A DNA stretch of 60,656 nt from Burkholderiales bacterium (GTDB taxonomy: Bacteria; Pseudomonadota; Gammaproteobacteria; Burkholderiales; Burkholderiaceae_C), in assembly GCA_003963075.1 (NCBI GenBank), contig RXJV01000065.1, positions 1-60,656 of the forward strand, read 5' to 3'. Below the pieces are notes generated by a model. The model was not told where the DNA came from. It saw nothing but the letters and a program-made list of their open reading frames with translations, and made no database searches. Numbering within the stretch: the first letter of the stretch is position 1; each line of letters begins with the position of its first letter. The position numbers and the translations under genes were made by a program. Positions 1 through 60,656 of the stretch are shown here, piece after piece.

Positions 1-113
1 ACGATGATGGAACCTGCGGAGATCAGTTGACCGCCGTAGGCCTTGACGCCCAGCATCTTGGGCTTGGAGTCGCGGCCGTTCCGTGTCGAACCGCCGCCTT
101 TTTTCTGTGCCAT
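1..113 (-). CDS. rpmA: 50S ribosomal protein L27 (N-terminal part, cut by window edge)
   Basis: L27 is a large-subunit ribosomal protein whose N-terminal tail reaches the peptidyl transferase centre. The visible 37 or so residues start [19 protein letters not shown], followed by LGVKAYGGQ, which is the textbook L27 start. The rest lies beyond the left edge. It follows rplU on the same strand with a 36-bp gap, the usual rplU-rpmA pair, and there is a purine-rich stretch (GGAGCTATCC) just ahead of the start. It is very probably cotranscribed from the rplU promoter. Confidence 0.96.
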
Positions 114-149
114 GGATAGCTCCTAGAAATTAGCGTAAGAAGGGAGGGA

Positions 150-461
150 TCAGCCGTTGACCGCGCTGATGGCCAGCTCGGTGTAGTTCTGGCGATGACC
201 CTGGCTCTTCTTGTAGTGCTTGCGACGGCGCAGCTTGAAGATGCGAACCTTGTCGTGTTTGCCGTGGCTGACGACCGTCGCCTTGACGGTGGCGCCAGCG
301 ACCAGCGGAGCGCCGATTTTCAGTTCGGCACCGGTGCCGACTGCCAGCACCTGATCGATGGTGACCTCAGCGCCGACTTCTGCGTCGAGCAGTTCAACCT
401 TGATCGTTTCGCCGGCAGCAACCTTGTACTGCTTGCCGCCGGTTTTAATGACCGCGTACAT
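150..461 (-). CDS. rplU: 50S ribosomal protein L21
   Basis: L21 is a 23S rRNA-binding protein of the large subunit. The 103-residue product begins [14 protein letters not shown] and carries the conserved KIGAPLV and C-terminal [14 protein letters not shown] blocks, full length for the family. An in-frame extension of 11 residues upstream exists, but it runs through a stem-loop and the Shine-Dalgarno run GAAAGGAAG lies just before the codon at 461, so that start is chosen. A sigma70-type promoter sits about 135 bp upstream, and the leader holds two small hairpins. It is the first gene of an rplU-rpmA operon. Confidence 0.97.
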
Positions 462-473
462 GTTCTTCCTTTC

Positions 474-488
474 GCACCCTCTGGGTGC
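474..488 (-). promoter_or_regulatory. stem-loop immediately ahead of the rplU ribosome-binding site
   Basis: On the minus strand GCACCC-AGA-GGGTGC forms a 6-bp perfect stem with a 3-base loop, ending a few bases before the GAAAGGAAG ribosome-binding site of rplU. A second perfect hairpin (GGCTCT-TTGC-AGAGCC, 576-591) lies at the predicted 5' end of the same transcript. Ribosomal protein operons are often autoregulated through such leaders; that role here is an inference. Confidence 0.5.
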
Positions 489-595
489 ACACACCCGCTT
501 GCACAGCTTGCGCCGCGTGCCGGGCCTTTTTGTCGGTTTTCGGATTGATCCCGATGCAGCACACTCAAGGACGAAGGCTCTGCAAAGAGCCCGTC

Positions 596-625
596 AGTAT
601 ACGCCGAGCTGTGGATTGAACGCAA
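596..625 (-). promoter_or_regulatory. sigma70-type promoter of rplU-rpmA
   Basis: On the minus strand TTGCGT (625-620) and TATACT (601-596) are separated by 18 bp. Both hexamers are close to consensus. Transcription would start near 589 and give a leader of about 128 bases ahead of rplU. Confidence 0.65.
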
Positions 626-700
626 GCTCTGCGTTCCGGCCGAAAGCAGGCCTATGAGCTAGTCGGGACCCTCCCGCGCACCTCGAACATGCGCGCTTCT

Positions 701-706
701 TATAAT
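701..706 (+). promoter_or_regulatory. perfect -10 box ahead of ispB
   Basis: A consensus TATAAT lies 29 bp before the ispB start. The -35 region (around 678-683, GCACCT) is poor, so the call rests on the -10 box and its position in the divergent rplU/ispB spacer. Confidence 0.5.
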
Positions 707-734
707 CTCGCGTTCACCCGTCAGAGAGCCCAGA

Positions 735-1730
735 GTGCGCGTCGAGTCAGCCTCGCCCCCAACACAAGTCGCCGAGGTACTCGCCCTGCTGGCCGCAGAC
801 ATGGCCCAGGTCGATGCCGTCATCGGACAACGCCTTCGCTCAGATGTGGCCCTGGTCGACCAGATTGGCCACTACATCGTTCATGCCGGCGGCAAGCGCA
901 TGCGCCCGAAGCTGGTGCTGCTGTTCGCAAATGCTCTCGGCCAAGAGCGACCGGAGCGGTTTGAACTCGCAGCGGTCGTCGAGTTCATTCACACGGCAAC
1001 ACTGCTGCACGACGATGTCGTTGACGAGTCGTCGCTGCGCCGCGGCAAGCCGACGGCCAACGCCTTGTTCGGCAATGCAGCCAGCGTGTTGGTCGGGGAC
1101 TTTCTGTACTCGCGCGCCTTCCAGATGATGGTTTCGGTGGGACGCATGCGTGTGCTGGAGGTCCTGGCCGAGGCGACCAACGTCATTGCGGAAGGCGAAG
1201 TCCTGCAATTGATGAACATGCACGACCCGGACATCACGGTCGAGAACTATCTGCGCGTCATCCGCTTCAAGACCGCCAAACTGTTCGAAGCCAGCGCCCG
1301 GCTGGGCGCCGTGTTGGCCGACGCACCCCCAGTCGTCGAGGAAGCCTGCGCCGCCTATGGGCGGGCGCTGGGGACAGCCTTCCAGTTGATCGACGATGTT
1401 CTGGACTACGAGGGCGATGCCCACGAGCTTGGCAAAAACATCGGAGATGATCTCCGCGAGGGCAAGACGACCCTGCCGCTGCTGATCGCGATGGAGCGAG
1501 CATCGCCCGAGCAACGGGACTTGATGCGGCATGCAATCCAGCACGGAGAGCTCGAAAAGTTGCCCGACATCGTCGCCATCGTCCGGGCCACCGGCGCGCT
1601 GGAATCCACTCGCGACGTCGCCCGCGCCGAGGCTCGGCAGGCCAGTGAATGCCTTGAGCTGCTGCCAGCGAACAAGTGGACAAAATCTTTGCTAGAATTC
1701 GCAGTTCAGTCGGTTGAGCGGCACTCCTAG
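735..1730 (+). CDS. ispB: octaprenyl (polyprenyl) diphosphate synthase
   Basis: A trans-type prenyltransferase that adds isopentenyl units to farnesyl diphosphate to build the ubiquinone side chain in the cytosol. The 331-residue protein has the first aspartate-rich motif DDVVD (93-97), the second DDVLD (220-224), and the GGKRMRP substrate-binding block near residue 52. The start is GTG at 735, the only good one that keeps the family's N-terminus. It is divergent from rplU-rpmA, a common arrangement in proteobacteria, and is followed by tRNA-Pro. coq7, another ubiquinone gene, is in this window about 50 kb away. The prenyl chain length (C40) is inferred from the taxon, not seen. Confidence 0.95.
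   Translation: MRVESASPPTQVAEVLALLAADMAQVDAVIGQRLRSDVALVDQIGHYIVHAGGKRMRPKLVLLFANALGQERPERFELAAVVEFIHTATLLHDDVVDESSLRRGKPTANALFGNAASVLVGDFLYSRAFQMMVSVGRMRVLEVLAEATNVIAEGEVLQLMNMHDPDITVENYLRVIRFKTAKLFEASARLGAVLADAPPVVEEACAAYGRALGTAFQLIDDVLDYEGDAHELGKNIGDDLREGKTTLPLLIAMERASPEQRDLMRHAIQHGELEKLPDIVAIVRATGALESTRDVARAEARQASECLELLPANKWTKSLLEFAVQSVERHS
1690..1698 (+). promoter_or_regulatory. possible extended -10 promoter for tRNA-Pro
   Basis: TGCTAGAAT inside the 3' end of ispB matches an extended -10 (TG-N-TAGAAT) and would start transcription about 45 bases before the tRNA. No convincing -35 box is present. Confidence 0.35.
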
Positions 1731-1751
1731 TTGCCGACCAACAGCCAACAT

Positions 1752-1828
1752 CGGGGTGTAGCTTAGCCTGGTAGAGCGCTACGTTCGGGACGTAGAGGCC
1801 GGAGGTTCGAATCCTCTCACCCCGACCA
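1752..1828 (+). tRNA. tRNA-Pro (anticodon CGG)
   Basis: A 77-base cloverleaf: acceptor stem CGGGGTG pairs with CACCCCG, then A and an encoded CCA. The D-arm contains AGCTTAGCCTGGTAGAGC. The anticodon stem CTACG/CGTAG encloses TTCGGGA, giving anticodon CGG. The T-arm shows GGAGGTTCGAATCCTC. It decodes the proline codon CCG, frequent in this GC-rich sequence. Confidence 0.97.
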
Positions 1829-1911
1829 GGTCTGGCCCAGATGGGCCGGTCCGCCAGCCCCAGGGCTACGGCATCGCGAATCCTGTACTCGCCCGGCAAG
1901 TCGCCACGCAA

Positions 1912-3708
1912 ATGGGTCCGTCGCGATGGCGGCCCACGGCTGGCACAATCAGCGGAAACTACTTTCCGTCGCCGACGCCCCCACCCGTGGAAACCACGCT
2001 CGCCGAGCCGCTTCAGTCGTCCCTGTCCGGGGTCGCGCGCATGCTTGTGCACGCCGGGAAGCTTCAGGCGAAAGCAGCCGAAGATCTCGTCAGGCAGGCC
2101 CGCGAGAAGAAGACCAGTTTCGTCAATGCCGTGATCGCCAGCGGGCAGGTGTCCCCGTTCGACCTCGCGCACACCTTGTCCAGTGCGCTGGCGCTGCCAC
2201 TGCTCGACCTGTCGGCGATGGACCCGCAGCGCATGCCGCAGAACGTCATCGACGCGAAGCTGGCACATCAGTACCAAGTGGTTGCGCTGTCGCGGAGAGG
2301 GAGCCGGCTGTTTGTCGGCGGTGCCGACCCGACCGATCTGGAAGTCATCGAACGCATCAAGTTCGCGACCCAGTTACAACCCGAGTGGGTCATCGTCGAG
2401 CATGACAAGCTGGTCAAGATGCTCTCGCAGTCCGGGGCCTCAGCAACTGAGGCCTTGGAAAGCATCGCCGGCGGCGAATTCGACTTCGACATCGCCGAGG
2501 ACGACGCAACGCCGAAGCAGGAAGCTGCAGAGCTCGCCGACGTCGAAGACGCACCTGTGGTTCGCTTCCTCCAAAAAATGCTGGTCGACGCCATCAATCT
2601 GCGCGCCTCCGACCTGCATTTCGAGCCCTACGAGTACCACTACCGGGTGCGTTTCCGCGTCGACGGCGAGCTGCGCGAGATCACCCAGCCCCCCGTGGCC
2701 ATCAAGGACAAGTTGTCCTCGCGCATCAAGGTCATTTCCCGGCTGGACATTGCCGAGCGCCGCGTGCCACAGGACGGGCGGATGAAGCTGAAGTTCGGAA
2801 ACAAGTCCATCGACTTTCGCGTCAGCACGCTGCCCACACTGTTCGGCGAAAAGATCGTCATCCGGATCCTGGACTCATCCTCGGCCAAGCTGGGTATCGA
2901 TGCGCTGGGTTACGAAAAGATCGAGAAGGAGCGCCTGCTGGCGGCCATCTACCGGCCCTATGGCATGGTCCTTGTCACGGGGCCCACGGGCTCTGGCAAG
3001 ACGGTCTCGCTCTACACCTGCCTGAACATCCTGAACCAGCCCGGCGTCAACATTTCGACCGTCGAGGATCCTGCCGAAATCAACTTGCCCGGCATCAACC
3101 AGGTCAATGTCAACGACAAGGCCGGCCTCAACTTCTCGGCGGCGCTGAAATCCTTCCTGCGCCAGGATCCAGACATCATCATGGTCGGCGAAATCCGTGA
3201 CCTGGAGACCGCCGACATCGCAATCAAGGCCGCGCAGACCGGCCACATGGTCATGTCCACGCTGCACACGAACGACGCGCCCAAAACGCTGACGCGGTTG
3301 CTGAACATGGGCGTGGCGCCGTTCAACATCGCGTCCAGCGTGCTGCTGATCACGGCGCAGCGACTCGTGCGGCGTCTGTGCGAGAACTGCAAGGCGCCGG
3401 CCGACTACCCGCGCGACGCACTGATCAAGGCCGGCTTCGCCGAGGAAGACTTCGATGGCAGCTGGAGACCCTATCGAGCCGTGGGCTGCAGCAATTGCAC
3501 GAATGGTTACCGAGGCCGGGTCGGCCTTTACCAAGTGATGCCGATCACCGAGGCCATCCAGCGCATCATCCTGGCCGAGGGCACGGCGATGGACATCGCC
3601 GAGCAGGCCAAGAAGGACGGCGTGCGCGACCTGCGTCAGTCGGGTCTGGTGAAGGTCCGCATCGGCGTCACGACGCTCGAAGAAGTCCTGTCGGCCACCA
3701 ACGAATAA
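1912..3708 (+). CDS. pilB: type IV pilus assembly ATPase PilB
   Basis: The hexameric cytoplasmic motor that powers pilus extension. The product (up to 598 residues) has an N-terminal GspE/PilB domain, Walker A GPTGSGKT at about 357-364, an Asp box near VGEIRD, the His-box region with MSTLHTNDAP, and a zinc-binding CxxC pair (C490/C493 and C526/C529). The start is uncertain: ATG at 1912 or GTG at 1987, where the residues VETTLAEPLQSS resemble other PilB N-termini; neither has a clear ribosome-binding site. It heads the pilB-pilC-pilD operon with a 20-bp gap to pilC. No pilT retraction ATPase is in the window. Confidence 0.96.
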   Translation: MGPSRWRPTAGTISGNYFPSPTPPPVETTLAEPLQSSLSGVARMLVHAGKLQAKAAEDLVRQAREKKTSFVNAVIASGQVSPFDLAHTLSSALALPLLDLSAMDPQRMPQNVIDAKLAHQYQVVALSRRGSRLFVGGADPTDLEVIERIKFATQLQPEWVIVEHDKLVKMLSQSGASATEALESIAGGEFDFDIAEDDATPKQEAAELADVEDAPVVRFLQKMLVDAINLRASDLHFEPYEYHYRVRFRVDGELREITQPPVAIKDKLSSRIKVISRLDIAERRVPQDGRMKLKFGNKSIDFRVSTLPTLFGEKIVIRILDSSSAKLGIDALGYEKIEKERLLAAIYRPYGMVLVTGPTGSGKTVSLYTCLNILNQPGVNISTVEDPAEINLPGINQVNVNDKAGLNFSAALKSFLRQDPDIIMVGEIRDLETADIAIKAAQTGHMVMSTLHTNDAPKTLTRLLNMGVAPFNIASSVLLITAQRLVRRLCENCKAPADYPRDALIKAGFAEEDFDGSWRPYRAVGCSNCTNGYRGRVGLYQVMPITEAIQRIILAEGTAMDIAEQAKKDGVRDLRQSGLVKVRIGVTTLEEVLSATNE

Positions 3709-3728
3709 CTCAGCTTCGAGGAGAGCGC

Positions 3729-4952
3729 ATGGCCACCGCCACCGCTGCAGCAAAGGACGTCAAGGATTTCGTCTTCGAATGGGAAGGCAAGGACCGCAAC
3801 GGCAAGGTCGTCCGTGGTGAGCTCAGGGCCGGCGGCGAAGCCATGGTCAGCGCCACGCTGCGGCGTCAGGGCATCCTCGTCAACAAGGTCAAGAAGCGCC
3901 GGGCCAGCGGCGGCACCTCCATCAAGCAAAAGGACATCGCCATCTTCACGCGCCAGCTCGCCACGATGATGCGTGCCGGCGTGCCGCTGCTGCAATCCTT
4001 CGACATCGTCGCGCGCGGCTCCACCAATCCCCGCCTGACCCGGCTGCTCAACGACATCCGCCAGGACGTCGAGACCGGCACCAGCCTGTCCTCGGCCTTC
4101 CGCAAGCACCCGATGTATTTCGATGCGCTGTATTGCAATCTGGTCGAGGCCGGCGAGTCGGGCGGCATTCTGGAGGCATTGCTGGACCGGCTTGCGATCT
4201 ACCAAGAGAAGACGGTCGCAATCAAGAACAAGATCAAGTCTGCCCTCACCTATCCGATCGCGGTGCTGGTGGTCGCCTTCATCGTCGTCGCGGTCATCAT
4301 GATCTTCGTGATCCCGGCGTTCAAGGACGTCTTCACATCCTTCGGCGCCGACCTGCCCCTGCCGACCCTGGTCGTCATTGCGATGTCGGAGTTCTTCGTC
4401 AAGTGGTGGTGGGCGGTCTTCGGTGGGCTCGGCGGTGGGCTCTACTTCTTCCTTCAGAGCTGGAAGCGCTCCGAGAAGATGCAAAAGCGCATGGACCGGC
4501 TGCTGCTGAAGATCCCGGTCTTCGGAGACCTGATGTACAAGTCGGCCGTCGCGCGCTGGACGCGCACGCTGTCGACGATGTTTGCGGCCGGGGTGCCCCT
4601 TGTCGAAGCGCTGGACTCGGTGGGCGGAGCGTCCGGCAATGCGGTGTTCGCCGAAGCGACGGAACAAATCCAGCGGGATGTCTCCACCGGCTCGGCGCTG
4701 ACCACCTCGATGCAAACCACCGGCATCTTCCCCACCATGGTGTTGCAGATGGCGTCCATCGGCGAAGAGTCCGGCTCGCTGGACCACATGCTGGGCAAGG
4801 CGGCCGAGTTCTACGAGGACGAGGTCGACGAAGCCGTGAAGGGCCTCTCCAGCCTGATGGAACCCTTCATCATCGTCATTCTGGGTGGCCTGATCGGCGG
4901 CATCGTCGTGTCGATGTACCTGCCCATCTTCAAGATCGGCTCGGTGGTCTGA
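3729..4952 (+). CDS. pilC: type IV pilus inner-membrane platform protein PilC
   Basis: The polytopic platform protein that couples PilB to pilin insertion. The 407-residue product contains two GspF/T2SSF domains, each with the typical run FTRQLATMMRAGVPLLQSFD (first) and the TLSTMFAAGVPLVEALD repeat (second), with membrane helices around residues 175-200, 220-240 and at the C-terminus (LMEPFIIVILGGLIGGIVV). The reading frame is open far upstream inside pilB, but ATG 3729 is preceded by GAGGAGAG and gives the standard N-terminus. Confidence 0.96.
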   Translation: MATATAAAKDVKDFVFEWEGKDRNGKVVRGELRAGGEAMVSATLRRQGILVNKVKKRRASGGTSIKQKDIAIFTRQLATMMRAGVPLLQSFDIVARGSTNPRLTRLLNDIRQDVETGTSLSSAFRKHPMYFDALYCNLVEAGESGGILEALLDRLAIYQEKTVAIKNKIKSALTYPIAVLVVAFIVVAVIMIFVIPAFKDVFTSFGADLPLPTLVVIAMSEFFVKWWWAVFGGLGGGLYFFLQSWKRSEKMQKRMDRLLLKIPVFGDLMYKSAVARWTRTLSTMFAAGVPLVEALDSVGGASGNAVFAEATEQIQRDVSTGSALTTSMQTTGIFPTMVLQMASIGEESGSLDHMLGKAAEFYEDEVDEAVKGLSSLMEPFIIVILGGLIGGIVVSMYLPIFKIGSVV

Positions 4953-5042
4953 CGGCAAGGGCGGCCATGCGCCGCCAGCCCGATCTCGGCCCTCCCGCGC
5001 GGTCAGTTGGCCGACCTCAAACGATCCCCTCAAAGCACCACC

Positions 5043-5987
5043 ATGCCCTTTTCCATCGATTGGTCCGTCTGGCTCTCGCCTTGGGTGTTGGGCATCTTCG
5101 GGCTGTGCATCGGCAGCTTCCTCAACGTCGTCATTCACCGCCTGCCACGCATGATGGAGAGGCAATGGCTGGCAGACACAGCCGAATTCCTGCAAGACCA
5201 GGACATGCTCAAGCGGCAATTGGGCGCGGCCGACAAGCGCACGGCCGAGATCACCAACTTCGGACAGAAGCTGGCGGCCGATTGCGAGGCGCGTCCAGCG
5301 CTCAGCCTGTCGCGTCCGCGCTCACGCTGCCCGCACTGCGGCCATGTGCTGAGGTGGCATGAGAACCTGCCGGTCATCGGCTGGTTGCGGCTGGGCGGGC
5401 GTTGCTCGGCCTGCAAGGCGCCCATCGGCCTGCGCTATCCCATCGTCGAGGCGGCCACCGCGGGGCTGTTTGCCGTCGTGGCTTGGCATTTCGGTCCGAC
5501 GCCGGCCACGCTGGTCTACCTGGTCGCCGTGTCGCTGCTGATCGCAGCCGCGCTGATCGACCTCGACACCACGCTGCTGCCCGACGGCCTCAACTTCTCA
5601 CTGATGGGTCTCGGGCTCGCCGCCGCCTGGCAGCACTGCACCTCGGTCAGCCTCGCTGACGCTGCGCTCGGCCTGCTGTTCGGCTACGGCGCCCTGTGGG
5701 TTCTGGCCACCCTCTACCAGTGGCTGCGCAACCGAACCGGCATGGCCGAAGGCGACTTCAAACTGTTTGCCGCGCTGGGCGCACTGCTCGGCTGGCAACA
5801 GCTGCTGCCCATCATCCTGTTGTCGTCCGCGGTCGGCGCCGCAGTCGGCATCTTCTTGGTGCTCGCCCAAGGGCACAAACGTGAAGTGCCCATCCCCTTC
5901 GGCCCCTACCTGGCCGGCGGAGGCCTGGCCGCCCTGTTCTTCGGCCAGGAGCTGCTGCAACTGCTTTATCCGATGCTGGCCGGATGA
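5043..5987 (+). CDS. pilD: prepilin peptidase / N-methyltransferase PilD
   Basis: The membrane aspartyl protease that cleaves the leader of type IV prepilins and methylates the new N-terminal residue. The 314-residue protein has the cysteine pairs CPHC (96-99) and CSAC (121-124), and the catalytic aspartates in LIDLDTTLLPD (near 173) and GDFK (near 238), plus about eight hydrophobic segments. ATG 5043 is preferred over an in-frame TTG at 5007 because the product then begins directly with the first hydrophobic helix. Its substrates in this window would be the minor pilins at 17-20 kb and, by family knowledge, the type II pseudopilins at 57-60 kb. Its stop overlaps the coaE start (ATGA). Confidence 0.96.
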   Translation: MPFSIDWSVWLSPWVLGIFGLCIGSFLNVVIHRLPRMMERQWLADTAEFLQDQDMLKRQLGAADKRTAEITNFGQKLAADCEARPALSLSRPRSRCPHCGHVLRWHENLPVIGWLRLGGRCSACKAPIGLRYPIVEAATAGLFAVVAWHFGPTPATLVYLVAVSLLIAAALIDLDTTLLPDGLNFSLMGLGLAAAWQHCTSVSLADAALGLLFGYGALWVLATLYQWLRNRTGMAEGDFKLFAALGALLGWQQLLPIILLSSAVGAAVGIFLVLAQGHKREVPIPFGPYLAGGGLAALFFGQELLQLLYPMLAG

Positions 5988-6589
5988 GGATAGGCCTGAC
6001 CGGCGGCATCGGCAGCGGCAAGACGACGGTCGCCCGCTTGCTGCAAGAGGCCGGCGCGGCCATCGTTGACACGGATGCGATCGCCAGGTCGCTGACGCTG
6101 GCCGGCGGCGCGGCAATGCCCGCCATCCGGCAGCAGTTCGGCGCCGACTTCATCGCCCCGGACGGCGCGCTGGACCGCGACCACATGCGCGCTGTGGCGT
6201 TCTCCGATCCGCCGGCCCGGCAGCGGCTCGAAGCCATCCTGCACCCGTTGATCACCGCGCAGGCCCTGGCCGAAGCCGATGCCGCCGTCTCGCCGCTGGT
6301 GGTCTTCGATGTGCCGCTGCTGGTGGAGTCCAAACGCTGGCGTTCACGCGTCGCACGGGTGCTGGTCATCGATTGCTCTGAGCAGACGCAGATCGACCGC
6401 GTCCTGCAACGACCGGGCTGGACGCGGGAGCGCCTCGACGGCGCGCTCGCCGCTCAAACGTCGCGCCAGGCACGCCGCGCCGTGGCCGACGCCGTGTTGC
6501 TCAATGACGGCATCACGCTCAACGAGCTCAGAAACGAGGTGCGCAGCCTGGCCGCCCGCTGGGGCTGTGAAACAATCACTGCGCCCTGA
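5984..6589 (+). CDS. coaE: dephospho-CoA kinase
   Basis: Phosphorylates the 3' hydroxyl of dephospho-CoA, the last step of coenzyme A synthesis. The 201-residue product opens with MRIGLTGGIGSGKTTVA, a P-loop at residues 8-15, followed by the DTDAIAR substrate block and VVFDVPLLVES typical of CoaE. It overlaps pilD by 4 bp and is followed by zapD after 14 bp. The pilD-coaE-zapD-yacG order is shared by many beta- and gammaproteobacteria. Confidence 0.96.
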   Translation: MRIGLTGGIGSGKTTVARLLQEAGAAIVDTDAIARSLTLAGGAAMPAIRQQFGADFIAPDGALDRDHMRAVAFSDPPARQRLEAILHPLITAQALAEADAAVSPLVVFDVPLLVESKRWRSRVARVLVIDCSEQTQIDRVLQRPGWTRERLDGALAAQTSRQARRAVADAVLLNDGITLNELRNEVRSLAARWGCETITAP

Positions 6590-6603
6590 CTGAAGTCCCC
6601 GCT

Positions 6604-7359
6604 GTGGTCCTGTACGAGTACCCGTTCAACGAGAGCATCCGCACGATGCTTCGCCTCGAACACCTGTTCGACCGACTCGGTGCGCTGCTGGAGCGCGACG
6701 CCGCGCTGGATCACCATTTCGCGCTGGTCACCCTCTTCGAGATCCTGGACGTCGCTTCGCGCGCCGACCTGAAGAGCGATTTGCTGAAAGAGCTCGAGAA
6801 GCACAAGGCCCAGTTCATCGCCTACCGCGGCAGCCCAGGCGTCGACGAGAGCCGGCTGAACGAGGCCATCAGCCGCATCGACGGCGCATTCCAGCGCCTC
6901 AACGCCCTGAACGGCAAGACCGGTGCTGCGCTGTCGAGCAATGAATGGCTGATGAGCATCCGCAGCCGTATCAGCATCCCGGGCGGCACCTGCGAGTTCG
7001 ACCTGCCGGCCTACTACCACTGGCAGCAGCTGCTGCCCGTGCGCCGGCGCAAGGACCTGATGGGCTGGGCCCAGACCCTGATGCCCATGGCCGAAGCCCT
7101 GCAGGTATTGCTGGGCCTGCTGCGCGACTCTGGCACACCGCACAAGGTCGCGGCACATGCCGGCCAGTTCCAACAAAGCCTGGCGGCAGGCCGCGTCTTC
7201 CAGCTGCTGCGCATGCGCATCGACCCAAGCCTGGGGCTGATCCCCGAGATCTCCGGTCACCGGCTGATGGTGTCCATTCGCCTGATGCGTCAGGACGAGG
7301 AAGGTCGCCTCAAGCTGGCAGCGGAAGACACGGGCTTTGAGCTGACTCTCTGCGCATGA
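6604..7359 (+). CDS. zapD: cell division protein ZapD (YacF family)
   Basis: A cytoplasmic protein that bundles FtsZ filaments at midcell. The 251-residue product starts (GTG) [20 protein letters not shown], the hallmark N-terminus, and contains LPAYYHWQ and [17 protein letters not shown] near the C-terminus. It has full family length. The end overlaps the yacG start by 4 bp (ATGA), as is usual for this pair. Confidence 0.95.
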
Positions 7360-7571
7360 GCGGCGAAGCCCCGAAGGACCGCATCGTCCGATGCCCACAG
7401 TGCGGCGGCGACAGCGTCTTTGCGCCGAGCAACCGCTGGCGCCCGTTTTGCTGCGAGCGCTGCCGACAGATCGACCTCGGTGCCTGGGCCAGCGAAAGCT
7501 TCCGCGTGCCGGCAGCGCCGCCTCAGGATCCGGACGAAGGCAACCCCGGCGACGTGCCCCTCATGCACTGA
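7356..7571 (+). CDS. yacG: DNA gyrase inhibitor YacG (small zinc-binding protein)
   Basis: A 71-residue zinc protein whose E. coli homologue binds GyrB and blocks DNA binding by gyrase. The zinc ligands fit C13 and C16 (CPQC) with C32 and C36 (CCERC), followed by the conserved [13 protein letters not shown] tail. It ends coaE-zapD-yacG and its last 11 bp overlap the end of the convergent HAD gene. Confidence 0.93.
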
Positions 7572-8181
7572 GCAGCCGGCGCGACACCAGCTCCCGCCGC
7601 GCGCTCGCGGCATCGGTGAACAAGAAGGACTGCCAGTCGCGGGCCAGCGCCGCGTCGACATTGGCCGGATGGTCGTCCAGGAACAGCAGATCTTCGGGTG
7701 GCGCCTCAAAGCGGCGCTCGGCCAGCGCGAAGATCTCGGCCCCCGGCTTGATCTGTTTCACACGGCCCGAGAACAGGCCCGACTCGAACCACTCATGCAG
7801 CGGATAAGTCTGGCTCAGATGATCCGCAAACGGCTCGGGCATGTTTGACAGGAAATGCAGCCTGTGCCCAGCGGCTTTCAGGTCGCGGATCAGCACCACC
7901 GTCGCCGGGATGGGTATCAGCTCGTCCGGCACCGCACGCACCACGGCCGCCACCTCGCCCAGCGGCCAGCCGGTGCGCGCGGCAATCCTGCGCACGACCT
8001 CATCGGCACCGATCAGGCCCTGGTCGAACAGCCCCCAGTCGCCGCCGTAGTTCTGAAAGAACTGCGCCGCGGCCTGGGCACCCTGCTCCAGCGTGTCGAT
8101 CCGATGCGGCCACAGCCGCGCCAGCAGGCTGGCGGGATGCCAGCGGAACAGCACACCGCCGAAATCGAAGACGATCTTCAT
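7561..8181 (-). CDS. HAD-superfamily hydrolase (YihX-like sugar phosphatase)
   Basis: A 206-residue HAD subfamily IA phosphatase. Motif I is FDFGGVLF with the nucleophile Asp6; the usual second Asp is Gly, as in YihX and epoxide-hydrolase-like relatives. Motif II is LHFLSNMPE, motif III the Lys of QIKPGAEIF, and motif [16 protein letters not shown]. YihX of E. coli hydrolyses alpha-glucose-1-phosphate. The start codon at 8181 overlaps the stop of pgi by 4 bp (ATGA), so the gene is translated with pgi; a sugar-phosphate substrate is therefore a reasonable inference, not proven. Confidence 0.85.
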
Positions 8182-9800
8182 GCGGCCAGCAGGCGCTTCA
8201 GCAGGCCGGCCGTGGAGCCGTCCAGGCCCGAGGTGTCGCCGCTGTCCAGGCGCGGCAGCAACTGGTTGCACAGCGCCTTGCCCAGCTCGACGCCCCACTG
8301 GTCGAAGCTGTTGATGCCCCAAAGCGCACCGGTCACGAACACGCGATGCTCGTAGAGCGCGATCAGCGCGCCGAGCGAACGCGGCGTCAGTGCGTCCAGC
8401 ACCAGCGTCGTGCTCGGGCGGTTGCCAGGGAAGCTGCGGTGGCGGGCCAGCACCTCACGGTCGAGCGTGGCCGACGCGGTCGGAGCCTTCTCGGTCAGGG
8501 CCTCGGCTGCGGTCTTGCCCTGCATCAACGCCTGGCTCTGTGCCAGGCAGTTGGCCAACAGCTTGCGATGCTGGTCGGCCAGCCTGTCGGCCAGCTCGCC
8601 GCTGGCCCCGTGGTTCGGCCGCTTCACCGCGATGAACTCGACGGGGATCACATCCGTGCCCTGGTGCAGCATCTGGAAGTAGGCATGCTGGCCGTTGGTG
8701 CCGGCCTCGCCCCAGACGACGGGCGACGTGGCCAGCGGCAGCGCATGGCCGTCCAGGTCCACGCCCTTGCCGTTGCTCTCCATCTCCAGCTGCTGCAGAT
8801 ACGCCGGCAGCCGACGCAGGCCCTGGTGATACGCTGCAACGCTGCGGCTCGTGAAGCCGTGGAAATTGCGGTACCAGATGTCGATCAGGCCCAGCAGCAC
8901 CGGCAGGTTCTTGGCGAGCGGCGTGGACGCAAAGTGCTGGTCCATCGCATGCGCGCCGGCCAGCAGGTCGCGGAAGTTGCCGGCACCGACCGCGATCGCG
9001 ATCGGCAAACCGATGACCGACCACAGCGAGTAGCGGCCACCGACCCAGTCCCAGAAGCCAAAGGCCGTGTCGATGCCAAAGGCCGCAGCGGCCGCGGTGT
9101 TGCTGCTGGTGGCGACGAAGTGGCGCGCCACGTCCGTACCGCCTGCAGCCACGAACCAGGACTTGGCCGCCTGCGCATTGGCCAGCGTTTCCTGGGTCGT
9201 GAAGGTCTTGGACGCGATGACGAACAGCGTGTGCTTGGCATCGAGGCCTGCCAGCACCGGCGCGAGGTCATGCCCATCGACATTGGAGACGAAATGCAGC
9301 TTCAGGTCACGACGCCCAAAGGCCTGCAGCGCCTGCACGACCATCGCCGGCCCGAGGTCGCTGCCGCCGATGCCGATGTGGACGACGTCCGTGATCGGGC
9401 CGCGCTCGCCGCGGCGCACGCTCTCGGCAAATGTCAGCATCGCGTCCAGCGCGGCCTGCACCTCGGTGTTGAAAGGCGCGCTGCTGCCGGCCGGTGCGCG
9501 CAACGCTGTGTGCAGCACCGCGCGGCCCTCGGTGTGGTTGACCGGGTCGCCGCGCAGCAGCGCATCACGCCGCGCCTCCAGCCCGCAGTCGGCGGCCAGC
9601 TTCAGCAGCAGGGCCAGCGTCGGCGCGTCGATGCGGTTCTTGGACAGGTCGGCGAAGACCTCGGGCGCCTCGAAGGACAGCGCGTCAAAGCGGCCCGCAT
9701 CGCCCTGGAAGGCGTCGCGGATGTCGAAGCCACGGCCGCTCGCGGCAAAGTGGGCTTGCAGCTCGGCCCAGACAGGCGACAGATCGCAGCGGGTCGTCAT
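8178..9800 (-). CDS. pgi: glucose-6-phosphate isomerase
   Basis: Interconverts glucose-6-phosphate and fructose-6-phosphate in the cytosol. The 540-residue protein shows the PGI signature blocks: GIGGSDLGPAM, FVIASKTFTTQET, the SVIGLPIAIAVG stretch and GINSFDQWGVELGK near the C-terminus, with the catalytic Glu in VVWGEAGTNGQHAYFQ. It lies 1 bp downstream of tal and overlaps the HAD gene, so tal-pgi-HAD form one operon facing zwf-hexR. Confidence 0.97.
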   Translation of the reverse strand: MTTRCDLSPVWAELQAHFAASGRGFDIRDAFQGDAGRFDALSFEAPEVFADLSKNRIDAPTLALLLKLAADCGLEARRDALLRGDPVNHTEGRAVLHTALRAPAGSSAPFNTEVQAALDAMLTFAESVRRGERGPITDVVHIGIGGSDLGPAMVVQALQAFGRRDLKLHFVSNVDGHDLAPVLAGLDAKHTLFVIASKTFTTQETLANAQAAKSWFVAAGGTDVARHFVATSSNTAAAAAFGIDTAFGFWDWVGGRYSLWSVIGLPIAIAVGAGNFRDLLAGAHAMDQHFASTPLAKNLPVLLGLIDIWYRNFHGFTSRSVAAYHQGLRRLPAYLQQLEMESNGKGVDLDGHALPLATSPVVWGEAGTNGQHAYFQMLHQGTDVIPVEFIAVKRPNHGASGELADRLADQHRKLLANCLAQSQALMQGKTAAEALTEKAPTASATLDREVLARHRSFPGNRPSTTLVLDALTPRSLGALIALYEHRVFVTGALWGINSFDQWGVELGKALCNQLLPRLDSGDTSGLDGSTAGLLKRLLAA

Positions 9801-9801
9801 G

Positions 9802-10743
9802 TCAGGCGGCCTCGATCAACTGGTCGAGCTTGCCGGCATCAACCGCGAACAGGCGAATACCCTCGGCCAGCTTCTCGGTAGCCATGGCATCCTCGTTCAG
9901 CGCAAAACGGAAGGCGGCTTCGTCGAGGTGGACGGCCGGCATGGCCGGCGCCTTCGCCGGGTCGAGCGCGCGCGACAGCGGGGCAGCGCTGGCCTGCAGC
10001 TGCGCCAGCAGGTCGGGGCTGATGGTCAGCAGGTCGCAGCCGGCCAGCGCCTGAATCTGGCCGATGTTGCGGAAGCTCGCGCCCATCACTTCGGTCGCAA
10101 TGCCGTGCTGCTTGTAATAGCCATAGATCTGCGTCACCGATTTCACGCCCGGGTCGTTCACGCCGGCCATCGCGGCTTCATCCCAGGCTGCTCCCGCCTG
10201 CTTCTTGTACCAGTCGTAGATGCGGCCGACGAAGGGCGAGATCAGCTGCACCTTGGCCTCGCCGCAGGCCACGGCCTGAGCGAACGCGAACAGCAGCGTG
10301 AGGTTGCAGTGGATGCCCTCACGCTCCAGCTCGGCTGCGGCCTGGATACCTTCCCAGGTCGATGCGAGCTTGATCAGCACGCGCTCGCGCGGGATGCCGG
10401 CGGCTTCATACAAGCCGATGATGCGGCGCGCGCGGAACAGGCTGGCCGCCTTGTCGAACGACAGGCGGGCATCGACCTCGGTGGACACCCGGCCCGGCAC
10501 CACTTTCAGGATCTCAAGCCCGAAGCGCACGAGCACCCGATCGACGATTTCGTCCAGCGGCTGGCCGCGGTGGGCCTGGACCGTCTCCTTGAGCAGCGGC
10601 GCGTAATCCGGCGACTGCACCGCCTTCAGGATCAGCGATGGATTGGTCGTGGCATCCCGAGGCGCAAACTGCGCCAGTTGCAGGAAGTTGCCGGTGTCGG
10701 CCACCACGGTGGTGAAGGCCTTGAGCTGGTCGAGCTGATTCAT
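9802..10743 (-). CDS. tal: transaldolase
   Basis: Transfers a dihydroxyacetone unit between sugar phosphates in the non-oxidative pentose phosphate pathway. The 313-residue product starts [20 protein letters not shown], has the [11 protein letters not shown] block and the Schiff-base lysine in [13 protein letters not shown]. An in-frame extension to 10794 is possible, but it would span the predicted promoter, so ATG 10743 is used. First gene of the tal-pgi-HAD operon, with a HexR-like operator in its promoter. Confidence 0.96.
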
Positions 10744-10782
10744 GGCATGCGCTCCGGATTGACCCGGTGAAGAAACTGCTGC

Positions 10783-10811
10783 ATAGTATTTCACGAAACT
10801 AAGTTACACAA
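10783..10811 (-). promoter_or_regulatory. sigma70-type promoter of tal-pgi
   Basis: Minus strand TTGTGT (10811-10806), 17-bp spacer, TACTAT (10788-10783). The start site would be near 10776, about 33 bases before the tal ATG. The spacer contains the imperfect palindrome at 10794-10808. Confidence 0.6.
10794..10808. promoter_or_regulatory. candidate HexR operator between tal and zwf
   Basis: Minus strand TGTAACTTAGTTTCG is an imperfect 15-bp palindrome that matches the TGTAATTAAATTACA-like HexR consensus of other proteobacteria at about 10 of 15 positions. It lies within the -35/-10 spacer of the tal promoter, and the hexR gene is next door. The assignment combines sequence and context. Confidence 0.45.
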
Positions 10812-10855
10812 CGGCCGGCGCCGCCGAGAGCGGCACTGGCCTGGAGACCCCTCAG

Positions 10856-12301
10856 ATGTCTTTCGATCTCGTGTTCTTTGGCGGCACAGGCGACCTGACC
10901 TGGCGCAAGCTGATGCCCGCGCTGTTCCAGGCCTTCCGGCACGGCAAGCTGCCCCAAGGCGGTCGCATTCTCGCCGTCGCGCGCGACGACCAGACCGACG
11001 AGCGCTATCGCGAGTGGCTGAAGGAGCGCTTCCGCGAGGTCGAAGCCGGCAAGCGCCCGAGTGACGAGGAGTTCGAGCGCTTCGCGGCGCTGGTGCACTA
11101 CCGCCGCATGGACCTGTCCCAGCCTGACCACTACCAGGGCCTGAAGGACTGGCTGGATGGGCGCAACGCGGACACCGTCGTGCTCTACCTCGCGACCAGC
11201 CCGCACCTGTTCACCGGCATCTGCCAGCAGCTCGGCGCGGTCGGCCTGAACCACGCCAAGGTGCGTGTGGTGCTCGAAAAACCGCTGGGTCACGACCTGG
11301 CCAGTGCCCAGGAGATCAACCGCGCGGTGCGCAGCGTCTTCGCCGAGGCCCAGGCCTTCCGCATCGACCATTACCTCGGCAAGCCTTCGGTTCAGAACCT
11401 GATGGCGCTGCGCTTCGGCAACGCGCTGTTCGAACCGCTGTGGCGCCGCGAAAGCATCGCCAACATCCAGATCACGCTGGCCGAGCAGCTCGGCGTGGGC
11501 ACGCGCGGTGCGTTCTACGACGGCACCGGCGCGCTGCGCGACATGATCCAGAACCACGCGCTGCAATTGCTGACGATGATCGCGATGGAGCCACCGGCCA
11601 GCAACGACGCCGACGCCATCCGTGACGAGAAGCTCAAGGTGCTGCGCGCGCTCAAGCCCTTCACGCCCGAGAGCGTCTCGCGCGATGTCGTGCGCGGCCA
11701 GTACCGCGCGGGCATGTGCGGCGGCCAGCCGGTGCCGGGCTACCTCGAAGAGGTGAAGGTGCCCCAGGACAGCAGCTGCGAGACCTTCGTCGCACTGCGC
11801 ACCGAAGTGCAGAACTGGCGCTGGGCCGGCGTGCCCTTCTACCTGCGCACCGGCAAGCGGCTGGCGGCCCGTGAAGCGCAGATCGTCGTCAACTTCCGGC
11901 CGGTGCCGCACCAGATCTTCCCGGGAGCCAGCCTGCCCAATCGGCTGGTCATCAAGTTGCAGCCCGAGGATGGGCTGGAGCTGCAACTGCTGGCCCACAA
12001 GGGCACCGGTCCGGGCGAGCACCTGACGCCGGTCTCGCTGGACCTGGACTTTGACAAGGCTTTCGCCACGCATCGCGTCGGCGCCTATGAGCGCCTGCTG
12101 CTGGACGCCATCGCCGGCCGCCTCAACCTCTTCGTGCGCAGCGACGAGCAGGAGCAGGCCTGGCGCTGGGTCGAACCCATCCTGGACGCCTGGGCCGAGG
12201 ACGACAACGGCCCGCGCCCGTACGCGGCGGGATCATGGGGCCCCGCGGCAGCCAGCGCGCTCGTGGCCCGCGATGGCTTCGCGTGGGCGGAAGAGCAATG
12301 A
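10856..12301 (+). CDS. zwf: glucose-6-phosphate 1-dehydrogenase
   Basis: Oxidises glucose-6-phosphate to 6-phosphogluconolactone, making NADPH, at the entry to the pentose phosphate and Entner-Doudoroff routes. The 481-residue protein has the nucleotide-binding GGTGDLTWRKL near residue 10, the substrate and catalytic motif RIDHYLGK, VRVVLEKPLGHD and the FYLRTGKRL block. GGAGA precedes the start. Its stop overlaps hexR by 4 bp (ATGA), so enzyme and regulator are coupled; tal-pgi diverge from the same spacer. Confidence 0.97.
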   Translation: MSFDLVFFGGTGDLTWRKLMPALFQAFRHGKLPQGGRILAVARDDQTDERYREWLKERFREVEAGKRPSDEEFERFAALVHYRRMDLSQPDHYQGLKDWLDGRNADTVVLYLATSPHLFTGICQQLGAVGLNHAKVRVVLEKPLGHDLASAQEINRAVRSVFAEAQAFRIDHYLGKPSVQNLMALRFGNALFEPLWRRESIANIQITLAEQLGVGTRGAFYDGTGALRDMIQNHALQLLTMIAMEPPASNDADAIRDEKLKVLRALKPFTPESVSRDVVRGQYRAGMCGGQPVPGYLEEVKVPQDSSCETFVALRTEVQNWRWAGVPFYLRTGKRLAAREAQIVVNFRPVPHQIFPGASLPNRLVIKLQPEDGLELQLLAHKGTGPGEHLTPVSLDLDFDKAFATHRVGAYERLLLDAIAGRLNLFVRSDEQEQAWRWVEPILDAWAEDDNGPRPYAAGSWGPAAASALVARDGFAWAEEQ

Positions 12302-13164
12302 GCATCCTGGAGCGCGTCAAGGCCGCCCTGCCCGCCCTGCCGCCTGCGGAACAGCGTGTGGCCCGGCTGCTGCTGGCGGACGCCCGCAGCTTTGCCAGCC
12401 TGCCGGTCAGCGAACTGGCCGACCGCTCCCACGTCAGCAAACCGACCGTCGTGCGCTTTTGCCGCAGCGTCGGCTACGACGGCCTGGCCGACTTCAAGCT
12501 CAAGCTCGCCGGCAGCGTCAACGAGGGCGTGCCCTTCGTGCACCGGGCGGTCGATGAGGACGACAAGCCGGCCGACATCATCGTCAAGGTGGTCGACAAC
12601 GCCGTCGCCGCGTTGCTTCATTACCGCAACGACGCGGCAAGCCATGCCTTCGACCGCGCCATCGACGCCCTGGCCGATGCGGCCCGGCATGGCAAACGCA
12701 TCGAGTTCTACGGTGTTGGCAATTCAGGCATCGTCGCCCAGGACGCCCAGCACAAGTTCTTCCGCCTCGGCGTGAACACGGTTGCGACCAGCGATGGCCA
12801 TGTGCAACTGATGAGCGCGACGATGCTGCAGCAGGGCGACTGCGCCGTGATCATCAGCAACTCCGGCCGCAGCCGCGACCTGCTGGATGCCGCCGAGATC
12901 GCCCGCAAGAAGGGCGCGACCATCATCATCATCACGGCCAGCGCATCACCGCTCGCGCAACTGGCCCTGGGCCCAGGCCAGATCCTGCTCGCGGTGGACC
13001 ACCCCGAGGACTTCGACCGCTACAGCCCGATGGTGTCGCGCTTGCTGCACCTGGTGGCGGTCGACATCCTGACCACCGGGGTGGCCCTGAAGCTGGGCCA
13101 GCAGTTGCGGCCCATGCTGCAAGAGATCAAGAAGAACCTGCGCGCGAAGCGCTACGCCGGCTGA
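12298..13164 (+). CDS. hexR: HexR-type transcriptional regulator (RpiR family)
   Basis: An RpiR-family regulator with an N-terminal helix-turn-helix domain (LADRSHVSKPTVVRFCRSVGYDG) and a C-terminal SIS sugar-phosphate-binding domain (roughly residues 120-260, including EFYGVGNSGIVA and AVIISNSGRSRDLL). HexR proteins bind 2-keto-3-deoxy-6-phosphogluconate and control zwf and related genes. The gene overlaps the zwf stop by 4 bp. 288 residues, full length. Its likely targets include its own operon and divergent tal, where a matching palindrome is visible. Confidence 0.92.
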   Translation: MSILERVKAALPALPPAEQRVARLLLADARSFASLPVSELADRSHVSKPTVVRFCRSVGYDGLADFKLKLAGSVNEGVPFVHRAVDEDDKPADIIVKVVDNAVAALLHYRNDAASHAFDRAIDALADAARHGKRIEFYGVGNSGIVAQDAQHKFFRLGVNTVATSDGHVQLMSATMLQQGDCAVIISNSGRSRDLLDAAEIARKKGATIIIITASASPLAQLALGPGQILLAVDHPEDFDRYSPMVSRLLHLVAVDILTTGVALKLGQQLRPMLQEIKKNLRAKRYAG

Positions 13165-13167
13165 AGT

Positions 13168-13473
13168 TCAGGCCGCAACCGGCGGCCAGATCAACTCGGC
13201 CACGCCGTAGACGCGGGCCAGCTCGCGCAGCTTGTGCGGTGCATCGTCGAGCCTGAGCACCGCGCCCTGTTCGCCGCATTGGCGCGCGGCCGACAGCAGC
13301 AGGCTGAGTGCCGAGGAATCGAAATCGGTGAGCGGGGCCGCCGACAGGCGCACCTCGCGGCCAGCGGCCGCCAGCACCTGGGCGGCTTCCGCACGCAGGG
13401 CCGGTGCCAGCTGGGTCCAGGCCGCATGAGCGCCGTCCATGCGCAGCCGGGCCGGCAACTTCAACGCGCTCAA
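13168..13473 (-). CDS. mlaB: STAS-domain protein MlaB of the phospholipid ABC transporter
   Basis: A small cytoplasmic STAS protein that binds the MlaF ATPase and supports Mla transport. The 101-residue product contains LTDFDSSALSLLLSAARQ, the conserved Ser/Thr turn of STAS domains. No ATG suits: a TTG at 13473, 2 bp after the mlaC stop, gives a normal N-terminus; the first internal ATG (13440) would cut off the first beta strand. Last gene of mlaF-E-D-A-C-B, ending 3 bp from the convergent hexR. Confidence 0.85.
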   Translation of the reverse strand: MSALKLPARLRMDGAHAAWTQLAPALRAEAAQVLAAAGREVRLSAAPLTDFDSSALSLLLSAARQCGEQGAVLRLDDAPHKLRELARVYGVAELIWPPVAA

Positions 13474-13475
13474 GA

Positions 13476-14108
13476 TCAGCCCTTGGCAGCAGGCGCGGCG
13501 GCCTTGGCGTTCTTGTCGGCCAGGCTCTTGATCAGGCCGTCGATGCCATTCGCACCGATCTCCTGGGCAAAGCTGTTGCGGTACTGATCGGCCAGCCAGA
13601 TGCCCAGCACATTGACGTCGTAGATCTTCCACTCCGGGCCCGACTTCTCCAGCCGGTAGTCCAGTTGCACCGGGTCGCCCTTGCCGATGATCTGTGTGCG
13701 CACGACCACCTCGGTGGCGCCGGCTTCGGGGTGGAAGGGCTTCAGGCCGATGGTCTGGTCCTTCACCTGGGTCAGAGCGCCGGCATAGGTGCGCATCAGC
13801 AGCGTCTTGAATTCCGCCTGCAGGCGGGTCTGCTGTTCCGGCGTGGCCTGGCGCCAGAAGCGGCCGACCGCCGAGGCGGTCATGCGCTGGAAGTTCACAT
13901 AGGGCATCACCTTGGTGTCGACCAGGGCGATGATCTTGGCGATATTGCCGGCCTGGATGTCCTTGTCGGCCTTGACCGCCTCCAAGGTCTCCAGCGAGAG
14001 CTGGCGGATCAGCAGGTCCGGCGCGCTGGCGTCGGCCGCATGGGCAGCATGCACAAGGCCCAGCGCAGCGATGGCCAGCAGGCGGCGCAAGGAGTTCAGC
14101 AGAGTCAT
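13476..14108 (-). CDS. mlaC: periplasmic phospholipid-binding protein MlaC
   Basis: A periplasmic shuttle that carries phospholipid between the outer-membrane MlaA complex and inner-membrane MlaFEDB. The 210-residue product has a signal peptide (hydrophobic LLAIAALGLVHAAHA) and Tol_Tol_Ttg2 family blocks: VMPYVNFQRMTASAVGRFW, FKTLLMRTYAGAL, and YDVNVLGIWLADQYRNSF. GAAAGGGA lies before ATG 14108; a 6-residue longer start is less likely. Ends in an Ala/Lys-rich tail. Confidence 0.94.
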   Translation of the reverse strand: MTLLNSLRRLLAIAALGLVHAAHAADASAPDLLIRQLSLETLEAVKADKDIQAGNIAKIIALVDTKVMPYVNFQRMTASAVGRFWRQATPEQQTRLQAEFKTLLMRTYAGALTQVKDQTIGLKPFHPEAGATEVVVRTQIIGKGDPVQLDYRLEKSGPEWKIYDVNVLGIWLADQYRNSFAQEIGANGIDGLIKSLADKNAKAAAPAAKG

Positions 14109-14171
14109 GGAATCCCTTTCAGTCAAATGGCGAGGCTGCTGCTCAACGCGCCGGCCCCGGTTTTGGTTGCC

Positions 14172-14969
14172 TCACGGCGTGGCGGCCGAGGCCGGCGCTG
14201 ACGCCGGAGTGGCCGGCACCAGCACTTCAACCTGCTCGTCGTCATCGAAGCTGCCACGCCGCTGCAGGTAGGCATCGCGGTAGAAGGTGTACTTGTCCAG
14301 CGCAATGCCATCGAGCATTTCGCCGGCCCGCAGGAAGTTGGCCCGGGTGTTGATCGCACTCAGCACCGTGATTGCCACCTTCTTGCGGCCATCGTCGAAC
14401 ACCACGGACGGCGACGCCTTCCAGTCAAAGGGCAGACCAATCGAGTCCCGCACCGACGACGGACCGAACACCGGCCAGACGATGTAGGCGCCGGTGCCCA
14501 TGCCCCATTTGCCCAGCGTCTTGCCAAAGTCCTGGCTGTTCTTTTCCAGGCCCGCCTCGCTGGCCACGTCGAGCAGACCCGCCAGACCGAAGGTCGAATT
14601 CACCGCCACCCGCATGCCCTGGTCCAACCCCGCCTTGAGGCGGCCCTGCAGCAACAGGTTCACCGCCGACCATGCATCGGCGATATTGCCCAGGAAGTTG
14701 CCGATGCCGGTGCGGATGGGCGAGGGCAGCACCTTGGCATAGGCCGACGCCGCGGGCTTGAGCAGGTTCTCGTCCAGCGCTTCGTTGAAGGCAAAAACCT
14801 TGCGGTTCCAGGATTCCCATGGGTCCAGCTTCTGGCCCTTGGAGCCCATCACCCGGTCGACCGCGCCCTGCAAGCGGTCGCCGACGCTTTGCACCGTCTG
14901 GCATCCCGCTAGTTCCAGCACCAGCACCAGCGCAGCCAGCCAGCGCAGCGCCCGACCCGTCCGGCTCAT
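14172..14969 (-). CDS. mlaA: outer-membrane lipoprotein MlaA (VacJ)
   Basis: An outer-membrane lipoprotein that removes phospholipid from the outer leaflet. 265 residues; signal peptide ends in the lipobox LELAGC (Cys near 23). Family motifs include PWESWNRKVFAFNEALDENL, GIGNFLGNIADAWSAVNLLL, the NSTFGLAGLLDVA block, and GTGAYIVWPVFGPSSVRDS. Its start overlaps mlaD by 4 bp. The gene sits between mlaD and mlaC, so membrane and periplasmic partners are cotranscribed, unlike E. coli where mlaA is separate. Confidence 0.95.
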   Translation of the reverse strand: MSRTGRALRWLAALVLVLELAGCQTVQSVGDRLQGAVDRVMGSKGQKLDPWESWNRKVFAFNEALDENLLKPAASAYAKVLPSPIRTGIGNFLGNIADAWSAVNLLLQGRLKAGLDQGMRVAVNSTFGLAGLLDVASEAGLEKNSQDFGKTLGKWGMGTGAYIVWPVFGPSSVRDSIGLPFDWKASPSVVFDDGRKKVAITVLSAINTRANFLRAGEMLDGIALDKYTFYRDAYLQRRGSFDDDEQVEVLVPATPASAPASAATP

Positions 14970-15466
14970 GGCTTGCTCCCGGCGGGCGCAGCTTGCGCGG
15001 ATGCGCTGCCCATGTCCGCCGCCTTGCTGTTGATGAACTGGCCGATCAGGTTCTCCAACACGACGGCGCTCTGGGTCTGCCGGATCACATCGCCGCTGGC
15101 GAGGTTCTTTTCGTCCGCGCCCGGCTCCAGGCCGATGTACTGCTCGCCGAGCAGGCCCGAGGTCAGGATCTTGGCCGAGCTGTCCTTGGGGAACTGCGTG
15201 GCCTTCTGCAGATTGATCACGACCTTGGCCTGGAAGGTCTTGTCGTCGAAGCTGATCGATTCCACGCGGCCGACGACGACGCCGGCGCTCTTCACCGCCG
15301 CGTTCGGCTTCAGGCCGCCAATGTTGTCGAAGCGCGCCGACACCTGGTAGGTCGCATCGAAATTGAGGCTGAGCAGATTCCCGGCCTTCAGCGCGAGGAA
15401 GAGCAAGGCCGCGCCGCCGAGCAGCACGAAGAAGCCCACCCAGGCGTCATGTCGAGACGGTTGCAT
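14966..15466 (-). CDS. mlaD: MCE-domain substrate-binding protein MlaD
   Basis: An inner-membrane-anchored MCE protein that forms the periplasmic hexameric ring of the Mla transporter. 166 residues: one transmembrane helix (about 10-27, VGFFVLLGGAALLFLALKAG), then the MCE domain with FDNIGGLKPNAAVKSAGVVVG and the conserved LLGEQYIGLEPG. A polar C-terminus follows the MCE domain. Lies 19 bp after mlaE and overlaps mlaA by 4 bp. Confidence 0.95.
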   Translation of the reverse strand: MQPSRHDAWVGFFVLLGGAALLFLALKAGNLLSLNFDATYQVSARFDNIGGLKPNAAVKSAGVVVGRVESISFDDKTFQAKVVINLQKATQFPKDSSAKILTSGLLGEQYIGLEPGADEKNLASGDVIRQTQSAVVLENLIGQFINSKAADMGSASAQAAPAGSKP

Positions 15467-15485
15467 GTGATCTCCCTGACTTCAT

Positions 15486-16265
15486 TCAAATCGAAAACAT
15501 CATCGCGGTCAGCATGAAGTCCAGGCCCAACACGGCCAGCGACGACAGCACGACCGTCCGGGTGGTGGCCGCCGAAACGCCCTCCGGTGTGGGGCTGCAG
15601 GTATAGCCCTGCAGCAGCGCAACGAAAGTGGCCGTCACGCCGAACACCAGGCTCTTGATGACGCCGTTGCCCACGTCCGCAAACACATCCACGCCGCCCT
15701 GCATCTGCGACCAGAAGGCACCGGCGTCGATGCCGATCAGCGGCACCGCCACCAGCCAGCCGCCGAGGATGCCGACCGCTGAAAACACCGCCGCCAGCAG
15801 CGGCATCGCGATGAAACCGCCCCAGAAGCGCGGCGCCAGCACGCGCTGCACCGGGTCTACCGCCATCATCTCCATGGCCGTGAGCTGCTCGCCAGCCTTC
15901 ATCAGACCGATCTCTGCCGTCAGCGAGGTCCCGGCCCGGCCGGCAAACAGCAGGGCCGTGACGACCGGCCCCAGCTCGCGCACCAGGCTGAGGGCCACCA
16001 GCAGCCCCACCGCTTCCGCCGAACCGTAGCGCTGCAGCGTGTAATAGCCCTGCAGCGCGAGCACGAAGCCGACGAACAGCCCCGACACGCCGATGATCGA
16101 CAGCGACCGATTGCCCAGGTAGAAGACCTGTTCGCGCACCAGGACGAAGCGCGCCAGCGCCCGGGGCGAGCGGGCCAATAGAGCCACGAAGAGTCGGGCG
16201 CTGGCCCCGACATCGGCCAGCGTCAGGCGCACGCCGGCGCCAATGCGGGTGGCCAGGGCCATCAT
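15486..16265 (-). CDS. mlaE: phospholipid ABC transporter permease MlaE
   Basis: The integral membrane permease of the MlaFEDB complex. 259 residues with five or six hydrophobic helices; typical motifs are [55 protein letters not shown] and [14 protein letters not shown]. Start at 16265 overlaps the mlaF stop (ATGA); a second ATG follows immediately at 16262. Confidence 0.95.
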
Positions 16266-17113
16266 GCCTGCACCCCGAAATCCTCGGCCACGGGCCGCGC
16301 GGGTTGATGAAAGCGCACCGGGCCGTCGGCCTCGGCGCCAACGAACTGGTGCACCAGCGGATCGTCGCTGTGACGCAGCTCGTCCGGCGTCCCCTGGGCT
16401 ACGACCCGCCCATTGGCAATCATCGCGACCTGATCGGCGATGCCAAAGGTCTCGTGCAGGTCATGCGACACGATGACGCTGGTCAGCCCCAAGGCATCGT
16501 TGAGGTCGCGGATCAGCCGCGCCGCCACCCCCAGGGAGATCGGGTCGAGGCCGGCGAAGGGCTCGTCGTAGAGCACCAGGTCCGGGTCCAGTGCGATGGC
16601 GCGTGCCAGCGCGACGCGGCGCGCCATGCCGCCGGAGATTTCACTTGGCAGCAGGTCGCGCGCACCGCGCAGGCCGACGGCATTGAGCTTCATCAGCACC
16701 AGGTCGCGGATCATGGACTCCGGCAGGTCGGTGTGCTCACGCAGCGGGAAGGCGACGTTCTCAAACACGCTCAGATCGGTGAACAGGGCGCCGAACTGGA
16801 ACAGCATGCCCATCCGTCGGCGCACGGCATACAGGCCGTTGAGGTCGAGCGGTGCCAGGTCCTGCCCGTCGAACAGCACCTGGCCAGCCAGCGGCTGCAA
16901 CTGGCGCCCCAGCAGCCGCAGGACCGTCGTCTTGCCGCCCCCGGAGGTGCCGATCAGTGCCAGCACCTTGCCCCGCTCAAGGCGGAGATTGACGCCGTCC
17001 AGGATCACGCGGTCACCGTAGCCGCAGCTGACATCGCGCAGTTCGATCAAGGGAGCGGTGGATAAGGAATTCACGCAGACGGGCCGGTGCCGGGCGGAAG
17101 CAAAGGGCGCCAT
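16262..17113 (-). CDS. mlaF: phospholipid ABC transporter ATPase MlaF
   Basis: The cytoplasmic ATPase of the Mla transporter. Walker [10 protein letters not shown], signature [13 protein letters not shown], Walker [16 protein letters not shown] and a His switch in SHDLHETF are all intact. The product is 283 residues from ATG 17113; a GTG at 17074 ([15 protein letters not shown]) would give a more typical 270 residues, and no ribosome-binding site settles the choice. First gene of the operon; divergent from the pilin genes. Confidence 0.94.
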
Positions 17114-17323
17114 GATAGGGGAAACACCAGGGTCCGTTGGACGGCGGCGCGGAATCTCCTCGGGACCGGCACGCGCGGCTTGCGCCCCGCCGCTGCTTCG
17201 TTACGCCTGCTTGCCCTCCGGTACCGGTGGACACCATGCAGTCGGGCCCCAAGCGTGCGGCACATCACGAATCGCGCACCGGCAACGACCAGCGCTCATC
17301 GCACAGCGACGAGCGGTCGCCGC

Positions 17324-17351
17324 TTGCCAGCGCCGACCACCAAAATAGATG
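17324..17351 (+). promoter_or_regulatory. possible promoter of the minor-pilin operon
   Basis: TTGCCA (17324-17329), 16-bp spacer, TAGATG (17346-17351). The match is moderate. If used, transcription starts near 17358, which would exclude the ATG at 17349 and support the ATG at 17376 for the first pilin gene. Confidence 0.3.
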
Positions 17352-17375
17352 CACTGCCAACGCCAACCTGCCGCC

Positions 17376-17837
17376 ATGCCACGTCCAGCCCATTCCGCTT
17401 CCGCGCAAGGTTTCACACTGATCGAAGTGATGATCACCGTCGCCATCGTGGCCATCCTGGCCGCCGTCGCGCTGCCGCAGTACCGCGACTACGTCACCCG
17501 AAGCCGGCTGGCAGACGCCAGCACCGGCCTGTCGACGGTGCGCGCGCAAATGGAACGCTACTTCCAAGACAACCGCACCTATGCGGACACAGGCAATTTC
17601 GTCTCCCCCTGCAACAACCCCAACGCGTCGGCATTGACGTTCGGCAGTTTCGTGATCAGCTGCACCGGCACGCTGAACGCCACGCAGTTCACGCTGCAAG
17701 CGGTGGGCAGTGGTGCCGTCAACGGGTTCACCTACACGATCAACCAGCAGGACGTGCGCGCCACGACATCCCTTCCATCGGACTGGGGTAGCCAGTGCGC
17801 GACCAAGTGGATCACGAAGAAGGGGGACACGTGCTAG
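17376..17837 (+). CDS. pilE: type IV pilin-like protein (PilE/PilA family)
   Basis: A prepilin: short basic leader ending in Gly, then FTLIEVMITVAIVAILAAVALPQYRDYVTRSRL, the class III N-methylation helix with Glu at position 5 of the mature protein. About 153 residues from ATG 17376 (leader of 12); an ATG at 17349 adds 9. It is expected to be cleaved by PilD and packed in the pilus or its tip. First gene of the minor-pilin operon, overlapping the next gene by 7 bp. It could be the minor pilin PilE rather than the major subunit; its position with pilV-pilY1 favours the former. Confidence 0.88.
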   Translation: MPRPAHSASAQGFTLIEVMITVAIVAILAAVALPQYRDYVTRSRLADASTGLSTVRAQMERYFQDNRTYADTGNFVSPCNNPNASALTFGSFVISCTGTLNATQFTLQAVGSGAVNGFTYTINQQDVRATTSLPSDWGSQCATKWITKKGDTC

Positions 17838-18415
17838 CCCGGCGTCGCACTGCCGGCTTCGGCCTGGTCGAGATGTTGATCACGGTCAGCATCCTGGTGA
17901 TCATGTCCGCGGTCGCGCTGCCCAGCCTGTCGGCCTGGATCAGCAATTCGCGCATGCGGGCCGTTGCGGACGCCCTGCTCGCAGGCTTGCGTTTGGCGCA
18001 GACCGAGGCGCAACGGCGCTCGAACAACGTGGTGTTTTTCATCACATCCAGCCAGGCATGCGATACGAACGCAGCGGCCGCCAGCAGTGGCGCTTACTGG
18101 CAAGCCCGCCTGGTGCCCGATGCGCTGCAGTCCATCGACGCGCAAGCGGTGCAATGCGGCGCGCTCGGCGATGTGAGCGCCGGCGTCACGATCACCGCCT
18201 CGGCCAACGCCCTCTGCTTTGGCGCAGACGGCCGACAGAAAACGCTCGCTACGCCGGCGGGGCTCACCGTGAGCTGTGCCGTGGGCAATTCGAGCTACCT
18301 TGTCCAGCGCAACGGCGGCGACCGGCGACTGAAGATCACCGTCAGCCTGGCCGGGGCGATCCGCATGTGCGATCCGGACAAGCCCAGCACCGCACCTGAG
18401 GGCTGCCCGACATGA
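17831..18415 (+). CDS. fimT: minor pilin FimT/GspH family
   Basis: A type IV minor pilin of the FimT/FimU-GspH group. The 194-residue product starts at GTG 17831 with AAGAAGGGGG upstream, has the leader LARRRTAG and then FGLVEMLITVSILVIMSAVALPSL, and a GspH-like C-terminal domain (NNVVFFITSSQAC...). The mature second residues FGLVE keep Glu5. Overlaps the preceding pilin and, by ATGA, pilV. FimT-type proteins of some species bind DNA during uptake; that is not shown here. Confidence 0.87.
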   Translation: MLARRRTAGFGLVEMLITVSILVIMSAVALPSLSAWISNSRMRAVADALLAGLRLAQTEAQRRSNNVVFFITSSQACDTNAAAASSGAYWQARLVPDALQSIDAQAVQCGALGDVSAGVTITASANALCFGADGRQKTLATPAGLTVSCAVGNSSYLVQRNGGDRRLKITVSLAGAIRMCDPDKPSTAPEGCPT

Positions 18416-18816
18416 AGCCGCACTCTGAACGACGCCGGTCGACCGGCTTCGCGCTGATCGAATTGCTGGTGTCGGTGCTGATCATCTCGTTCGGGCTGCT
18501 GAGCCTGATGGCCTTGCAGACCCAGGTCTTGCGTGCCTCGATCGGGAGCGAGGACGGGCAGCGCGCAGCGATGTTGGCCAGCGAGATGGCCGCAACGATC
18601 GTGAACGCCGGCACCGTGAACCTGCCTCAGTCAGCGATCGACGCCTGGGCCGCCAAGGTCGCCGACCCGAGCCAGGGCGGGCTGCCCAGCGGCGTCGGCA
18701 CGGTCACGCCAAACGCTGCGACGACGAGTGCCCGCATCATCGTGCAATGGACCCAGGTGGGATCCACCGGCGCGGCCAACGATACCCACCAATACGTGAC
18801 GGACGTCTTCCCATGA
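18412..18816 (+). CDS. pilV: minor pilin PilV
   Basis: A 134-residue prepilin with leader MKPHSERRRSTG and mature start FALIELLVSVLIISFGLLSL, plus the PilV-typical LMALQTQVLRASIGSEDGQRAAMLA. It is part of the priming complex at the pilus tip with PilW, PilX and PilY1. Its start overlaps the fimT stop and its stop overlaps pilW, both ATGA. Short for PilV (often 150-190 residues) but complete. Confidence 0.9.
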   Translation: MKPHSERRRSTGFALIELLVSVLIISFGLLSLMALQTQVLRASIGSEDGQRAAMLASEMAATIVNAGTVNLPQSAIDAWAAKVADPSQGGLPSGVGTVTPNAATTSARIIVQWTQVGSTGAANDTHQYVTDVFP

Positions 18817-19958
18817 TCCGGCGCCAACGAACCCGCGGCTTTTCATTGCCCGAGCTGATGGTCACTCTGCTCATCGGCGTGGTCTTGATCCTGGTGGTCA
18901 GCACCATGGTCGCGCGCCAGGAAGACCTGCGCCGCGGCATCAGCTCTGCGAACGAGTTGTCCAACAACGTGGCCTATTCGGCCTTCGTGCTGGAACGCGA
19001 ACTGCGCAACGCAGGCGCCGGCCTGGCGAGATCGGCGAACTGGGCCTGCCCGCTGGCCGTGTCGAAGAACAACGCGCAGCTGCTGCCCAGCCTGCAGGCC
19101 TTCCCTGCCCCGTTCAACAACGTATCGCAAACCTATGTCATCGCACCGGTCGTGGTCTTCGCCGGCGCGGGTCCGGACGGATCGGATGTGCTGGCGATAT
19201 CGGCGGGGAACTCTGCGCTCAGCGAGACCGCGCAAGCCGTCGCTCCGCAATCGGCCGCGCCCGGGCAGGTGCAGTTGACGAACACGCTGGGCATCCGTGG
19301 CGGCGATCTCGTCGTGGTCAGTCAGGCGGGCACATGCATGCTGCAACAGGTCAGCAACGGCTTCGTGGGCAGCGGCAGCCCAACACTGACATTCGGCGGC
19401 ACCTATGCGGCGAACACGGTGGCCGGCGTTGCGCTGACTGGCTTCGCCGGCAGCGCGACCAATGGCACGGCCTTCGTCAGCGTGCTGGGCAACGTCACGG
19501 GCAACCCACCTCGACTGCAGTTGATCGGGCGCAACACCAGCAACCAGCTGGTGGCCTATGACCTGCTGCAACTGACCGGCAGCGACCCACAACCTTTGGT
19601 CGAGGGCGTGATGGACCTGCGCGTGCTGTACGGCATCGACTCGACCGGCCAGGGGCGCGTGGTCAATCAATGGGTGTTGCCCAGCGCGGCCGGTTATTCC
19701 TCTGCGGTCCTGACCAATGCCAACGGGACGGGTGCCGCACAGGCCCAGTCCGCGATGGGCAACATCATTGCCCTGCGTGTCGGACTCGTCATCCGCAGTG
19801 ACCAGCCCGCCAAGGATGCGGTGACCGATGGCTCACTGACGATGTTCTCAGACCTGGGCGCGGGCCTGACCTACACCTACACCGTACCGACCGGCACCAC
19901 CAACCAGCGCTACCGCACGGTGGAGTTCACGGTGCCCCTGCGTAATCCCCGGTTCTGA
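18813..19958 (+). CDS. pilW: minor pilin PilW
   Basis: A large minor pilin of 381 residues. Leader MIRRQRTRG, then FSLPELMVTLLIGVVLILVV, with Glu5 kept. The C-terminal half contains VLYGIDSTGQGRVVNQW and IIALRVGLVIRS, typical of PilW. ATG 18813 overlaps pilV by 4 bp; a longer in-frame start would lie inside pilV. Expected at the pilus tip in complex with PilX/PilV/PilY1. Confidence 0.92.
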   Translation: MIRRQRTRGFSLPELMVTLLIGVVLILVVSTMVARQEDLRRGISSANELSNNVAYSAFVLERELRNAGAGLARSANWACPLAVSKNNAQLLPSLQAFPAPFNNVSQTYVIAPVVVFAGAGPDGSDVLAISAGNSALSETAQAVAPQSAAPGQVQLTNTLGIRGGDLVVVSQAGTCMLQQVSNGFVGSGSPTLTFGGTYAANTVAGVALTGFAGSATNGTAFVSVLGNVTGNPPRLQLIGRNTSNQLVAYDLLQLTGSDPQPLVEGVMDLRVLYGIDSTGQGRVVNQWVLPSAAGYSSAVLTNANGTGAAQAQSAMGNIIALRVGLVIRSDQPAKDAVTDGSLTMFSDLGAGLTYTYTVPTGTTNQRYRTVEFTVPLRNPRF

Positions 19959-19963
19959 CCACC

Positions 19964-20611
19964 ATGCGTCGTCCTCCATTCAGTACGTCTGGTCGCCATG
20001 CACAGCGTGGCGTTGTCCTCGTGTTCGCGTTGATCACCCTGGTGATCATGCTGATCGGTGCGGTTGCGATCTCGCGGTCGATGAATTCCGGGCAGATCGG
20101 GATCGGCAACATCAGCTTCAAGCGCGACATGACGAACCAGAGCGAACGTGCGGTACAGGTTGCGCTGACGGCCCTGCAACCGGGCGGCGCACTGGCCAGT
20201 GCGGTCACGCGCCAAGGCAATTTGGCCAGCGCCAACTACAGCGCGACTCTGCTGCCCAGCAACCCACAGGGCATCCCGCTGGTGCTGCTCGGCTCGGATA
20301 CCGGTTTCGCCGCGGTCGGCGCGACCACCAACGACATCGTGGTGCAGGACCAGCAACTCAGGATCCGCTACGTCATCGACCGGATGTCAACCAGCACCGG
20401 CGCCTGCTCACCGGCGACCTGCACGATGCTGAACAGCATGCTCTATGGCGGCGCAGCGAGTGAATTGATCAGTGCGCAGAACAACAGCAGCGCCGCCAAC
20501 AACACCAACCCCTCGGCCGTCACGCCGCAGGAGGTGTACCGAGTCACCGTGCGCGTCCAGGGGCCGCGAAACACCCTGTCCTTCTACCAGTCGACGCTGA
20601 CGGCCAACTGA
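19964..20611 (+). CDS. pilX: minor pilin PilX
   Basis: A 215-residue PilX-family protein: basic N-terminus followed by GVVLVFALITLVIMLIGAVAISRSM and a C-terminal segment EVYRVTVRVQGPRNTLSFYQS that is typical of PilX. The mature helix lacks the standard Glu5, as in other PilX/GspK-like pilins. Five bases after pilW, 24 before pilY1. Confidence 0.9.
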   Translation: MRRPPFSTSGRHAQRGVVLVFALITLVIMLIGAVAISRSMNSGQIGIGNISFKRDMTNQSERAVQVALTALQPGGALASAVTRQGNLASANYSATLLPSNPQGIPLVLLGSDTGFAAVGATTNDIVVQDQQLRIRYVIDRMSTSTGACSPATCTMLNSMLYGGAASELISAQNNSSAANNTNPSAVTPQEVYRVTVRVQGPRNTLSFYQSTLTAN

Positions 20612-20635
20612 AACCCCGCGGAGCAACGGACCATC

Positions 20636-23600
20636 ATGACAAGCGAAACCTGGCCCCCACTCATTCGGACCCTGGCAATCGCGGCGAGCCTTGTCGTCGC
20701 AGCACACAGCGCGCACGCACAGGTCGCCCTGTCCGACCAACCCGTGTTCACCAGCGTCTCGGTGCCGGGCAACGTGGCCCTCGCGTTGTCGGTGGAGTTC
20801 CCCACCGCCATCAGCGTCGCGCATTCCAACCGGACCTATTCATCGGCCAACACCTACATCGGCTATTTCGACCCGAACAAGTGCTACGCCTACAGGTTCA
20901 CCAGTTCCACAGGCGGCACCCTGCCCGCCTCCTACACCTCGGGCACCAGCGACGACAACTATTTCTATCCCGTCGGCAAGGCCAGCAACCGCACCTGCAA
21001 CGGGCAGTGGAGTGGCAACTACCTGAACTGGGCGGCGATGCAGACCATCGATCCGTTCCGGTGGGCACTGACAGGCGGCTACCGGCTGATCGACACCCCT
21101 TCCTTGACCGTGCTTGAAAAGGCCTGGGCCTCCAACCAGGGCAGCACCGGAACCAACTTCCCGGACAGCTCGGTCTCGGACGCCAACACGGTTGCGGGTG
21201 CCACGCCCTTCAGCAACGCCACGGGCATCGCCACCCGCGTCTGGTCGCTGGGCAACAAGATGCGCTTCATGACGTCGAGCGATGGCGGAGCGCCGTCGCC
21301 GAACTACAGCGCCACGGCGACCGCCTACAACCCGAGTGCGAGCTACAACGATGGCACGCTCTACGAGGTGTTCATCCGGGTCAAGGTCTGCGATCCAAGC
21401 CCTGCCGCCGGTGGCCTGGAACCCAACTGCACGCTCTACGGCACCAACTCCTACAAACCCACGGGCCTGATGCAGCAGTACTCGGACAAGATCCGTTTCA
21501 GCGCCTTCGGCTACCTCAACGACGGCAATCTCCAGCGCGACGGCGGCGTACTGCGTGCGCGCCAGAAGTTCGTCGGCCCCACCAGGCCCGTACCGGGCAG
21601 CACACCCGTCGCGAACGAAAAGGCGGAGTGGGACGGTGCCACCGGGGTGATGTACAAGAACCCTGATGCCTCCGATGCGACGGACACCACCAATGCCACC
21701 GGCGTGACCGTCACCAACAGCGGGGTGATGAACTATCTGAACAAGTTCGGCCAGCTCGGGACCGGCACCTACAAGACCTATGACCCGGTGAGCGAGCTGT
21801 ACTACGCCGCCCAGCGTTACCTGCGCAAACGCGGCAATGTGGCGGCCTGGACATCGATGGGCAACGCGAGCCTCGCGACCAAGACCACCTGGGTGGACGG
21901 CTTCCCGGTCATCACGAACTGGGACGATCCGATCCAGTATTCATGCCAGCGCAACTTCATCCTTGGCATCGGCGACGCCAACACCCACGCCGACCGCAAC
22001 CTGCCAGGTGCCACCGGCCGCTCCGAGCCCACCCAACCCGACGAGGTCAAAGCCGACCTGTATTCGGCAAGCAATCCGAGTGGCGTCGATGCGCTCGACT
22101 GGACCAACCGGGTCGGCCTGCTCCAGGGCATGGGGTCGTCGCTCGGCAACACGTCACCCTTCAATGGCTGCTGCAACAACAATGGTGCCTTGATGGCCGG
22201 GCTGGCCTACTGGGCCAATGTCAATGATGTGCGCCCCGACCTGCCGGGCCTCCAGACCATCCAGACCTATTGGCTGGACGTTCTGGAAGGCGGGTACAAG
22301 ACGAACAACCAGTTCTACCTGGCCGCGAAATACGGCGGCTTCACAGCGCCCTCCAGCTTCTCGCCGGCGACGGCGACGGCCTCCCAGTTCGCGAACAACG
22401 CAGCGACCAAATCATGGTGGGCCACCACCACCGACACGGTGAGGGACGGCAGCCCCCGCCCCGACAACTACTACACCGCCGCCCAGGCGGACCTGATGGT
22501 GAAGGGCCTGACCCAGGCCTTCTCCAGCATCGCCACCAAACTGGCGGCCTACTCGACCTCCTTCTCCACGTCGCAGCCGCAGGTCTCGACGTTGGGCGTT
22601 GCCACTTATGCGGCGAAATACGACTCCAAGTTCTGGACAGGCGACGTGGTCGGCTCGATGACCAGCTTCGATCCGAACTCCGGCGCGCCCACCTCAACCG
22701 ACCAATGGAACTTTGCCTCGACCTTGATGGCCCAGGCCAGCGGAACCGGTTGGAACACCGGCCGACGCATCGTGACCTACAACCCGAGCACCGGTGCGGG
22801 CGTAGCTTTCCGCTCGGCGTCACTGTCCTCGGCTCAAATCACGGCACTCACACCGAGCTATGGCTCGGGTGGCACGGCCGCAAGCTTCATCAATTACATC
22901 CGCGGCGAACGTACAAACGAGGCCTCCTCGACGGCCAGCGACTCGACGAAAACCTACCGCGACCGCGCCAACCTGGTGGGGGACATCGTCAACGCCAAGA
23001 CGGTGCCGGTCGGCTCTCCGGCGTTTCCGTATTCGAGTGCGAACAACCCGGGCTATGACACCTTCAAGACCACCTATGCGAACCGGGCTCCCATGGTCTA
23101 CGCGGCGGCCAACGACGGCATGCTGCACGCCATCGACGGCAGCCTGACCAGCAGCACGATTGCCGGCAGCGCGCCCGGCAACGAACTCTGGGCCTATATT
23201 CCTAACGCGGTGATCAGCGGCCCGACGGGCAATCCGGGCGTGACGGGGCTGGTGTCTCTGGGCAATCCGAATTTCGTGCACCGCTATTTCGTCGACGCCA
23301 CGCCGACCATGGCCGATGTCGACTTCGGCCGCACCTCCGGCGGTTCGGGCACCAGCGACTGGCGCACCGTTCTGATCGGCGGCCTGGGCAAGGGCGGCAA
23401 GGTGCTGTACGCGCTGGACATCACCAATCCGAGCAGCGTCACGACTGAAACCGCCGCTGCAGGCAAGGTGCTGTGGGAGTTCACGGACAGCGCGATGGGC
23501 TTCACCTACGGCCAACCCATCGTGACCAAGACCCGCAAGTACGGCTGGGTGGTCGTCGCGGGCTCCGGCTACAACAATGCCGATGGCAAGGGCTACTTCT

Positions 23601-24529
23601 TCTTCATCAATCCGCGCAATGGCGCGCTGCTCGAAAAGGTCGCAGTGCCCTGCACGCCGACCTGCACCGCCGCGAATCAGTCGGGCATGGCTCACATCAA
23701 TGCTTTCGTGCTGAATGCGTCCGACGGCGTTGCCGACGCGATCTATGCCGGTGACCTGCTGGGCAACCTCTGGCGCCTCGATGTCACGGGCACCTCTGGT
23801 GGCTACCCGACGCCCATCAAGTTGGCCTACCTGACGGCCTCTGACGGTAGCGCGCTGCCGGTCACGACCAAGCCGCTGCCTGCCGTTCAACCGGGCACGA
23901 ATCGGCGCTTTGTGACCGTCGGAACGGGCCGCATGTTGGACCAGAGTGACATCAGCAGCAGCCAGGGCCAGCGTTTCTTTGCCATCCTCGACGGCACCAA
24001 CGCGGCCTTCAGTCAGGATGGGTCCATCAGCGGCCAGGCCTCAACCTTGCCCGCTGGCGTGACCTTCCCGATCACGGTGGCCCGGCTCGCAGCGCGAACC
24101 TCGCTCAACGTCGAAGTGCTGCTTGATCTGCGAACCCAGCTCGGCTGGTACTTCGACCTGGGTCTCGGCAGCGGCGGTTCGGGATGGCGGGTGTTGAATG
24201 ACCCGACCTCCTTCTACGGAACGGTTGCCTTCGCGTCCACCTCGCCCGCGACGACCGATGCCTGCTCGCCGGACGGTACCAGCCGCGTCTACGCGCTCGA
24301 CCTGGGCTCTGGCTATTGCGCGCTGAACTCGACCGACAGCACGTGCTATGCAAGCAACTTCACGGGCATCGTGACCGACATCCGCTTCATCAGCCGCAAT
24401 GTCAACGGGGAAGGCCGGCTCGGCCTGGTGGTCGGCACCAGCACCAACCAAAAGCCCACGCCCCAACTCAAGCCGTCACAGCGCATCGGTGTGAAGCGCC
24501 TGAACACGCGCGAAATCATCGTGAACTGA
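20636..24529 (+). CDS. pilY1: PilY1-type pilus tip adhesin/assembly protein
   Basis: A large secreted protein needed for pilus biogenesis and surface sensing. 1297 residues with a signal peptide (about 1-31, ending HSAHA). The N-terminal part follows the betaproteobacterial type (PGNVALALSVEFPTA, YIGYFDPNKCY) with no clear DxSxS metal site; the C-terminal beta-propeller region has PMVYAAANDGMLHAIDG, WRTVLIGGLGKGGKVLYALDITNP and YAGDLLGNLWRLDV. The calcium loop before YAGDL reads LNASDGVAD (1026-1034), so two usual acidic positions are missing. It closes the pilE-fimT-pilVWXY1 operon. Confidence 0.94.
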   Translation: MTSETWPPLIRTLAIAASLVVAAHSAHAQVALSDQPVFTSVSVPGNVALALSVEFPTAISVAHSNRTYSSANTYIGYFDPNKCYAYRFTSSTGGTLPASYTSGTSDDNYFYPVGKASNRTCNGQWSGNYLNWAAMQTIDPFRWALTGGYRLIDTPSLTVLEKAWASNQGSTGTNFPDSSVSDANTVAGATPFSNATGIATRVWSLGNKMRFMTSSDGGAPSPNYSATATAYNPSASYNDGTLYEVFIRVKVCDPSPAAGGLEPNCTLYGTNSYKPTGLMQQYSDKIRFSAFGYLNDGNLQRDGGVLRARQKFVGPTRPVPGSTPVANEKAEWDGATGVMYKNPDASDATDTTNATGVTVTNSGVMNYLNKFGQLGTGTYKTYDPVSELYYAAQRYLRKRGNVAAWTSMGNASLATKTTWVDGFPVITNWDDPIQYSCQRNFILGIGDANTHADRNLPGATGRSEPTQPDEVKADLYSASNPSGVDALDWTNRVGLLQGMGSSLGNTSPFNGCCNNNGALMAGLAYWANVNDVRPDLPGLQTIQTYWLDVLEGGYKTNNQFYLAAKYGGFTAPSSFSPATATASQFANNAATKSWWATTTDTVRDGSPRPDNYYTAAQADLMVKGLTQAFSSIATKLAAYSTSFSTSQPQVSTLGVATYAAKYDSKFWTGDVVGSMTSFDPNSGAPTSTDQWNFASTLMAQASGTGWNTGRRIVTYNPSTGAGVAFRSASLSSAQITALTPSYGSGGTAASFINYIRGERTNEASSTASDSTKTYRDRANLVGDIVNAKTVPVGSPAFPYSSANNPGYDTFKTTYANRAPMVYAAANDGMLHAIDGSLTSSTIAGSAPGNELWAYIPNAVISGPTGNPGVTGLVSLGNPNFVHRYFVDATPTMADVDFGRTSGGSGTSDWRTVLIGGLGKGGKVLYALDITNPSSVTTETAAAGKVLWEFTDSAMGFTYGQPIVTKTRKYGWVVVAGSGYNNADGKGYFFFINPRNGALLEKVAVPCTPTCTAANQSGMAHINAFVLNASDGVADAIYAGDLLGNLWRLDVTGTSGGYPTPIKLAYLTASDGSALPVTTKPLPAVQPGTNRRFVTVGTGRMLDQSDISSSQGQRFFAILDGTNAAFSQDGSISGQASTLPAGVTFPITVARLAARTSLNVEVLLDLRTQLGWYFDLGLGSGGSGWRVLNDPTSFYGTVAFASTSPATTDACSPDGTSRVYALDLGSGYCALNSTDSTCYASNFTGIVTDIRFISRNVNGEGRLGLVVGTSTNQKPTPQLKPSQRIGVKRLNTREIIVN

Positions 24530-24590
24530 GCACGACGTGACCCCGGGCCTCGGCGCGCGGGTGGGCGCCCCGGTCTCGGTGGATCACACC

Positions 24591-24612
24591 GGGCGCCAGG
24601 CATCAGGCGCCC
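24591..24612. other. GC-rich stem-loop between pilY1 and gltD
   Basis: GGGCGCC-AGGCATCA-GGCGCCC, a perfect 7-bp stem in the 295-bp spacer between the convergent pilY1 and gltD genes. There is no T run, so it is not a standard intrinsic terminator, although it may help end transcripts from either side. Nothing else is recognised in this spacer. Confidence 0.35.
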
Positions 24613-24824
24613 CGGGGGCCGAAAAGGCTACCGCGGGGTCGTGAGCGCTGCTGACGCGGCGAAGGGATTCGCCGCTGAAAAGCAAGTCCGGCCGCAGGCG
24701 CGCTCGAAGAGCCGGCCATCACCGGTGTGAACCCGACCATGCCCGCCCGCGCCTCCAAGCCATGCGCCGGATGTGCCCGTCTCGGCGGCCGGTGCTTCAG
24801 CCGGCGGCCAAGGCGCCACTCAAC

Positions 24825-26300
24825 TCAGCGCGGCAGCCGGCTGCTGCCCATCAGGTACTCATCGACCGCACGGGCGGCCTGGCGCCCCTCCCGGATCGCC
24901 CAGACCACCAGGCTCTGGCCGCGCCGCATGTCACCGGCCGCGAACACCTTGTCGACATTGGTCTTGTAGGCGTTCGCCCCGTCGGTGGTGGCCTTGCCGT
25001 TGCCGCGGGCGTCCTTGTCGACCCCGAAAGCGTCGAGCACGGTCGCCACCGGCGACACGAAGCCCATGGCCAGGAAGGCGAGGTCGGCCTTCAGCACCTG
25101 CTCGCTGCCTTCGACCTCGGTCATCTTGCCGCCCTGCCATTGCAGGCGCACGGTCTTCACGCCGGTCAGCTTGCCCTTCTCGCCGAGGAACTCCTTGGTG
25201 GCGATGGCGAACTCGCGCTCGCAGCCTTCCTCGTGGCTGGACGAGGTGCGCAGCTTGATCGGCCAGTAGGGCCAGGTCAGCGGGCGGTCCTCGACCTCGG
25301 GCGGCTGGGGCAGCAGCTCGAACTGGGTCACGCTCTTGGCGCCGTGGCGGTTGCTGGTGCCCACGCAGTCGCTGCCGGTGTCGCCGCCGCCGATGACGAT
25401 GACGTGCTTGCCGGCAGCCGAGATCTGGCCCTTGAGCTTGTCGCCCGCGTTGACCTTGTTCTGCTGCGGCAGGAACTCCATCGCGAAATGCACGCCGGCC
25501 AGGTCACGCCCGGGCACCGGCAGGTCTCGCGACTGTTCGGCGCCGCCGGTCAGCAGCACGGCGTCGAACTGCGCCTTGAGCTCGTCGGCGCTGATGGTGT
25601 CCTTGGCCCAGTTCGTGACCTTGCTGCCCTCTGGCAGCGAGCCCACCAGCACGCCGGTGCGGAACTCGACGCCCTCGGCCTTCATCTGCTCGATGCGGCG
25701 GTCGATGTGGGACTTCTCCATCTTGAAGTCCGGGATGCCGTAGCGCAGCAGGCCGCCGACGCGGTCGTTCTTCTCGAACACCGTCACGCGGTGGCCGGCA
25801 CGGGCCAGTTGCTGGGCCGCGGCCAGGCCGGCCGGGCCGGAGCCGACGATGGCCACCGTCTTGCCGGTCAGTGCCTTGGGCGGCTGCGGCTGCACCCAGC
25901 CTTCGGCCCAGGCGCGGTCGATGATGGCGTGCTCGATGGACTTGATGCCCACCGCGTCATCGTTGACGTTGAGCGTGCAGGCCGCCTCGCAGGGCGCCGG
26001 GCAGATGCGGCCGGTGAACTCGGGGAAATTGTTCGTGCTGTGCAGCACGGTGATGGCGTGCTTCCAGTCTTCGGGGCGGCCCTTGTAGACCAGGTCGTTG
26101 AAGTCCGGGATCACGTTGTTCACCGGGCAGCCGTTGTTGCAGAACGGCGTGCCGCAGTCCATGCAGCGGGCGCCCTGCTGCTTGGCCTGCTCGACGTTCA
26201 GGCCGATGACGAATTCCTTGTAGTTCTTGACGCGAGCGGCGACGGGCTCGTAGCCCTCTTCCAGGCGCTCGTACTCCATGAAGCCGGTGACTTTTCCCAT
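24825..26300 (-). CDS. gltD: glutamate synthase (NADPH) small subunit
   Basis: Supplies electrons from NADPH through FAD and iron-sulfur clusters to the large subunit. 491 residues; N-terminal Fe-S cysteines in [15 protein letters not shown] and [13 protein letters not shown]-binding [18 protein letters not shown], and a second nucleotide-binding [15 protein letters not shown] precedes the start at 26300. It lies 11 bp downstream of gltB; the two form the usual operon. Confidence 0.96.
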
Positions 26301-26311
26301 GGCTCGACTCC

Positions 26312-31069
<4,758 letters not shown>

Positions 31070-31098
31070 GTCGCCCTCCTGGAACACAACAGGCCGGG

Positions 31099-31127
31099 AG
31101 CGTACTGCAGCGCAGCAAGGGCGACAA
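31099..31127 (-). promoter_or_regulatory. sigma70-type promoter of gltBD
   Basis: Minus strand TTGTCG (31127-31122), 17-bp spacer, TACGCT (31104-31099). The start site would be near 31092, about 22 bases before the gltB ATG. Its upstream edge is only 4 bp from the inverted repeat of the transposase element, so any activator site further upstream has been displaced or lies within the element. Confidence 0.5.
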
Positions 31128-31130
31128 CAC

Positions 31131-31154
31131 GATTAAATGGGGTCGGATCCGATT
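31131..31154. repeat. left terminal repeat of the RAYT element
   Basis: GATTAAATGGGGTCGGATCCGATT, with the perfect palindrome TCGGATCCGA at 31143-31152 inside. It pairs in inverted orientation with 31971-31994 and begins 4 bp from the gltB promoter. Confidence 0.75.
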
Positions 31155-31196
31155 AATTAGATTTCAGTTTGAGGGGACTTCATAAATGGGGCCATA

Positions 31197-31931
31197 TCAA
31201 TCACCAACCCCGCCGGTGCCGGCGAGGTCCGCAGGCTGATCGATGGCCGGCTTGCGTGGCCGGCCGCGTGGCCGCCGAACCACCACGCCCGCATGGATCT
31301 GCTCAAGCGGCCGCAGGAACTCCGGCGTCGCCAACGGCCTGCCGCGCAGGACCGCTGCCGTGATCAGCTGCTGCTCCTGGGGTGTGACACCCTGCGCCAG
31401 AAAATCGCGGTAGGCATGCTCCCGCTCGAAGGGTGTGTTGCCGAGACGCCAATACGCCTCATGCTCGGCGATCAACGGATCCCGTCTCTGGCCGAGGTGG
31501 TGGGCGGCGCTGGACCAGGTCCACTGTGCCGGTTCGGCGCAGTGGCCTGCACGCACCGGATTGAGCTCGACATAGCGAATACAGGCCATCACCTGGGCGT
31601 CGCCCTCGATCAGCCCGGCGCGAAACCGCCCTTCCCACAGCGTGCCACTGCGCTGATGCCGTGCGTTGAACCAGGCCACATAGCGCCTGCCCAGGCCCTG
31701 CATCATGGCGCTCAAGCCCGCCTCGGTGGAGGGTGACGCCAGCAGGTGCAGATGGTTGTCCATCAACACATAGGCGTGGATCGCGACCCGGTGCTGGACG
31801 GCCACTTCCCGCAGCGTGGCGAGCAGGCGCTCACGGTCCTGATCAGTCTGAAAGATGGCCTGGCGGTTGTTGCCTCGAAGGATGACGTGCTGTGCGTGAC
31901 CTGGCAGCACGAGGCGGGGAAGGCGGGGCAT
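31197..31931 (-). CDS. REP-associated tyrosine transposase (Y1/IS200-like)
   Basis: A HUH single-strand nuclease of 244 residues. The N-terminus is PRLVLPGHAQHVILRGNNRQ, the metal-binding pair is H60-L-H62 in MDNHLHLL, and the candidate catalytic tyrosine is Tyr84 in GRRYVAWFN, followed by RSGTLWEGRFRAGLIE and YVELNPVRAG, all typical of the RAYT group. The C-terminus has RPRGRPRKP (220-228), an AT-hook-like basic motif. Intact and probably active or retained for host functions. Base use resembles its neighbours, so the insertion is not recent foreign DNA. Confidence 0.9.
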   Translation of the reverse strand: MPRLPRLVLPGHAQHVILRGNNRQAIFQTDQDRERLLATLREVAVQHRVAIHAYVLMDNHLHLLASPSTEAGLSAMMQGLGRRYVAWFNARHQRSGTLWEGRFRAGLIEGDAQVMACIRYVELNPVRAGHCAEPAQWTWSSAAHHLGQRRDPLIAEHEAYWRLGNTPFEREHAYRDFLAQGVTPQEQQLITAAVLRGRPLATPEFLRPLEQIHAGVVVRRPRGRPRKPAIDQPADLAGTGGVGD

Positions 31932-31970
31932 GTCGGGTCTCCGAGTGTCAAAAGGGTGCCGAGACGAATA

Positions 31971-31994
31971 TACGACTCCGACCCCTTTTAATCT
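31971..31994. repeat. right terminal repeat of the RAYT element
   Basis: ATACGACTCCGACCCCTTTTAATC, whose reverse complement matches the left repeat at 19 of 24 positions. It lies about 40 bp upstream of the transposase start and 118 bp from the end of dgt. Confidence 0.75.
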
Positions 31995-32111
31995 CTGGCC
32001 TATCCGAGCGCCTGCGCACGGGCCGCCAACGACTGCTTCCCACGCCGGGGCCGTCAGTGAGGCCAGCTACGGTTTTCACAGGGGCGGATCCGTCGATCGC
32101 GCCCACTGAGC

Positions 32112-33254
32112 TCAGAGCGGAAAAAGGCTCTTTCCGGTCAGCCGCTGGTGCTCCCGGATCGCGAAGCGGTCGGTCATGCCCGCGATGTAGTCGGAGCAGG
32201 CTCTCATCAGGTCATCACGATCGGCGAAGTCCGCTGGCATCTGCCGAGGGTCCGAAGAGTAGGCGACGAACAGGTCGCGCAGCACCTGGTCCGCTCGCGC
32301 TCGCGTTGCCTGCACCTGCGGGTGCCGGTAGAGGTTGGCGAACAGAAAGCGCTTCAGGGCCGTGCTCTTGCTGCGCATGTCCGAACTGAAGCGCACCAGC
32401 GGCTGGCTCGCAGCACGAACGGCGTCGGCGTCGGCCGGTGTCGCCTGCTGCAGCGCGGCACGGGTCGCATCGATGATGTCGTACACCTGCGCAGACAGCA
32501 GGCGCCTGATAGTTTCGAACAACAGGCGCTTGCCGTTCAGTCCCGGATGCTGGGCCAAGGTGGCCTCCCAATGCTCGCGCACCAGTTCCACCTCAAGCAA
32601 CTGCTCCAGCTCGATGAGGCCCGAGCGCACACCATCATCGACATCGTGCGCGTTGTAGGCGACTTCATCGGCAAGGTTGCAGAGCTGCGCCTCCAGGCTG
32701 GGCTGGCCGCCAAAAAGAAAGCGGGATGCAACGCCCCCAGGCTCGGCGGCATCGATCAATTCCGCGTGACTGCGCGAGCAATGCTTGAGGATGCCCTCTC
32801 GGGTTTCGAAGCAAAGATTAAGACCGTCGAACGAGGGGTAGCGCTGTTCCAACCGATCCACCACACGCAGTGATTGCAGGTTGTGCTCGAAGCCGCCATG
32901 CCCCCGCATGCAATCGTTCAGCACGTCTTGACCGGCATGACCGAAGGGCGTGTGACCGAGGTCGTGGGCCAGCGCCACCGCCTCGACAAGATCCTCGTCC
33001 AAACCCAGGCTGCGGGCGATGGAGCGGCCGAGCTGGGCCACTTCCAGCGAGTGGGTCAGCCGCGTACGGAACAGGTCACCTTCGTGATTGAGGAAGACCT
33101 GGGTCTTGTAGACGAGGCGGCGGAACGCAGTACTGTGGATGATGCGGTCGCGGTCACGCTGGAATTCACTGCGCGTCGGCGCGGGCGGCTCGGCGATGCG
33201 GCGCCCGCGACTGCGCTGGGGGTCGGCCGCGTAGGCTGCACGTTGTCCGGTCAT
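32112..33254 (-). CDS. dgt: deoxyguanosinetriphosphate triphosphohydrolase-like protein (HD domain)
   Basis: A metal-dependent HD-domain nucleotidase that removes tripolyphosphate from dNTPs. The 380-residue protein has RDRIIHSTAFRRLVYKTQV, the RTRLTHSLEVAQLGRSIAR helix, the HD motif AHDLGHTPFGHAGQ and later DEVAYNAHDVDDG. It belongs to the short dGTPase-like class of betaproteobacteria rather than the 505-residue E. coli type. Its start shares one base with the aroB stop (TGATG), so it is the last gene of the long pilM-to-dgt operon. Confidence 0.94.
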   Translation of the reverse strand: MTGQRAAYAADPQRSRGRRIAEPPAPTRSEFQRDRDRIIHSTAFRRLVYKTQVFLNHEGDLFRTRLTHSLEVAQLGRSIARSLGLDEDLVEAVALAHDLGHTPFGHAGQDVLNDCMRGHGGFEHNLQSLRVVDRLEQRYPSFDGLNLCFETREGILKHCSRSHAELIDAAEPGGVASRFLFGGQPSLEAQLCNLADEVAYNAHDVDDGVRSGLIELEQLLEVELVREHWEATLAQHPGLNGKRLLFETIRRLLSAQVYDIIDATRAALQQATPADADAVRAASQPLVRFSSDMRSKSTALKRFLFANLYRHPQVQATRARADQVLRDLFVAYSSDPRQMPADFADRDDLMRACSDYIAGMTDRFAIREHQRLTGKSLFPL

Positions 33255-34348
33255 CAGGCCGCCCCGTGCGCGGACAGGGTTTGAACGATCACGGCATCCG
33301 GTACCGCATGCAGGCCAGCTCGGCCGAGCGCCTCGATCAGCACGAAGCGAATCTCGCCGGCCTCGGCCTTTTTGTCGACTCGCATCAGCTGCAGGTAGCG
33401 CTCGCCACCCAGCTTGGGCGGTTGAACCGGCAGGCCAGCACGCTCGATCAGCCTGCGCAGCCTTTCGACGAAGCCGGTGGGCATCAGGCCCATGCGCTCT
33501 GACAGGTCCGCAGCCAGCACCATGCCGCAGGCTACCGCCTCACCATGCAGCCATACCCCATAACCCAGGCCTGCCTCGATGGCATGCCCGATGGTGTGGC
33601 CGAAGTTGAGAATGGCCCGCAAGCCTTGCTCACGTTCATCCGCGCCCACCACGTCGGCCTTGATCTCGCAGCTGCGCCGCACCGCGTAGCCAAGCACCGC
33701 CTTGTCGCGCGCCAGCAACGCGTCGAGGTTGTCTTCGATCCAGCACAGAAAGCCTGGATCGGCGATCGGCCCGTACTTGATCACTTCAGCGAGGCCGGCG
33801 CGCAACTCCCGGTCCGGCAGGCTGTCCAGCGTGGCTAGGTCTGCGATGACCCGCTGTGGCTGATAGAACGCGCCAAGCATGTTTTTGCCGAGCGGGTGAT
33901 TGATGGCCGTCTTGCCGCCGACCGACGAATCGACCTGGGCAAGCAGCGTGGTAGGCACCTGCACAAAAGGCACGCCACGCATATAGATGGCCGCAGCGAA
34001 GCCGGTCATGTCACCGATCACGCCACCACCGAGGGCGAACAGCACGGTCTTGCGGTCCAGCGCCTCACGCAGCAGATGGTCGCAGATGCGATCCAGGCAG
34101 GCCCAGTCCTTGTGCTGTTCGCCATCGGGCAGCGTCACGAGGTCCACACGCGGATAGAGGGGCTCGAGTTGCCGGCGCAGACGTTCGGCATAGAGCGGCG
34201 CCACGGTTTCATTGCTGACGATGACCGCAGCACTTGCCTTGGGCAGACCGTGCCAGCTCGCGGGCGCATCGAGCAGGCCGGCGCCGATGCGGATTTCGTA
34301 GGCCCGGTCGTCGGGGAGCTGGATCTTTACGGTGTCGGTGAAGGCCAT
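33254..34348 (-). CDS. aroB: 3-dehydroquinate synthase
   Basis: Second step of the shikimate pathway: converts DAHP to 3-dehydroquinate using NAD and a divalent metal. 364 residues from ATG 34348; NAD-binding [40 protein letters not shown], metal ligands in GLAEVIKYG and [11 protein letters not shown]. 66 bp after aroK; overlaps dgt by one base. Confidence 0.96.
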
Positions 34349-34414
34349 GGCGGCGAGTTTAAAAGCCACCAATGGTCGCAGGCCGGCGCCCCGTCGACGT
34401 ACGCGCGTTCACGT

Positions 34415-35008
34415 TCAGTGAGGCTCCGCGCCCACGGTGGCAGCCACCCGGGTGGGGTCTAACAGCCCTGCGAGTTCTAGCTGCATCAAGGCCATGTTCA
34501 CGAGGCCATGCACCGAGGGTCGGGCGCACTCGAGCACATAGTGCGCACATCGGCGGTACAAGGGATCACGTTGCTGATGCAGCTCGCGCAAGCGGGCAAG
34601 CGGGTCGCGCACCTGCAACATCGGCCGCGTCGTGTCATGGCGCAAACGCCTGAACAAATCCTCTGGCGTTGCGCGGAGGTAGAGCACCGTCGCGCCGGCA
34701 TGCAGCAGTTCGCGGTTGCGCTCCCTGAGCACGGCCCCGCCGCCGGTTGCAAGCACGGCCTCCCCGGGACGAGCCAGCAGTTCGGCGATCACCTCGGATT
34801 CAAGGTCCCGGAACGGTTCCTCGCCATGCTGGTCGAAAAACTGACGGATGCTGCTGCCGATGCGGCGTTCGATTTCGTGGTCGGAGTCAAAAAATGGCAC
34901 GCCGATCTGGCGTGCCATCTGTTTGCCGACGCTGGACTTGCCACCGCCCGGCATGCCGACCAGCGCAATCACGTCACTTCGTGCTCGTGCATCCGGACTG
35001 GACGCCAT
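34415..35008 (-). CDS. aroK: shikimate kinase
   Basis: Phosphorylates shikimate at the 3-hydroxyl. P-loop GMPGGGKSSVGK, shikimate-binding DSDHEIERR and the GGGAVLRERNR lid region are intact. ATG 35008 (197 residues) lies within the last 35 bp of the upstream lipoprotein gene; a GTG at 34972, 1 bp after that gene's stop, would give a 185-residue product nearer the family norm. aroK-aroB follow the pil genes as in many proteobacteria. Confidence 0.94.
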   Translation of the reverse strand: MASSPDARARSDVIALVGMPGGGKSSVGKQMARQIGVPFFDSDHEIERRIGSSIRQFFDQHGEEPFRDLESEVIAELLARPGEAVLATGGGAVLRERNRELLHAGATVLYLRATPEDLFRRLRHDTTRPMLQVRDPLARLRELHQQRDPLYRRCAHYVLECARPSVHGLVNMALMQLELAGLLDPTRVAATVGAEPH

Positions 35009-37109
35009 AGGGACTGCTTGCGAATGCAGGTGCCACGGTCGAGGAGCTGATGTCCGCCGCCCGCACGGGCAACCATGCATAGGTGTACAGATAGTCCTCC
35101 ACCGGCGTCGCGCCGCCGCTGCCCAACAGCGCAGCCAAAGATTGAGAGGGCAACGCCACCGGCTGCCCAAGCGGGAAATAGGCAGGCGGGCTCAGAACAC
35201 CGGCGGCCGTCACGGTGATCTTGTACTTGACCCAGCTGGCGATGTTCTGCGGGTATTCGAGCTGCAGCACCGCCACCCCGTTCGCGTCGGTTTTGGTGGC
35301 GCCGACCAAGGTGATGGACACATCGGACTTGCGGGGGTCCAGCTGCAGATTCCCGTTCACGTCCTCGCCGCTGTCGATGACGCCGTTGCGATTCAGGTCC
35401 TCATTCGGGCAGGTGGCGGCCAGCAGACCCAAGCTTCCGTAGTCCGGGTTGCGCTCCCAGACCTGGGTGACGGAGTTGTACTTCCAAAACCCCTTGCCGA
35501 AGCCACCGAGGTCGACCGAGGGTGTGATCTGCACGTCGGGCTTTGGATTGCCCGCTGAGTCGACCACGAGCACGACGTATTTTTTCACATAGGTCAGCGT
35601 AGACGCGCCCAGAGAGATCGTGTTGTCGGTACCGATCGAAATCGAGACCGGGTTGGACACGATCGTGAGGGTGGTCGTCAGCAACTGGCCGCCGGCCGCC
35701 GCACAGTTCGCCGCCGTATCCGTGGCCGCGAAGTCGGAGACCTTCCAGCACGCGAGTATGGTCACGCCATTGGTCGGGCTGCTGACGGCGCCCGGGGCAT
35801 AGGTCCCTGAGGCCGCACCCGACGCGTCGGACAAAACCGTCGTGTTGCCAGACCCGATTTTGCCGGTCTGGTTGTCCCCGGAGGCGCCGAACAGCACCCG
35901 GACATTGGGCACCGGCGCATTGTTGGCATCCCGGAAGAACGCATTGATGGACACCTGGTTGTTGCTTTGGGAGGTGTTCACCGAGACCACGTTCGAAGAC
36001 AGGTTCAGGGTCTTCGACAGCGGCGTCGTGGCGACCGGCACCACCGTCGTACCGCCCGGTATCGTGACCGTCGCCGTGCCTGGATCCGCACCGCCTCCCT
36101 GCGCGGTGATCACCAGCGTGCCCGGCGCGTTTGGCGCGGTGTAGCTAAAGACAAACGCACCATTCAGATCGGTCTTTCCGCTCTGGCTGGTGACGCCCGG
36201 TGCGGACACACTGATCGGCACGCCAGCCAGCGGGTTGCTGTTGGAGTCCGACAAGGTGAAATTCACCTTGGCGGCCGTTCCGACGGGAACGACGGCCGGC
36301 AGAGGCGTCGCCTGGGTGAACTTCGCACCCGTGACCTGGAAAGCGGCGGTACGCACCAGGGTGCCACTGGTGGCGGTCACGGTGACCGTCCGGTTGGTGC
36401 GGTCCTGGCCGATGCTGATGGTGCCCTTCACCTGACCATTGGCATCGGTCTGGTTCGACGGCACGGCAATTGAGCCCGTCGTGTCGGACACGGCCAATTG
36501 CACGGTGATGCCGGGCAGGGACACACGATTGGCGTCCACAGCCGTCGCCTTGGCGACGACCGTCTTGCTGCCCGAGTTGTCGATGCTCAGCGAACTCAGC
36601 TCAAGGGTGAGGTCGTTGGCGACAGGATTGGTCGGCGATGAGTTCTGCAGAATATTGAAGGACACCGTCCGGCTGACCGAACCCGAGGTGACCGTCAGCT
36701 TGACAGGCCGCGGCGTGGAATCATCGCCTTGCGTGATGGTTGCAGCAAGCGAGCCCGTCGTCACGTTCGTTGCCGTTCCAGCAGCCGACACGATGGCCCG
36801 GTCGGAGTTTTCGACCTTGAAGCTGACCGGGGCGCCGCCAACCGCCACGCGATTGGCATCCACAGAGGTCACCGTCGCGGTGATCGAGTCGGTCCCCGAA
36901 TTGGTCATCGTCGCCTTGTTCAACACGACGACCAGGTCTGCAGCAACCGCGCTTGCCGCACCCGACGGACTGGAGGCGCCAGAACCCGGCCCGATCACGG
37001 GCGTTCCCGCATTGCCACTGCCGCCGCCGCAGGCAGCGAGGGACAGCGCCAAGGCACCGCCCAACAACGCGCGCGTCACGCGCCAGCTCCACACATCAAA
37101 CTTCATCAT
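34974..37109 (-). CDS. putative lipoprotein with tandem Ig-like domains, in the pilMNOPQ-aroKB operon
   Basis: No name recognised. 711 residues: signal peptide with lipobox LSLAAC (Cys27), a Gly-rich linker, then at least four Ig-like beta-sandwich repeats of about 95 residues. The first two are plainly related (DLVVVLNKATMTNSGTDSI and DLTLELSSLSIDNSGSKTV, both followed by VDANRV). Later repeats contain DLNGAFVFSYTAPNAPGT and DANGVAVLQLEYP, as in bacterial Ig/invasin domains. Residues 571-582 (DLNRNGVIDSGE) fit an EF-hand calcium loop. GGGAGC precedes the start. It lies 63 bp after pilQ and overlaps aroK, so it is cotranscribed with the pilus genes; outer-membrane or surface location is inferred. 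Confidence 0.85.
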   Translation of the reverse strand: MMKFDVWSWRVTRALLGGALALSLAACGGGSGNAGTPVIGPGSGASSPSGAASAVAADLVVVLNKATMTNSGTDSITATVTSVDANRVAVGGAPVSFKVENSDRAIVSAAGTATNVTTGSLAATITQGDDSTPRPVKLTVTSGSVSRTVSFNILQNSSPTNPVANDLTLELSSLSIDNSGSKTVVAKATAVDANRVSLPGITVQLAVSDTTGSIAVPSNQTDANGQVKGTISIGQDRTNRTVTVTATSGTLVRTAAFQVTGAKFTQATPLPAVVPVGTAAKVNFTLSDSNSNPLAGVPISVSAPGVTSQSGKTDLNGAFVFSYTAPNAPGTLVITAQGGGADPGTATVTIPGGTTVVPVATTPLSKTLNLSSNVVSVNTSQSNNQVSINAFFRDANNAPVPNVRVLFGASGDNQTGKIGSGNTTVLSDASGAASGTYAPGAVSSPTNGVTILACWKVSDFAATDTAANCAAAGGQLLTTTLTIVSNPVSISIGTDNTISLGASTLTYVKKYVVLVVDSAGNPKPDVQITPSVDLGGFGKGFWKYNSVTQVWERNPDYGSLGLLAATCPNEDLNRNGVIDSGEDVNGNLQLDPRKSDVSITLVGATKTDANGVAVLQLEYPQNIASWVKYKITVTAAGVLSPPAYFPLGQPVALPSQSLAALLGSGGATPVEDYLYTYAWLPVRAADISSSTVAPAFASSPYGVQSGCTSTK

Positions 37110-37172
37110 CTCTATCGCTCCCGTGGACCGGCCGACCAAGGCTGCGGCACACCGTCATTTGAGGGATTGGCT

Positions 37173-39371
37173 TCAACGCACCGTGGCGCGCTCGCTGACG
37201 ACCTTGGGCGTCAGGAAGATCAGCAGCTCGGTCTTGCTGGACGTGCGAGTCTTGTTCTTGAACAGATTGCCGAGCACGGGCACATCGCCCAGCAGCGGCA
37301 CTTTGTTGACGGTCTCGCCTTCATCCTGGGTGTAGATGCCGCCGATGACCACCGTGCCGCCGTTTTCGACCAGTACCTGGGTCTGGGCATGCTTGGTGTT
37401 GATCGCATAGCCCTGGGGCGTCAAGGTGCCGCGGCTGTCCTTGTTGACATCGACATTCAGGATGACGCTGCCCTCGGGGGTGATCTGCGGCGTCACTTCC
37501 AGCTTGAGATTGGCCTTGCGGAACGCGATCGAGGTGGCGCCGCTCGCGGTCGCGACCTGGTAGGGGAGCTCTTCACCCTGCTCGATGACCGCCTTGACCT
37601 GGTCGGCCGTGATGATGCGCGGGCTGGACACGACCTTGCCCTTGCCGTCGGACTCGAGGGCCGAGAGCTCAAGGTTCAGGAAGCGATTGGCCGTCGCACT
37701 GAACAGCGACAGCGCCACCTGCGCCGCGGCGCCGCCGCTGAAGCTGTCGGACGACACATTGGCCGGCAGGTTGACGAAGCGCGTGTTGTTGTAGTTGGCG
37801 GCAACGCCCTGGTTGGTCTGGGCGCCGACACCGTCGTAGTTGCCGCCGACGGTCACGTAATTGCCGCCGCCGACGCTGTAGCCCGGAATGCCGCCTTGCT
37901 GGCCCCGCAGATCGCTTGCACCAAGCTTGACACCGAGCGCACGGCCGAACTTGTCGTTGGCTTCAACGATCCGGGCCTCGATCAGGACCTGCCGGACCGG
38001 CACGTCGATCTTCGCGATCATGGCCTGGATCTCTTCCAGCTTGCTCGGGATGTCCGACACAAAAAGCTGGTTGGTGCGCGCCTCCGAGATGACGCTGCCG
38101 CGAGGCGACAGGATGCGGGTCCCGCTGCCGCCCGATCCACTGCTGCCGCCCGAGCTGCCGCCCGCGCTCGAACCGCTACCGCTGCCACTGCCGATGCTCT
38201 GGCCGGCCAGGCCCTTGGCGATCTCCTCGGCCTTCACGTAGTTGAGCTGGAAGGACTGCGTGCGCACCGGCTCCAACTGGGCGATGGCGGCCTTGGACTC
38301 CAGGTCCAGCTTCTCTTTGGCGGCCAACTCGTCCTTGGGCGCAATCCACAGCACGTTACCGGCCTTTTTCAGGCCCAGGCCCTTGGCCTGCATGATGATG
38401 TCCAGGGCCTGGTCCCAGGGCACGTCCTTCAGGCGCAGCGTGACATTGCCCGTCACCGTGTCGCTCGTCACCACATTGAAGTTCGTGAAGTCGGCAATGA
38501 CCTGCAGCAGGGCACGCACTTCGATGTTCTGGAAGTTCAGCGACAGCTTGTCACCCGCGAAGCCCGGCCCCTGGGTGAGCTTGTTCGGGTCAACCTTCTG
38601 TGGCCTGACCTCCAGCACAAACTGGTTGTCACTTTGGTAGGCGCTGTGCTCCCAATTGCCTTTGGGTTCAACGACCATCCGCACCCGGTCACCAGACTGG
38701 GTCGTCGTGATCAGCTGCACCGGCGTGCCGAAGTCGGTCACGTCAATCTTGCGGCGCAGGTTTTCGGGCAGGCTGGAGCGCAGGAATTCGACGATCAGGC
38801 TCTGGCCCTGCTGCTGGATGTCCACGCCGACCTGGTTGCTCGGCAGGTTGACGATGACCCGCCCGGTGCCCTCGGCACCACGGCGGAAGTCGATGTCACG
38901 CAAGGCCTGCGGCGACGTGTTCAGGCTTTGCGCGAAGTGAACCGGCTGGCCGCCCGCCTGCGCCGTCTTCTCTGAGCCCAGCGCGATCACCAGCGCGTTG
39001 CCATCCAGCCGGGCCTGGTAGTTCGAGGCCTGGCGCAGGTTCAGCACCACGCGCGCCCGATCGCCAGCCTGAGCAATATTGGCAGAACGCAGATTGCCCT
39101 GGTTGAGCTCGATGGCGTTGCGCCCCATCGCATTGCCAACGCCCGGCAGATCGATCGCCACGCGCGGCGGCGACTGGATCGTGAAGCCGTTGGGAACGGC
39201 CGCCAAGGGCTCGCTCAATTCGATCCGGACGATGTCCACACCTGCCTGTTGGCTCATGTTGATCGCCTGGATCTGGGACTCAGCCCAGGCCGCAGGCGCA
39301 CCCAACAGCGCGAACGTGATCCCCAGCAACCAGCCACGGCCCATTGACTTGTTCTCCTGCAATGTCTTCAT
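37173..39371 (-). CDS. pilQ: type IV pilus secretin PilQ
   Basis: The outer-membrane secretin channel through which the pilus passes. 732 residues: signal peptide ending near APAAWA (30), two AMIN domains (about 35-260), an STN/N0 domain with LSLNFQNIEVRALLQVIADF, an N1 domain, and the secretin core with VPVRQVLIEARIVEAND, VNKVPLLGDVPVLGNLFK and LLIFLTPKVV. A Gly/Ser-rich linker of about 25 residues (393-417) interrupts the N1 region. The start overlaps pilP by 4 bp, supporting ATG 39371. Confidence 0.97.
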   Translation of the reverse strand: MKTLQENKSMGRGWLLGITFALLGAPAAWAESQIQAINMSQQAGVDIVRIELSEPLAAVPNGFTIQSPPRVAIDLPGVGNAMGRNAIELNQGNLRSANIAQAGDRARVVLNLRQASNYQARLDGNALVIALGSEKTAQAGGQPVHFAQSLNTSPQALRDIDFRRGAEGTGRVIVNLPSNQVGVDIQQQGQSLIVEFLRSSLPENLRRKIDVTDFGTPVQLITTTQSGDRVRMVVEPKGNWEHSAYQSDNQFVLEVRPQKVDPNKLTQGPGFAGDKLSLNFQNIEVRALLQVIADFTNFNVVTSDTVTGNVTLRLKDVPWDQALDIIMQAKGLGLKKAGNVLWIAPKDELAAKEKLDLESKAAIAQLEPVRTQSFQLNYVKAEEIAKGLAGQSIGSGSGSGSSAGGSSGGSSGSGGSGTRILSPRGSVISEARTNQLFVSDIPSKLEEIQAMIAKIDVPVRQVLIEARIVEANDKFGRALGVKLGASDLRGQQGGIPGYSVGGGNYVTVGGNYDGVGAQTNQGVAANYNNTRFVNLPANVSSDSFSGGAAAQVALSLFSATANRFLNLELSALESDGKGKVVSSPRIITADQVKAVIEQGEELPYQVATASGATSIAFRKANLKLEVTPQITPEGSVILNVDVNKDSRGTLTPQGYAINTKHAQTQVLVENGGTVVIGGIYTQDEGETVNKVPLLGDVPVLGNLFKNKTRTSSKTELLIFLTPKVVSERATVR

Positions 39372-39889
39372 CGTCCCTTCTCCTGTAGCTGGAGGGTACT
39401 GGTGCGTTCAATCCACTCGCCCGCAGCGTCCTGGACGACTTCTCGCAACGTGATATCGGTCTCGCTGATCTTGGTGATGCGGCCGAAGTTCTGTCCGAGG
39501 TAATCCCCGGCCTTGACCTGGTAGAGCAGGCTGTCGACACGCAGCAGCGCATAGCGCTGCTTGTCTCGCGTCAGGCTGCCCACCATGTTCATGGTGTCCA
39601 GCGGGTAGGCCTCCAGGGGCTCCTTGCGGCGGTTGATCTCCGCAGTCAGCAGCGAGTTCGGCTGGGCAGCCTCCTGCTTGATCGCAACGCTGAGCTTTTG
39701 CGTGCTGAAGGGATCCGTGCTGGCTGCGGATTCATACGGCTGGGGCAGGAACTTCTTCGGCGGCAGCAGCGGCGTGACGCTCGGTTTGGCTTCCTTACGC
39801 TGCTGGTCCATCCATTGGCGGAGCTCGTCGATGTCGCCACTGCAGCCAGCCAGACCGAGCAAGGTCAATGAGATCAGCAAGAGCCTCAT
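39368..39889 (-). CDS. pilP: type IV pilus lipoprotein PilP
   Basis: The inner-membrane lipoprotein that links PilNO to the secretin. 173 residues; lipobox LLGLAGC (Cys16), a proline-rich linker, then the HR-like beta domain with YPLDTMNMVGSL, YALLRVDSLLYQVKAGDYLGQNFGRI and DAAGEWIERTSTLQL. Overlaps both pilO and pilQ by 4 bp. Confidence 0.96.
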   Translation of the reverse strand: MRLLLISLTLLGLAGCSGDIDELRQWMDQQRKEAKPSVTPLLPPKKFLPQPYESAASTDPFSTQKLSVAIKQEAAQPNSLLTAEINRRKEPLEAYPLDTMNMVGSLTRDKQRYALLRVDSLLYQVKAGDYLGQNFGRITKISETDITLREVVQDAAGEWIERTSTLQLQEKGR

Positions 39890-40566
39890 TTCTTGGCTCC
39901 TGCGGCCTTGGTGGCGGCGCGCCGTTGCTCGGCGACCTCGGAGGAGTCGAGATAGCGGTAGGTCCGCGCCGTCGCTTCCATGCTGAGCGGACTGTTCGGG
40001 TTGGCGGGCGCCAAAACAACGAGGTTGTGCAAGGTCACGATACGCGACAGGTTGGACACGTCCGCGGCGAAGGCCCCGATGTCGTGATAGCGGCCCGACA
40101 CCTTGACCGCGATCGGAAGTTCCGCGTAGTAGTCCTTCACCAGCACCTGGCCGGGGCGGAACAGTTCGAACTGCAGGCCGCGCCCGACACCGGCGCTGCT
40201 GATGTCCGACAGCAGGGAATCGATCTCGGCCTTGCCCGGCAGCTGCTTTTCAAGCTGGGTCACATACTCCTCGACCTGGCTCTTTTGCTTGCGCAATTCG
40301 GGCAGGTTGACCGCCTGGGCAAGCTTGTTCTTGAAGTCCTGCCGCAGCTGGGGCTCGCGCGCCTGCTCAGCCTCCAGCCCGGCCTGGACGTCCGACAGCA
40401 AGAGCAGATAGCCGGCAATGACGACGGCAATCATGACCGCCAGCGACACCGCCAGTTTGGGCAGCAAGGGCCACTGGCCGGGCTCCTTGGGGTTGAGCCC
40501 CTGGAACTGGCTCGACACGTCGGCGAACCAGGCGTTCAGGTCGATCTTGGGCGTGGTGATGGCCAT
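39886..40566 (-). CDS. pilO: type IV pilus alignment protein PilO
   Basis: A bitopic inner-membrane protein that dimerises with PilN. 226 residues: one membrane helix (about 40-58, KLAVSLAVMIAVVIAGYLLLL), a coiled coil (ELRKQKSQVEEYVTQLEKQLP), then the periplasmic domain with VGRGLQFELFRPG and YYAELPIAVKVSGRYHDIGAF. Six bases after pilN, 4-bp overlap with pilP. Confidence 0.95.
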   Translation of the reverse strand: MAITTPKIDLNAWFADVSSQFQGLNPKEPGQWPLLPKLAVSLAVMIAVVIAGYLLLLSDVQAGLEAEQAREPQLRQDFKNKLAQAVNLPELRKQKSQVEEYVTQLEKQLPGKAEIDSLLSDISSAGVGRGLQFELFRPGQVLVKDYYAELPIAVKVSGRYHDIGAFAADVSNLSRIVTLHNLVVLAPANPNSPLSMEATARTYRYLDSSEVAEQRRAATKAAGAKK

Positions 40567-40572
40567 GGTCGA

Positions 40573-41184
40573 TCAGGTTCTCTTCGGGCCGGAAGCCGCC
40601 GGCGCGCCTGGCGCCGACTCGGTCGCGGGTGCCTTGATCGACACCTTCATCGAGAAGTCCAGCAGCCGCCGCTGGTCCCGCGAGTTGGTGGTGACGTTGG
40701 CCAGCTTGACCTCGATGAGATCCGGCTTTTCCAGCCATTCGGAGCCGCGCGACACGTTGCGCAGGAACTCCGACACCCGTTCATTGGTCTGGGCAATGCC
40801 GCTGACCGTGACGAGCTTGTTGTCTTGGCGGATCGCCGTGAGGTAGATGCCCTCGGGCGCCAGGCGCGCCAGGTCATTGAGCAACTGCACCGGCGTGTTG
40901 CGATCGGTCTGCAGATCCTCCACAGCCTTCTGGCGCGACTTCAGCGACTCGATCTCGGACCTCAGGTTGGAGATGTCCTTGATCTGGGCCTCGAGCCGCG
41001 TGATCTCGGTCTGGATGAATTGGTTGTGGGCCTGCTGCTCCTGGGTCAGGAATTCGAGCGTCAAGTAGGCGGCCATCACCAGCCCCACCCCGGCGAGGCC
41101 GGCCAGGCCCAGGCCGACGAAAAACGCCGCCTTGCGCCGCTTGCGCCGCTCTTCACGGTAGGGCAGCAGGTTGATCAGGATCAC
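40573..41184 (-). CDS. pilN: type IV pilus alignment protein PilN
   Basis: A bitopic inner-membrane protein; its short cytoplasmic N-terminus MILINLLPYREERRKRRK carries the INLLPYR motif that docks in PilM. 203 residues, membrane helix about 22-45, coiled coil, then a ferredoxin-like periplasmic domain. Overlaps pilM by 4 bp. Confidence 0.96.
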   Translation of the reverse strand: MILINLLPYREERRKRRKAAFFVGLGLAGLAGVGLVMAAYLTLEFLTQEQQAHNQFIQTEITRLEAQIKDISNLRSEIESLKSRQKAVEDLQTDRNTPVQLLNDLARLAPEGIYLTAIRQDNKLVTVSGIAQTNERVSEFLRNVSRGSEWLEKPDLIEVKLANVTTNSRDQRRLLDFSMKVSIKAPATESAPGAPAASGPKRT

Positions 41185-42260
41185 TGGTAGAACCTCCGCA
41201 TCGCGAGACCGCAGGCCGTCAGATAGGACGGCGCCTCGCGCCGCAGCTTGGACTCACGAACGGCCGGCCCCAGGCCCATGTTCTCGAACGGATTGACCAC
41301 CATGCACGCAAAGCCGGTCAGTTCGGTGACGCGCTCCTTGAGCCCCGGCAGTGTGGCCGTGCCGCCGGCCAGCATCACGTAATGCACCTTGTGATGCGGC
41401 GTGCTCGTGAAGAAGTACTGCAACGCACGACCAATTTCCTGCGACAGGCTGTCCACAAACGGATTCAACACGCTGGACTCATAGTCCTCGGGCAGGTCAT
41501 TGGCCAGCTTCTTTTGCTCGGCTTCTTCAAACGAAAAGCCGTACTGGCGTGAGATCAGGCTGGTCAGCTGGGCGCCACCAAACGACTGGTCGCGGTCGTA
41601 CAGCAGTTCCTCGTCCCGCAGCACCTTGAGGCTGGTCGTTTCGGCCCCGATCTCGAACAGCGCGACCAGCGCATCCTTGCCCTCATTGGGCAAGGCCGCC
41701 ACCAGCCGGCCGATGGCCATGCGGGAGGCATGAGACTCAATGTCGAGCACCACGGGCTTCAGGCCGGCCGCTTCCGCCAGGCCCTGGCGATCTTGGACGC
41801 GATCCTTGCGCGAGGCGGCGATCAGCACCTCGACGTCGCCCACCGAAGTCGGGCTGGGGCCAATGACGCAGAAGTCCAGACTGACCTCGTCGAGCGAGAA
41901 CGGGATGTATTGGTTGGCCTCGGCTTCCACCTGCAACTCGAGCTCTTCTTCCCTGAGGCCGGCCGGCAGCATGATGCGTTTGGTGATCACGGCCGACTGG
42001 GGCATCGCCAACGCCGCATCACGGGTCTTGGCGCCGCTGCGGGCCACCACGCGCCGCACGGCATCGGCCACTTCGTCGAATTTCTCGATCTGCCCGTCGG
42101 CAATCCAGCCCTTCTCGAAGGGCTCGCTCGCAAAGCGTTCCAGCACGAACTCGCCACTCTTGGTCTGGCTCAATTCCACCAACTTGACGCTGGAGGAGCT
42201 GATATCGAGACCGATCAGGGGAGGGTGCTTGCGACCCAAAAGTGCGTCAAGTATTCCCAT
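41181..42260 (-). CDS. pilM: type IV pilus actin-like protein PilM
   Basis: A cytoplasmic FtsA/actin-like ATPase that binds PilN and forms the cytoplasmic ring. 359 residues; N-terminal LIGLDISSSSVKLVEL phosphate-binding loop, DAALAMPQSAVITKRI, ALFEIGAETTSLKVL and the C-terminal MLAGGTATLPGLKERV. ATG 42260 is preceded by AAAGGGC; an in-frame start 6 codons earlier is weaker. First gene of pilMNOPQ; the region upstream (42290-42330) is AT-rich and should hold the promoter, although no clear hexamer pair was settled. Confidence 0.96.
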   Translation of the reverse strand: MGILDALLGRKHPPLIGLDISSSSVKLVELSQTKSGEFVLERFASEPFEKGWIADGQIEKFDEVADAVRRVVARSGAKTRDAALAMPQSAVITKRIMLPAGLREEELELQVEAEANQYIPFSLDEVSLDFCVIGPSPTSVGDVEVLIAASRKDRVQDRQGLAEAAGLKPVVLDIESHASRMAIGRLVAALPNEGKDALVALFEIGAETTSLKVLRDEELLYDRDQSFGGAQLTSLISRQYGFSFEEAEQKKLANDLPEDYESSVLNPFVDSLSQEIGRALQYFFTSTPHHKVHYVMLAGGTATLPGLKERVTELTGFACMVVNPFENMGLGPAVRESKLRREAPSYLTACGLAMRRFYQ

Positions 42261-42492
42261 GCCCTTTGTCCCCGACACGCGAGCAACGTATCGGACTATT
42301 AATAAGTTACTTGAATGCTAGCAGCAAAGCCGTTGACACCGAACGAAATTCAGGCGCGAGCTCGTAACGCCACGTTGCGAAACATACACGAATCATTGGG
42401 CATGCAACTACCTGAAAAACACAGGGGATGCGGTCGTATGACACACAGTTTGCACGCACACTTCACAAACCGGGCCACCGGGCCCGGCTTCC

Positions 42493-42498
42493 TATAAT
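42493..42498 (+). promoter_or_regulatory. perfect -10 box ahead of mrcA
   Basis: TATAAT lies 46 bp before the mrcA start in the divergent pilM/mrcA spacer, just after a GC-rich inverted repeat (CCGGGCCCGG). No good -35 hexamer is found at the expected spacing. Confidence 0.45.
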
Positions 42499-42543
42499 CC
42501 GCCGCCTCGTCCCCACGCGCCCGCGGGCGCGCCCTGCCGGCTC

Positions 42544-44931
42544 ATGAACGACAAGCCCCGAACTGCTGCGCACCCCACCACCTCCGCAGCCACCGCCGGC
42601 ACCCCTCCCGCCAGATTCAGCCAACGCGTCAGTCGCTGGGCCTGGCGCGGCCTGGGCCTGATCCTGGGCGGTGCGGCGGCGCTCGGGCTGCTGCTGGGGC
42701 TGGGCTTGGCGCTGGCTTACCCGAATCTCCCGGACATCAGCGGCCTGACCGACTACCGCCCCAAGCTGCCGATGCGCGTGCTGTCCAGTGACGGCGTGCT
42801 GCTGGGCGAGTTCGGCGAGGAGAGGCGCAGCTATCTGCCCATCCAGCAGATCCCGAAGGTCATGCAGGAAGCCGTGCTGGCCATCGAGGACGCCCGCTTT
42901 TACCAGCATGGCGGCGTGGACTATCTCGGCGTCATCCGTGCGGGCCTGGCCAACGTGGGCGAATCGCGCAGCCAGGGCGCATCGACGATCACGATGCAGG
43001 TGGCACGTAACTTCTACCTGTCCACCGAAAAAACCTTCACGCGCAAGATCTACGAGATCCTGCTGGCATTGAAGATCGAGGCGGCCCTGCCCAAGGAAAA
43101 GATCCTCGAGATCTACATGAACCAGATCTTCCTCGGTCACCGGGCGCATGGCTTCGCAGCAGCCAGCGAGGTCTATTTCGGCAAGACGCTGGACAAGCTC
43201 AGCGTCGCCGAGGCCGCGATGCTGGCCGGTCTGCCCAAGGCACCCTCGGCCTACAACCCGATCAACAACCCGAGGCGCGCCACCATCCGCCAACAGTACA
43301 TCATCGAGCGGATGTACGAGACCGGCTACATCACCGAGGAACAGCGCGATGAAGCCAAGGCCGAAAAGCTGCGCATCCGGCCGGTCAACGAATCGGTCTC
43401 GCATGCCGAATTCGTGGCCGAGGCCGCGCGCCAGTTGATCTTCAGCCAGTACGGCGACGAAGCCTACTCCCGCGGGCTCAACGTCCACCTGACGCTGAAC
43501 AGCGCCGAGCAGAACACGGCCTACCGTGCGTTGCGCCGCGGCATCCTCGACTATGAGAAGCGCCAGATCTACCGTGGCCCCGAGGCCTATGCCGACCTGC
43601 CCGGCGATGCCAGGGAACTGGACGCCCGCATCGCCGAAGCGCTGGCCGATCATCCGGCCAACGACGAGTTGCTGGCGGCGGTCGTGATCGAGGCCGACCC
43701 GAAGAAGGTCTCGGCCGTGCTGCAAAGTGGTGAGACCATCGCCATCACCGGCGACGGCCTCAAACCTGCCACCTCGGGCCTGTCTGACAAGGGCAACCCG
43801 AAGACACGCATCCGCCGCGGTGCCGTGATCCGCGTCGTCAAGGGCCCCAAGCAAAAGGACGGCAACGAGTGGACCATCACGCAGTTGCCCGAGGTCGAGG
43901 GCGCCTTTGTGTCCATGGACCCGCGCACTGGCCAGATCCACGCGCTGGTCGGCGGCTTTGACTACAACAAGAACAAGTTCAACCACGTCACCCAGGCCTG
44001 GCGACAGCCGGGTTCGAGCTTCAAGCCTTTCATCTACTCGGCCGCACTGGAAAAGGGCTTCACGCCGGCCACGGTCGTGAACGACGCCCCCCTGTTCTTC
44101 GATGCCGGCACGACCGGCAGCCAGCCCTGGGAGCCGAAGAACTATGACGGCAAGTTCGAAGGCCCGATGCCGCTGCGCACGGCGCTGGCGAAGTCGAAAA
44201 ACATGGTGTCGATCCGGGTGCTGCACTCCATCGGTGTGCGCTACGCGCAGGACTGGATCACACGCTTCGGCTTCGAAGCCGAGAAGCATCCGGCCTACCT
44301 GACCATGGCGCTCGGCGCCGGCTCGGTGACGCCAATGCAAATGGCTCAGGGCTACGCGGTGTTTGCCAACGGCGGCTACCGCGTGAACCCGCAGCTGATC
44401 GCAAAGATCACCGACAACAATGGTCGGCTGCTCTATGAGGCCCAGCCGGTGACTCTGACCGACGAGGCCCGCGCCATCGAACCCCGTAACGCCTTCATGA
44501 TGAGCAGTCTGCTGCAGGAGGTGACGCGCAGCGGCACGGCCGCCCGGGCGCAGGCCACCTTGAAGCGCCCGGACATCTACGGCAAGACCGGCACGACCAA
44601 TGACTCGATGGATGCCTGGTTCGCGGGCTACCAGAAGGAACTGGTTGCGATCGTCTGGATCGGCTACGACCAGCCGCGCAAGCTGGGTGACCGCGAAACC
44701 GGTGGCGGCCTGAGCCTGCCCGTCTGGATCGAGTACATGCAGTACGCACTGAAGGCCAAGCCCGTGGACGAGATGACACCCCCCGAGGGCGTGATCAATG
44801 TCAATGGGGAGTGGTTCTACGAGGAGTACTCAGGCGCTAGCGGTGTGCGCGAACTGTCCAGCGACCCCAATGTACCGGGCGCTGCGAGCGAGGATGAGAA
44901 GAAGTCCATCCTCGATCTGTTCAAGCGCTAG
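42544..44931 (+). CDS. mrcA: penicillin-binding protein 1A (bifunctional transglycosylase/transpeptidase)
   Basis: Polymerises and crosslinks peptidoglycan. 795 residues: cytoplasmic tail, a membrane helix about 38-60, GT51 domain with EDARFYQHGGVDYLG (catalytic Glu), SQGASTITMQVARNFYLS and EIYMNQIFLGHRAHGF, then a transpeptidase domain with SSFKPFIYS (active Ser), SKN and YGKTGTTNDS. The mrcA-pilM divergent pair is conserved in many proteobacteria and links wall synthesis with pilus gene location only. Confidence 0.97.
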   Translation: MNDKPRTAAHPTTSAATAGTPPARFSQRVSRWAWRGLGLILGGAAALGLLLGLGLALAYPNLPDISGLTDYRPKLPMRVLSSDGVLLGEFGEERRSYLPIQQIPKVMQEAVLAIEDARFYQHGGVDYLGVIRAGLANVGESRSQGASTITMQVARNFYLSTEKTFTRKIYEILLALKIEAALPKEKILEIYMNQIFLGHRAHGFAAASEVYFGKTLDKLSVAEAAMLAGLPKAPSAYNPINNPRRATIRQQYIIERMYETGYITEEQRDEAKAEKLRIRPVNESVSHAEFVAEAARQLIFSQYGDEAYSRGLNVHLTLNSAEQNTAYRALRRGILDYEKRQIYRGPEAYADLPGDARELDARIAEALADHPANDELLAAVVIEADPKKVSAVLQSGETIAITGDGLKPATSGLSDKGNPKTRIRRGAVIRVVKGPKQKDGNEWTITQLPEVEGAFVSMDPRTGQIHALVGGFDYNKNKFNHVTQAWRQPGSSFKPFIYSAALEKGFTPATVVNDAPLFFDAGTTGSQPWEPKNYDGKFEGPMPLRTALAKSKNMVSIRVLHSIGVRYAQDWITRFGFEAEKHPAYLTMALGAGSVTPMQMAQGYAVFANGGYRVNPQLIAKITDNNGRLLYEAQPVTLTDEARAIEPRNAFMMSSLLQEVTRSGTAARAQATLKRPDIYGKTGTTNDSMDAWFAGYQKELVAIVWIGYDQPRKLGDRETGGGLSLPVWIEYMQYALKAKPVDEMTPPEGVINVNGEWFYEEYSGASGVRELSSDPNVPGAASEDEKKSILDLFKR

Positions 44932-44990
44932 CAACTCGGGAGCGGCAGGCACGCTGGCTTCGTGGCGCAAGCAACGCGCCCGGCACAAGC

Positions 44991-45323
44991 TCAGTGTGCG
45001 AACGTCAGCGCGATCCCGGCCTGCTCGCTGGCACAGCGCGACAGCAGCGCGAAGAACTCCTGCCCCTCGCGGTCGATCCAATGTTGACCGTCCCAGCGGC
45101 AGTGGTAGCCACCCGCGCGTGCAGCCAACCAGATTTCCTGCAAAGGGGGCTGGGTGTTGATGACGATCTTGCTGCCGCCGGGCAGGGTCAGCTCCAGCAG
45201 GCCGCCGGTGCGATGCGCATCGATGTCGGCCACGTCGGCTTCCAGCCAGGCGTCAATCTGTGCCTCGATGCGGGCGAGCAGGGCATGGGCCTTGGCGTGG
45301 TAGTCGGCGTCGGACAGGGACAT
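44991..45323 (-). CDS. cyaY: frataxin-like iron-binding protein CyaY
   Basis: A small frataxin homologue that modulates Fe-S cluster assembly through IscS. 110 residues with the acidic first helix (SLSDADYHAKAHALLARIE), DVADIDAHRTGGLLELTLPGGSKIVINTQ and the conserved QEIWLAARAGGYHCRWDG. It starts 11 bp from the divergent lptM. Confidence 0.95.
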   Translation of the reverse strand: MSLSDADYHAKAHALLARIEAQIDAWLEADVADIDAHRTGGLLELTLPGGSKIVINTQPPLQEIWLAARAGGYHCRWDGQHWIDREGQEFFALLSRCASEQAGIALTFAH

Positions 45324-45334
45324 AAACTGCGCGA

Positions 45335-45496
45335 ATGAACAAGACGGCCATCAGTGTAGGTGGGCGCCCCCGGCTTGGGGGCTGGGCCCTGGCGATCACC
45401 CTTGCTGCCCTCACGGGTTGTGGCCAGAAGGGGCCGCTGGTGCTAGCGCAGCCGGCCGCTGCGGCGTCCGCGCCGGCGTCCGCCCCCGGCCGCTGA
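45335..45496 (+). CDS. lptM: small lipoprotein LptM (YifL-like)
   Basis: A 53-residue lipoprotein: basic N-terminus MNKTAISVGGRPRLGG, hydrophobic WALAITLAAL, lipobox LTGC with Cys29, then GQKGPLVLAQP and an Ala/Pro-rich tail. The GCGQKGPL motif identifies the family; in E. coli LptM stabilises the LptD/E translocon. It is divergent from cyaY, the usual place. The partner normally found next, lysA, is absent; an ABC transporter gene converges 5 bp later. Confidence 0.85.
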   Translation: MNKTAISVGGRPRLGGWALAITLAALTGCGQKGPLVLAQPAAAASAPASAPGR

Positions 45497-45500
45497 GGCT

Positions 45501-46502
45501 TCAGGCCGCCCGGCCCTCCTGAACCGCGTGGCAAGCCACGCGCACGCCCTGGGTCTCCAGCAGCGCCGGCCTCTCCAGCTTGCAACGCGCATTGGCCAGC
45601 GGGCAGCGTGGGTGGAAGCTGCAGCCACTCGGCGGATTCAATGGGTTGGGCACTTCGCCCTGCACCGGCGTGCGAGCGCGGCCGGTCATGTGGATGTCGG
45701 GAATCGCGTCCAGCAGCATCCGCGTGTAGGGGTGGCGCGGCCGCTCGAACAGCGAGGCCTTGTCCGCGAGTTCCACGAGGCGGCCCAGATACATCACCCC
45801 CACCCGATCGGCCACATGACGCACGACGGCGAGGTTGTGCGAGATGAACAGATAGGTCAGGCCGCGCTCACGCTGCAGGTCCTTCATGATGTTGAGCACC
45901 TGGGCCTGCACCGACACGTCGAGGGCCGAGGTCGGCTCGTCGCAGACGAGGAATTCGGGCTGGGTCGCGAGGGCCCGCGCGATGGAAACGCGCTGGCGTT
46001 GCCCGCCTGAGAACTGGTGGTGCGGGAACTTGTCAGCGTCGGCCGCGCTCAGCCCGACCGAGCTCAGCAATGCGGCCACCCGATCACGGGCCTCGGCGGC
46101 GGTCCGGATCAGGCCATGCTCCCGCAGGGGCTCGGCCACGATGTCCATGATCTTCCAGCGCGGATTCAGCGACGCGTACGGGTCTTGAAAGATCATCTGC
46201 ATGCGGCGGCGCAGGGCCGGCGCACTCGAACCGGCCAAGGTCTTGACGATGTCCTCACCGTCGAAGCGCACCTGTCCCTGGGTGGCACGGTAGAGGCCGA
46301 CCAGCAAACGAGCCACCGTGCTCTTGCCGCAGCCGCTTTCGCCCACCAGCGCCAGCGTCCGGCCACGCTCGATCGCAAAGGAGACGCCGTCCACCGCATG
46401 CACCAAGGCCTTGGGCTTGCGCTCGACAACGCGGTTCAGCCAGGGCGGCGACACGTCAAAGACCTTGGCAAGGCCCTGGACCTCGACGAGGGGCGCGGTC
46501 AT
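45501..46502 (-). CDS. peptide-type ABC transporter ATPase (DppF/OppF-like)
   Basis: One of two ATPases of a Dpp/Opp-class importer. 333 residues; Walker [11 protein letters not shown]-loop, signature [15 protein letters not shown], Walker [14 protein letters not shown], and the C-terminal oligopeptide domain with the cysteine cluster [15 protein letters not shown] that binds an Fe-S cluster in relatives. Start overlaps the preceding ATPase by 4 bp. Substrate cannot be told from sequence. Confidence 0.92.
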
Positions 46503-47479
46503 TGCAGGCCCTCCGGCAACACGGGCTTCCAGCAGGACACGGAGGTCGCACCGACCGAAGTCAGTTCGGGGCGCTCCGTGCGGCAGCGGTCACCGACGCG
46601 CGGGCAGCGCGGATTGAAGGCGCAGCCGGCCGGAATGGCCGTCAGGCGAGGCATCGCACCGTCGATCTGCAGCAGGCGTTCGCGGTCCTCGTCCATCGCC
46701 GGGATCGAGCCCATCAAGCCCACGGTGTAGGGGTGCGCTGGTCGGTGGATGACATCGGCAACCGGCCCGATCTCGGCCACCCGGCCGGCGTACATGACGG
46801 CCACGCGGTCGCAGGTCTCGGCGATGACGCCCATGTCGTGGGTGACCAGCATGACGGCGGCGCCCTGCTCTTTGCAGACCCTTTTCAGCAACGCAATGAT
46901 CTGCGCCTGGATGGACACATCCAGCGCCGTGGTCGGCTCATCGGCCACGATGAGCTTGGGGCTGGCGGCAAGCGCCAATGCGATCACGACACGCTGACGC
47001 ATGCCGCCGGAAAACTGGTGGGGATAGTTGTCGATGCGCGCCTCGGGTGCCGGAATGCCTGTGGAAGCGAGCAGTTCGATAGCGCGTGCGCGCGCCTGGG
47101 CTGCCGTCAGGTCGAGGTGGGTCGTGATGGTCTCGATAAGTTGGTGGCCTACGGTATAGAGCGGGTTCAGCGACGTCAGCGGGTCCTGGAAGACCGCACC
47201 GATCTCGCGGCCACGGACCCGGCGCATCTGCTCGTCGGGCAGGTTGTCGATACGCCGGCCGGCGAGTCTGATCTCGCCGGCGGCAATGCGTCCTGGCGGT
47301 TCCAGCAGGCCGATGATGGCCGCACCCGTCAGTGACTTGCCGGCACCGGACTCGCCGACCACACCGAGGATCTCGCCCGGGGCGATCGAGAAGGAGATGT
47401 CATCCAGCGCCAACAACACGCCGTGGCGGGTCGGGAACTCGACGCGGAGATGGTTGACTTCGAGCAGCGCTGGGGTCAT
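46499..47479 (-). CDS. peptide-type ABC transporter ATPase (DppD/OppD-like)
   Basis: Second ATPase. 326 residues from ATG 47479; Walker [12 protein letters not shown], signature [15 protein letters not shown], Walker [14 protein letters not shown] and C-terminal [15 protein letters not shown]. The frame is open a further 34 codons into the permease gene, but ATGA overlap at 47476-47479 marks the start. Confidence 0.92.
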
Positions 47480-48399
47480 CGCAGGCGGGGGTTGAGTGCA
47501 TCGCGCAGCCAGTCGCCGAGCAGATTCACGCTGAGCGTGATCATCACCAGTGTCAGGCTGGGCCAGGCGGTGATCCACCACTCGCCCGAGAACAGAGTGT
47601 CATTGCCGTTGCGGATCAGCGTGCCCAGCGACGGGCTCGTGACCGGCACGCCGACGCCGAGGAAGGGCAGCGTGGCCTCGGTGATGATGGCCGAAGCGAT
47701 CTGGATGGTGGCCAGTACCAGCACCGGGCCGAGCACATTGGGCAGCACATGACGGCGCATGATGCGCAGCGAGCCGACGCCGATGACACGCGCCGCCAGC
47801 ACATATTCCTTGTTGCGCTCCACCAGCGTCGAGCCGCGCACCGTACGCGCATACTGCACCCAGCCGGTCAGCGCGATGGCCAGCACGAGGACGACGAAGG
47901 CCAGTGCATCGGGTGCATGGGGAAACAGGCTGCGGGCGATGCCGCTGATCATCAGTGCGACGAGGATGGACGGGAAGGACAGCATCACATCGCAGACACG
48001 CATCACCAGGGCATCCACACGTCCACCGACGAAGCCGGCCAACAAGCCCAGGCTCACGCCCAGCAACATGGACAGCAGCACCGAGGCGATGCCCACCAGC
48101 AGCGATATGCGGGTGCCGTACATCAGGGCCGACAGGATGTCCCGCCCCTGCCCATCGGTGCCGAGCAGGTACTTGGGCTCGCCGCCCGCCAGCCAGGCCG
48201 GCGGCTTCAGCGAATCGAGCAGTTCCAGCGTCGCGAGATCAAACGGATTGTGCGGCGCGACCACTTCGGCGAACAGCGCACAGGTCAGACAGACCAACGC
48301 AACGCCTGCCGCCAGCATTGCGACCGGGGAGCTTCGAAAGGAGTGCCAGACATCGCCCTTGAAGAAACGCTGCAGCGCGGACATCGAGACGTCGCTCAT
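47476..48399 (-). CDS. peptide-type ABC transporter permease (DppC/OppC-like)
   Basis: Inner-membrane permease of 307 residues with an N-terminal OppC_N helix (SSPVAMLAAGVALVCLTCALFAEVVAP), LLGTDGQGRDILSALMYGTRISLLVG and the EAA loop region (EYVLAARVIGVGSLRIMRRHVLPN). 3 bp after the other permease. Confidence 0.93.
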   Translation of the reverse strand: MSDVSMSALQRFFKGDVWHSFRSSPVAMLAAGVALVCLTCALFAEVVAPHNPFDLATLELLDSLKPPAWLAGGEPKYLLGTDGQGRDILSALMYGTRISLLVGIASVLLSMLLGVSLGLLAGFVGGRVDALVMRVCDVMLSFPSILVALMISGIARSLFPHAPDALAFVVLVLAIALTGWVQYARTVRGSTLVERNKEYVLAARVIGVGSLRIMRRHVLPNVLGPVLVLATIQIASAIITEATLPFLGVGVPVTSPSLGTLIRNGNDTLFSGEWWITAWPSLTLVMITLSVNLLGDWLRDALNPRLR

Positions 48400-48402
48400 G
48401 GT

Positions 48403-49380
48403 TCAGTGGGACTTGCCATCGATGCGCAGCCTCGGATCGACCGCGAAATACAGGAGATCGACGCCCAGGTTGATCGTGACGAAGATCAGCGAAATCAGGC
48501 AGAGGTAGGCCGCCATCACAGGGATGTCCGCGAACTGAACCGCCTGGATGAATAGCAGGCCCATGCCGGGCCACTGGAAGACCTGCTCGGTGATGATGGC
48601 GAACGCAATGAGCGAGCCGAGCTGCAGGCCCGTGATGGTGATGACCGGCACCAGCGTGTTCCTCAGGGCATGGCTGAAGTAGACGCTGCGCTGTGTCAGG
48701 CCACGGGCTCGCGCGAAACGGATGTAATCGGTACGCAGCACCTCCAGCATCTCGGCACGCACCAGCCGCATGATCAGCGTCAGTTGAAAGGCCGACAGCG
48801 TGAATGCAGGCAAGATCAGGTGCAGCAGGCCGTCGCGCGTGAGCAGGCCCGTTGTCCAGCCGCCAAGCACGGCCACCTCGCCGCGTCCGAAGCTGGGCAG
48901 CCATTTCAGCTCCACGGCGAAGATCCAGATCAGCACGATACCGATGACGAAATTGGGTAGGCTGACGCCGAACAGGGTCGCCGTCATCAAGACCTGAGCG
49001 ATCGCCCGGCCTCTCCGCAGGGCCGCGTAGACACCCAATGGAATGCCCAGGCCCAGGGCCAGAGCGGCCGCGACCAGGGCGAGTTCCAGCGTCGCCGGAA
49101 AGCGTTCGGCGATCAATGTCGAGACCTTGCGACCCTGACGCAGACTGATGCCGAACTCGCCCTGGACAGCGTTGAGCGCGAAACGTGCGAACTGCACCGG
49201 GAAGGGCTGATCCAGCCCGAGGTCCTTGCGCAATGCCAACCGCTGCTCTTCGGTGGCGTCCTGACCCAGCAGGTTGGTGACCGGATCACCGACGAACTGG
49301 AACAGCATGAAGGCGATGAAGGCCACCGACAACATGACAACCAGGGCCTGGACCAGGCGGCGAAGAATGAAAGCCAGCAT
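48403..49380 (-). CDS. peptide-type ABC transporter permease (DppB/OppB-like)
   Basis: Inner-membrane permease of 325 residues: FILRRLVQALVVMLSVAFIAF first helix, FQFVGDPVTNLLGQDATEEQ, and the EAA loop YIRFARARGLTQRSVYFSHALRN. First gene of the B-C-D-F operon. No ribosome-binding site is obvious; 15 extra in-frame codons upstream are possible. No periplasmic binding protein gene is nearby: the next gene upstream is a porin. Confidence 0.92.
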   Translation of the reverse strand: MLAFILRRLVQALVVMLSVAFIAFMLFQFVGDPVTNLLGQDATEEQRLALRKDLGLDQPFPVQFARFALNAVQGEFGISLRQGRKVSTLIAERFPATLELALVAAALALGLGIPLGVYAALRRGRAIAQVLMTATLFGVSLPNFVIGIVLIWIFAVELKWLPSFGRGEVAVLGGWTTGLLTRDGLLHLILPAFTLSAFQLTLIMRLVRAEMLEVLRTDYIRFARARGLTQRSVYFSHALRNTLVPVITITGLQLGSLIAFAIITEQVFQWPGMGLLFIQAVQFADIPVMAAYLCLISLIFVTINLGVDLLYFAVDPRLRIDGKSH

Positions 49381-49494
49381 GAAGAGAGAACGGCCCCGAT
49401 CACAGCGCGGCCCCGCCACGCACAAGGCCGCGATGATGGCGAAGGGCGCCCGCGACAGCCTCCCGGGAAAGCCCTAGACCGGCGTTGCGTCCCG

Positions 49495-49523
49495 CAAAGA
49501 AAACGGGCCGCAGAGCGGCCCGT
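49495..49523 (-). terminator. intrinsic terminator of porin 1
   Basis: Minus strand ACGGGCCGC-TCT-GCGGCCCGT (perfect 9-bp stem, 49523-49503) followed by TTTCTTT. It lies about 48 bp after the porin stop. Confidence 0.85.
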
Positions 49524-49571
49524 TGGCTGAGATGGCGAATCTCTTGCGAGGCCCGCCTGGCTTCGAGGGAG

Positions 49572-50642
49572 TCAGAAGCGGTGGCGCAGCCCCAGCATGG
49601 CCCCGCCGCGCGACTGCGAGCCACCATTGAAGGCGAGGTTGCCGGTGAACTTGGTCGAATCAAATTCGACGTAGGCATCGGTGCGCTTGGAGAACGCGTA
49701 GTCCAGCACCAAGGCGAAATAGTCGGCCTTGGAGTCCGTCGTGCCCACAAACGGATCCTGGGTGACGTGCCAGTAGTTGCCGCCGACGTTCAGCTGCGGT
49801 GTCAGCTGGTAGGTTGCGCCCACGAGCAACATGGTGCGCTTGCTGACGTTGGAAGAGGTCGCCGCGAGCGCCACGTTGGCGGGCGCGAGGCCGGCGGTGT
49901 AGGTGCCGCGGGTCACCGCCGACACCGAAGCGTCGAACTTGTTGTCGGCGTAGGCAGCATGCAGATACCACGGGCCTTCGGTGTAGGACACACCGATCAA
50001 GTTCTCCTTGACCTTGCCACCAGCCGCCTCTTGAACCTCTTGATACGCACCCGCTACGGCAAAGGGCCCAATGGCGTAGCGCAGCAGGCCGCCGATGGAC
50101 TTGTCGGGAACGCCGGCGACTCCCTCACCGGCACTGGCTTGGAGTTCGACGCGCAGGCTGCCGAACTCGGCAAGGTACTTGACCATATTGCTCTGACGCG
50201 CCCCCAGCGCCATGCCCAGCTCCGGCTTGAAGGCCTCGATGTAGGGCGAGTAGCGGAAGGATGCAAACGTGCTGGTGTAGGCGTCGAACAGAATGTTGTA
50301 CTGGCGGCCGAGCCGGATCTGGCCGAAGTCCGAAGACTGGAGACCGACCCACACCTGACGCCAGAAATCGGCCGCCGCGATGGCGCCCGTGTCGGAGTTC
50401 AGCCGATGCTCCATGTTCGCGATGGCCTTCAGACCGCCGCCCATGTCCTCGGTGACGTTCACGCCCAAGCGGCTCTGGGACATGCCACCCGGCACCAGTT
50501 GCTTCTGGGACTGCCCCGGGTTGGCGTTGGTGGTGTAGCGCACCGCCGCGTCGACGATGCCATACAGGCTGACGCTGGACTGGGCCCAGGCCGACGAGGT
50601 GCATGCGGCCAATGCGGCGATGGCCAGTGCTGCCTTTTTCAT
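49572..50642 (-). CDS. outer-membrane porin (Burkholderia type), porin 1
   Basis: A 16-strand trimeric general porin. 356 residues; signal peptide KKAALAIAALAACTSSAWA, mature start QSSVSLYGIVDAAVRYTTNA, FGQIRLGRQYN and a C-terminal Phe (MLGLRHRF) needed for BAM recognition. Start could be either of two adjacent ATG codons (50645, 50642). It has its own terminator and is a diverged paralogue of the next gene, so each is probably a single-gene unit. Confidence 0.93.
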   Translation of the reverse strand: MKKAALAIAALAACTSSAWAQSSVSLYGIVDAAVRYTTNANPGQSQKQLVPGGMSQSRLGVNVTEDMGGGLKAIANMEHRLNSDTGAIAAADFWRQVWVGLQSSDFGQIRLGRQYNILFDAYTSTFASFRYSPYIEAFKPELGMALGARQSNMVKYLAEFGSLRVELQASAGEGVAGVPDKSIGGLLRYAIGPFAVAGAYQEVQEAAGGKVKENLIGVSYTEGPWYLHAAYADNKFDASVSAVTRGTYTAGLAPANVALAATSSNVSKRTMLLVGATYQLTPQLNVGGNYWHVTQDPFVGTTDSKADYFALVLDYAFSKRTDAYVEFDSTKFTGNLAFNGGSQSRGGAMLGLRHRF

Positions 50643-50740
50643 CATCTTGTCTCCTGTTATCGAATGTGAATAACGACATTCTCAGCCAATGGCTCAGACG
50701 ACGGCCGGGTGTTGTTGTGGAATTTACACAGCAATTCCCC

Positions 50741-50756
50741 TGTCTCGTGCGAGACA
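50741..50756. promoter_or_regulatory. perfect 16-bp palindrome upstream of porin 1
   Basis: TGTCTCGTGCGAGACA, a perfect inverted repeat with 7-bp arms about 100 bp before the porin 1 start. It could be an operator or a 5' hairpin; no regulator is assigned. Confidence 0.35.
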
Positions 50757-50772
50757 TCGGGATCCGGCGGCC

Positions 50773-50798
50773 AAAGAAAAAGCCGCCCGAAGGCGGCT
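50773..50798 (-). terminator. intrinsic terminator of porin 2
   Basis: Minus strand AGCCGCC-TTCG-GGCGGCT (7-bp stem with a stable UUCG tetraloop) followed by TTTTCTTTGG. It begins 36 bp after the porin stop. Confidence 0.9.
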
Positions 50799-50833
50799 TG
50801 GCTGACTGGTAGCGGCCGCAAGGCCGCAGTCGA

Positions 50834-51853
50834 TCAGAAGCTGTGACGGATACCGACGTCGAAGCCGCTGGAGTTTTGGCCAACAGCGGTCGCTGCGGGA
50901 GCGCCGCCCAGGGTGTAGGTGGCCTTGCCGTTGTTGCTGATTTGCGCGTACGTGGTGTACAGCGAGGTGCGCTTGGACAGGCTGTAGATGTAGCCAACAG
51001 CGAACAGCTTGGCGTCGTCCACGGACTTGACGGCCAGGCGAGCCGCGTCGTTCGCCTTGGAATTGGTGAAGGAGGCCTGCAGCGAACCCTGGCCCAGGGT
51101 CCAGGTGACGGCCGCGGTGACGGCATTGATTTGGGCATCACCGGCCTTGGTCTGCACGATCAGCAGCGAGGGCTTGATGCCGCTGAAATCGTAAGAGCCA
51201 CCGAGGCTAGCAACCTTGTACGTCGTGCCGACACCGCCGACAGAGTAGGCGAAGGACACATGGACCGGACCGTCCTTGTAGCCCAGGCGAACGTCTTGCA
51301 GCTTGTTGTCGTTCTTGCCTTCACCGGCAGCCAGGTCGGCCGAGCCGTAGAAGCCACCCAGACCAGCGGGGGTCTCGTAGGTGACCATGTTGTCGGCGCG
51401 GGCGAAAGTGCTCGTGCCAGTGCCCAGCGGGTTGTCGAACACCTTGGTGATGTCGCCCAGACCGGTGGCCGAGTAGGGATCGAAGTCTTCGATATGGAGG
51501 CGGGTGACCGACTTGTTGCGGCCCAGGCGGACTTCACCGAAATCACCAGCCAGGCCGACCGTCACGCGACGGTTCCAGAAACGGTTGGCATCGGCGGTGC
51601 TGCCGGTGTCCGGGTTGAAGCCGGATTCCAGCCAGAAGCTGGCCTTCAGGCCACCACCAAGGTCTTCCGTACCCTTCACGCCGAAACGGCTGTTGCTCAG
51701 GCCGCCGGAGTCCAGCTTTTTGACATTGGTGTCGCCGGTCCTGACGTACTTCAAGTCGGCATCAATGACGCCGAACAGGGTGACCGAGGATTGCGCGACG
51801 GCAGCGCCGCCGGTCAGGCCGAGGACGGCCAGTGCAATCAGAGCTTTTTTCAT
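50834..51853 (-). CDS. outer-membrane porin (Burkholderia type), porin 2
   Basis: A 339-residue general porin. Signal peptide MKKALIALAVLGLTGGAAVA, mature QSSVTLFGVIDADLKYVRTG, GLAGDFGEVRLGRNKSVTRL, and C-terminal FDVGIRHSF. An AGGAG box precedes the start. The UUCG terminator and the smoother codon choice suggest high expression. Paralogue of porin 1 in tandem. Confidence 0.94.
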   Translation of the reverse strand: MKKALIALAVLGLTGGAAVAQSSVTLFGVIDADLKYVRTGDTNVKKLDSGGLSNSRFGVKGTEDLGGGLKASFWLESGFNPDTGSTADANRFWNRRVTVGLAGDFGEVRLGRNKSVTRLHIEDFDPYSATGLGDITKVFDNPLGTGTSTFARADNMVTYETPAGLGGFYGSADLAAGEGKNDNKLQDVRLGYKDGPVHVSFAYSVGGVGTTYKVASLGGSYDFSGIKPSLLIVQTKAGDAQINAVTAAVTWTLGQGSLQASFTNSKANDAARLAVKSVDDAKLFAVGYIYSLSKRTSLYTTYAQISNNGKATYTLGGAPAATAVGQNSSGFDVGIRHSF

Positions 51854-51975
51854 TCGATACTCCTAGGTGTTCATCCGAGTCGTCGGCCGAGAGCGGCACG
51901 GCGACTTACCTCCTGAGAGGAAGTGGCAGTATTCCACAACAGGTTTCGCGCCTCCGGGAATTCACGGATATGAAA

Positions 51976-52003
51976 TTGTGTGTTGCCGTCGCACTGATAC
52001 AAC
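51976..52003 (+). promoter_or_regulatory. sigma70-type promoter of coq7
   Basis: TTGTGT (51976-51981), 16-bp spacer, TACAAC (51998-52003), in the spacer between the divergent porin 2 and coq7. The start site would lie about 40 bp before coq7. Confidence 0.45.
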
Positions 52004-52050
52004 ACCTTCCTGCGCGTCACGAAATCTTCACCCCAACTCACGCCATCTGA

Positions 52051-52713
52051 ATGCAACTTTCATCAATTCAGCGCTCTGGCCTTGCGGCGACCAAAGCTGA
52101 CCGTTTCCTGAGCGCATTGGACGATGGGTTGAGAACCGTGTTCACGCCGACGCGGCCGTCGCGCCCCTCCCCGGCCGACGCGCTGTCCCGGGTTGATCTC
52201 ACAGCAGCGGACGCACGCGAGGCCGGCGCCCTGATGCGGGTCAACCACGTCGGCGAAATCTGCGCGCAGGCCTTGTACCGCTCCCAGGCCCTGTTCAGCC
52301 GGAGCGACGAACTGCGCGGCCACTTTGAACTGGCCGCACAACAGGAACTTGATCATCTCGCCTGGACCGCCGAGCGTGTCGCTGAACTCGGCACGCACAC
52401 CAGTCGCTTGGCCCCCATCTGGTGGGCCGGCGCATTCGCCTGGGGCAGCCTGGCCGGCCTGGCCGGCGACCGATGGAGCCTCGGCTTCGTCGTCGAAACC
52501 GAACGACAGGTCGAGGCTCACCTGGCGTCGCACCTCGACCGCCTGCCTGTCGAGGACACGCCGTCGCGAGCCATCATTGATCAGATGAAGCGCGAGGAGG
52601 CCGAACACGCACAGGCCGCTCTCGCTGCGGGGGCACTGCCACTGCCAGCGCCGGTGCGCGGCCTGATGCGCCTGGCCGCCAAGGTCATGACCACGGTCGC
52701 GCACCGGGTCTGA
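52051..52713 (+). CDS. coq7: 3-demethoxyubiquinol 3-hydroxylase (Coq7)
   Basis: A di-iron hydroxylase that performs the last ring hydroxylation of ubiquinone synthesis, replacing UbiF in many bacteria. 220 residues; di-iron ligands fit Glu69 (RVNHVGEI), Glu99 and His102 (QELDHL), Glu149/151 (FVVETERQVEAH) and Glu183 with His186 (REEAEHAQ). Works downstream of the side-chain synthase IspB. Full length for the betaproteobacterial form. Confidence 0.95.
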   Translation: MQLSSIQRSGLAATKADRFLSALDDGLRTVFTPTRPSRPSPADALSRVDLTAADAREAGALMRVNHVGEICAQALYRSQALFSRSDELRGHFELAAQQELDHLAWTAERVAELGTHTSRLAPIWWAGAFAWGSLAGLAGDRWSLGFVVETERQVEAHLASHLDRLPVEDTPSRAIIDQMKREEAEHAQAALAAGALPLPAPVRGLMRLAAKVMTTVAHRV

Positions 52714-52718
52714 ACGAG

Positions 52719-53159
52719 CTAGCCCGGTTCGGCGATCTCGAACGAGGTGCTGATGGCCGAGGTCTTGGCCAACATCGCCGTCGCGGAACAGTACTTCTCG
52801 TGCGACAGCGCAATCGCGCGCTCGACGATCTCGGGCTTCAATTGGTGGCCGCTGACGACAAAGTGGAAATGGATGGCGGTAAAGACCTTGGGGTCGCTGG
52901 TGGCACGCTCGGCCTTCAGCGTCACCTTGCAGCCGCGCACGTCATGGCGCCCGCGTTTCAGGATCAACACCACATCGTAGGCCGTACAGCCACCGGTGCC
53001 GGCCAGCACCGTCTCCATCGGGCGCGGCGCCAGGTTTCTGCCGCCGCCGTCCGGGGCGCCATCCATCGGCAGGACATGGCCACTGCCCGTCTCGGCGATG
53101 AAGCTCATGCCACTCGGCCCGTCCGGGCCCAACCAGCTGATCGTGCATTCCATGCTCAT
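52719..53159 (-). CDS. OsmC/Ohr-family protein (YhfA-like)
   Basis: 146 residues. OsmC-family folds are often thiol peroxidases; here one Cys lies in LAGTGGCTAYDVV and another in HEKYCSATAML, the pair typical of the YhfA/OsmC group. Substrate unknown. Convergent with coq7, 5 bp between ends; start at 53159 or, two codons later, 53153. Confidence 0.88.
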   Translation of the reverse strand: MSMECTISWLGPDGPSGMSFIAETGSGHVLPMDGAPDGGGRNLAPRPMETVLAGTGGCTAYDVVLILKRGRHDVRGCKVTLKAERATSDPKVFTAIHFHFVVSGHQLKPEIVERAIALSHEKYCSATAMLAKTSAISTSFEIAEPG

Positions 53160-53195
53160 CTAGGGGCCAAGCTCCAATTCAATCACGGAAAAATA

Positions 53196-53225
53196 TTGCA
53201 CCGCAGCATAGCTCGGCGCTAGACT
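53196..53225 (+). promoter_or_regulatory. sigma70-type promoter of the candidate small RNA
   Basis: TTGCAC (53196-53201), 18-bp spacer, TAGACT (53220-53225). Both hexamers are 4 of 6 or better against consensus. The predicted start is near 53232. Confidence 0.6.
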
Positions 53226-53231
53226 GCCGCT

Positions 53232-53317
53232 GCGCGAGACCAGTCTCGCACCGATTGTCTCCTCCACCGCCTCCATGGTGGATTCAACCCGAGCTTGCAA
53301 GAGCTCGGGTTTTTTTT
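53232..53317 (+). ncRNA. candidate small RNA (or attenuated leader) upstream of ilvA, with anti-Shine-Dalgarno motifs
   Basis: About 86 bases between a promoter and a strong terminator. Three hairpins follow one another: GCGAGAC/GTCTCGC (53234-53249); TCCACC/GGTGGA (53263-53282) whose 8-base loop GCCTCCAT exposes CCUCC; and the terminator stem. The linker between the first two reads TCTCCTCC, again complementary to ribosome-binding sites. This layout is like regulatory small RNAs that block Shine-Dalgarno sequences. It is 78 bp before ilvA, so a leader that attenuates ilvA is the alternative. No coding sequence explains it. Confidence 0.6.
53287..53317 (+). terminator. intrinsic terminator 78 bp before ilvA
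   Basis: ACCCGAGCT-TGCAAG-AGCTCGGGT, a perfect 9-bp stem, followed by eight T (53310-53317). The strongest terminator in the window, placed between osmC-family and ilvA start sites where no gene ends on this strand. Confidence 0.92.
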
Positions 53318-53394
53318 CGCCGAAGGCCAGGCCCGGTGCGGTGGCAGGGCCTCCCCTATCATCCGGCGCCGCATTGAGCACCCAAGGAGACCTG

Positions 53395-54975
53395 ATGAGC
53401 GCCGCGCGCCGCCGACCAACAGCTGCAGCCCATGCGGCGCCCCAGGCGCCCGCGATGTTGCCGCCCGGCAGCAGCTACCTGCAGCGCATCCTGAACGCGC
53501 GGGTGTACGACGTGGCGCGCGAGACCGCGCTCGCGAGCGCGCCGAAATTGTCCCGGCGGCTCGGCAACAAGGTGTGGCTGAAGCGCGAGGACGAGCAGGA
53601 CGTCTTCAGCTTCAAGCTGCGCGGCGCCTACAACAAGATGGCGCATTTGAGCGCCCAACAGCGTGCTGCCGGCGTCATCTGCGCCTCGGCAGGCAACCAT
53701 GCACAGGGGGTCGCCCTGTCGGCGCGCAAGCTCGGCTGTCGGGCGGTCATCGTGATGCCGGTGACCACGCCTCAGGTCAAGGTCGACGCGGTACGCAGCC
53801 ATGGCGGCGAGGTCGTGCTGCATGGAGAGAGCTTCAGCGACGCCTTCACCCATGCCCAGGAACTCGAGCGCGCGCAGGGGCTGACCTTCGTCCACCCCTT
53901 CGACGACCCCGACGTCATCGCCGGCCAGGGCACCATCGCGATGGAAATGCTGCGCCAGCATCCGGGCCCCATCGACGCGATCTTCGTTGCGATCGGCGGC
54001 GGCGGCCTGATCGCCGGCGTCGCGGCCTACGTCAAGGCGCTGCGCCCCGAAATCCGGATCATCGGCGTGCAGACGACAGACTCCGACGCCATGGTCCGCT
54101 CGGTCAAGGCCGGCAAGCGCGTGCAGTTGCAGGACGTCGGTCTGTTTGCGGACGGCACTGCGGTCAAGCTGGTCGGCGAGGAGACGTTCCGCATCGCCCG
54201 GGAGCTGGTCGACGACTACATCCTCGTCGACACCGACGCCGTCTGCGCCGCGATCAAGGACGTGTTCGAGGACACCCGCTCCATCCTCGAACCCTCCGGG
54301 GCGATGAGCGTCGCCGCGGTCAAGCAATACGCCGCGACGACCGGGGCCAAGGGCCAGACCTTGATCGCGATCACCTGCGGCGCCAACATGAACTTCGACC
54401 GGCTGCGCTTCGTTGCCGAACGGGCGGAGGTCGGCGAGCGCCGCGAGGCCCTGTTCGCGGTGACCATTCCGGAGGCGCGTGGCAGCTTCAAGCGCTTCTG
54501 CGAACTGCTCGGCCCGCGCAGCGTGACCGAGTTCAACTACCGCATCGCCGATGCCAGCGTCGCCCACATCTTCGTGGGCGTTGCGATCTCCAAGCCCGAT
54601 GAAGCCGCCCGGCTGGCCCGCACCTTCAGCAAGGCTGGCTTCCAGACCCTGGACCTGACGAACGATGAGCTCGCCAAGCAGCATGTCCGGCATATGGTCG
54701 GTGGCCGCAGCGAGTTGGCCCGCGACGAGCGCCTGTTCCGCTTCCAGTTCCCGGAGCGGCCGGGCGCGCTGATGAAATTCCTGTCCAGCATGCATCCGGA
54801 CTGGAACATCAGCCTGTTCCACTACCGCAACCAGGGTGCAGACCATGGTCGCATCCTGGTCGGCATCCAGGTGCCGCGTGGTGACGCCCCTGCGCTGCGC
54901 GCCTTTCTGTCCGGCCTGAACTATCCCTTCGAGGATGAAACCGCCAACCCGGCCTATCGCTTGTTCCTGGCTTGA
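53395..54975 (+). CDS. ilvA: threonine ammonia-lyase, biosynthetic
   Basis: A PLP enzyme that deaminates threonine to 2-oxobutyrate, the first step of isoleucine synthesis. 526 residues from ATG 53395 (AAGGAGA upstream); PLP lysine Lys74 in FSFKLRGAYN, SAGNHAQGVALSA, and the GGGGLIAGVAAY glycine loop. The C-terminus holds two ACT-like regulatory domains (about 340-520), typical of the isoleucine-inhibited long form. The frame is open for another 40 codons upstream, but those codons would cross the terminator. An 11-bp stem region (AGGCCC...GGGCCT, 53329-53352) lies ahead of the start. Confidence 0.96.
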   Translation: MSAARRRPTAAAHAAPQAPAMLPPGSSYLQRILNARVYDVARETALASAPKLSRRLGNKVWLKREDEQDVFSFKLRGAYNKMAHLSAQQRAAGVICASAGNHAQGVALSARKLGCRAVIVMPVTTPQVKVDAVRSHGGEVVLHGESFSDAFTHAQELERAQGLTFVHPFDDPDVIAGQGTIAMEMLRQHPGPIDAIFVAIGGGGLIAGVAAYVKALRPEIRIIGVQTTDSDAMVRSVKAGKRVQLQDVGLFADGTAVKLVGEETFRIARELVDDYILVDTDAVCAAIKDVFEDTRSILEPSGAMSVAAVKQYAATTGAKGQTLIAITCGANMNFDRLRFVAERAEVGERREALFAVTIPEARGSFKRFCELLGPRSVTEFNYRIADASVAHIFVGVAISKPDEAARLARTFSKAGFQTLDLTNDELAKQHVRHMVGGRSELARDERLFRFQFPERPGALMKFLSSMHPDWNISLFHYRNQGADHGRILVGIQVPRGDAPALRAFLSGLNYPFEDETANPAYRLFLA

Positions 54976-55010
54976 GTTGAAATCCGAAGGGTTTGATTGC
55001 CGCCTGCGCC

Positions 55011-56084
55011 ATGACCGTCGCCCAACAGTCGCTGATATCGCCCACCGCCAATCCTGAGCTCGAACTCGCTCTGCGGGATCGTGTGGACCGTCGCTCCGCC
55101 ATCGCGGGTGGCCTGGGCGAACTGGAGCCGCTCGCGGTGCGCCTTGGTCTGGTCCAGAACAGCCTCACGCCGCGGTTCCGTGACCCGGTCCTGGCCCTGT
55201 TCGCGGCCGACCACGGCATCGTCGTCGACGCCCCCGGCGCGCAATGGGGCCGACCGACCCGCGATCAGGTGCAGATGTCCCTGCACGCGCAGTTGCCGGT
55301 CTCGGTATTCGCGCGCCTGCATGGCCTGCACCTGACCGTGGTTGACTGCGGCGTTGCCGAGAACATGCCGCCGCACGCGCGCCTGCTCGCTCGCAAGGTG
55401 GCCCATGGCACCCGCAACGCGCGCACCGCGCTGGCGATGAGCGTCGAGCAGGCCCACGCCGGCGTGCGCGTCGGTATGGAAATCGCCGACAACCTGCCCG
55501 GCAACGTACTGGCCTGCGCCGGAATGGGCCAGGGCTCGGCCGAGTGCGCCGCCCTCGTGCTGTCGCGGCTGGCCGACCAGCCGGTGCGCGACTTTGTCGT
55601 CTCGGGCCCGACCATGCGCCAGGACGATCTCGTGCACCTGCTCGATGTGCTGCACGGCGCGATGGCAAGGCACCGGGATGCCCGCGATCCGATGGACCTG
55701 CTGGCGGCCTTCGGCGGCTACGAGCTCGCCGTGATGGTCGGCGCCATGCTCGTTGCGGCCAGCAAGCGCAGCCTCATCATCGTCGACGGCATCGCCGCCT
55801 GCGCCGCGCTCAAGCTCGCGTCACTGATCTGCGCACCGGTGACCGACTACGCCGTCTTCTGCCGCAGCCATGTGCACCGGGGCCTGGATGAAGCCCTGGC
55901 GCTGTTCCAGGCCTCGGCCCTGCTGGAGCTCGGCATGGACAGTGCCGACGGCACCGGTGCCGCCCTGGCCTGGCCGATGATCCGCTCGGCCGCCGCCTTG
56001 CTGACCGACCTGCACGAAGTCGCCGGGGCCCGTCTGGCCAGTCGACCCGACCCCAGCGTCAACGTGCCGACGCTGCGCGCTTGA
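55011..56084 (+). CDS. cobT: CobT-family phosphoribosyltransferase, divergent active site
   Basis: Related to nicotinate-nucleotide:dimethylbenzimidazole phosphoribosyltransferase, which activates the lower ligand of cobamides. 357 residues with family blocks FAADHGIVVDAPGAQWGRPT, LTVVDCGVAE, AFGGYELAVMVGAML, IIVDGIAACAALKL and FCRSHVHRG. Two key positions differ: the GEMGIGNTT region reads AGMGQGSAE (170-178), so the Glu is Gly171, and the GEGTGAA motif reads ADGTGAA, so the catalytic Glu is Asp313. No other cobalamin gene is near; it follows ilvA by 35 bp. It may use another base, have lost phosphoribosyl transfer, or be a weak CobT. Confidence 0.8.
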   Translation: MTVAQQSLISPTANPELELALRDRVDRRSAIAGGLGELEPLAVRLGLVQNSLTPRFRDPVLALFAADHGIVVDAPGAQWGRPTRDQVQMSLHAQLPVSVFARLHGLHLTVVDCGVAENMPPHARLLARKVAHGTRNARTALAMSVEQAHAGVRVGMEIADNLPGNVLACAGMGQGSAECAALVLSRLADQPVRDFVVSGPTMRQDDLVHLLDVLHGAMARHRDARDPMDLLAAFGGYELAVMVGAMLVAASKRSLIIVDGIAACAALKLASLICAPVTDYAVFCRSHVHRGLDEALALFQASALLELGMDSADGTGAALAWPMIRSAAALLTDLHEVAGARLASRPDPSVNVPTLRA

Positions 56085-56113
56085 AGCCGCCGCTGCAGGA
56101 ACTTTGACAGGCC

Positions 56114-56707
56114 CTAGTGGTGCTCATAGCCGGCCGACGCTGCCAGTGGCATGCCGTAGGCGGCGGGGGCGGCGCCGGCCGGACTCCCCGGCGCCGTCGG
56201 CCCGGGCCCCAATCGTGGGTTGCCGCCCAGCACCACCGGTGACGGCGCAGCCAGCGGCAACGAGCCGGTCGATGGCGCCGGCTGCGGGCTGATCTGCAGC
56301 ACCTGGCTGGGCGCCTGGCCGAGCCGGCCCAGGCTGGCGCTGCGGGCCTCGACGCGCAGCAGCTGCAGGTCGCCGTCGACCGTGGCGCCGACGCGCACGG
56401 TGCGCGCCACGCCGTCGACCTCAATCAGCGCGACCCCCTCGCCGGAATCGGCCGAGCGCGGATTCCGCGGCGCAACGACGCCCAGCAGGCGCAGCCGGGT
56501 CGACGCGGCCATCTCGGGCTCGGCGGACGTCTCCGACGCGCTCACGCCCAGCAGTCGGCCGAGGTCGGCCTGGACCGGGCGCGCATCAACCGCCGACACC
56601 GCCGCCTCCGGCATCGGCAGCGGCCGTGCCATCAGCCGCAGCCCCCAAAAGGCGACAGAACCACCCAGCAGCAGCCACACCACGAACGCCATCAGTCGAG
56701 CAACCAT
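56114..56707 (-). CDS. gspC: type II secretion protein GspC (short form)
   Basis: Inner-membrane protein that links the pseudopilus platform to the secretin. 197 residues: membrane helix about 8-26 (FVVWLLLGGSVAFWGLRLM), the HR domain (TRLRLLGVVAPRNP, GVALIEVDGVARTVRVGATV), then a Pro/Gly/Ala-rich tail. The PDZ or coiled-coil domain found in longer GspC is missing. Divergent from gspG with 51 bp between starts. Confidence 0.85.
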   Translation of the reverse strand: MVARLMAFVVWLLLGGSVAFWGLRLMARPLPMPEAAVSAVDARPVQADLGRLLGVSASETSAEPEMAASTRLRLLGVVAPRNPRSADSGEGVALIEVDGVARTVRVGATVDGDLQLLRVEARSASLGRLGQAPSQVLQISPQPAPSTGSLPLAAPSPVVLGGNPRLGPGPTAPGSPAGAAPAAYGMPLAASAGYEHH

Positions 56708-56758
56708 GCCCCATTATGATGGCCCGGTCCCCGCTGCCTAGCGCTCCCACTTCCTGCC

Positions 56759-57181
56759 ATGCGTCGCTCCTCCCTCACCCGCGGCTTCACGCTGATCGAA
56801 CTGCTGGTCGTGCTCGTCATCATCGGGATCCTGGCGGCCCTGGTCGTGCCCAGCGTGCTCGATCGCGCCGAGGATGCCCGCGTCACCGCGGCCCGCACCG
56901 ATGTCAACAACCTGATGCAGGCGCTCAAGCTCTACAAGCTCGACAACCAGCGCTACCCGAGTGCCGAGCAGGGCCTGGACGCACTGGTGCACAAGCCCAC
57001 CGCCGGCACCCCGCCGCCGAACTGGAAGCCCTATCTGGACAAGCTGCCCAACGACCCCTGGGGCCACCCCTACCAGTACGCCAACCCCGGCGTGAAGGGC
57101 GAGGTGGACGTGTACAGCTTCGGCGCCGACGGCCGCGCCGGCGGTGAAGGCCGTGACGCCGATATTGGCTCCTGGCAATAG
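56759..57181 (+). CDS. gspG: type II secretion major pseudopilin GspG
   Basis: Main subunit of the periplasmic pseudopilus. 140 residues; leader MRRSSLTRG, mature FTLIELLVVLVIIGILAALVVPSVLDRAEDARV, LDNQRYPSAEQGLDALV, and the calcium-binding C-terminus SFGADGRAGGEGRDADIGSW. Cleaved by PilD-type peptidase. First gene of gspGHIJKL. Confidence 0.96.
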   Translation: MRRSSLTRGFTLIELLVVLVIIGILAALVVPSVLDRAEDARVTAARTDVNNLMQALKLYKLDNQRYPSAEQGLDALVHKPTAGTPPPNWKPYLDKLPNDPWGHPYQYANPGVKGEVDVYSFGADGRAGGEGRDADIGSWQ

Positions 57182-57290
57182 TCTGGTGCCCCTCGTCCGG
57201 TCTCGCGCCGCTGAACGCGGGCGGGTCCAGCCGGCCCCCCAGCGGGGCGGTGATGCACGCGGAGGTTTTCCCGCGCGCAGATCGCCACGC

Positions 57291-57776
57291 GTGCCGGCCA
57301 GCGGCGGCGCGGCGCGCCGCGTTCTGCCAGCGCGCGATCGCAGCGGTTTCACGCTGATCGAGCTGCTGGTCGTCGTCGCGCTGATCGCCATCGTCAGCAC
57401 CACCGTGACCCTGGCCCTGCGCGACCCGGCCGAGATGCAGTTGGAACGCGAAGCCCAACGACTCGCTGCCCTGCTCGAAACCGCGCGCGCCGAGAGCCGC
57501 GCCTCGGGCCTGAGCGTGCGCTGGGTGCCCAAGGGCCTGAAGAGCGGCGACGACTTCCGTTTCGAGGGCCTGCCGCGCACACTGCCGCTGCCCACCCGCT
57601 GGCTCGGAGAGCCGGTGGCCGTGCAGGTCGAGAACGCGACCGCGCAGAACCCGGGCATCAGCCTAGGCCCCGAGCCCATCATCCCGGCCCAGCGCCTCAG
57701 GCTGCGCTTGGGCGACAAGCTGCTCGTGCTCGGCACCGACGGCCTGTCGGCCTTCGACATCCTCTCTCCGCCATGA
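57291..57776 (+). CDS. gspH: type II secretion minor pseudopilin GspH
   Basis: A minor pseudopilin: leader ending RDRSG, mature FTLIELLVVVALIAIVSTTVTL, then a GspH beta domain. GTG 57291 gives 161 residues with a 19-residue leader; GTG 57186 or ATG 57144 (overlapping gspG) would give unusually long leaders of 54 or 68 residues. No ribosome-binding site decides. Ends 4 bp into gspI (ATGA). Confidence 0.85.
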   Translation: MPASGGAARRVLPARDRSGFTLIELLVVVALIAIVSTTVTLALRDPAEMQLEREAQRLAALLETARAESRASGLSVRWVPKGLKSGDDFRFEGLPRTLPLPTRWLGEPVAVQVENATAQNPGISLGPEPIIPAQRLRLRLGDKLLVLGTDGLSAFDILSPP

Positions 57777-58138
57777 CGCCAGGCGCCGCGCGCGGCTTCA
57801 CGCTGATCGAGGTGCTGGTGGCCCTCGTCATCGTCGCGATCGCCTTGGGCGCCGGCATCAAGGCGGCGGGCGCGCTGACCCACAACGCCGAGCGGCTGGC
57901 CGAGGTCAGCGCGGCCCAGTGGTGCGCCGAGAACCTGTTGACCGAGCTGCGCCTGACCCAGCAGTTCCCCGACATCGGCGAGTCCAACTTCAGCTGCGAG
58001 CAGCTCGGCCGCAGCTACGGCGGCAAGCTCAAGGTCAGCCAGACATTCAACCCGAACTTCCGCCGCGTCGACGCTGCCGTGGCCAACGACCAGGGCCAGC
58101 CCGTGCTGAGCCTGTCCACCATCATGGGCAAGTTCTGA
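57773..58138 (+). CDS. gspI: type II secretion minor pseudopilin GspI
   Basis: 121 residues; leader MTPGAARG, mature FTLIEVLVALVIVAIALGAGIKA, and the GspI-typical AQWCAENLLTELRL and LKVSQTFNPNFRRVD. It forms the tip complex with GspJ and GspK. Overlaps gspH by 4 bp and shares one base with gspJ. Confidence 0.94.
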   Translation: MTPGAARGFTLIEVLVALVIVAIALGAGIKAAGALTHNAERLAEVSAAQWCAENLLTELRLTQQFPDIGESNFSCEQLGRSYGGKLKVSQTFNPNFRRVDAAVANDQGQPVLSLSTIMGKF

Positions 58139-58776
58139 TGCGGGCCGGAACGCGCCCGCGAGGCTTCACGCTGGTTGAAGTGCTGGTCGCCCTGGTCGTC
58201 ATGGCCATCATGGCGGCCATGGCCTGGCGTGGCGTCGACGCGATGGTCAAGAGCCGCGAGACCGCCCAGGGCCGCCTCGCGCAGACGGCGCGGCTGCAAA
58301 CCGTGCTCGCGCAGTGGGAAACCGACCTGCGGGCGCTGCAGGACAGCCACAGCCCCGTGCCGCCGCTGGCCTTCGATGGCGGCAGCCTGGTGCTGACCCG
58401 CCAGGCCCCCGCCGGGCTGCAGGTCATCGTCTGGAGCCTGCGCGAGGGCAGTCTGTGGCGCTGGGAAAGCCCGGCCCTGCGCAGCGTCGAGGAACTGCAG
58501 GCCCAGCGTCAGAGCGGGCTGCAGCAGCTGGCCCAGCGCAACCCCGCGCTGCGCGCCTTCGACGGTGTCGCCGGCTGGCAGTTCTACTGCTTCTGGGGCA
58601 ACGCCTGGAGCAACTGCCAGTCCACCGGCGGCACCGCCGCTGCCGATGCCGGCCCGGTCAATCCCAAGCCGACCGGCCAGACGGCGCCCGCCGGCCTGCG
58701 CATCGCGATGCAGTTCGCGGAAGGCAGCGGCCTGGTCGGCACGCTGACGCGCGAGCTCGAGGTCACCGTCCGATGA
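58138..58776 (+). CDS. gspJ: type II secretion minor pseudopilin GspJ
   Basis: 212 residues; leader MRAGTRPRG, mature FTLVEVLVALVVMAIMAAMAWRGVDAMV, then the beta domain (VIVWSLREGSLWRWESPAL). ATG 58138 shares one base with the gspI stop. Tip complex member. Overlaps gspK by 4 bp. Confidence 0.94.
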   Translation: MRAGTRPRGFTLVEVLVALVVMAIMAAMAWRGVDAMVKSRETAQGRLAQTARLQTVLAQWETDLRALQDSHSPVPPLAFDGGSLVLTRQAPAGLQVIVWSLREGSLWRWESPALRSVEELQAQRQSGLQQLAQRNPALRAFDGVAGWQFYCFWGNAWSNCQSTGGTAAADAGPVNPKPTGQTAPAGLRIAMQFAEGSGLVGTLTRELEVTVR

Positions 58777-59756
58777 GACGCTCGACCCAGCATGGCGCGG
58801 CGCTGCTGACCGCGATGATCATCGTCACGCTGATCGCCAGCCTGGCGGCCGGCATGGTCTGGCAGCAGTACCGCGCGGTGCAGATCGAGGCCGCCGACCG
58901 TGCCCGCGCCCAGAGCACCTGGATCCTGCAGGGCGCGCTCGACTGGGCGCGGCTGATCCTGCAGGAGGACGCCAAGCAGAACCGCAACAAGGCCGTCGAC
59001 CACCTCGGCGAGCCCTGGGCCGTGCCGCTGGCCGAGGCGCGTCTGTCCACCTTCCTGGCCGCCGACCGCAATGCCGCCAGCCCCGACGACGGACCGGAGG
59101 CCTTCCTGTCCGGCAGCATCGAGGACGCCCAGGGCCGCTACAACCTGCGCAGCCTGCTCGGTGGCGCCAAGGTTCCTGAACTGGAGCAGCGCGTGCTGGA
59201 GCGCTTGTGCAACCAGGTCAACGCGCCGCCGGGCACCGCGAGCGTCATCATCGCCGGCCTGCGCGCCGCCTTTCCTGCCCCGGCCAGCAGCGCCAGCGGG
59301 CCGGACGCCGGTGCCAGCGCGCCCGTCAGCGAGAGTGGCCCGCTGCGGCCCGCCGGGCTCGACCAGCTCAGCTGGTTTGGCCTGGACGCCGCCACGCTGG
59401 CGCGGCTGCAGCCCTACCTTGTGCTGCTGCCCAAGCCCACGCCGGTCAACCTGAACACGGCGCCGCGCGAGGTCATCGCGGCACTGTTCGATGGCGTCGA
59501 CCTCGCATCGGCCGAACGCCTGGTGCAGGGCCGCAAGGGCAAGCCGCTGCTGGCCATCAGCGACGCCGCCGCCTACCTGCCCGCCAGCGTGCAGATCGAG
59601 GCCGGGCGCGCCTCGGTCGACTCCTCCTTCTTCATCGTCACCGGCCGGCTGCGGCTGGAGGAGCGTCAGCTCGAACAGCGCTCGCTGATCGAGCGCCAGG
59701 GGCTGAACATGGTGGTACTGGCGCGCGAGCGCATCAACCAGCTGCTGGAGCGCTGA
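58773..59756 (+). CDS. gspK: type II secretion minor pseudopilin GspK
   Basis: Large tip pseudopilin of 327 residues: leader MRRSTQHG, mature AALLTAMIIVTLIASLAAGMVW without Glu5 as in all GspK, then SIEDAQGRYNLRSLLG and the helix-hairpin-helix part PTPVNLNTAPREVIAALFDGVDLA. It caps the pseudopilus with GspI/J. Confidence 0.94.
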   Translation: MRRSTQHGAALLTAMIIVTLIASLAAGMVWQQYRAVQIEAADRARAQSTWILQGALDWARLILQEDAKQNRNKAVDHLGEPWAVPLAEARLSTFLAADRNAASPDDGPEAFLSGSIEDAQGRYNLRSLLGGAKVPELEQRVLERLCNQVNAPPGTASVIIAGLRAAFPAPASSASGPDAGASAPVSESGPLRPAGLDQLSWFGLDAATLARLQPYLVLLPKPTPVNLNTAPREVIAALFDGVDLASAERLVQGRKGKPLLAISDAAAYLPASVQIEAGRASVDSSFFIVTGRLRLEERQLEQRSLIERQGLNMVVLARERINQLLER

Positions 59757-59863
59757 TGCGACGTGCCAGCTTGCAGATGGTCACCACTCGACACCGCAAG
59801 TCCGCACGACCGTCAGGCACCGTCACGACCCCCTCCTAGAATGCGCCGCGCCCCCCCGACCCT

Positions 59864-60656
59864 ATGAGTACGCTGCTGCTTCTCCTGCCCCCCCGACCGC
59901 GGCTGCGTGCGCCGGGTCAAACCGCGCCGCCGGGCGAGCCGCAGCGTGCCGATGCGGCGCGCGAGTACGACTATGTGCTGACCGCGGACGGCCAGCAGGT
60001 GCTGCGCGAAGGGCGCAGCGATGCCGCCCAGCTGCCGGCGGCCGACAACGTCATCGCCGTGCTGCCGGAATCCGACGTCAGCTGGCGCCGGGTCGAGCTG
60101 CCGCGCGCCGGCCGGCAGATGCGTGCAGCCCTGGCCGGCAAGCTGGAGGAGAGCCTGCTCGACGAGCCCGAGGCCCTGCACTTCGCGCTCGAACCCGACG
60201 CCCAGGGCGGCGACACCGCCTGGGTCGCCATCACGTCGCGGCCCTGGCTGGCCGAGCATCTCGCCCATTTCGATGCCGCCCAGGTCTTCGTCGACCGCGT
60301 GGCCCCGCTGTCCTGGCCCGACGAAGCCGCCCGCGGCCACTTTTTTGAAACCCAGGGCGGCAGCAGCGAGGGCATGGCCCTGCGCTGGGCCCATGCCGAC
60401 GGCGTCGCCACGCTGCCACTGAACGGCGGGCTGGCACGTCAGCTCTTCCCGCCTGGCCTGGTGCATGCGGCGCAATGGAGCGCGACGCCGGCCGTCGCGA
60501 CGGCCGCCGAGCGCTGGCTGGGCACGGCCGTCAGCGTGAAGACGCCGACCCAGCGCGCGCTCGGCGTCCTCGACAGCGCCTGGAACCTGCGCCAGTTCGA
60601 TCTCGCGCCCCGTGCCCGCGGCACGCGCGCCCTGCGCCTGCTCGGCCGCGGGCTGA
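59864..60656 (+). CDS. gspL: type II secretion protein GspL (N-terminal part, cut by window edge)
   Basis: An inner-membrane protein with an actin-like cytoplasmic domain that recruits GspE. The 264 visible residues start MSTLLLLLPPRPRLRAPG and contain VIAVLPESDVSWRRVELP, MRAALAGKLEESLLDEPEALHFAL and the Trp-rich later part. The frame stays open to the edge, so the membrane helix and periplasmic domain lie beyond. It follows gspK after 107 bp, a long gap for this operon, with TAGAAT at 59837-59842 as a weak possible promoter. Confidence 0.9.
   Translation, partial: MSTLLLLLPPRPRLRAPGQTAPPGEPQRADAAREYDYVLTADGQQVLREGRSDAAQLPAADNVIAVLPESDVSWRRVELPRAGRQMRAALAGKLEESLLDEPEALHFALEPDAQGGDTAWVAITSRPWLAEHLAHFDAAQVFVDRVAPLSWPDEAARGHFFETQGGSSEGMALRWAHADGVATLPLNGGLARQLFPPGLVHAAQWSATPAVATAAERWLGTAVSVKTPTQRALGVLDSAWNLRQFDLAPRARGTRALRLLGRGL

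Follow-up and report, generated by a model that had tools for sequence, protein, structure and literature searches.

A stretch of about 86 bases between an osmC-family gene and ilvA, in the 60,656-nt DNA analysed here (the window), is framed by promoter-like hexamers and a terminator, and it raises the questions (i) whether it encodes a small RNA (sRNA) of a known or a new family or instead an attenuated ilvA leader, and (ii) what may control its synthesis. On the evidence below we consider it likely that the locus encodes a trans-acting sRNA of Rfam family RF02278 that would be trimmed, would mask ribosome-binding sites and would be repressed by PhaR until polyhydroxybutyrate (PHB) granules form. 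Feature coordinates are given in Table 1.

Table 1. Predicted and annotated features of the sRNA locus and its neighbours, in window coordinates.
Feature	Position	Strand	Basis
coq7	52051..52713	+	Pfam COQ7, NCBIfam equivalog DMQ_monoox_COQ7; conserved neighbour
osmC-family gene	52719..53159	-	Pfam OsmC; conserved neighbour
-35 hexamer TTGCAC	53196..53201	+	read in sequence; TTGC kept in relatives
Predicted PhaR operator TGCACCGCAGCAT, 13-mer over -35	53197..53209	+	17.9 bits, phasin-promoter matrix
-10 hexamer TAGACT	53220..53225	+	sequence and alignment A1; predicted start near 53232
Hairpin 1, putative 5' stem of primary transcript, GCGAGAC/GTCTCGC	53234..53249	+	arms 7/7 complementary
RF02278 sRNA core, probable processed form	53256..53318	+	cmscan, 61.1 bits over all 64 model positions
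Unpaired UCUCCUCC (DNA TCTCCTCC), counterpart of S17 Site 1	53258..53265	+	sequence, fold; analogy with PMC11722255
Hairpin 2, loop CCUCCA (CCTCCA 53270-53275), counterpart of S17 Site 2	53263..53282	+	fold, covariation
Intrinsic terminator with its stem-loop at 53286-53311 and a run of eight T at 53310-53317	53286..53317	+	scan, fold, arm complementarity, covariation
ilvA, threonine ammonia-lyase	53395..54975	+	Pfam PALP, Thr_dehydrat_C, TIGR01124; neighbour only in some relatives

The promoter-like pair proposed in the initial annotation was recovered by direct reading of the sequence, with an 18-nt spacer (TTGCAC-18-TAGACT), and the box over the -35 is conserved in relatives. By our own count 7 of the 12 hexamer positions are identical to the sigma-70 consensus, and TANACT-like -10 hexamers lie downstream of the box across the genus loci. 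A scan with the sigma-70 consensus found no promoter at the locus, so that the call of a putative promoter at 53196-53225 is based on conservation. No gene accounts for 53196-53317, in line with the earlier statement that no gene explains these bases: the ATG at 53275, whose open frame continues into ilvA, lies inside a hairpin, and the ilvA reading that has a ribosome-binding site begins at 53395. The ilvA ribosome-binding site within 53371-53400 reads AAGGAGACC.

Whether the RNA belonged to a known family had been left to a covariance search, and this search answered it: the locus is a full-length match to RF02278, the "Betaproteobacteria toxic sRNA" family (61.1 bits against a cut-off of 50), and it has the family's two hairpins, CU-rich unpaired stretch, CCUCC loop and 3' terminator. 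Membership of 53256-53318 is near certain, and, taken alone, the RNA adds one more ordinary member to a known family. The proposal that a short RNA here presents anti-Shine-Dalgarno loops is thereby upheld, since relatives in and around RF02278 are known as short RNAs that are expressed and target ribosome-binding sites (PMC5688073, PMC11722255). At the same place the Rfam models anti-hemB, SorX and SorY reached 24.0, 20.5 and 23.6 bits, short of the 49.5, 46.6 and 111 bits set as their cut-offs, and membership of these three families was rejected despite their CCUCC-type loops. Matches to RF02278 at E <= 0.001 were present in 33 of 40 relatives (28 of them above the cut-off), and within the order 192 of 300 genomes had a match and 116 had one above the cut-off, while none was found in 14 control genomes. 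The window's own genome has four matches, one of them above the cut-off.

The two hairpins and the CCUCC-type loop described earlier were confirmed by reading and folding. The 87-nt form (53232-53318) folds with a z of -4.44, a value reached by 1 of 200 dinucleotide shuffles, and the 63-nt form (53256-53318) with a z of -5.59, reached by none of 200. The terminator turned out even better than first described, its arms being complementary at 10 of 10 positions and the scan giving 11 pairs and a 4-nt loop; within 901 bases two terminator-like sites were found against 0.8 expected from shuffles. The UCUCCUCC stretch is complementary to ribosome-binding sites.

Conservation of the structure was examined in an alignment (A1) of 20 hand-chosen rows, 19 of them distinct, comprising 18 of the 19 same-genus loci (without L029) together with L005 and L023 from the four remaining loci of the family (without L006 and L032). 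Standard pairs occupied 98.1% of 473 cells, both sides had changed in 10 of 25 pairs, none of 500 shuffles reached any of five pairing measures, and shifting the partner lowered pairing to 48% or less. Compensatory changes were present in all three hairpins, including hairpin 1, which lies outside the Rfam model and has changes on both sides in three of its seven pairs, contributed by the window and L005; in L023 the stem is retained in a register of its own. The covariation support is good but not deep, since in the other stems one or two rows supply the majority of the double changes.

The genomic context was surveyed in the 118 named loci listed among the matches, which yield low estimates because the loci span up to 8 kb and are not centred. 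Among these, osmC was present in 89, coq7 in 64 and ilvA in 35, and in the 1.5-kb flanks of the loci examined ilvA adjoined the sRNA solely in the window's own family. Adjacency to coq7 in other Betaproteobacteria, as expected of an S17 orthologue, was therefore found, and constant placement upstream of ilvA was not. Since osmC and coq7 are frequent neighbours and ilvA adjoins the sRNA in one family only, the sRNA belongs to the coq7-osmC neighbourhood. Comparison of the same intergenic region in relatives, which had been suggested at the outset, showed conserved stems and box and a widely shared coq7-osmC-sRNA arrangement. Among the named loci listed, the proteins of the window were most similar to those of Roseateles asaccharophilus (ilvA 78.8%, osmC 78.2%, coq7 65.9%), from which we take the window to derive from a relative of the R. 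asaccharophilus group.

Two other readings of the transcribed region have to be weighed against these data. That the element is an attenuated leader or terminator controlling ilvA, the alternative named in the initial annotation, is highly improbable: ilvA does lie downstream on the same strand, and a GGAGAC complementary to the GUCUCC of the sRNA stands beside its start in 16 of 19 genus loci, but the sRNA stays beside osmC where ilvA is absent, as it is from many relatives, and the low count of ilvA among the named loci listed stands against the much higher one of osmC. Moreover, no leader peptide with an abundance of branched-chain codons was seen, and the pairing energy of the sRNA with ilvA is ordinary, 39% of shuffles being equally good. 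It is also distinctly unlikely that hairpin 1 is a DNA operator placed just downstream of the start and not an RNA stem. Its commonest form in the genus, a fully palindromic sequence centred on CG, would suit such an operator, and the genus form GCGAAAACGTTTTCGC resembles a LacI-family palindrome; in addition, the double changes come from few rows (the window, L005 and L023, the last in its own register), and the same-genus L029 keeps the box and lacks the hairpin. A DNA operator would, however, be expected to preserve its centre and spacing, whereas here complementarity is kept while arms, centre and spacing vary (GCGAGAC/GTCTCGC in the window, GCGCAAC/GTTGCGC in L005, GCGATGC/GCGTCGC in L023).

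For the control of the RNA the sequence over the -35, where the initial annotation had noted no PhaR-type box, is informative. Its minus strand (53196-53208) matches exactly TG[N]TGC[N]3GCAA, a site established by footprinting in Herbaspirillum seropedicae for PhbF/PhaR, a repressor that senses PHB (PMC3206438). This pattern alone is not rare, with 4 matches in the 60.7-kb window against 1.15 expected. A matrix for PhaR sites was constructed by motif discovery in the 250-nt upstream regions of 30 phasin genes only, so as to avoid circularity. The motif discovered, TGC[AG]N[TC]GCANCA[AT], reached at least 16.6 bits in 29 of the 30 phasin upstreams and agrees with the footprinted H. seropedicae site. 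With this matrix, a score as high as the 17.9 bits of the box arose once when the upstream region in the window was shuffled 5000 times. The genome of the window combines a predicted phasin-type operator at the sRNA promoter with one PhaR (a single PF07879 match, 106.4 bits), as expected of a PhaR regulon member. In its phasin promoter (L065), TGTTGCAGTGCAGCA is joined by another site that is weaker; one of the two PhaR-type sites precedes the -35 and the other lies close to the start, a layout like the R. eutropha arrangement described in PMC3206438.

The box accompanies the sRNA in all 22 same-family loci examined (18 of them of the same genus), in 8 of 9 loci of a second, more distant sample of the family, and in 12 of 20 of the genus's weaker RF02278 paralogues. 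Among the paralogues of the window's genome, the copy on contig 138 scored 17.7 bits and the other two 6.3 and -0.1. The former (L004, G000:C138:9591-9656) is a second, sub-threshold RF02278-like RNA, and its PhaR-type box lies 36 nt upstream. The exact 13 letters of the window recurred in 5 of 378 fetched loci, one of them a phasin promoter.

The association of the box with PhaR was assessed in 149 listed loci above the RF02278 cut-off from 107 genomes, without the window's own row, which were split into 115 loci from 80 PhaR-encoding genomes and 34 loci from 27 genomes that lack PhaR; a box was counted when the matrix reached at least 10 bits within 150 nt upstream. Among the loci listed, 94 of the 115 from PhaR genomes had the box, representing 73 of the 80 genomes and 17 of the 18 families, against 0 of 34 from genomes without PhaR (0 of 27 genomes, 0 of 9 families). 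At 13 bits or more the counts among these loci were 59 of 115 against 0 of 34, and when the upstream region was extended to 250 nt at the 10-bit threshold they were 97 of 115 against 2 of 33, one locus with a short upstream being dropped. Dinucleotide shuffles of the upstreams gave a mean of 4.9 boxes per 115 (maximum 13) and column-permuted matrices a mean of 1.1 per 115 (maximum 8), and the density of boxes was 10.5 hits/kb upstream against 0.20 in flanking DNA. A Fisher test by genome gave 3.4e-19, a value that ignores kinship, the PhaR-less genomes being concentrated in few lineages. Among the named loci listed, 89 of 116 had a box of at least 10 bits (2 of the 118 were dropped), and the genera bearing it include Cupriavidus, Polaromonas, Variovorax, Achromobacter, Herbaspirillum and Roseateles. 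Exceptions were found as well. A box of at least 10 bits was absent from 21 of the 115 listed loci in PhaR genomes, family f49 has PhaR and no box in either of its two loci, family f44 has a box in 1 of 3, and the named Burkholderia loci L230 and L273 reach only about 7 bits.

Families f4, f10 and f44 include genomes both with and without PhaR. PhaR was absent from 15 of 200 genomes of family f4, and the sRNA was searched for in nine f4 genomes, namely seven of these 15 and two of endosymbiont size, four of which had a match above the cut-off. In two of these, the PhaR-less and 100% complete genomes G297 (9 contigs) and G410 (1 contig), the box has been lost (scores of 0.3 and -3.4 bits), while PhaR-bearing congeners retain it (12.4-19.4 bits in the three of G297, 13.2-14.6 bits in the four of G410). 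The G410 promoter has kept TTGC and CATAAT and lost the GCA half; PhaC is absent from G410 and present in G297. The drafts G421 (310 contigs) and G469 (290 contigs), in which PhaR was undetected and the box is kept (12.8 and 20.2 bits), count against the association as they stand; both have PhaC, and their PhaR may therefore be unassembled.

The promoters of PhaR-less genomes have a feature of their own. Among the upstreams listed, ATATTAGA lies over the -10 in 25 of 34 from PhaR-less genomes, 10 of which show the dyad ATTAGA-N-TCTAAT; in PhaR genomes the corresponding counts are 3 and 0 of 115. Loci bearing ATATTAGA are L067-L098 and others, including the named L239, L257 and L284, and the element is a candidate site of another control. 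The SqrR/BigR site ATTC-N8-GAAT (PMC9774250) was tried for this AT-rich site and gave no defensible match.

An RF02278 sRNA whose box is the site of some other regulator, or core promoter only, and whose expression tracks growth phase and not PHB, would also account for part of these observations. The box overlaps the -35, its TTGC part being promoter, the 21 listed loci without a box occur in genomes that have PhaR, and S17 is reported to be Bvg-responsive, being raised in the Bvg+ mode (PMC11722255). Against this, the GCANCA half lies in the spacer and is not needed by sigma-70, yet it is conserved; precisely this half is lost in G410, where TTGC and the CATAAT -10 are kept and both PhaR and PhaC are gone; and the matrix that detects the box was derived from phasin promoters only. 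We regard this explanation as unlikely.

The preferred reading, repression by PhaR of an RF02278 sRNA, can be set out as a sequence of steps. The data above show family membership, conservation of the structure and the association of the PhaR-type box with the family and with PhaR, and from there we infer transcript ends, processing, PhaR binding, the direction of control and the targets. RNA polymerase would initiate near 53232 and end at the terminator, giving about 87 nt. The 86-base length proposed initially fits such a primary transcript from the conserved promoter, and to this is added a probable cut near 53255, proposed from the examples of S17 and ncS27, that would remove the 5' hairpin and leave about 63 nt as the stable form. 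The unpaired UCUCCUCC and the loop CCUCCA would pair with ribosome-binding sites, and the translation of many uptake and metabolism mRNAs would be damped. Bound to the box over the -35, PhaR would exclude the polymerase and so repress the promoter. Once PHB granules form they would bind PhaR, as PHB granules do (PMC3206438, PMC12542648), freeing the promoter, so that the RNA would be made and uptake and growth slowed. When pairing of the unpaired 5' region was computed against six leaders of this genome, the duplex energies were ordinary compared with shuffles (fractions equally good: ilvA 0.39, coq7 0.89, osmC 0.67, phasin 0.23, phaR 0.36, porin 0.26); no target stands out, and none of the six is supported.

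More generally, we lean towards the view that the Betaproteobacteria toxic sRNAs form the part of the PHB regulon that acts through RNA. Repressed by PhaR until granules form, they would let the amount of stored carbon set a broad brake on protein synthesis from uptake and catabolic mRNAs. A like principle would have arisen in alpha-proteobacteria with MmgR, and lineages that lack PhaR would have retained the RNA and placed a different AT-rich site over the -10. The likely gain is the control of the RNA and not the RNA itself. A PhaR-type control element of this known RNA family looks new; no published link between PhaR and RF02278 was found in the literature searched, a search that missed two key papers. 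Control by PhaR bears on bioplastic production, and PHB model strains allow a direct test.

Among known systems, the RF02278 RNAs of Burkholderia cenocepacia are the short double-hairpin ncS03, ncS05, ncS27 and ncS62 (PMC5688073, PMC4603805). Like the window's RNA they have two hairpins, the second being the terminator, together with UCUCCUCC and a CCUCC loop; the window adds a distinct covarying 5' hairpin and lies in a coq7-osmC-ilvA neighbourhood. Overexpression of ncS27 slows growth, and its longer RNA has a processing site, as is predicted for the longer form here (PMC5688073, PMC4603805). In glucose medium ncS03, ncS05 and ncS27 rise 8.0-, 6.9- and 4.3-fold, and under starvation 2.6 to 3.9-fold (PMC5688073); both rises fit derepression from PhaR. 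The regulator of their accumulation is stated as unknown in PMC5688073, and the accessible portion of that source does not state control by PhaR.

The window's RNA is the positional counterpart of the coq7-side S17 of Bordetella. S17 is close kin to the RF02278 family. In Bordetella pertussis its gene adjoins coq7; RNase E shortens the RNA from 190 to 67 nt, and two single-stranded sites in it mediate repression. Toxicity to E. coli from a plasmid is a trait of the family in the literature, and the overexpressed S17S form is only modestly inhibitory, at entry into stationary phase (PMC11722255). The two share coq7 adjacency, a 27-nt conserved 5' core, the anti-RBS Sites 1 and 2 and, as predicted for the RNA here, a processed long form, and they differ in the length of the latter (190 nt against about 87 nt here). 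PMC11722255 postulates that derepression controls the S17 promoter and names no repressor. In Bordetella genomospecies 12 and 2 (L295 and L267), TTGCNNNGCACAA lies over the probable -35, followed by a -10-like TACTAT or TATGAT, about 135-165 nt upstream of the core, and is a candidate repressor site of the S17 promoter. If the proposed control is true, PhaR would answer both questions, that of the regulator of accumulation (PMC5688073) and that of S17 derepression (PMC11722255); it would explain the rise in glucose medium, and a "toxic" RNA would become part of carbon-storage physiology.

A precedent for the proposed control is MmgR of Sinorhizobium meliloti, which differs in belonging to the alpha-proteobacteria and to RNA family alpha-r8. 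MmgR is a short, Hfq-dependent RNA, and it is repressed by AniA/PhaR, which binds mmgR DNA at its promoter in gel shift (PMC8401924, PMC12542648); the MmgR operator includes the same 13 letters as the box of the window (PMC12542648).
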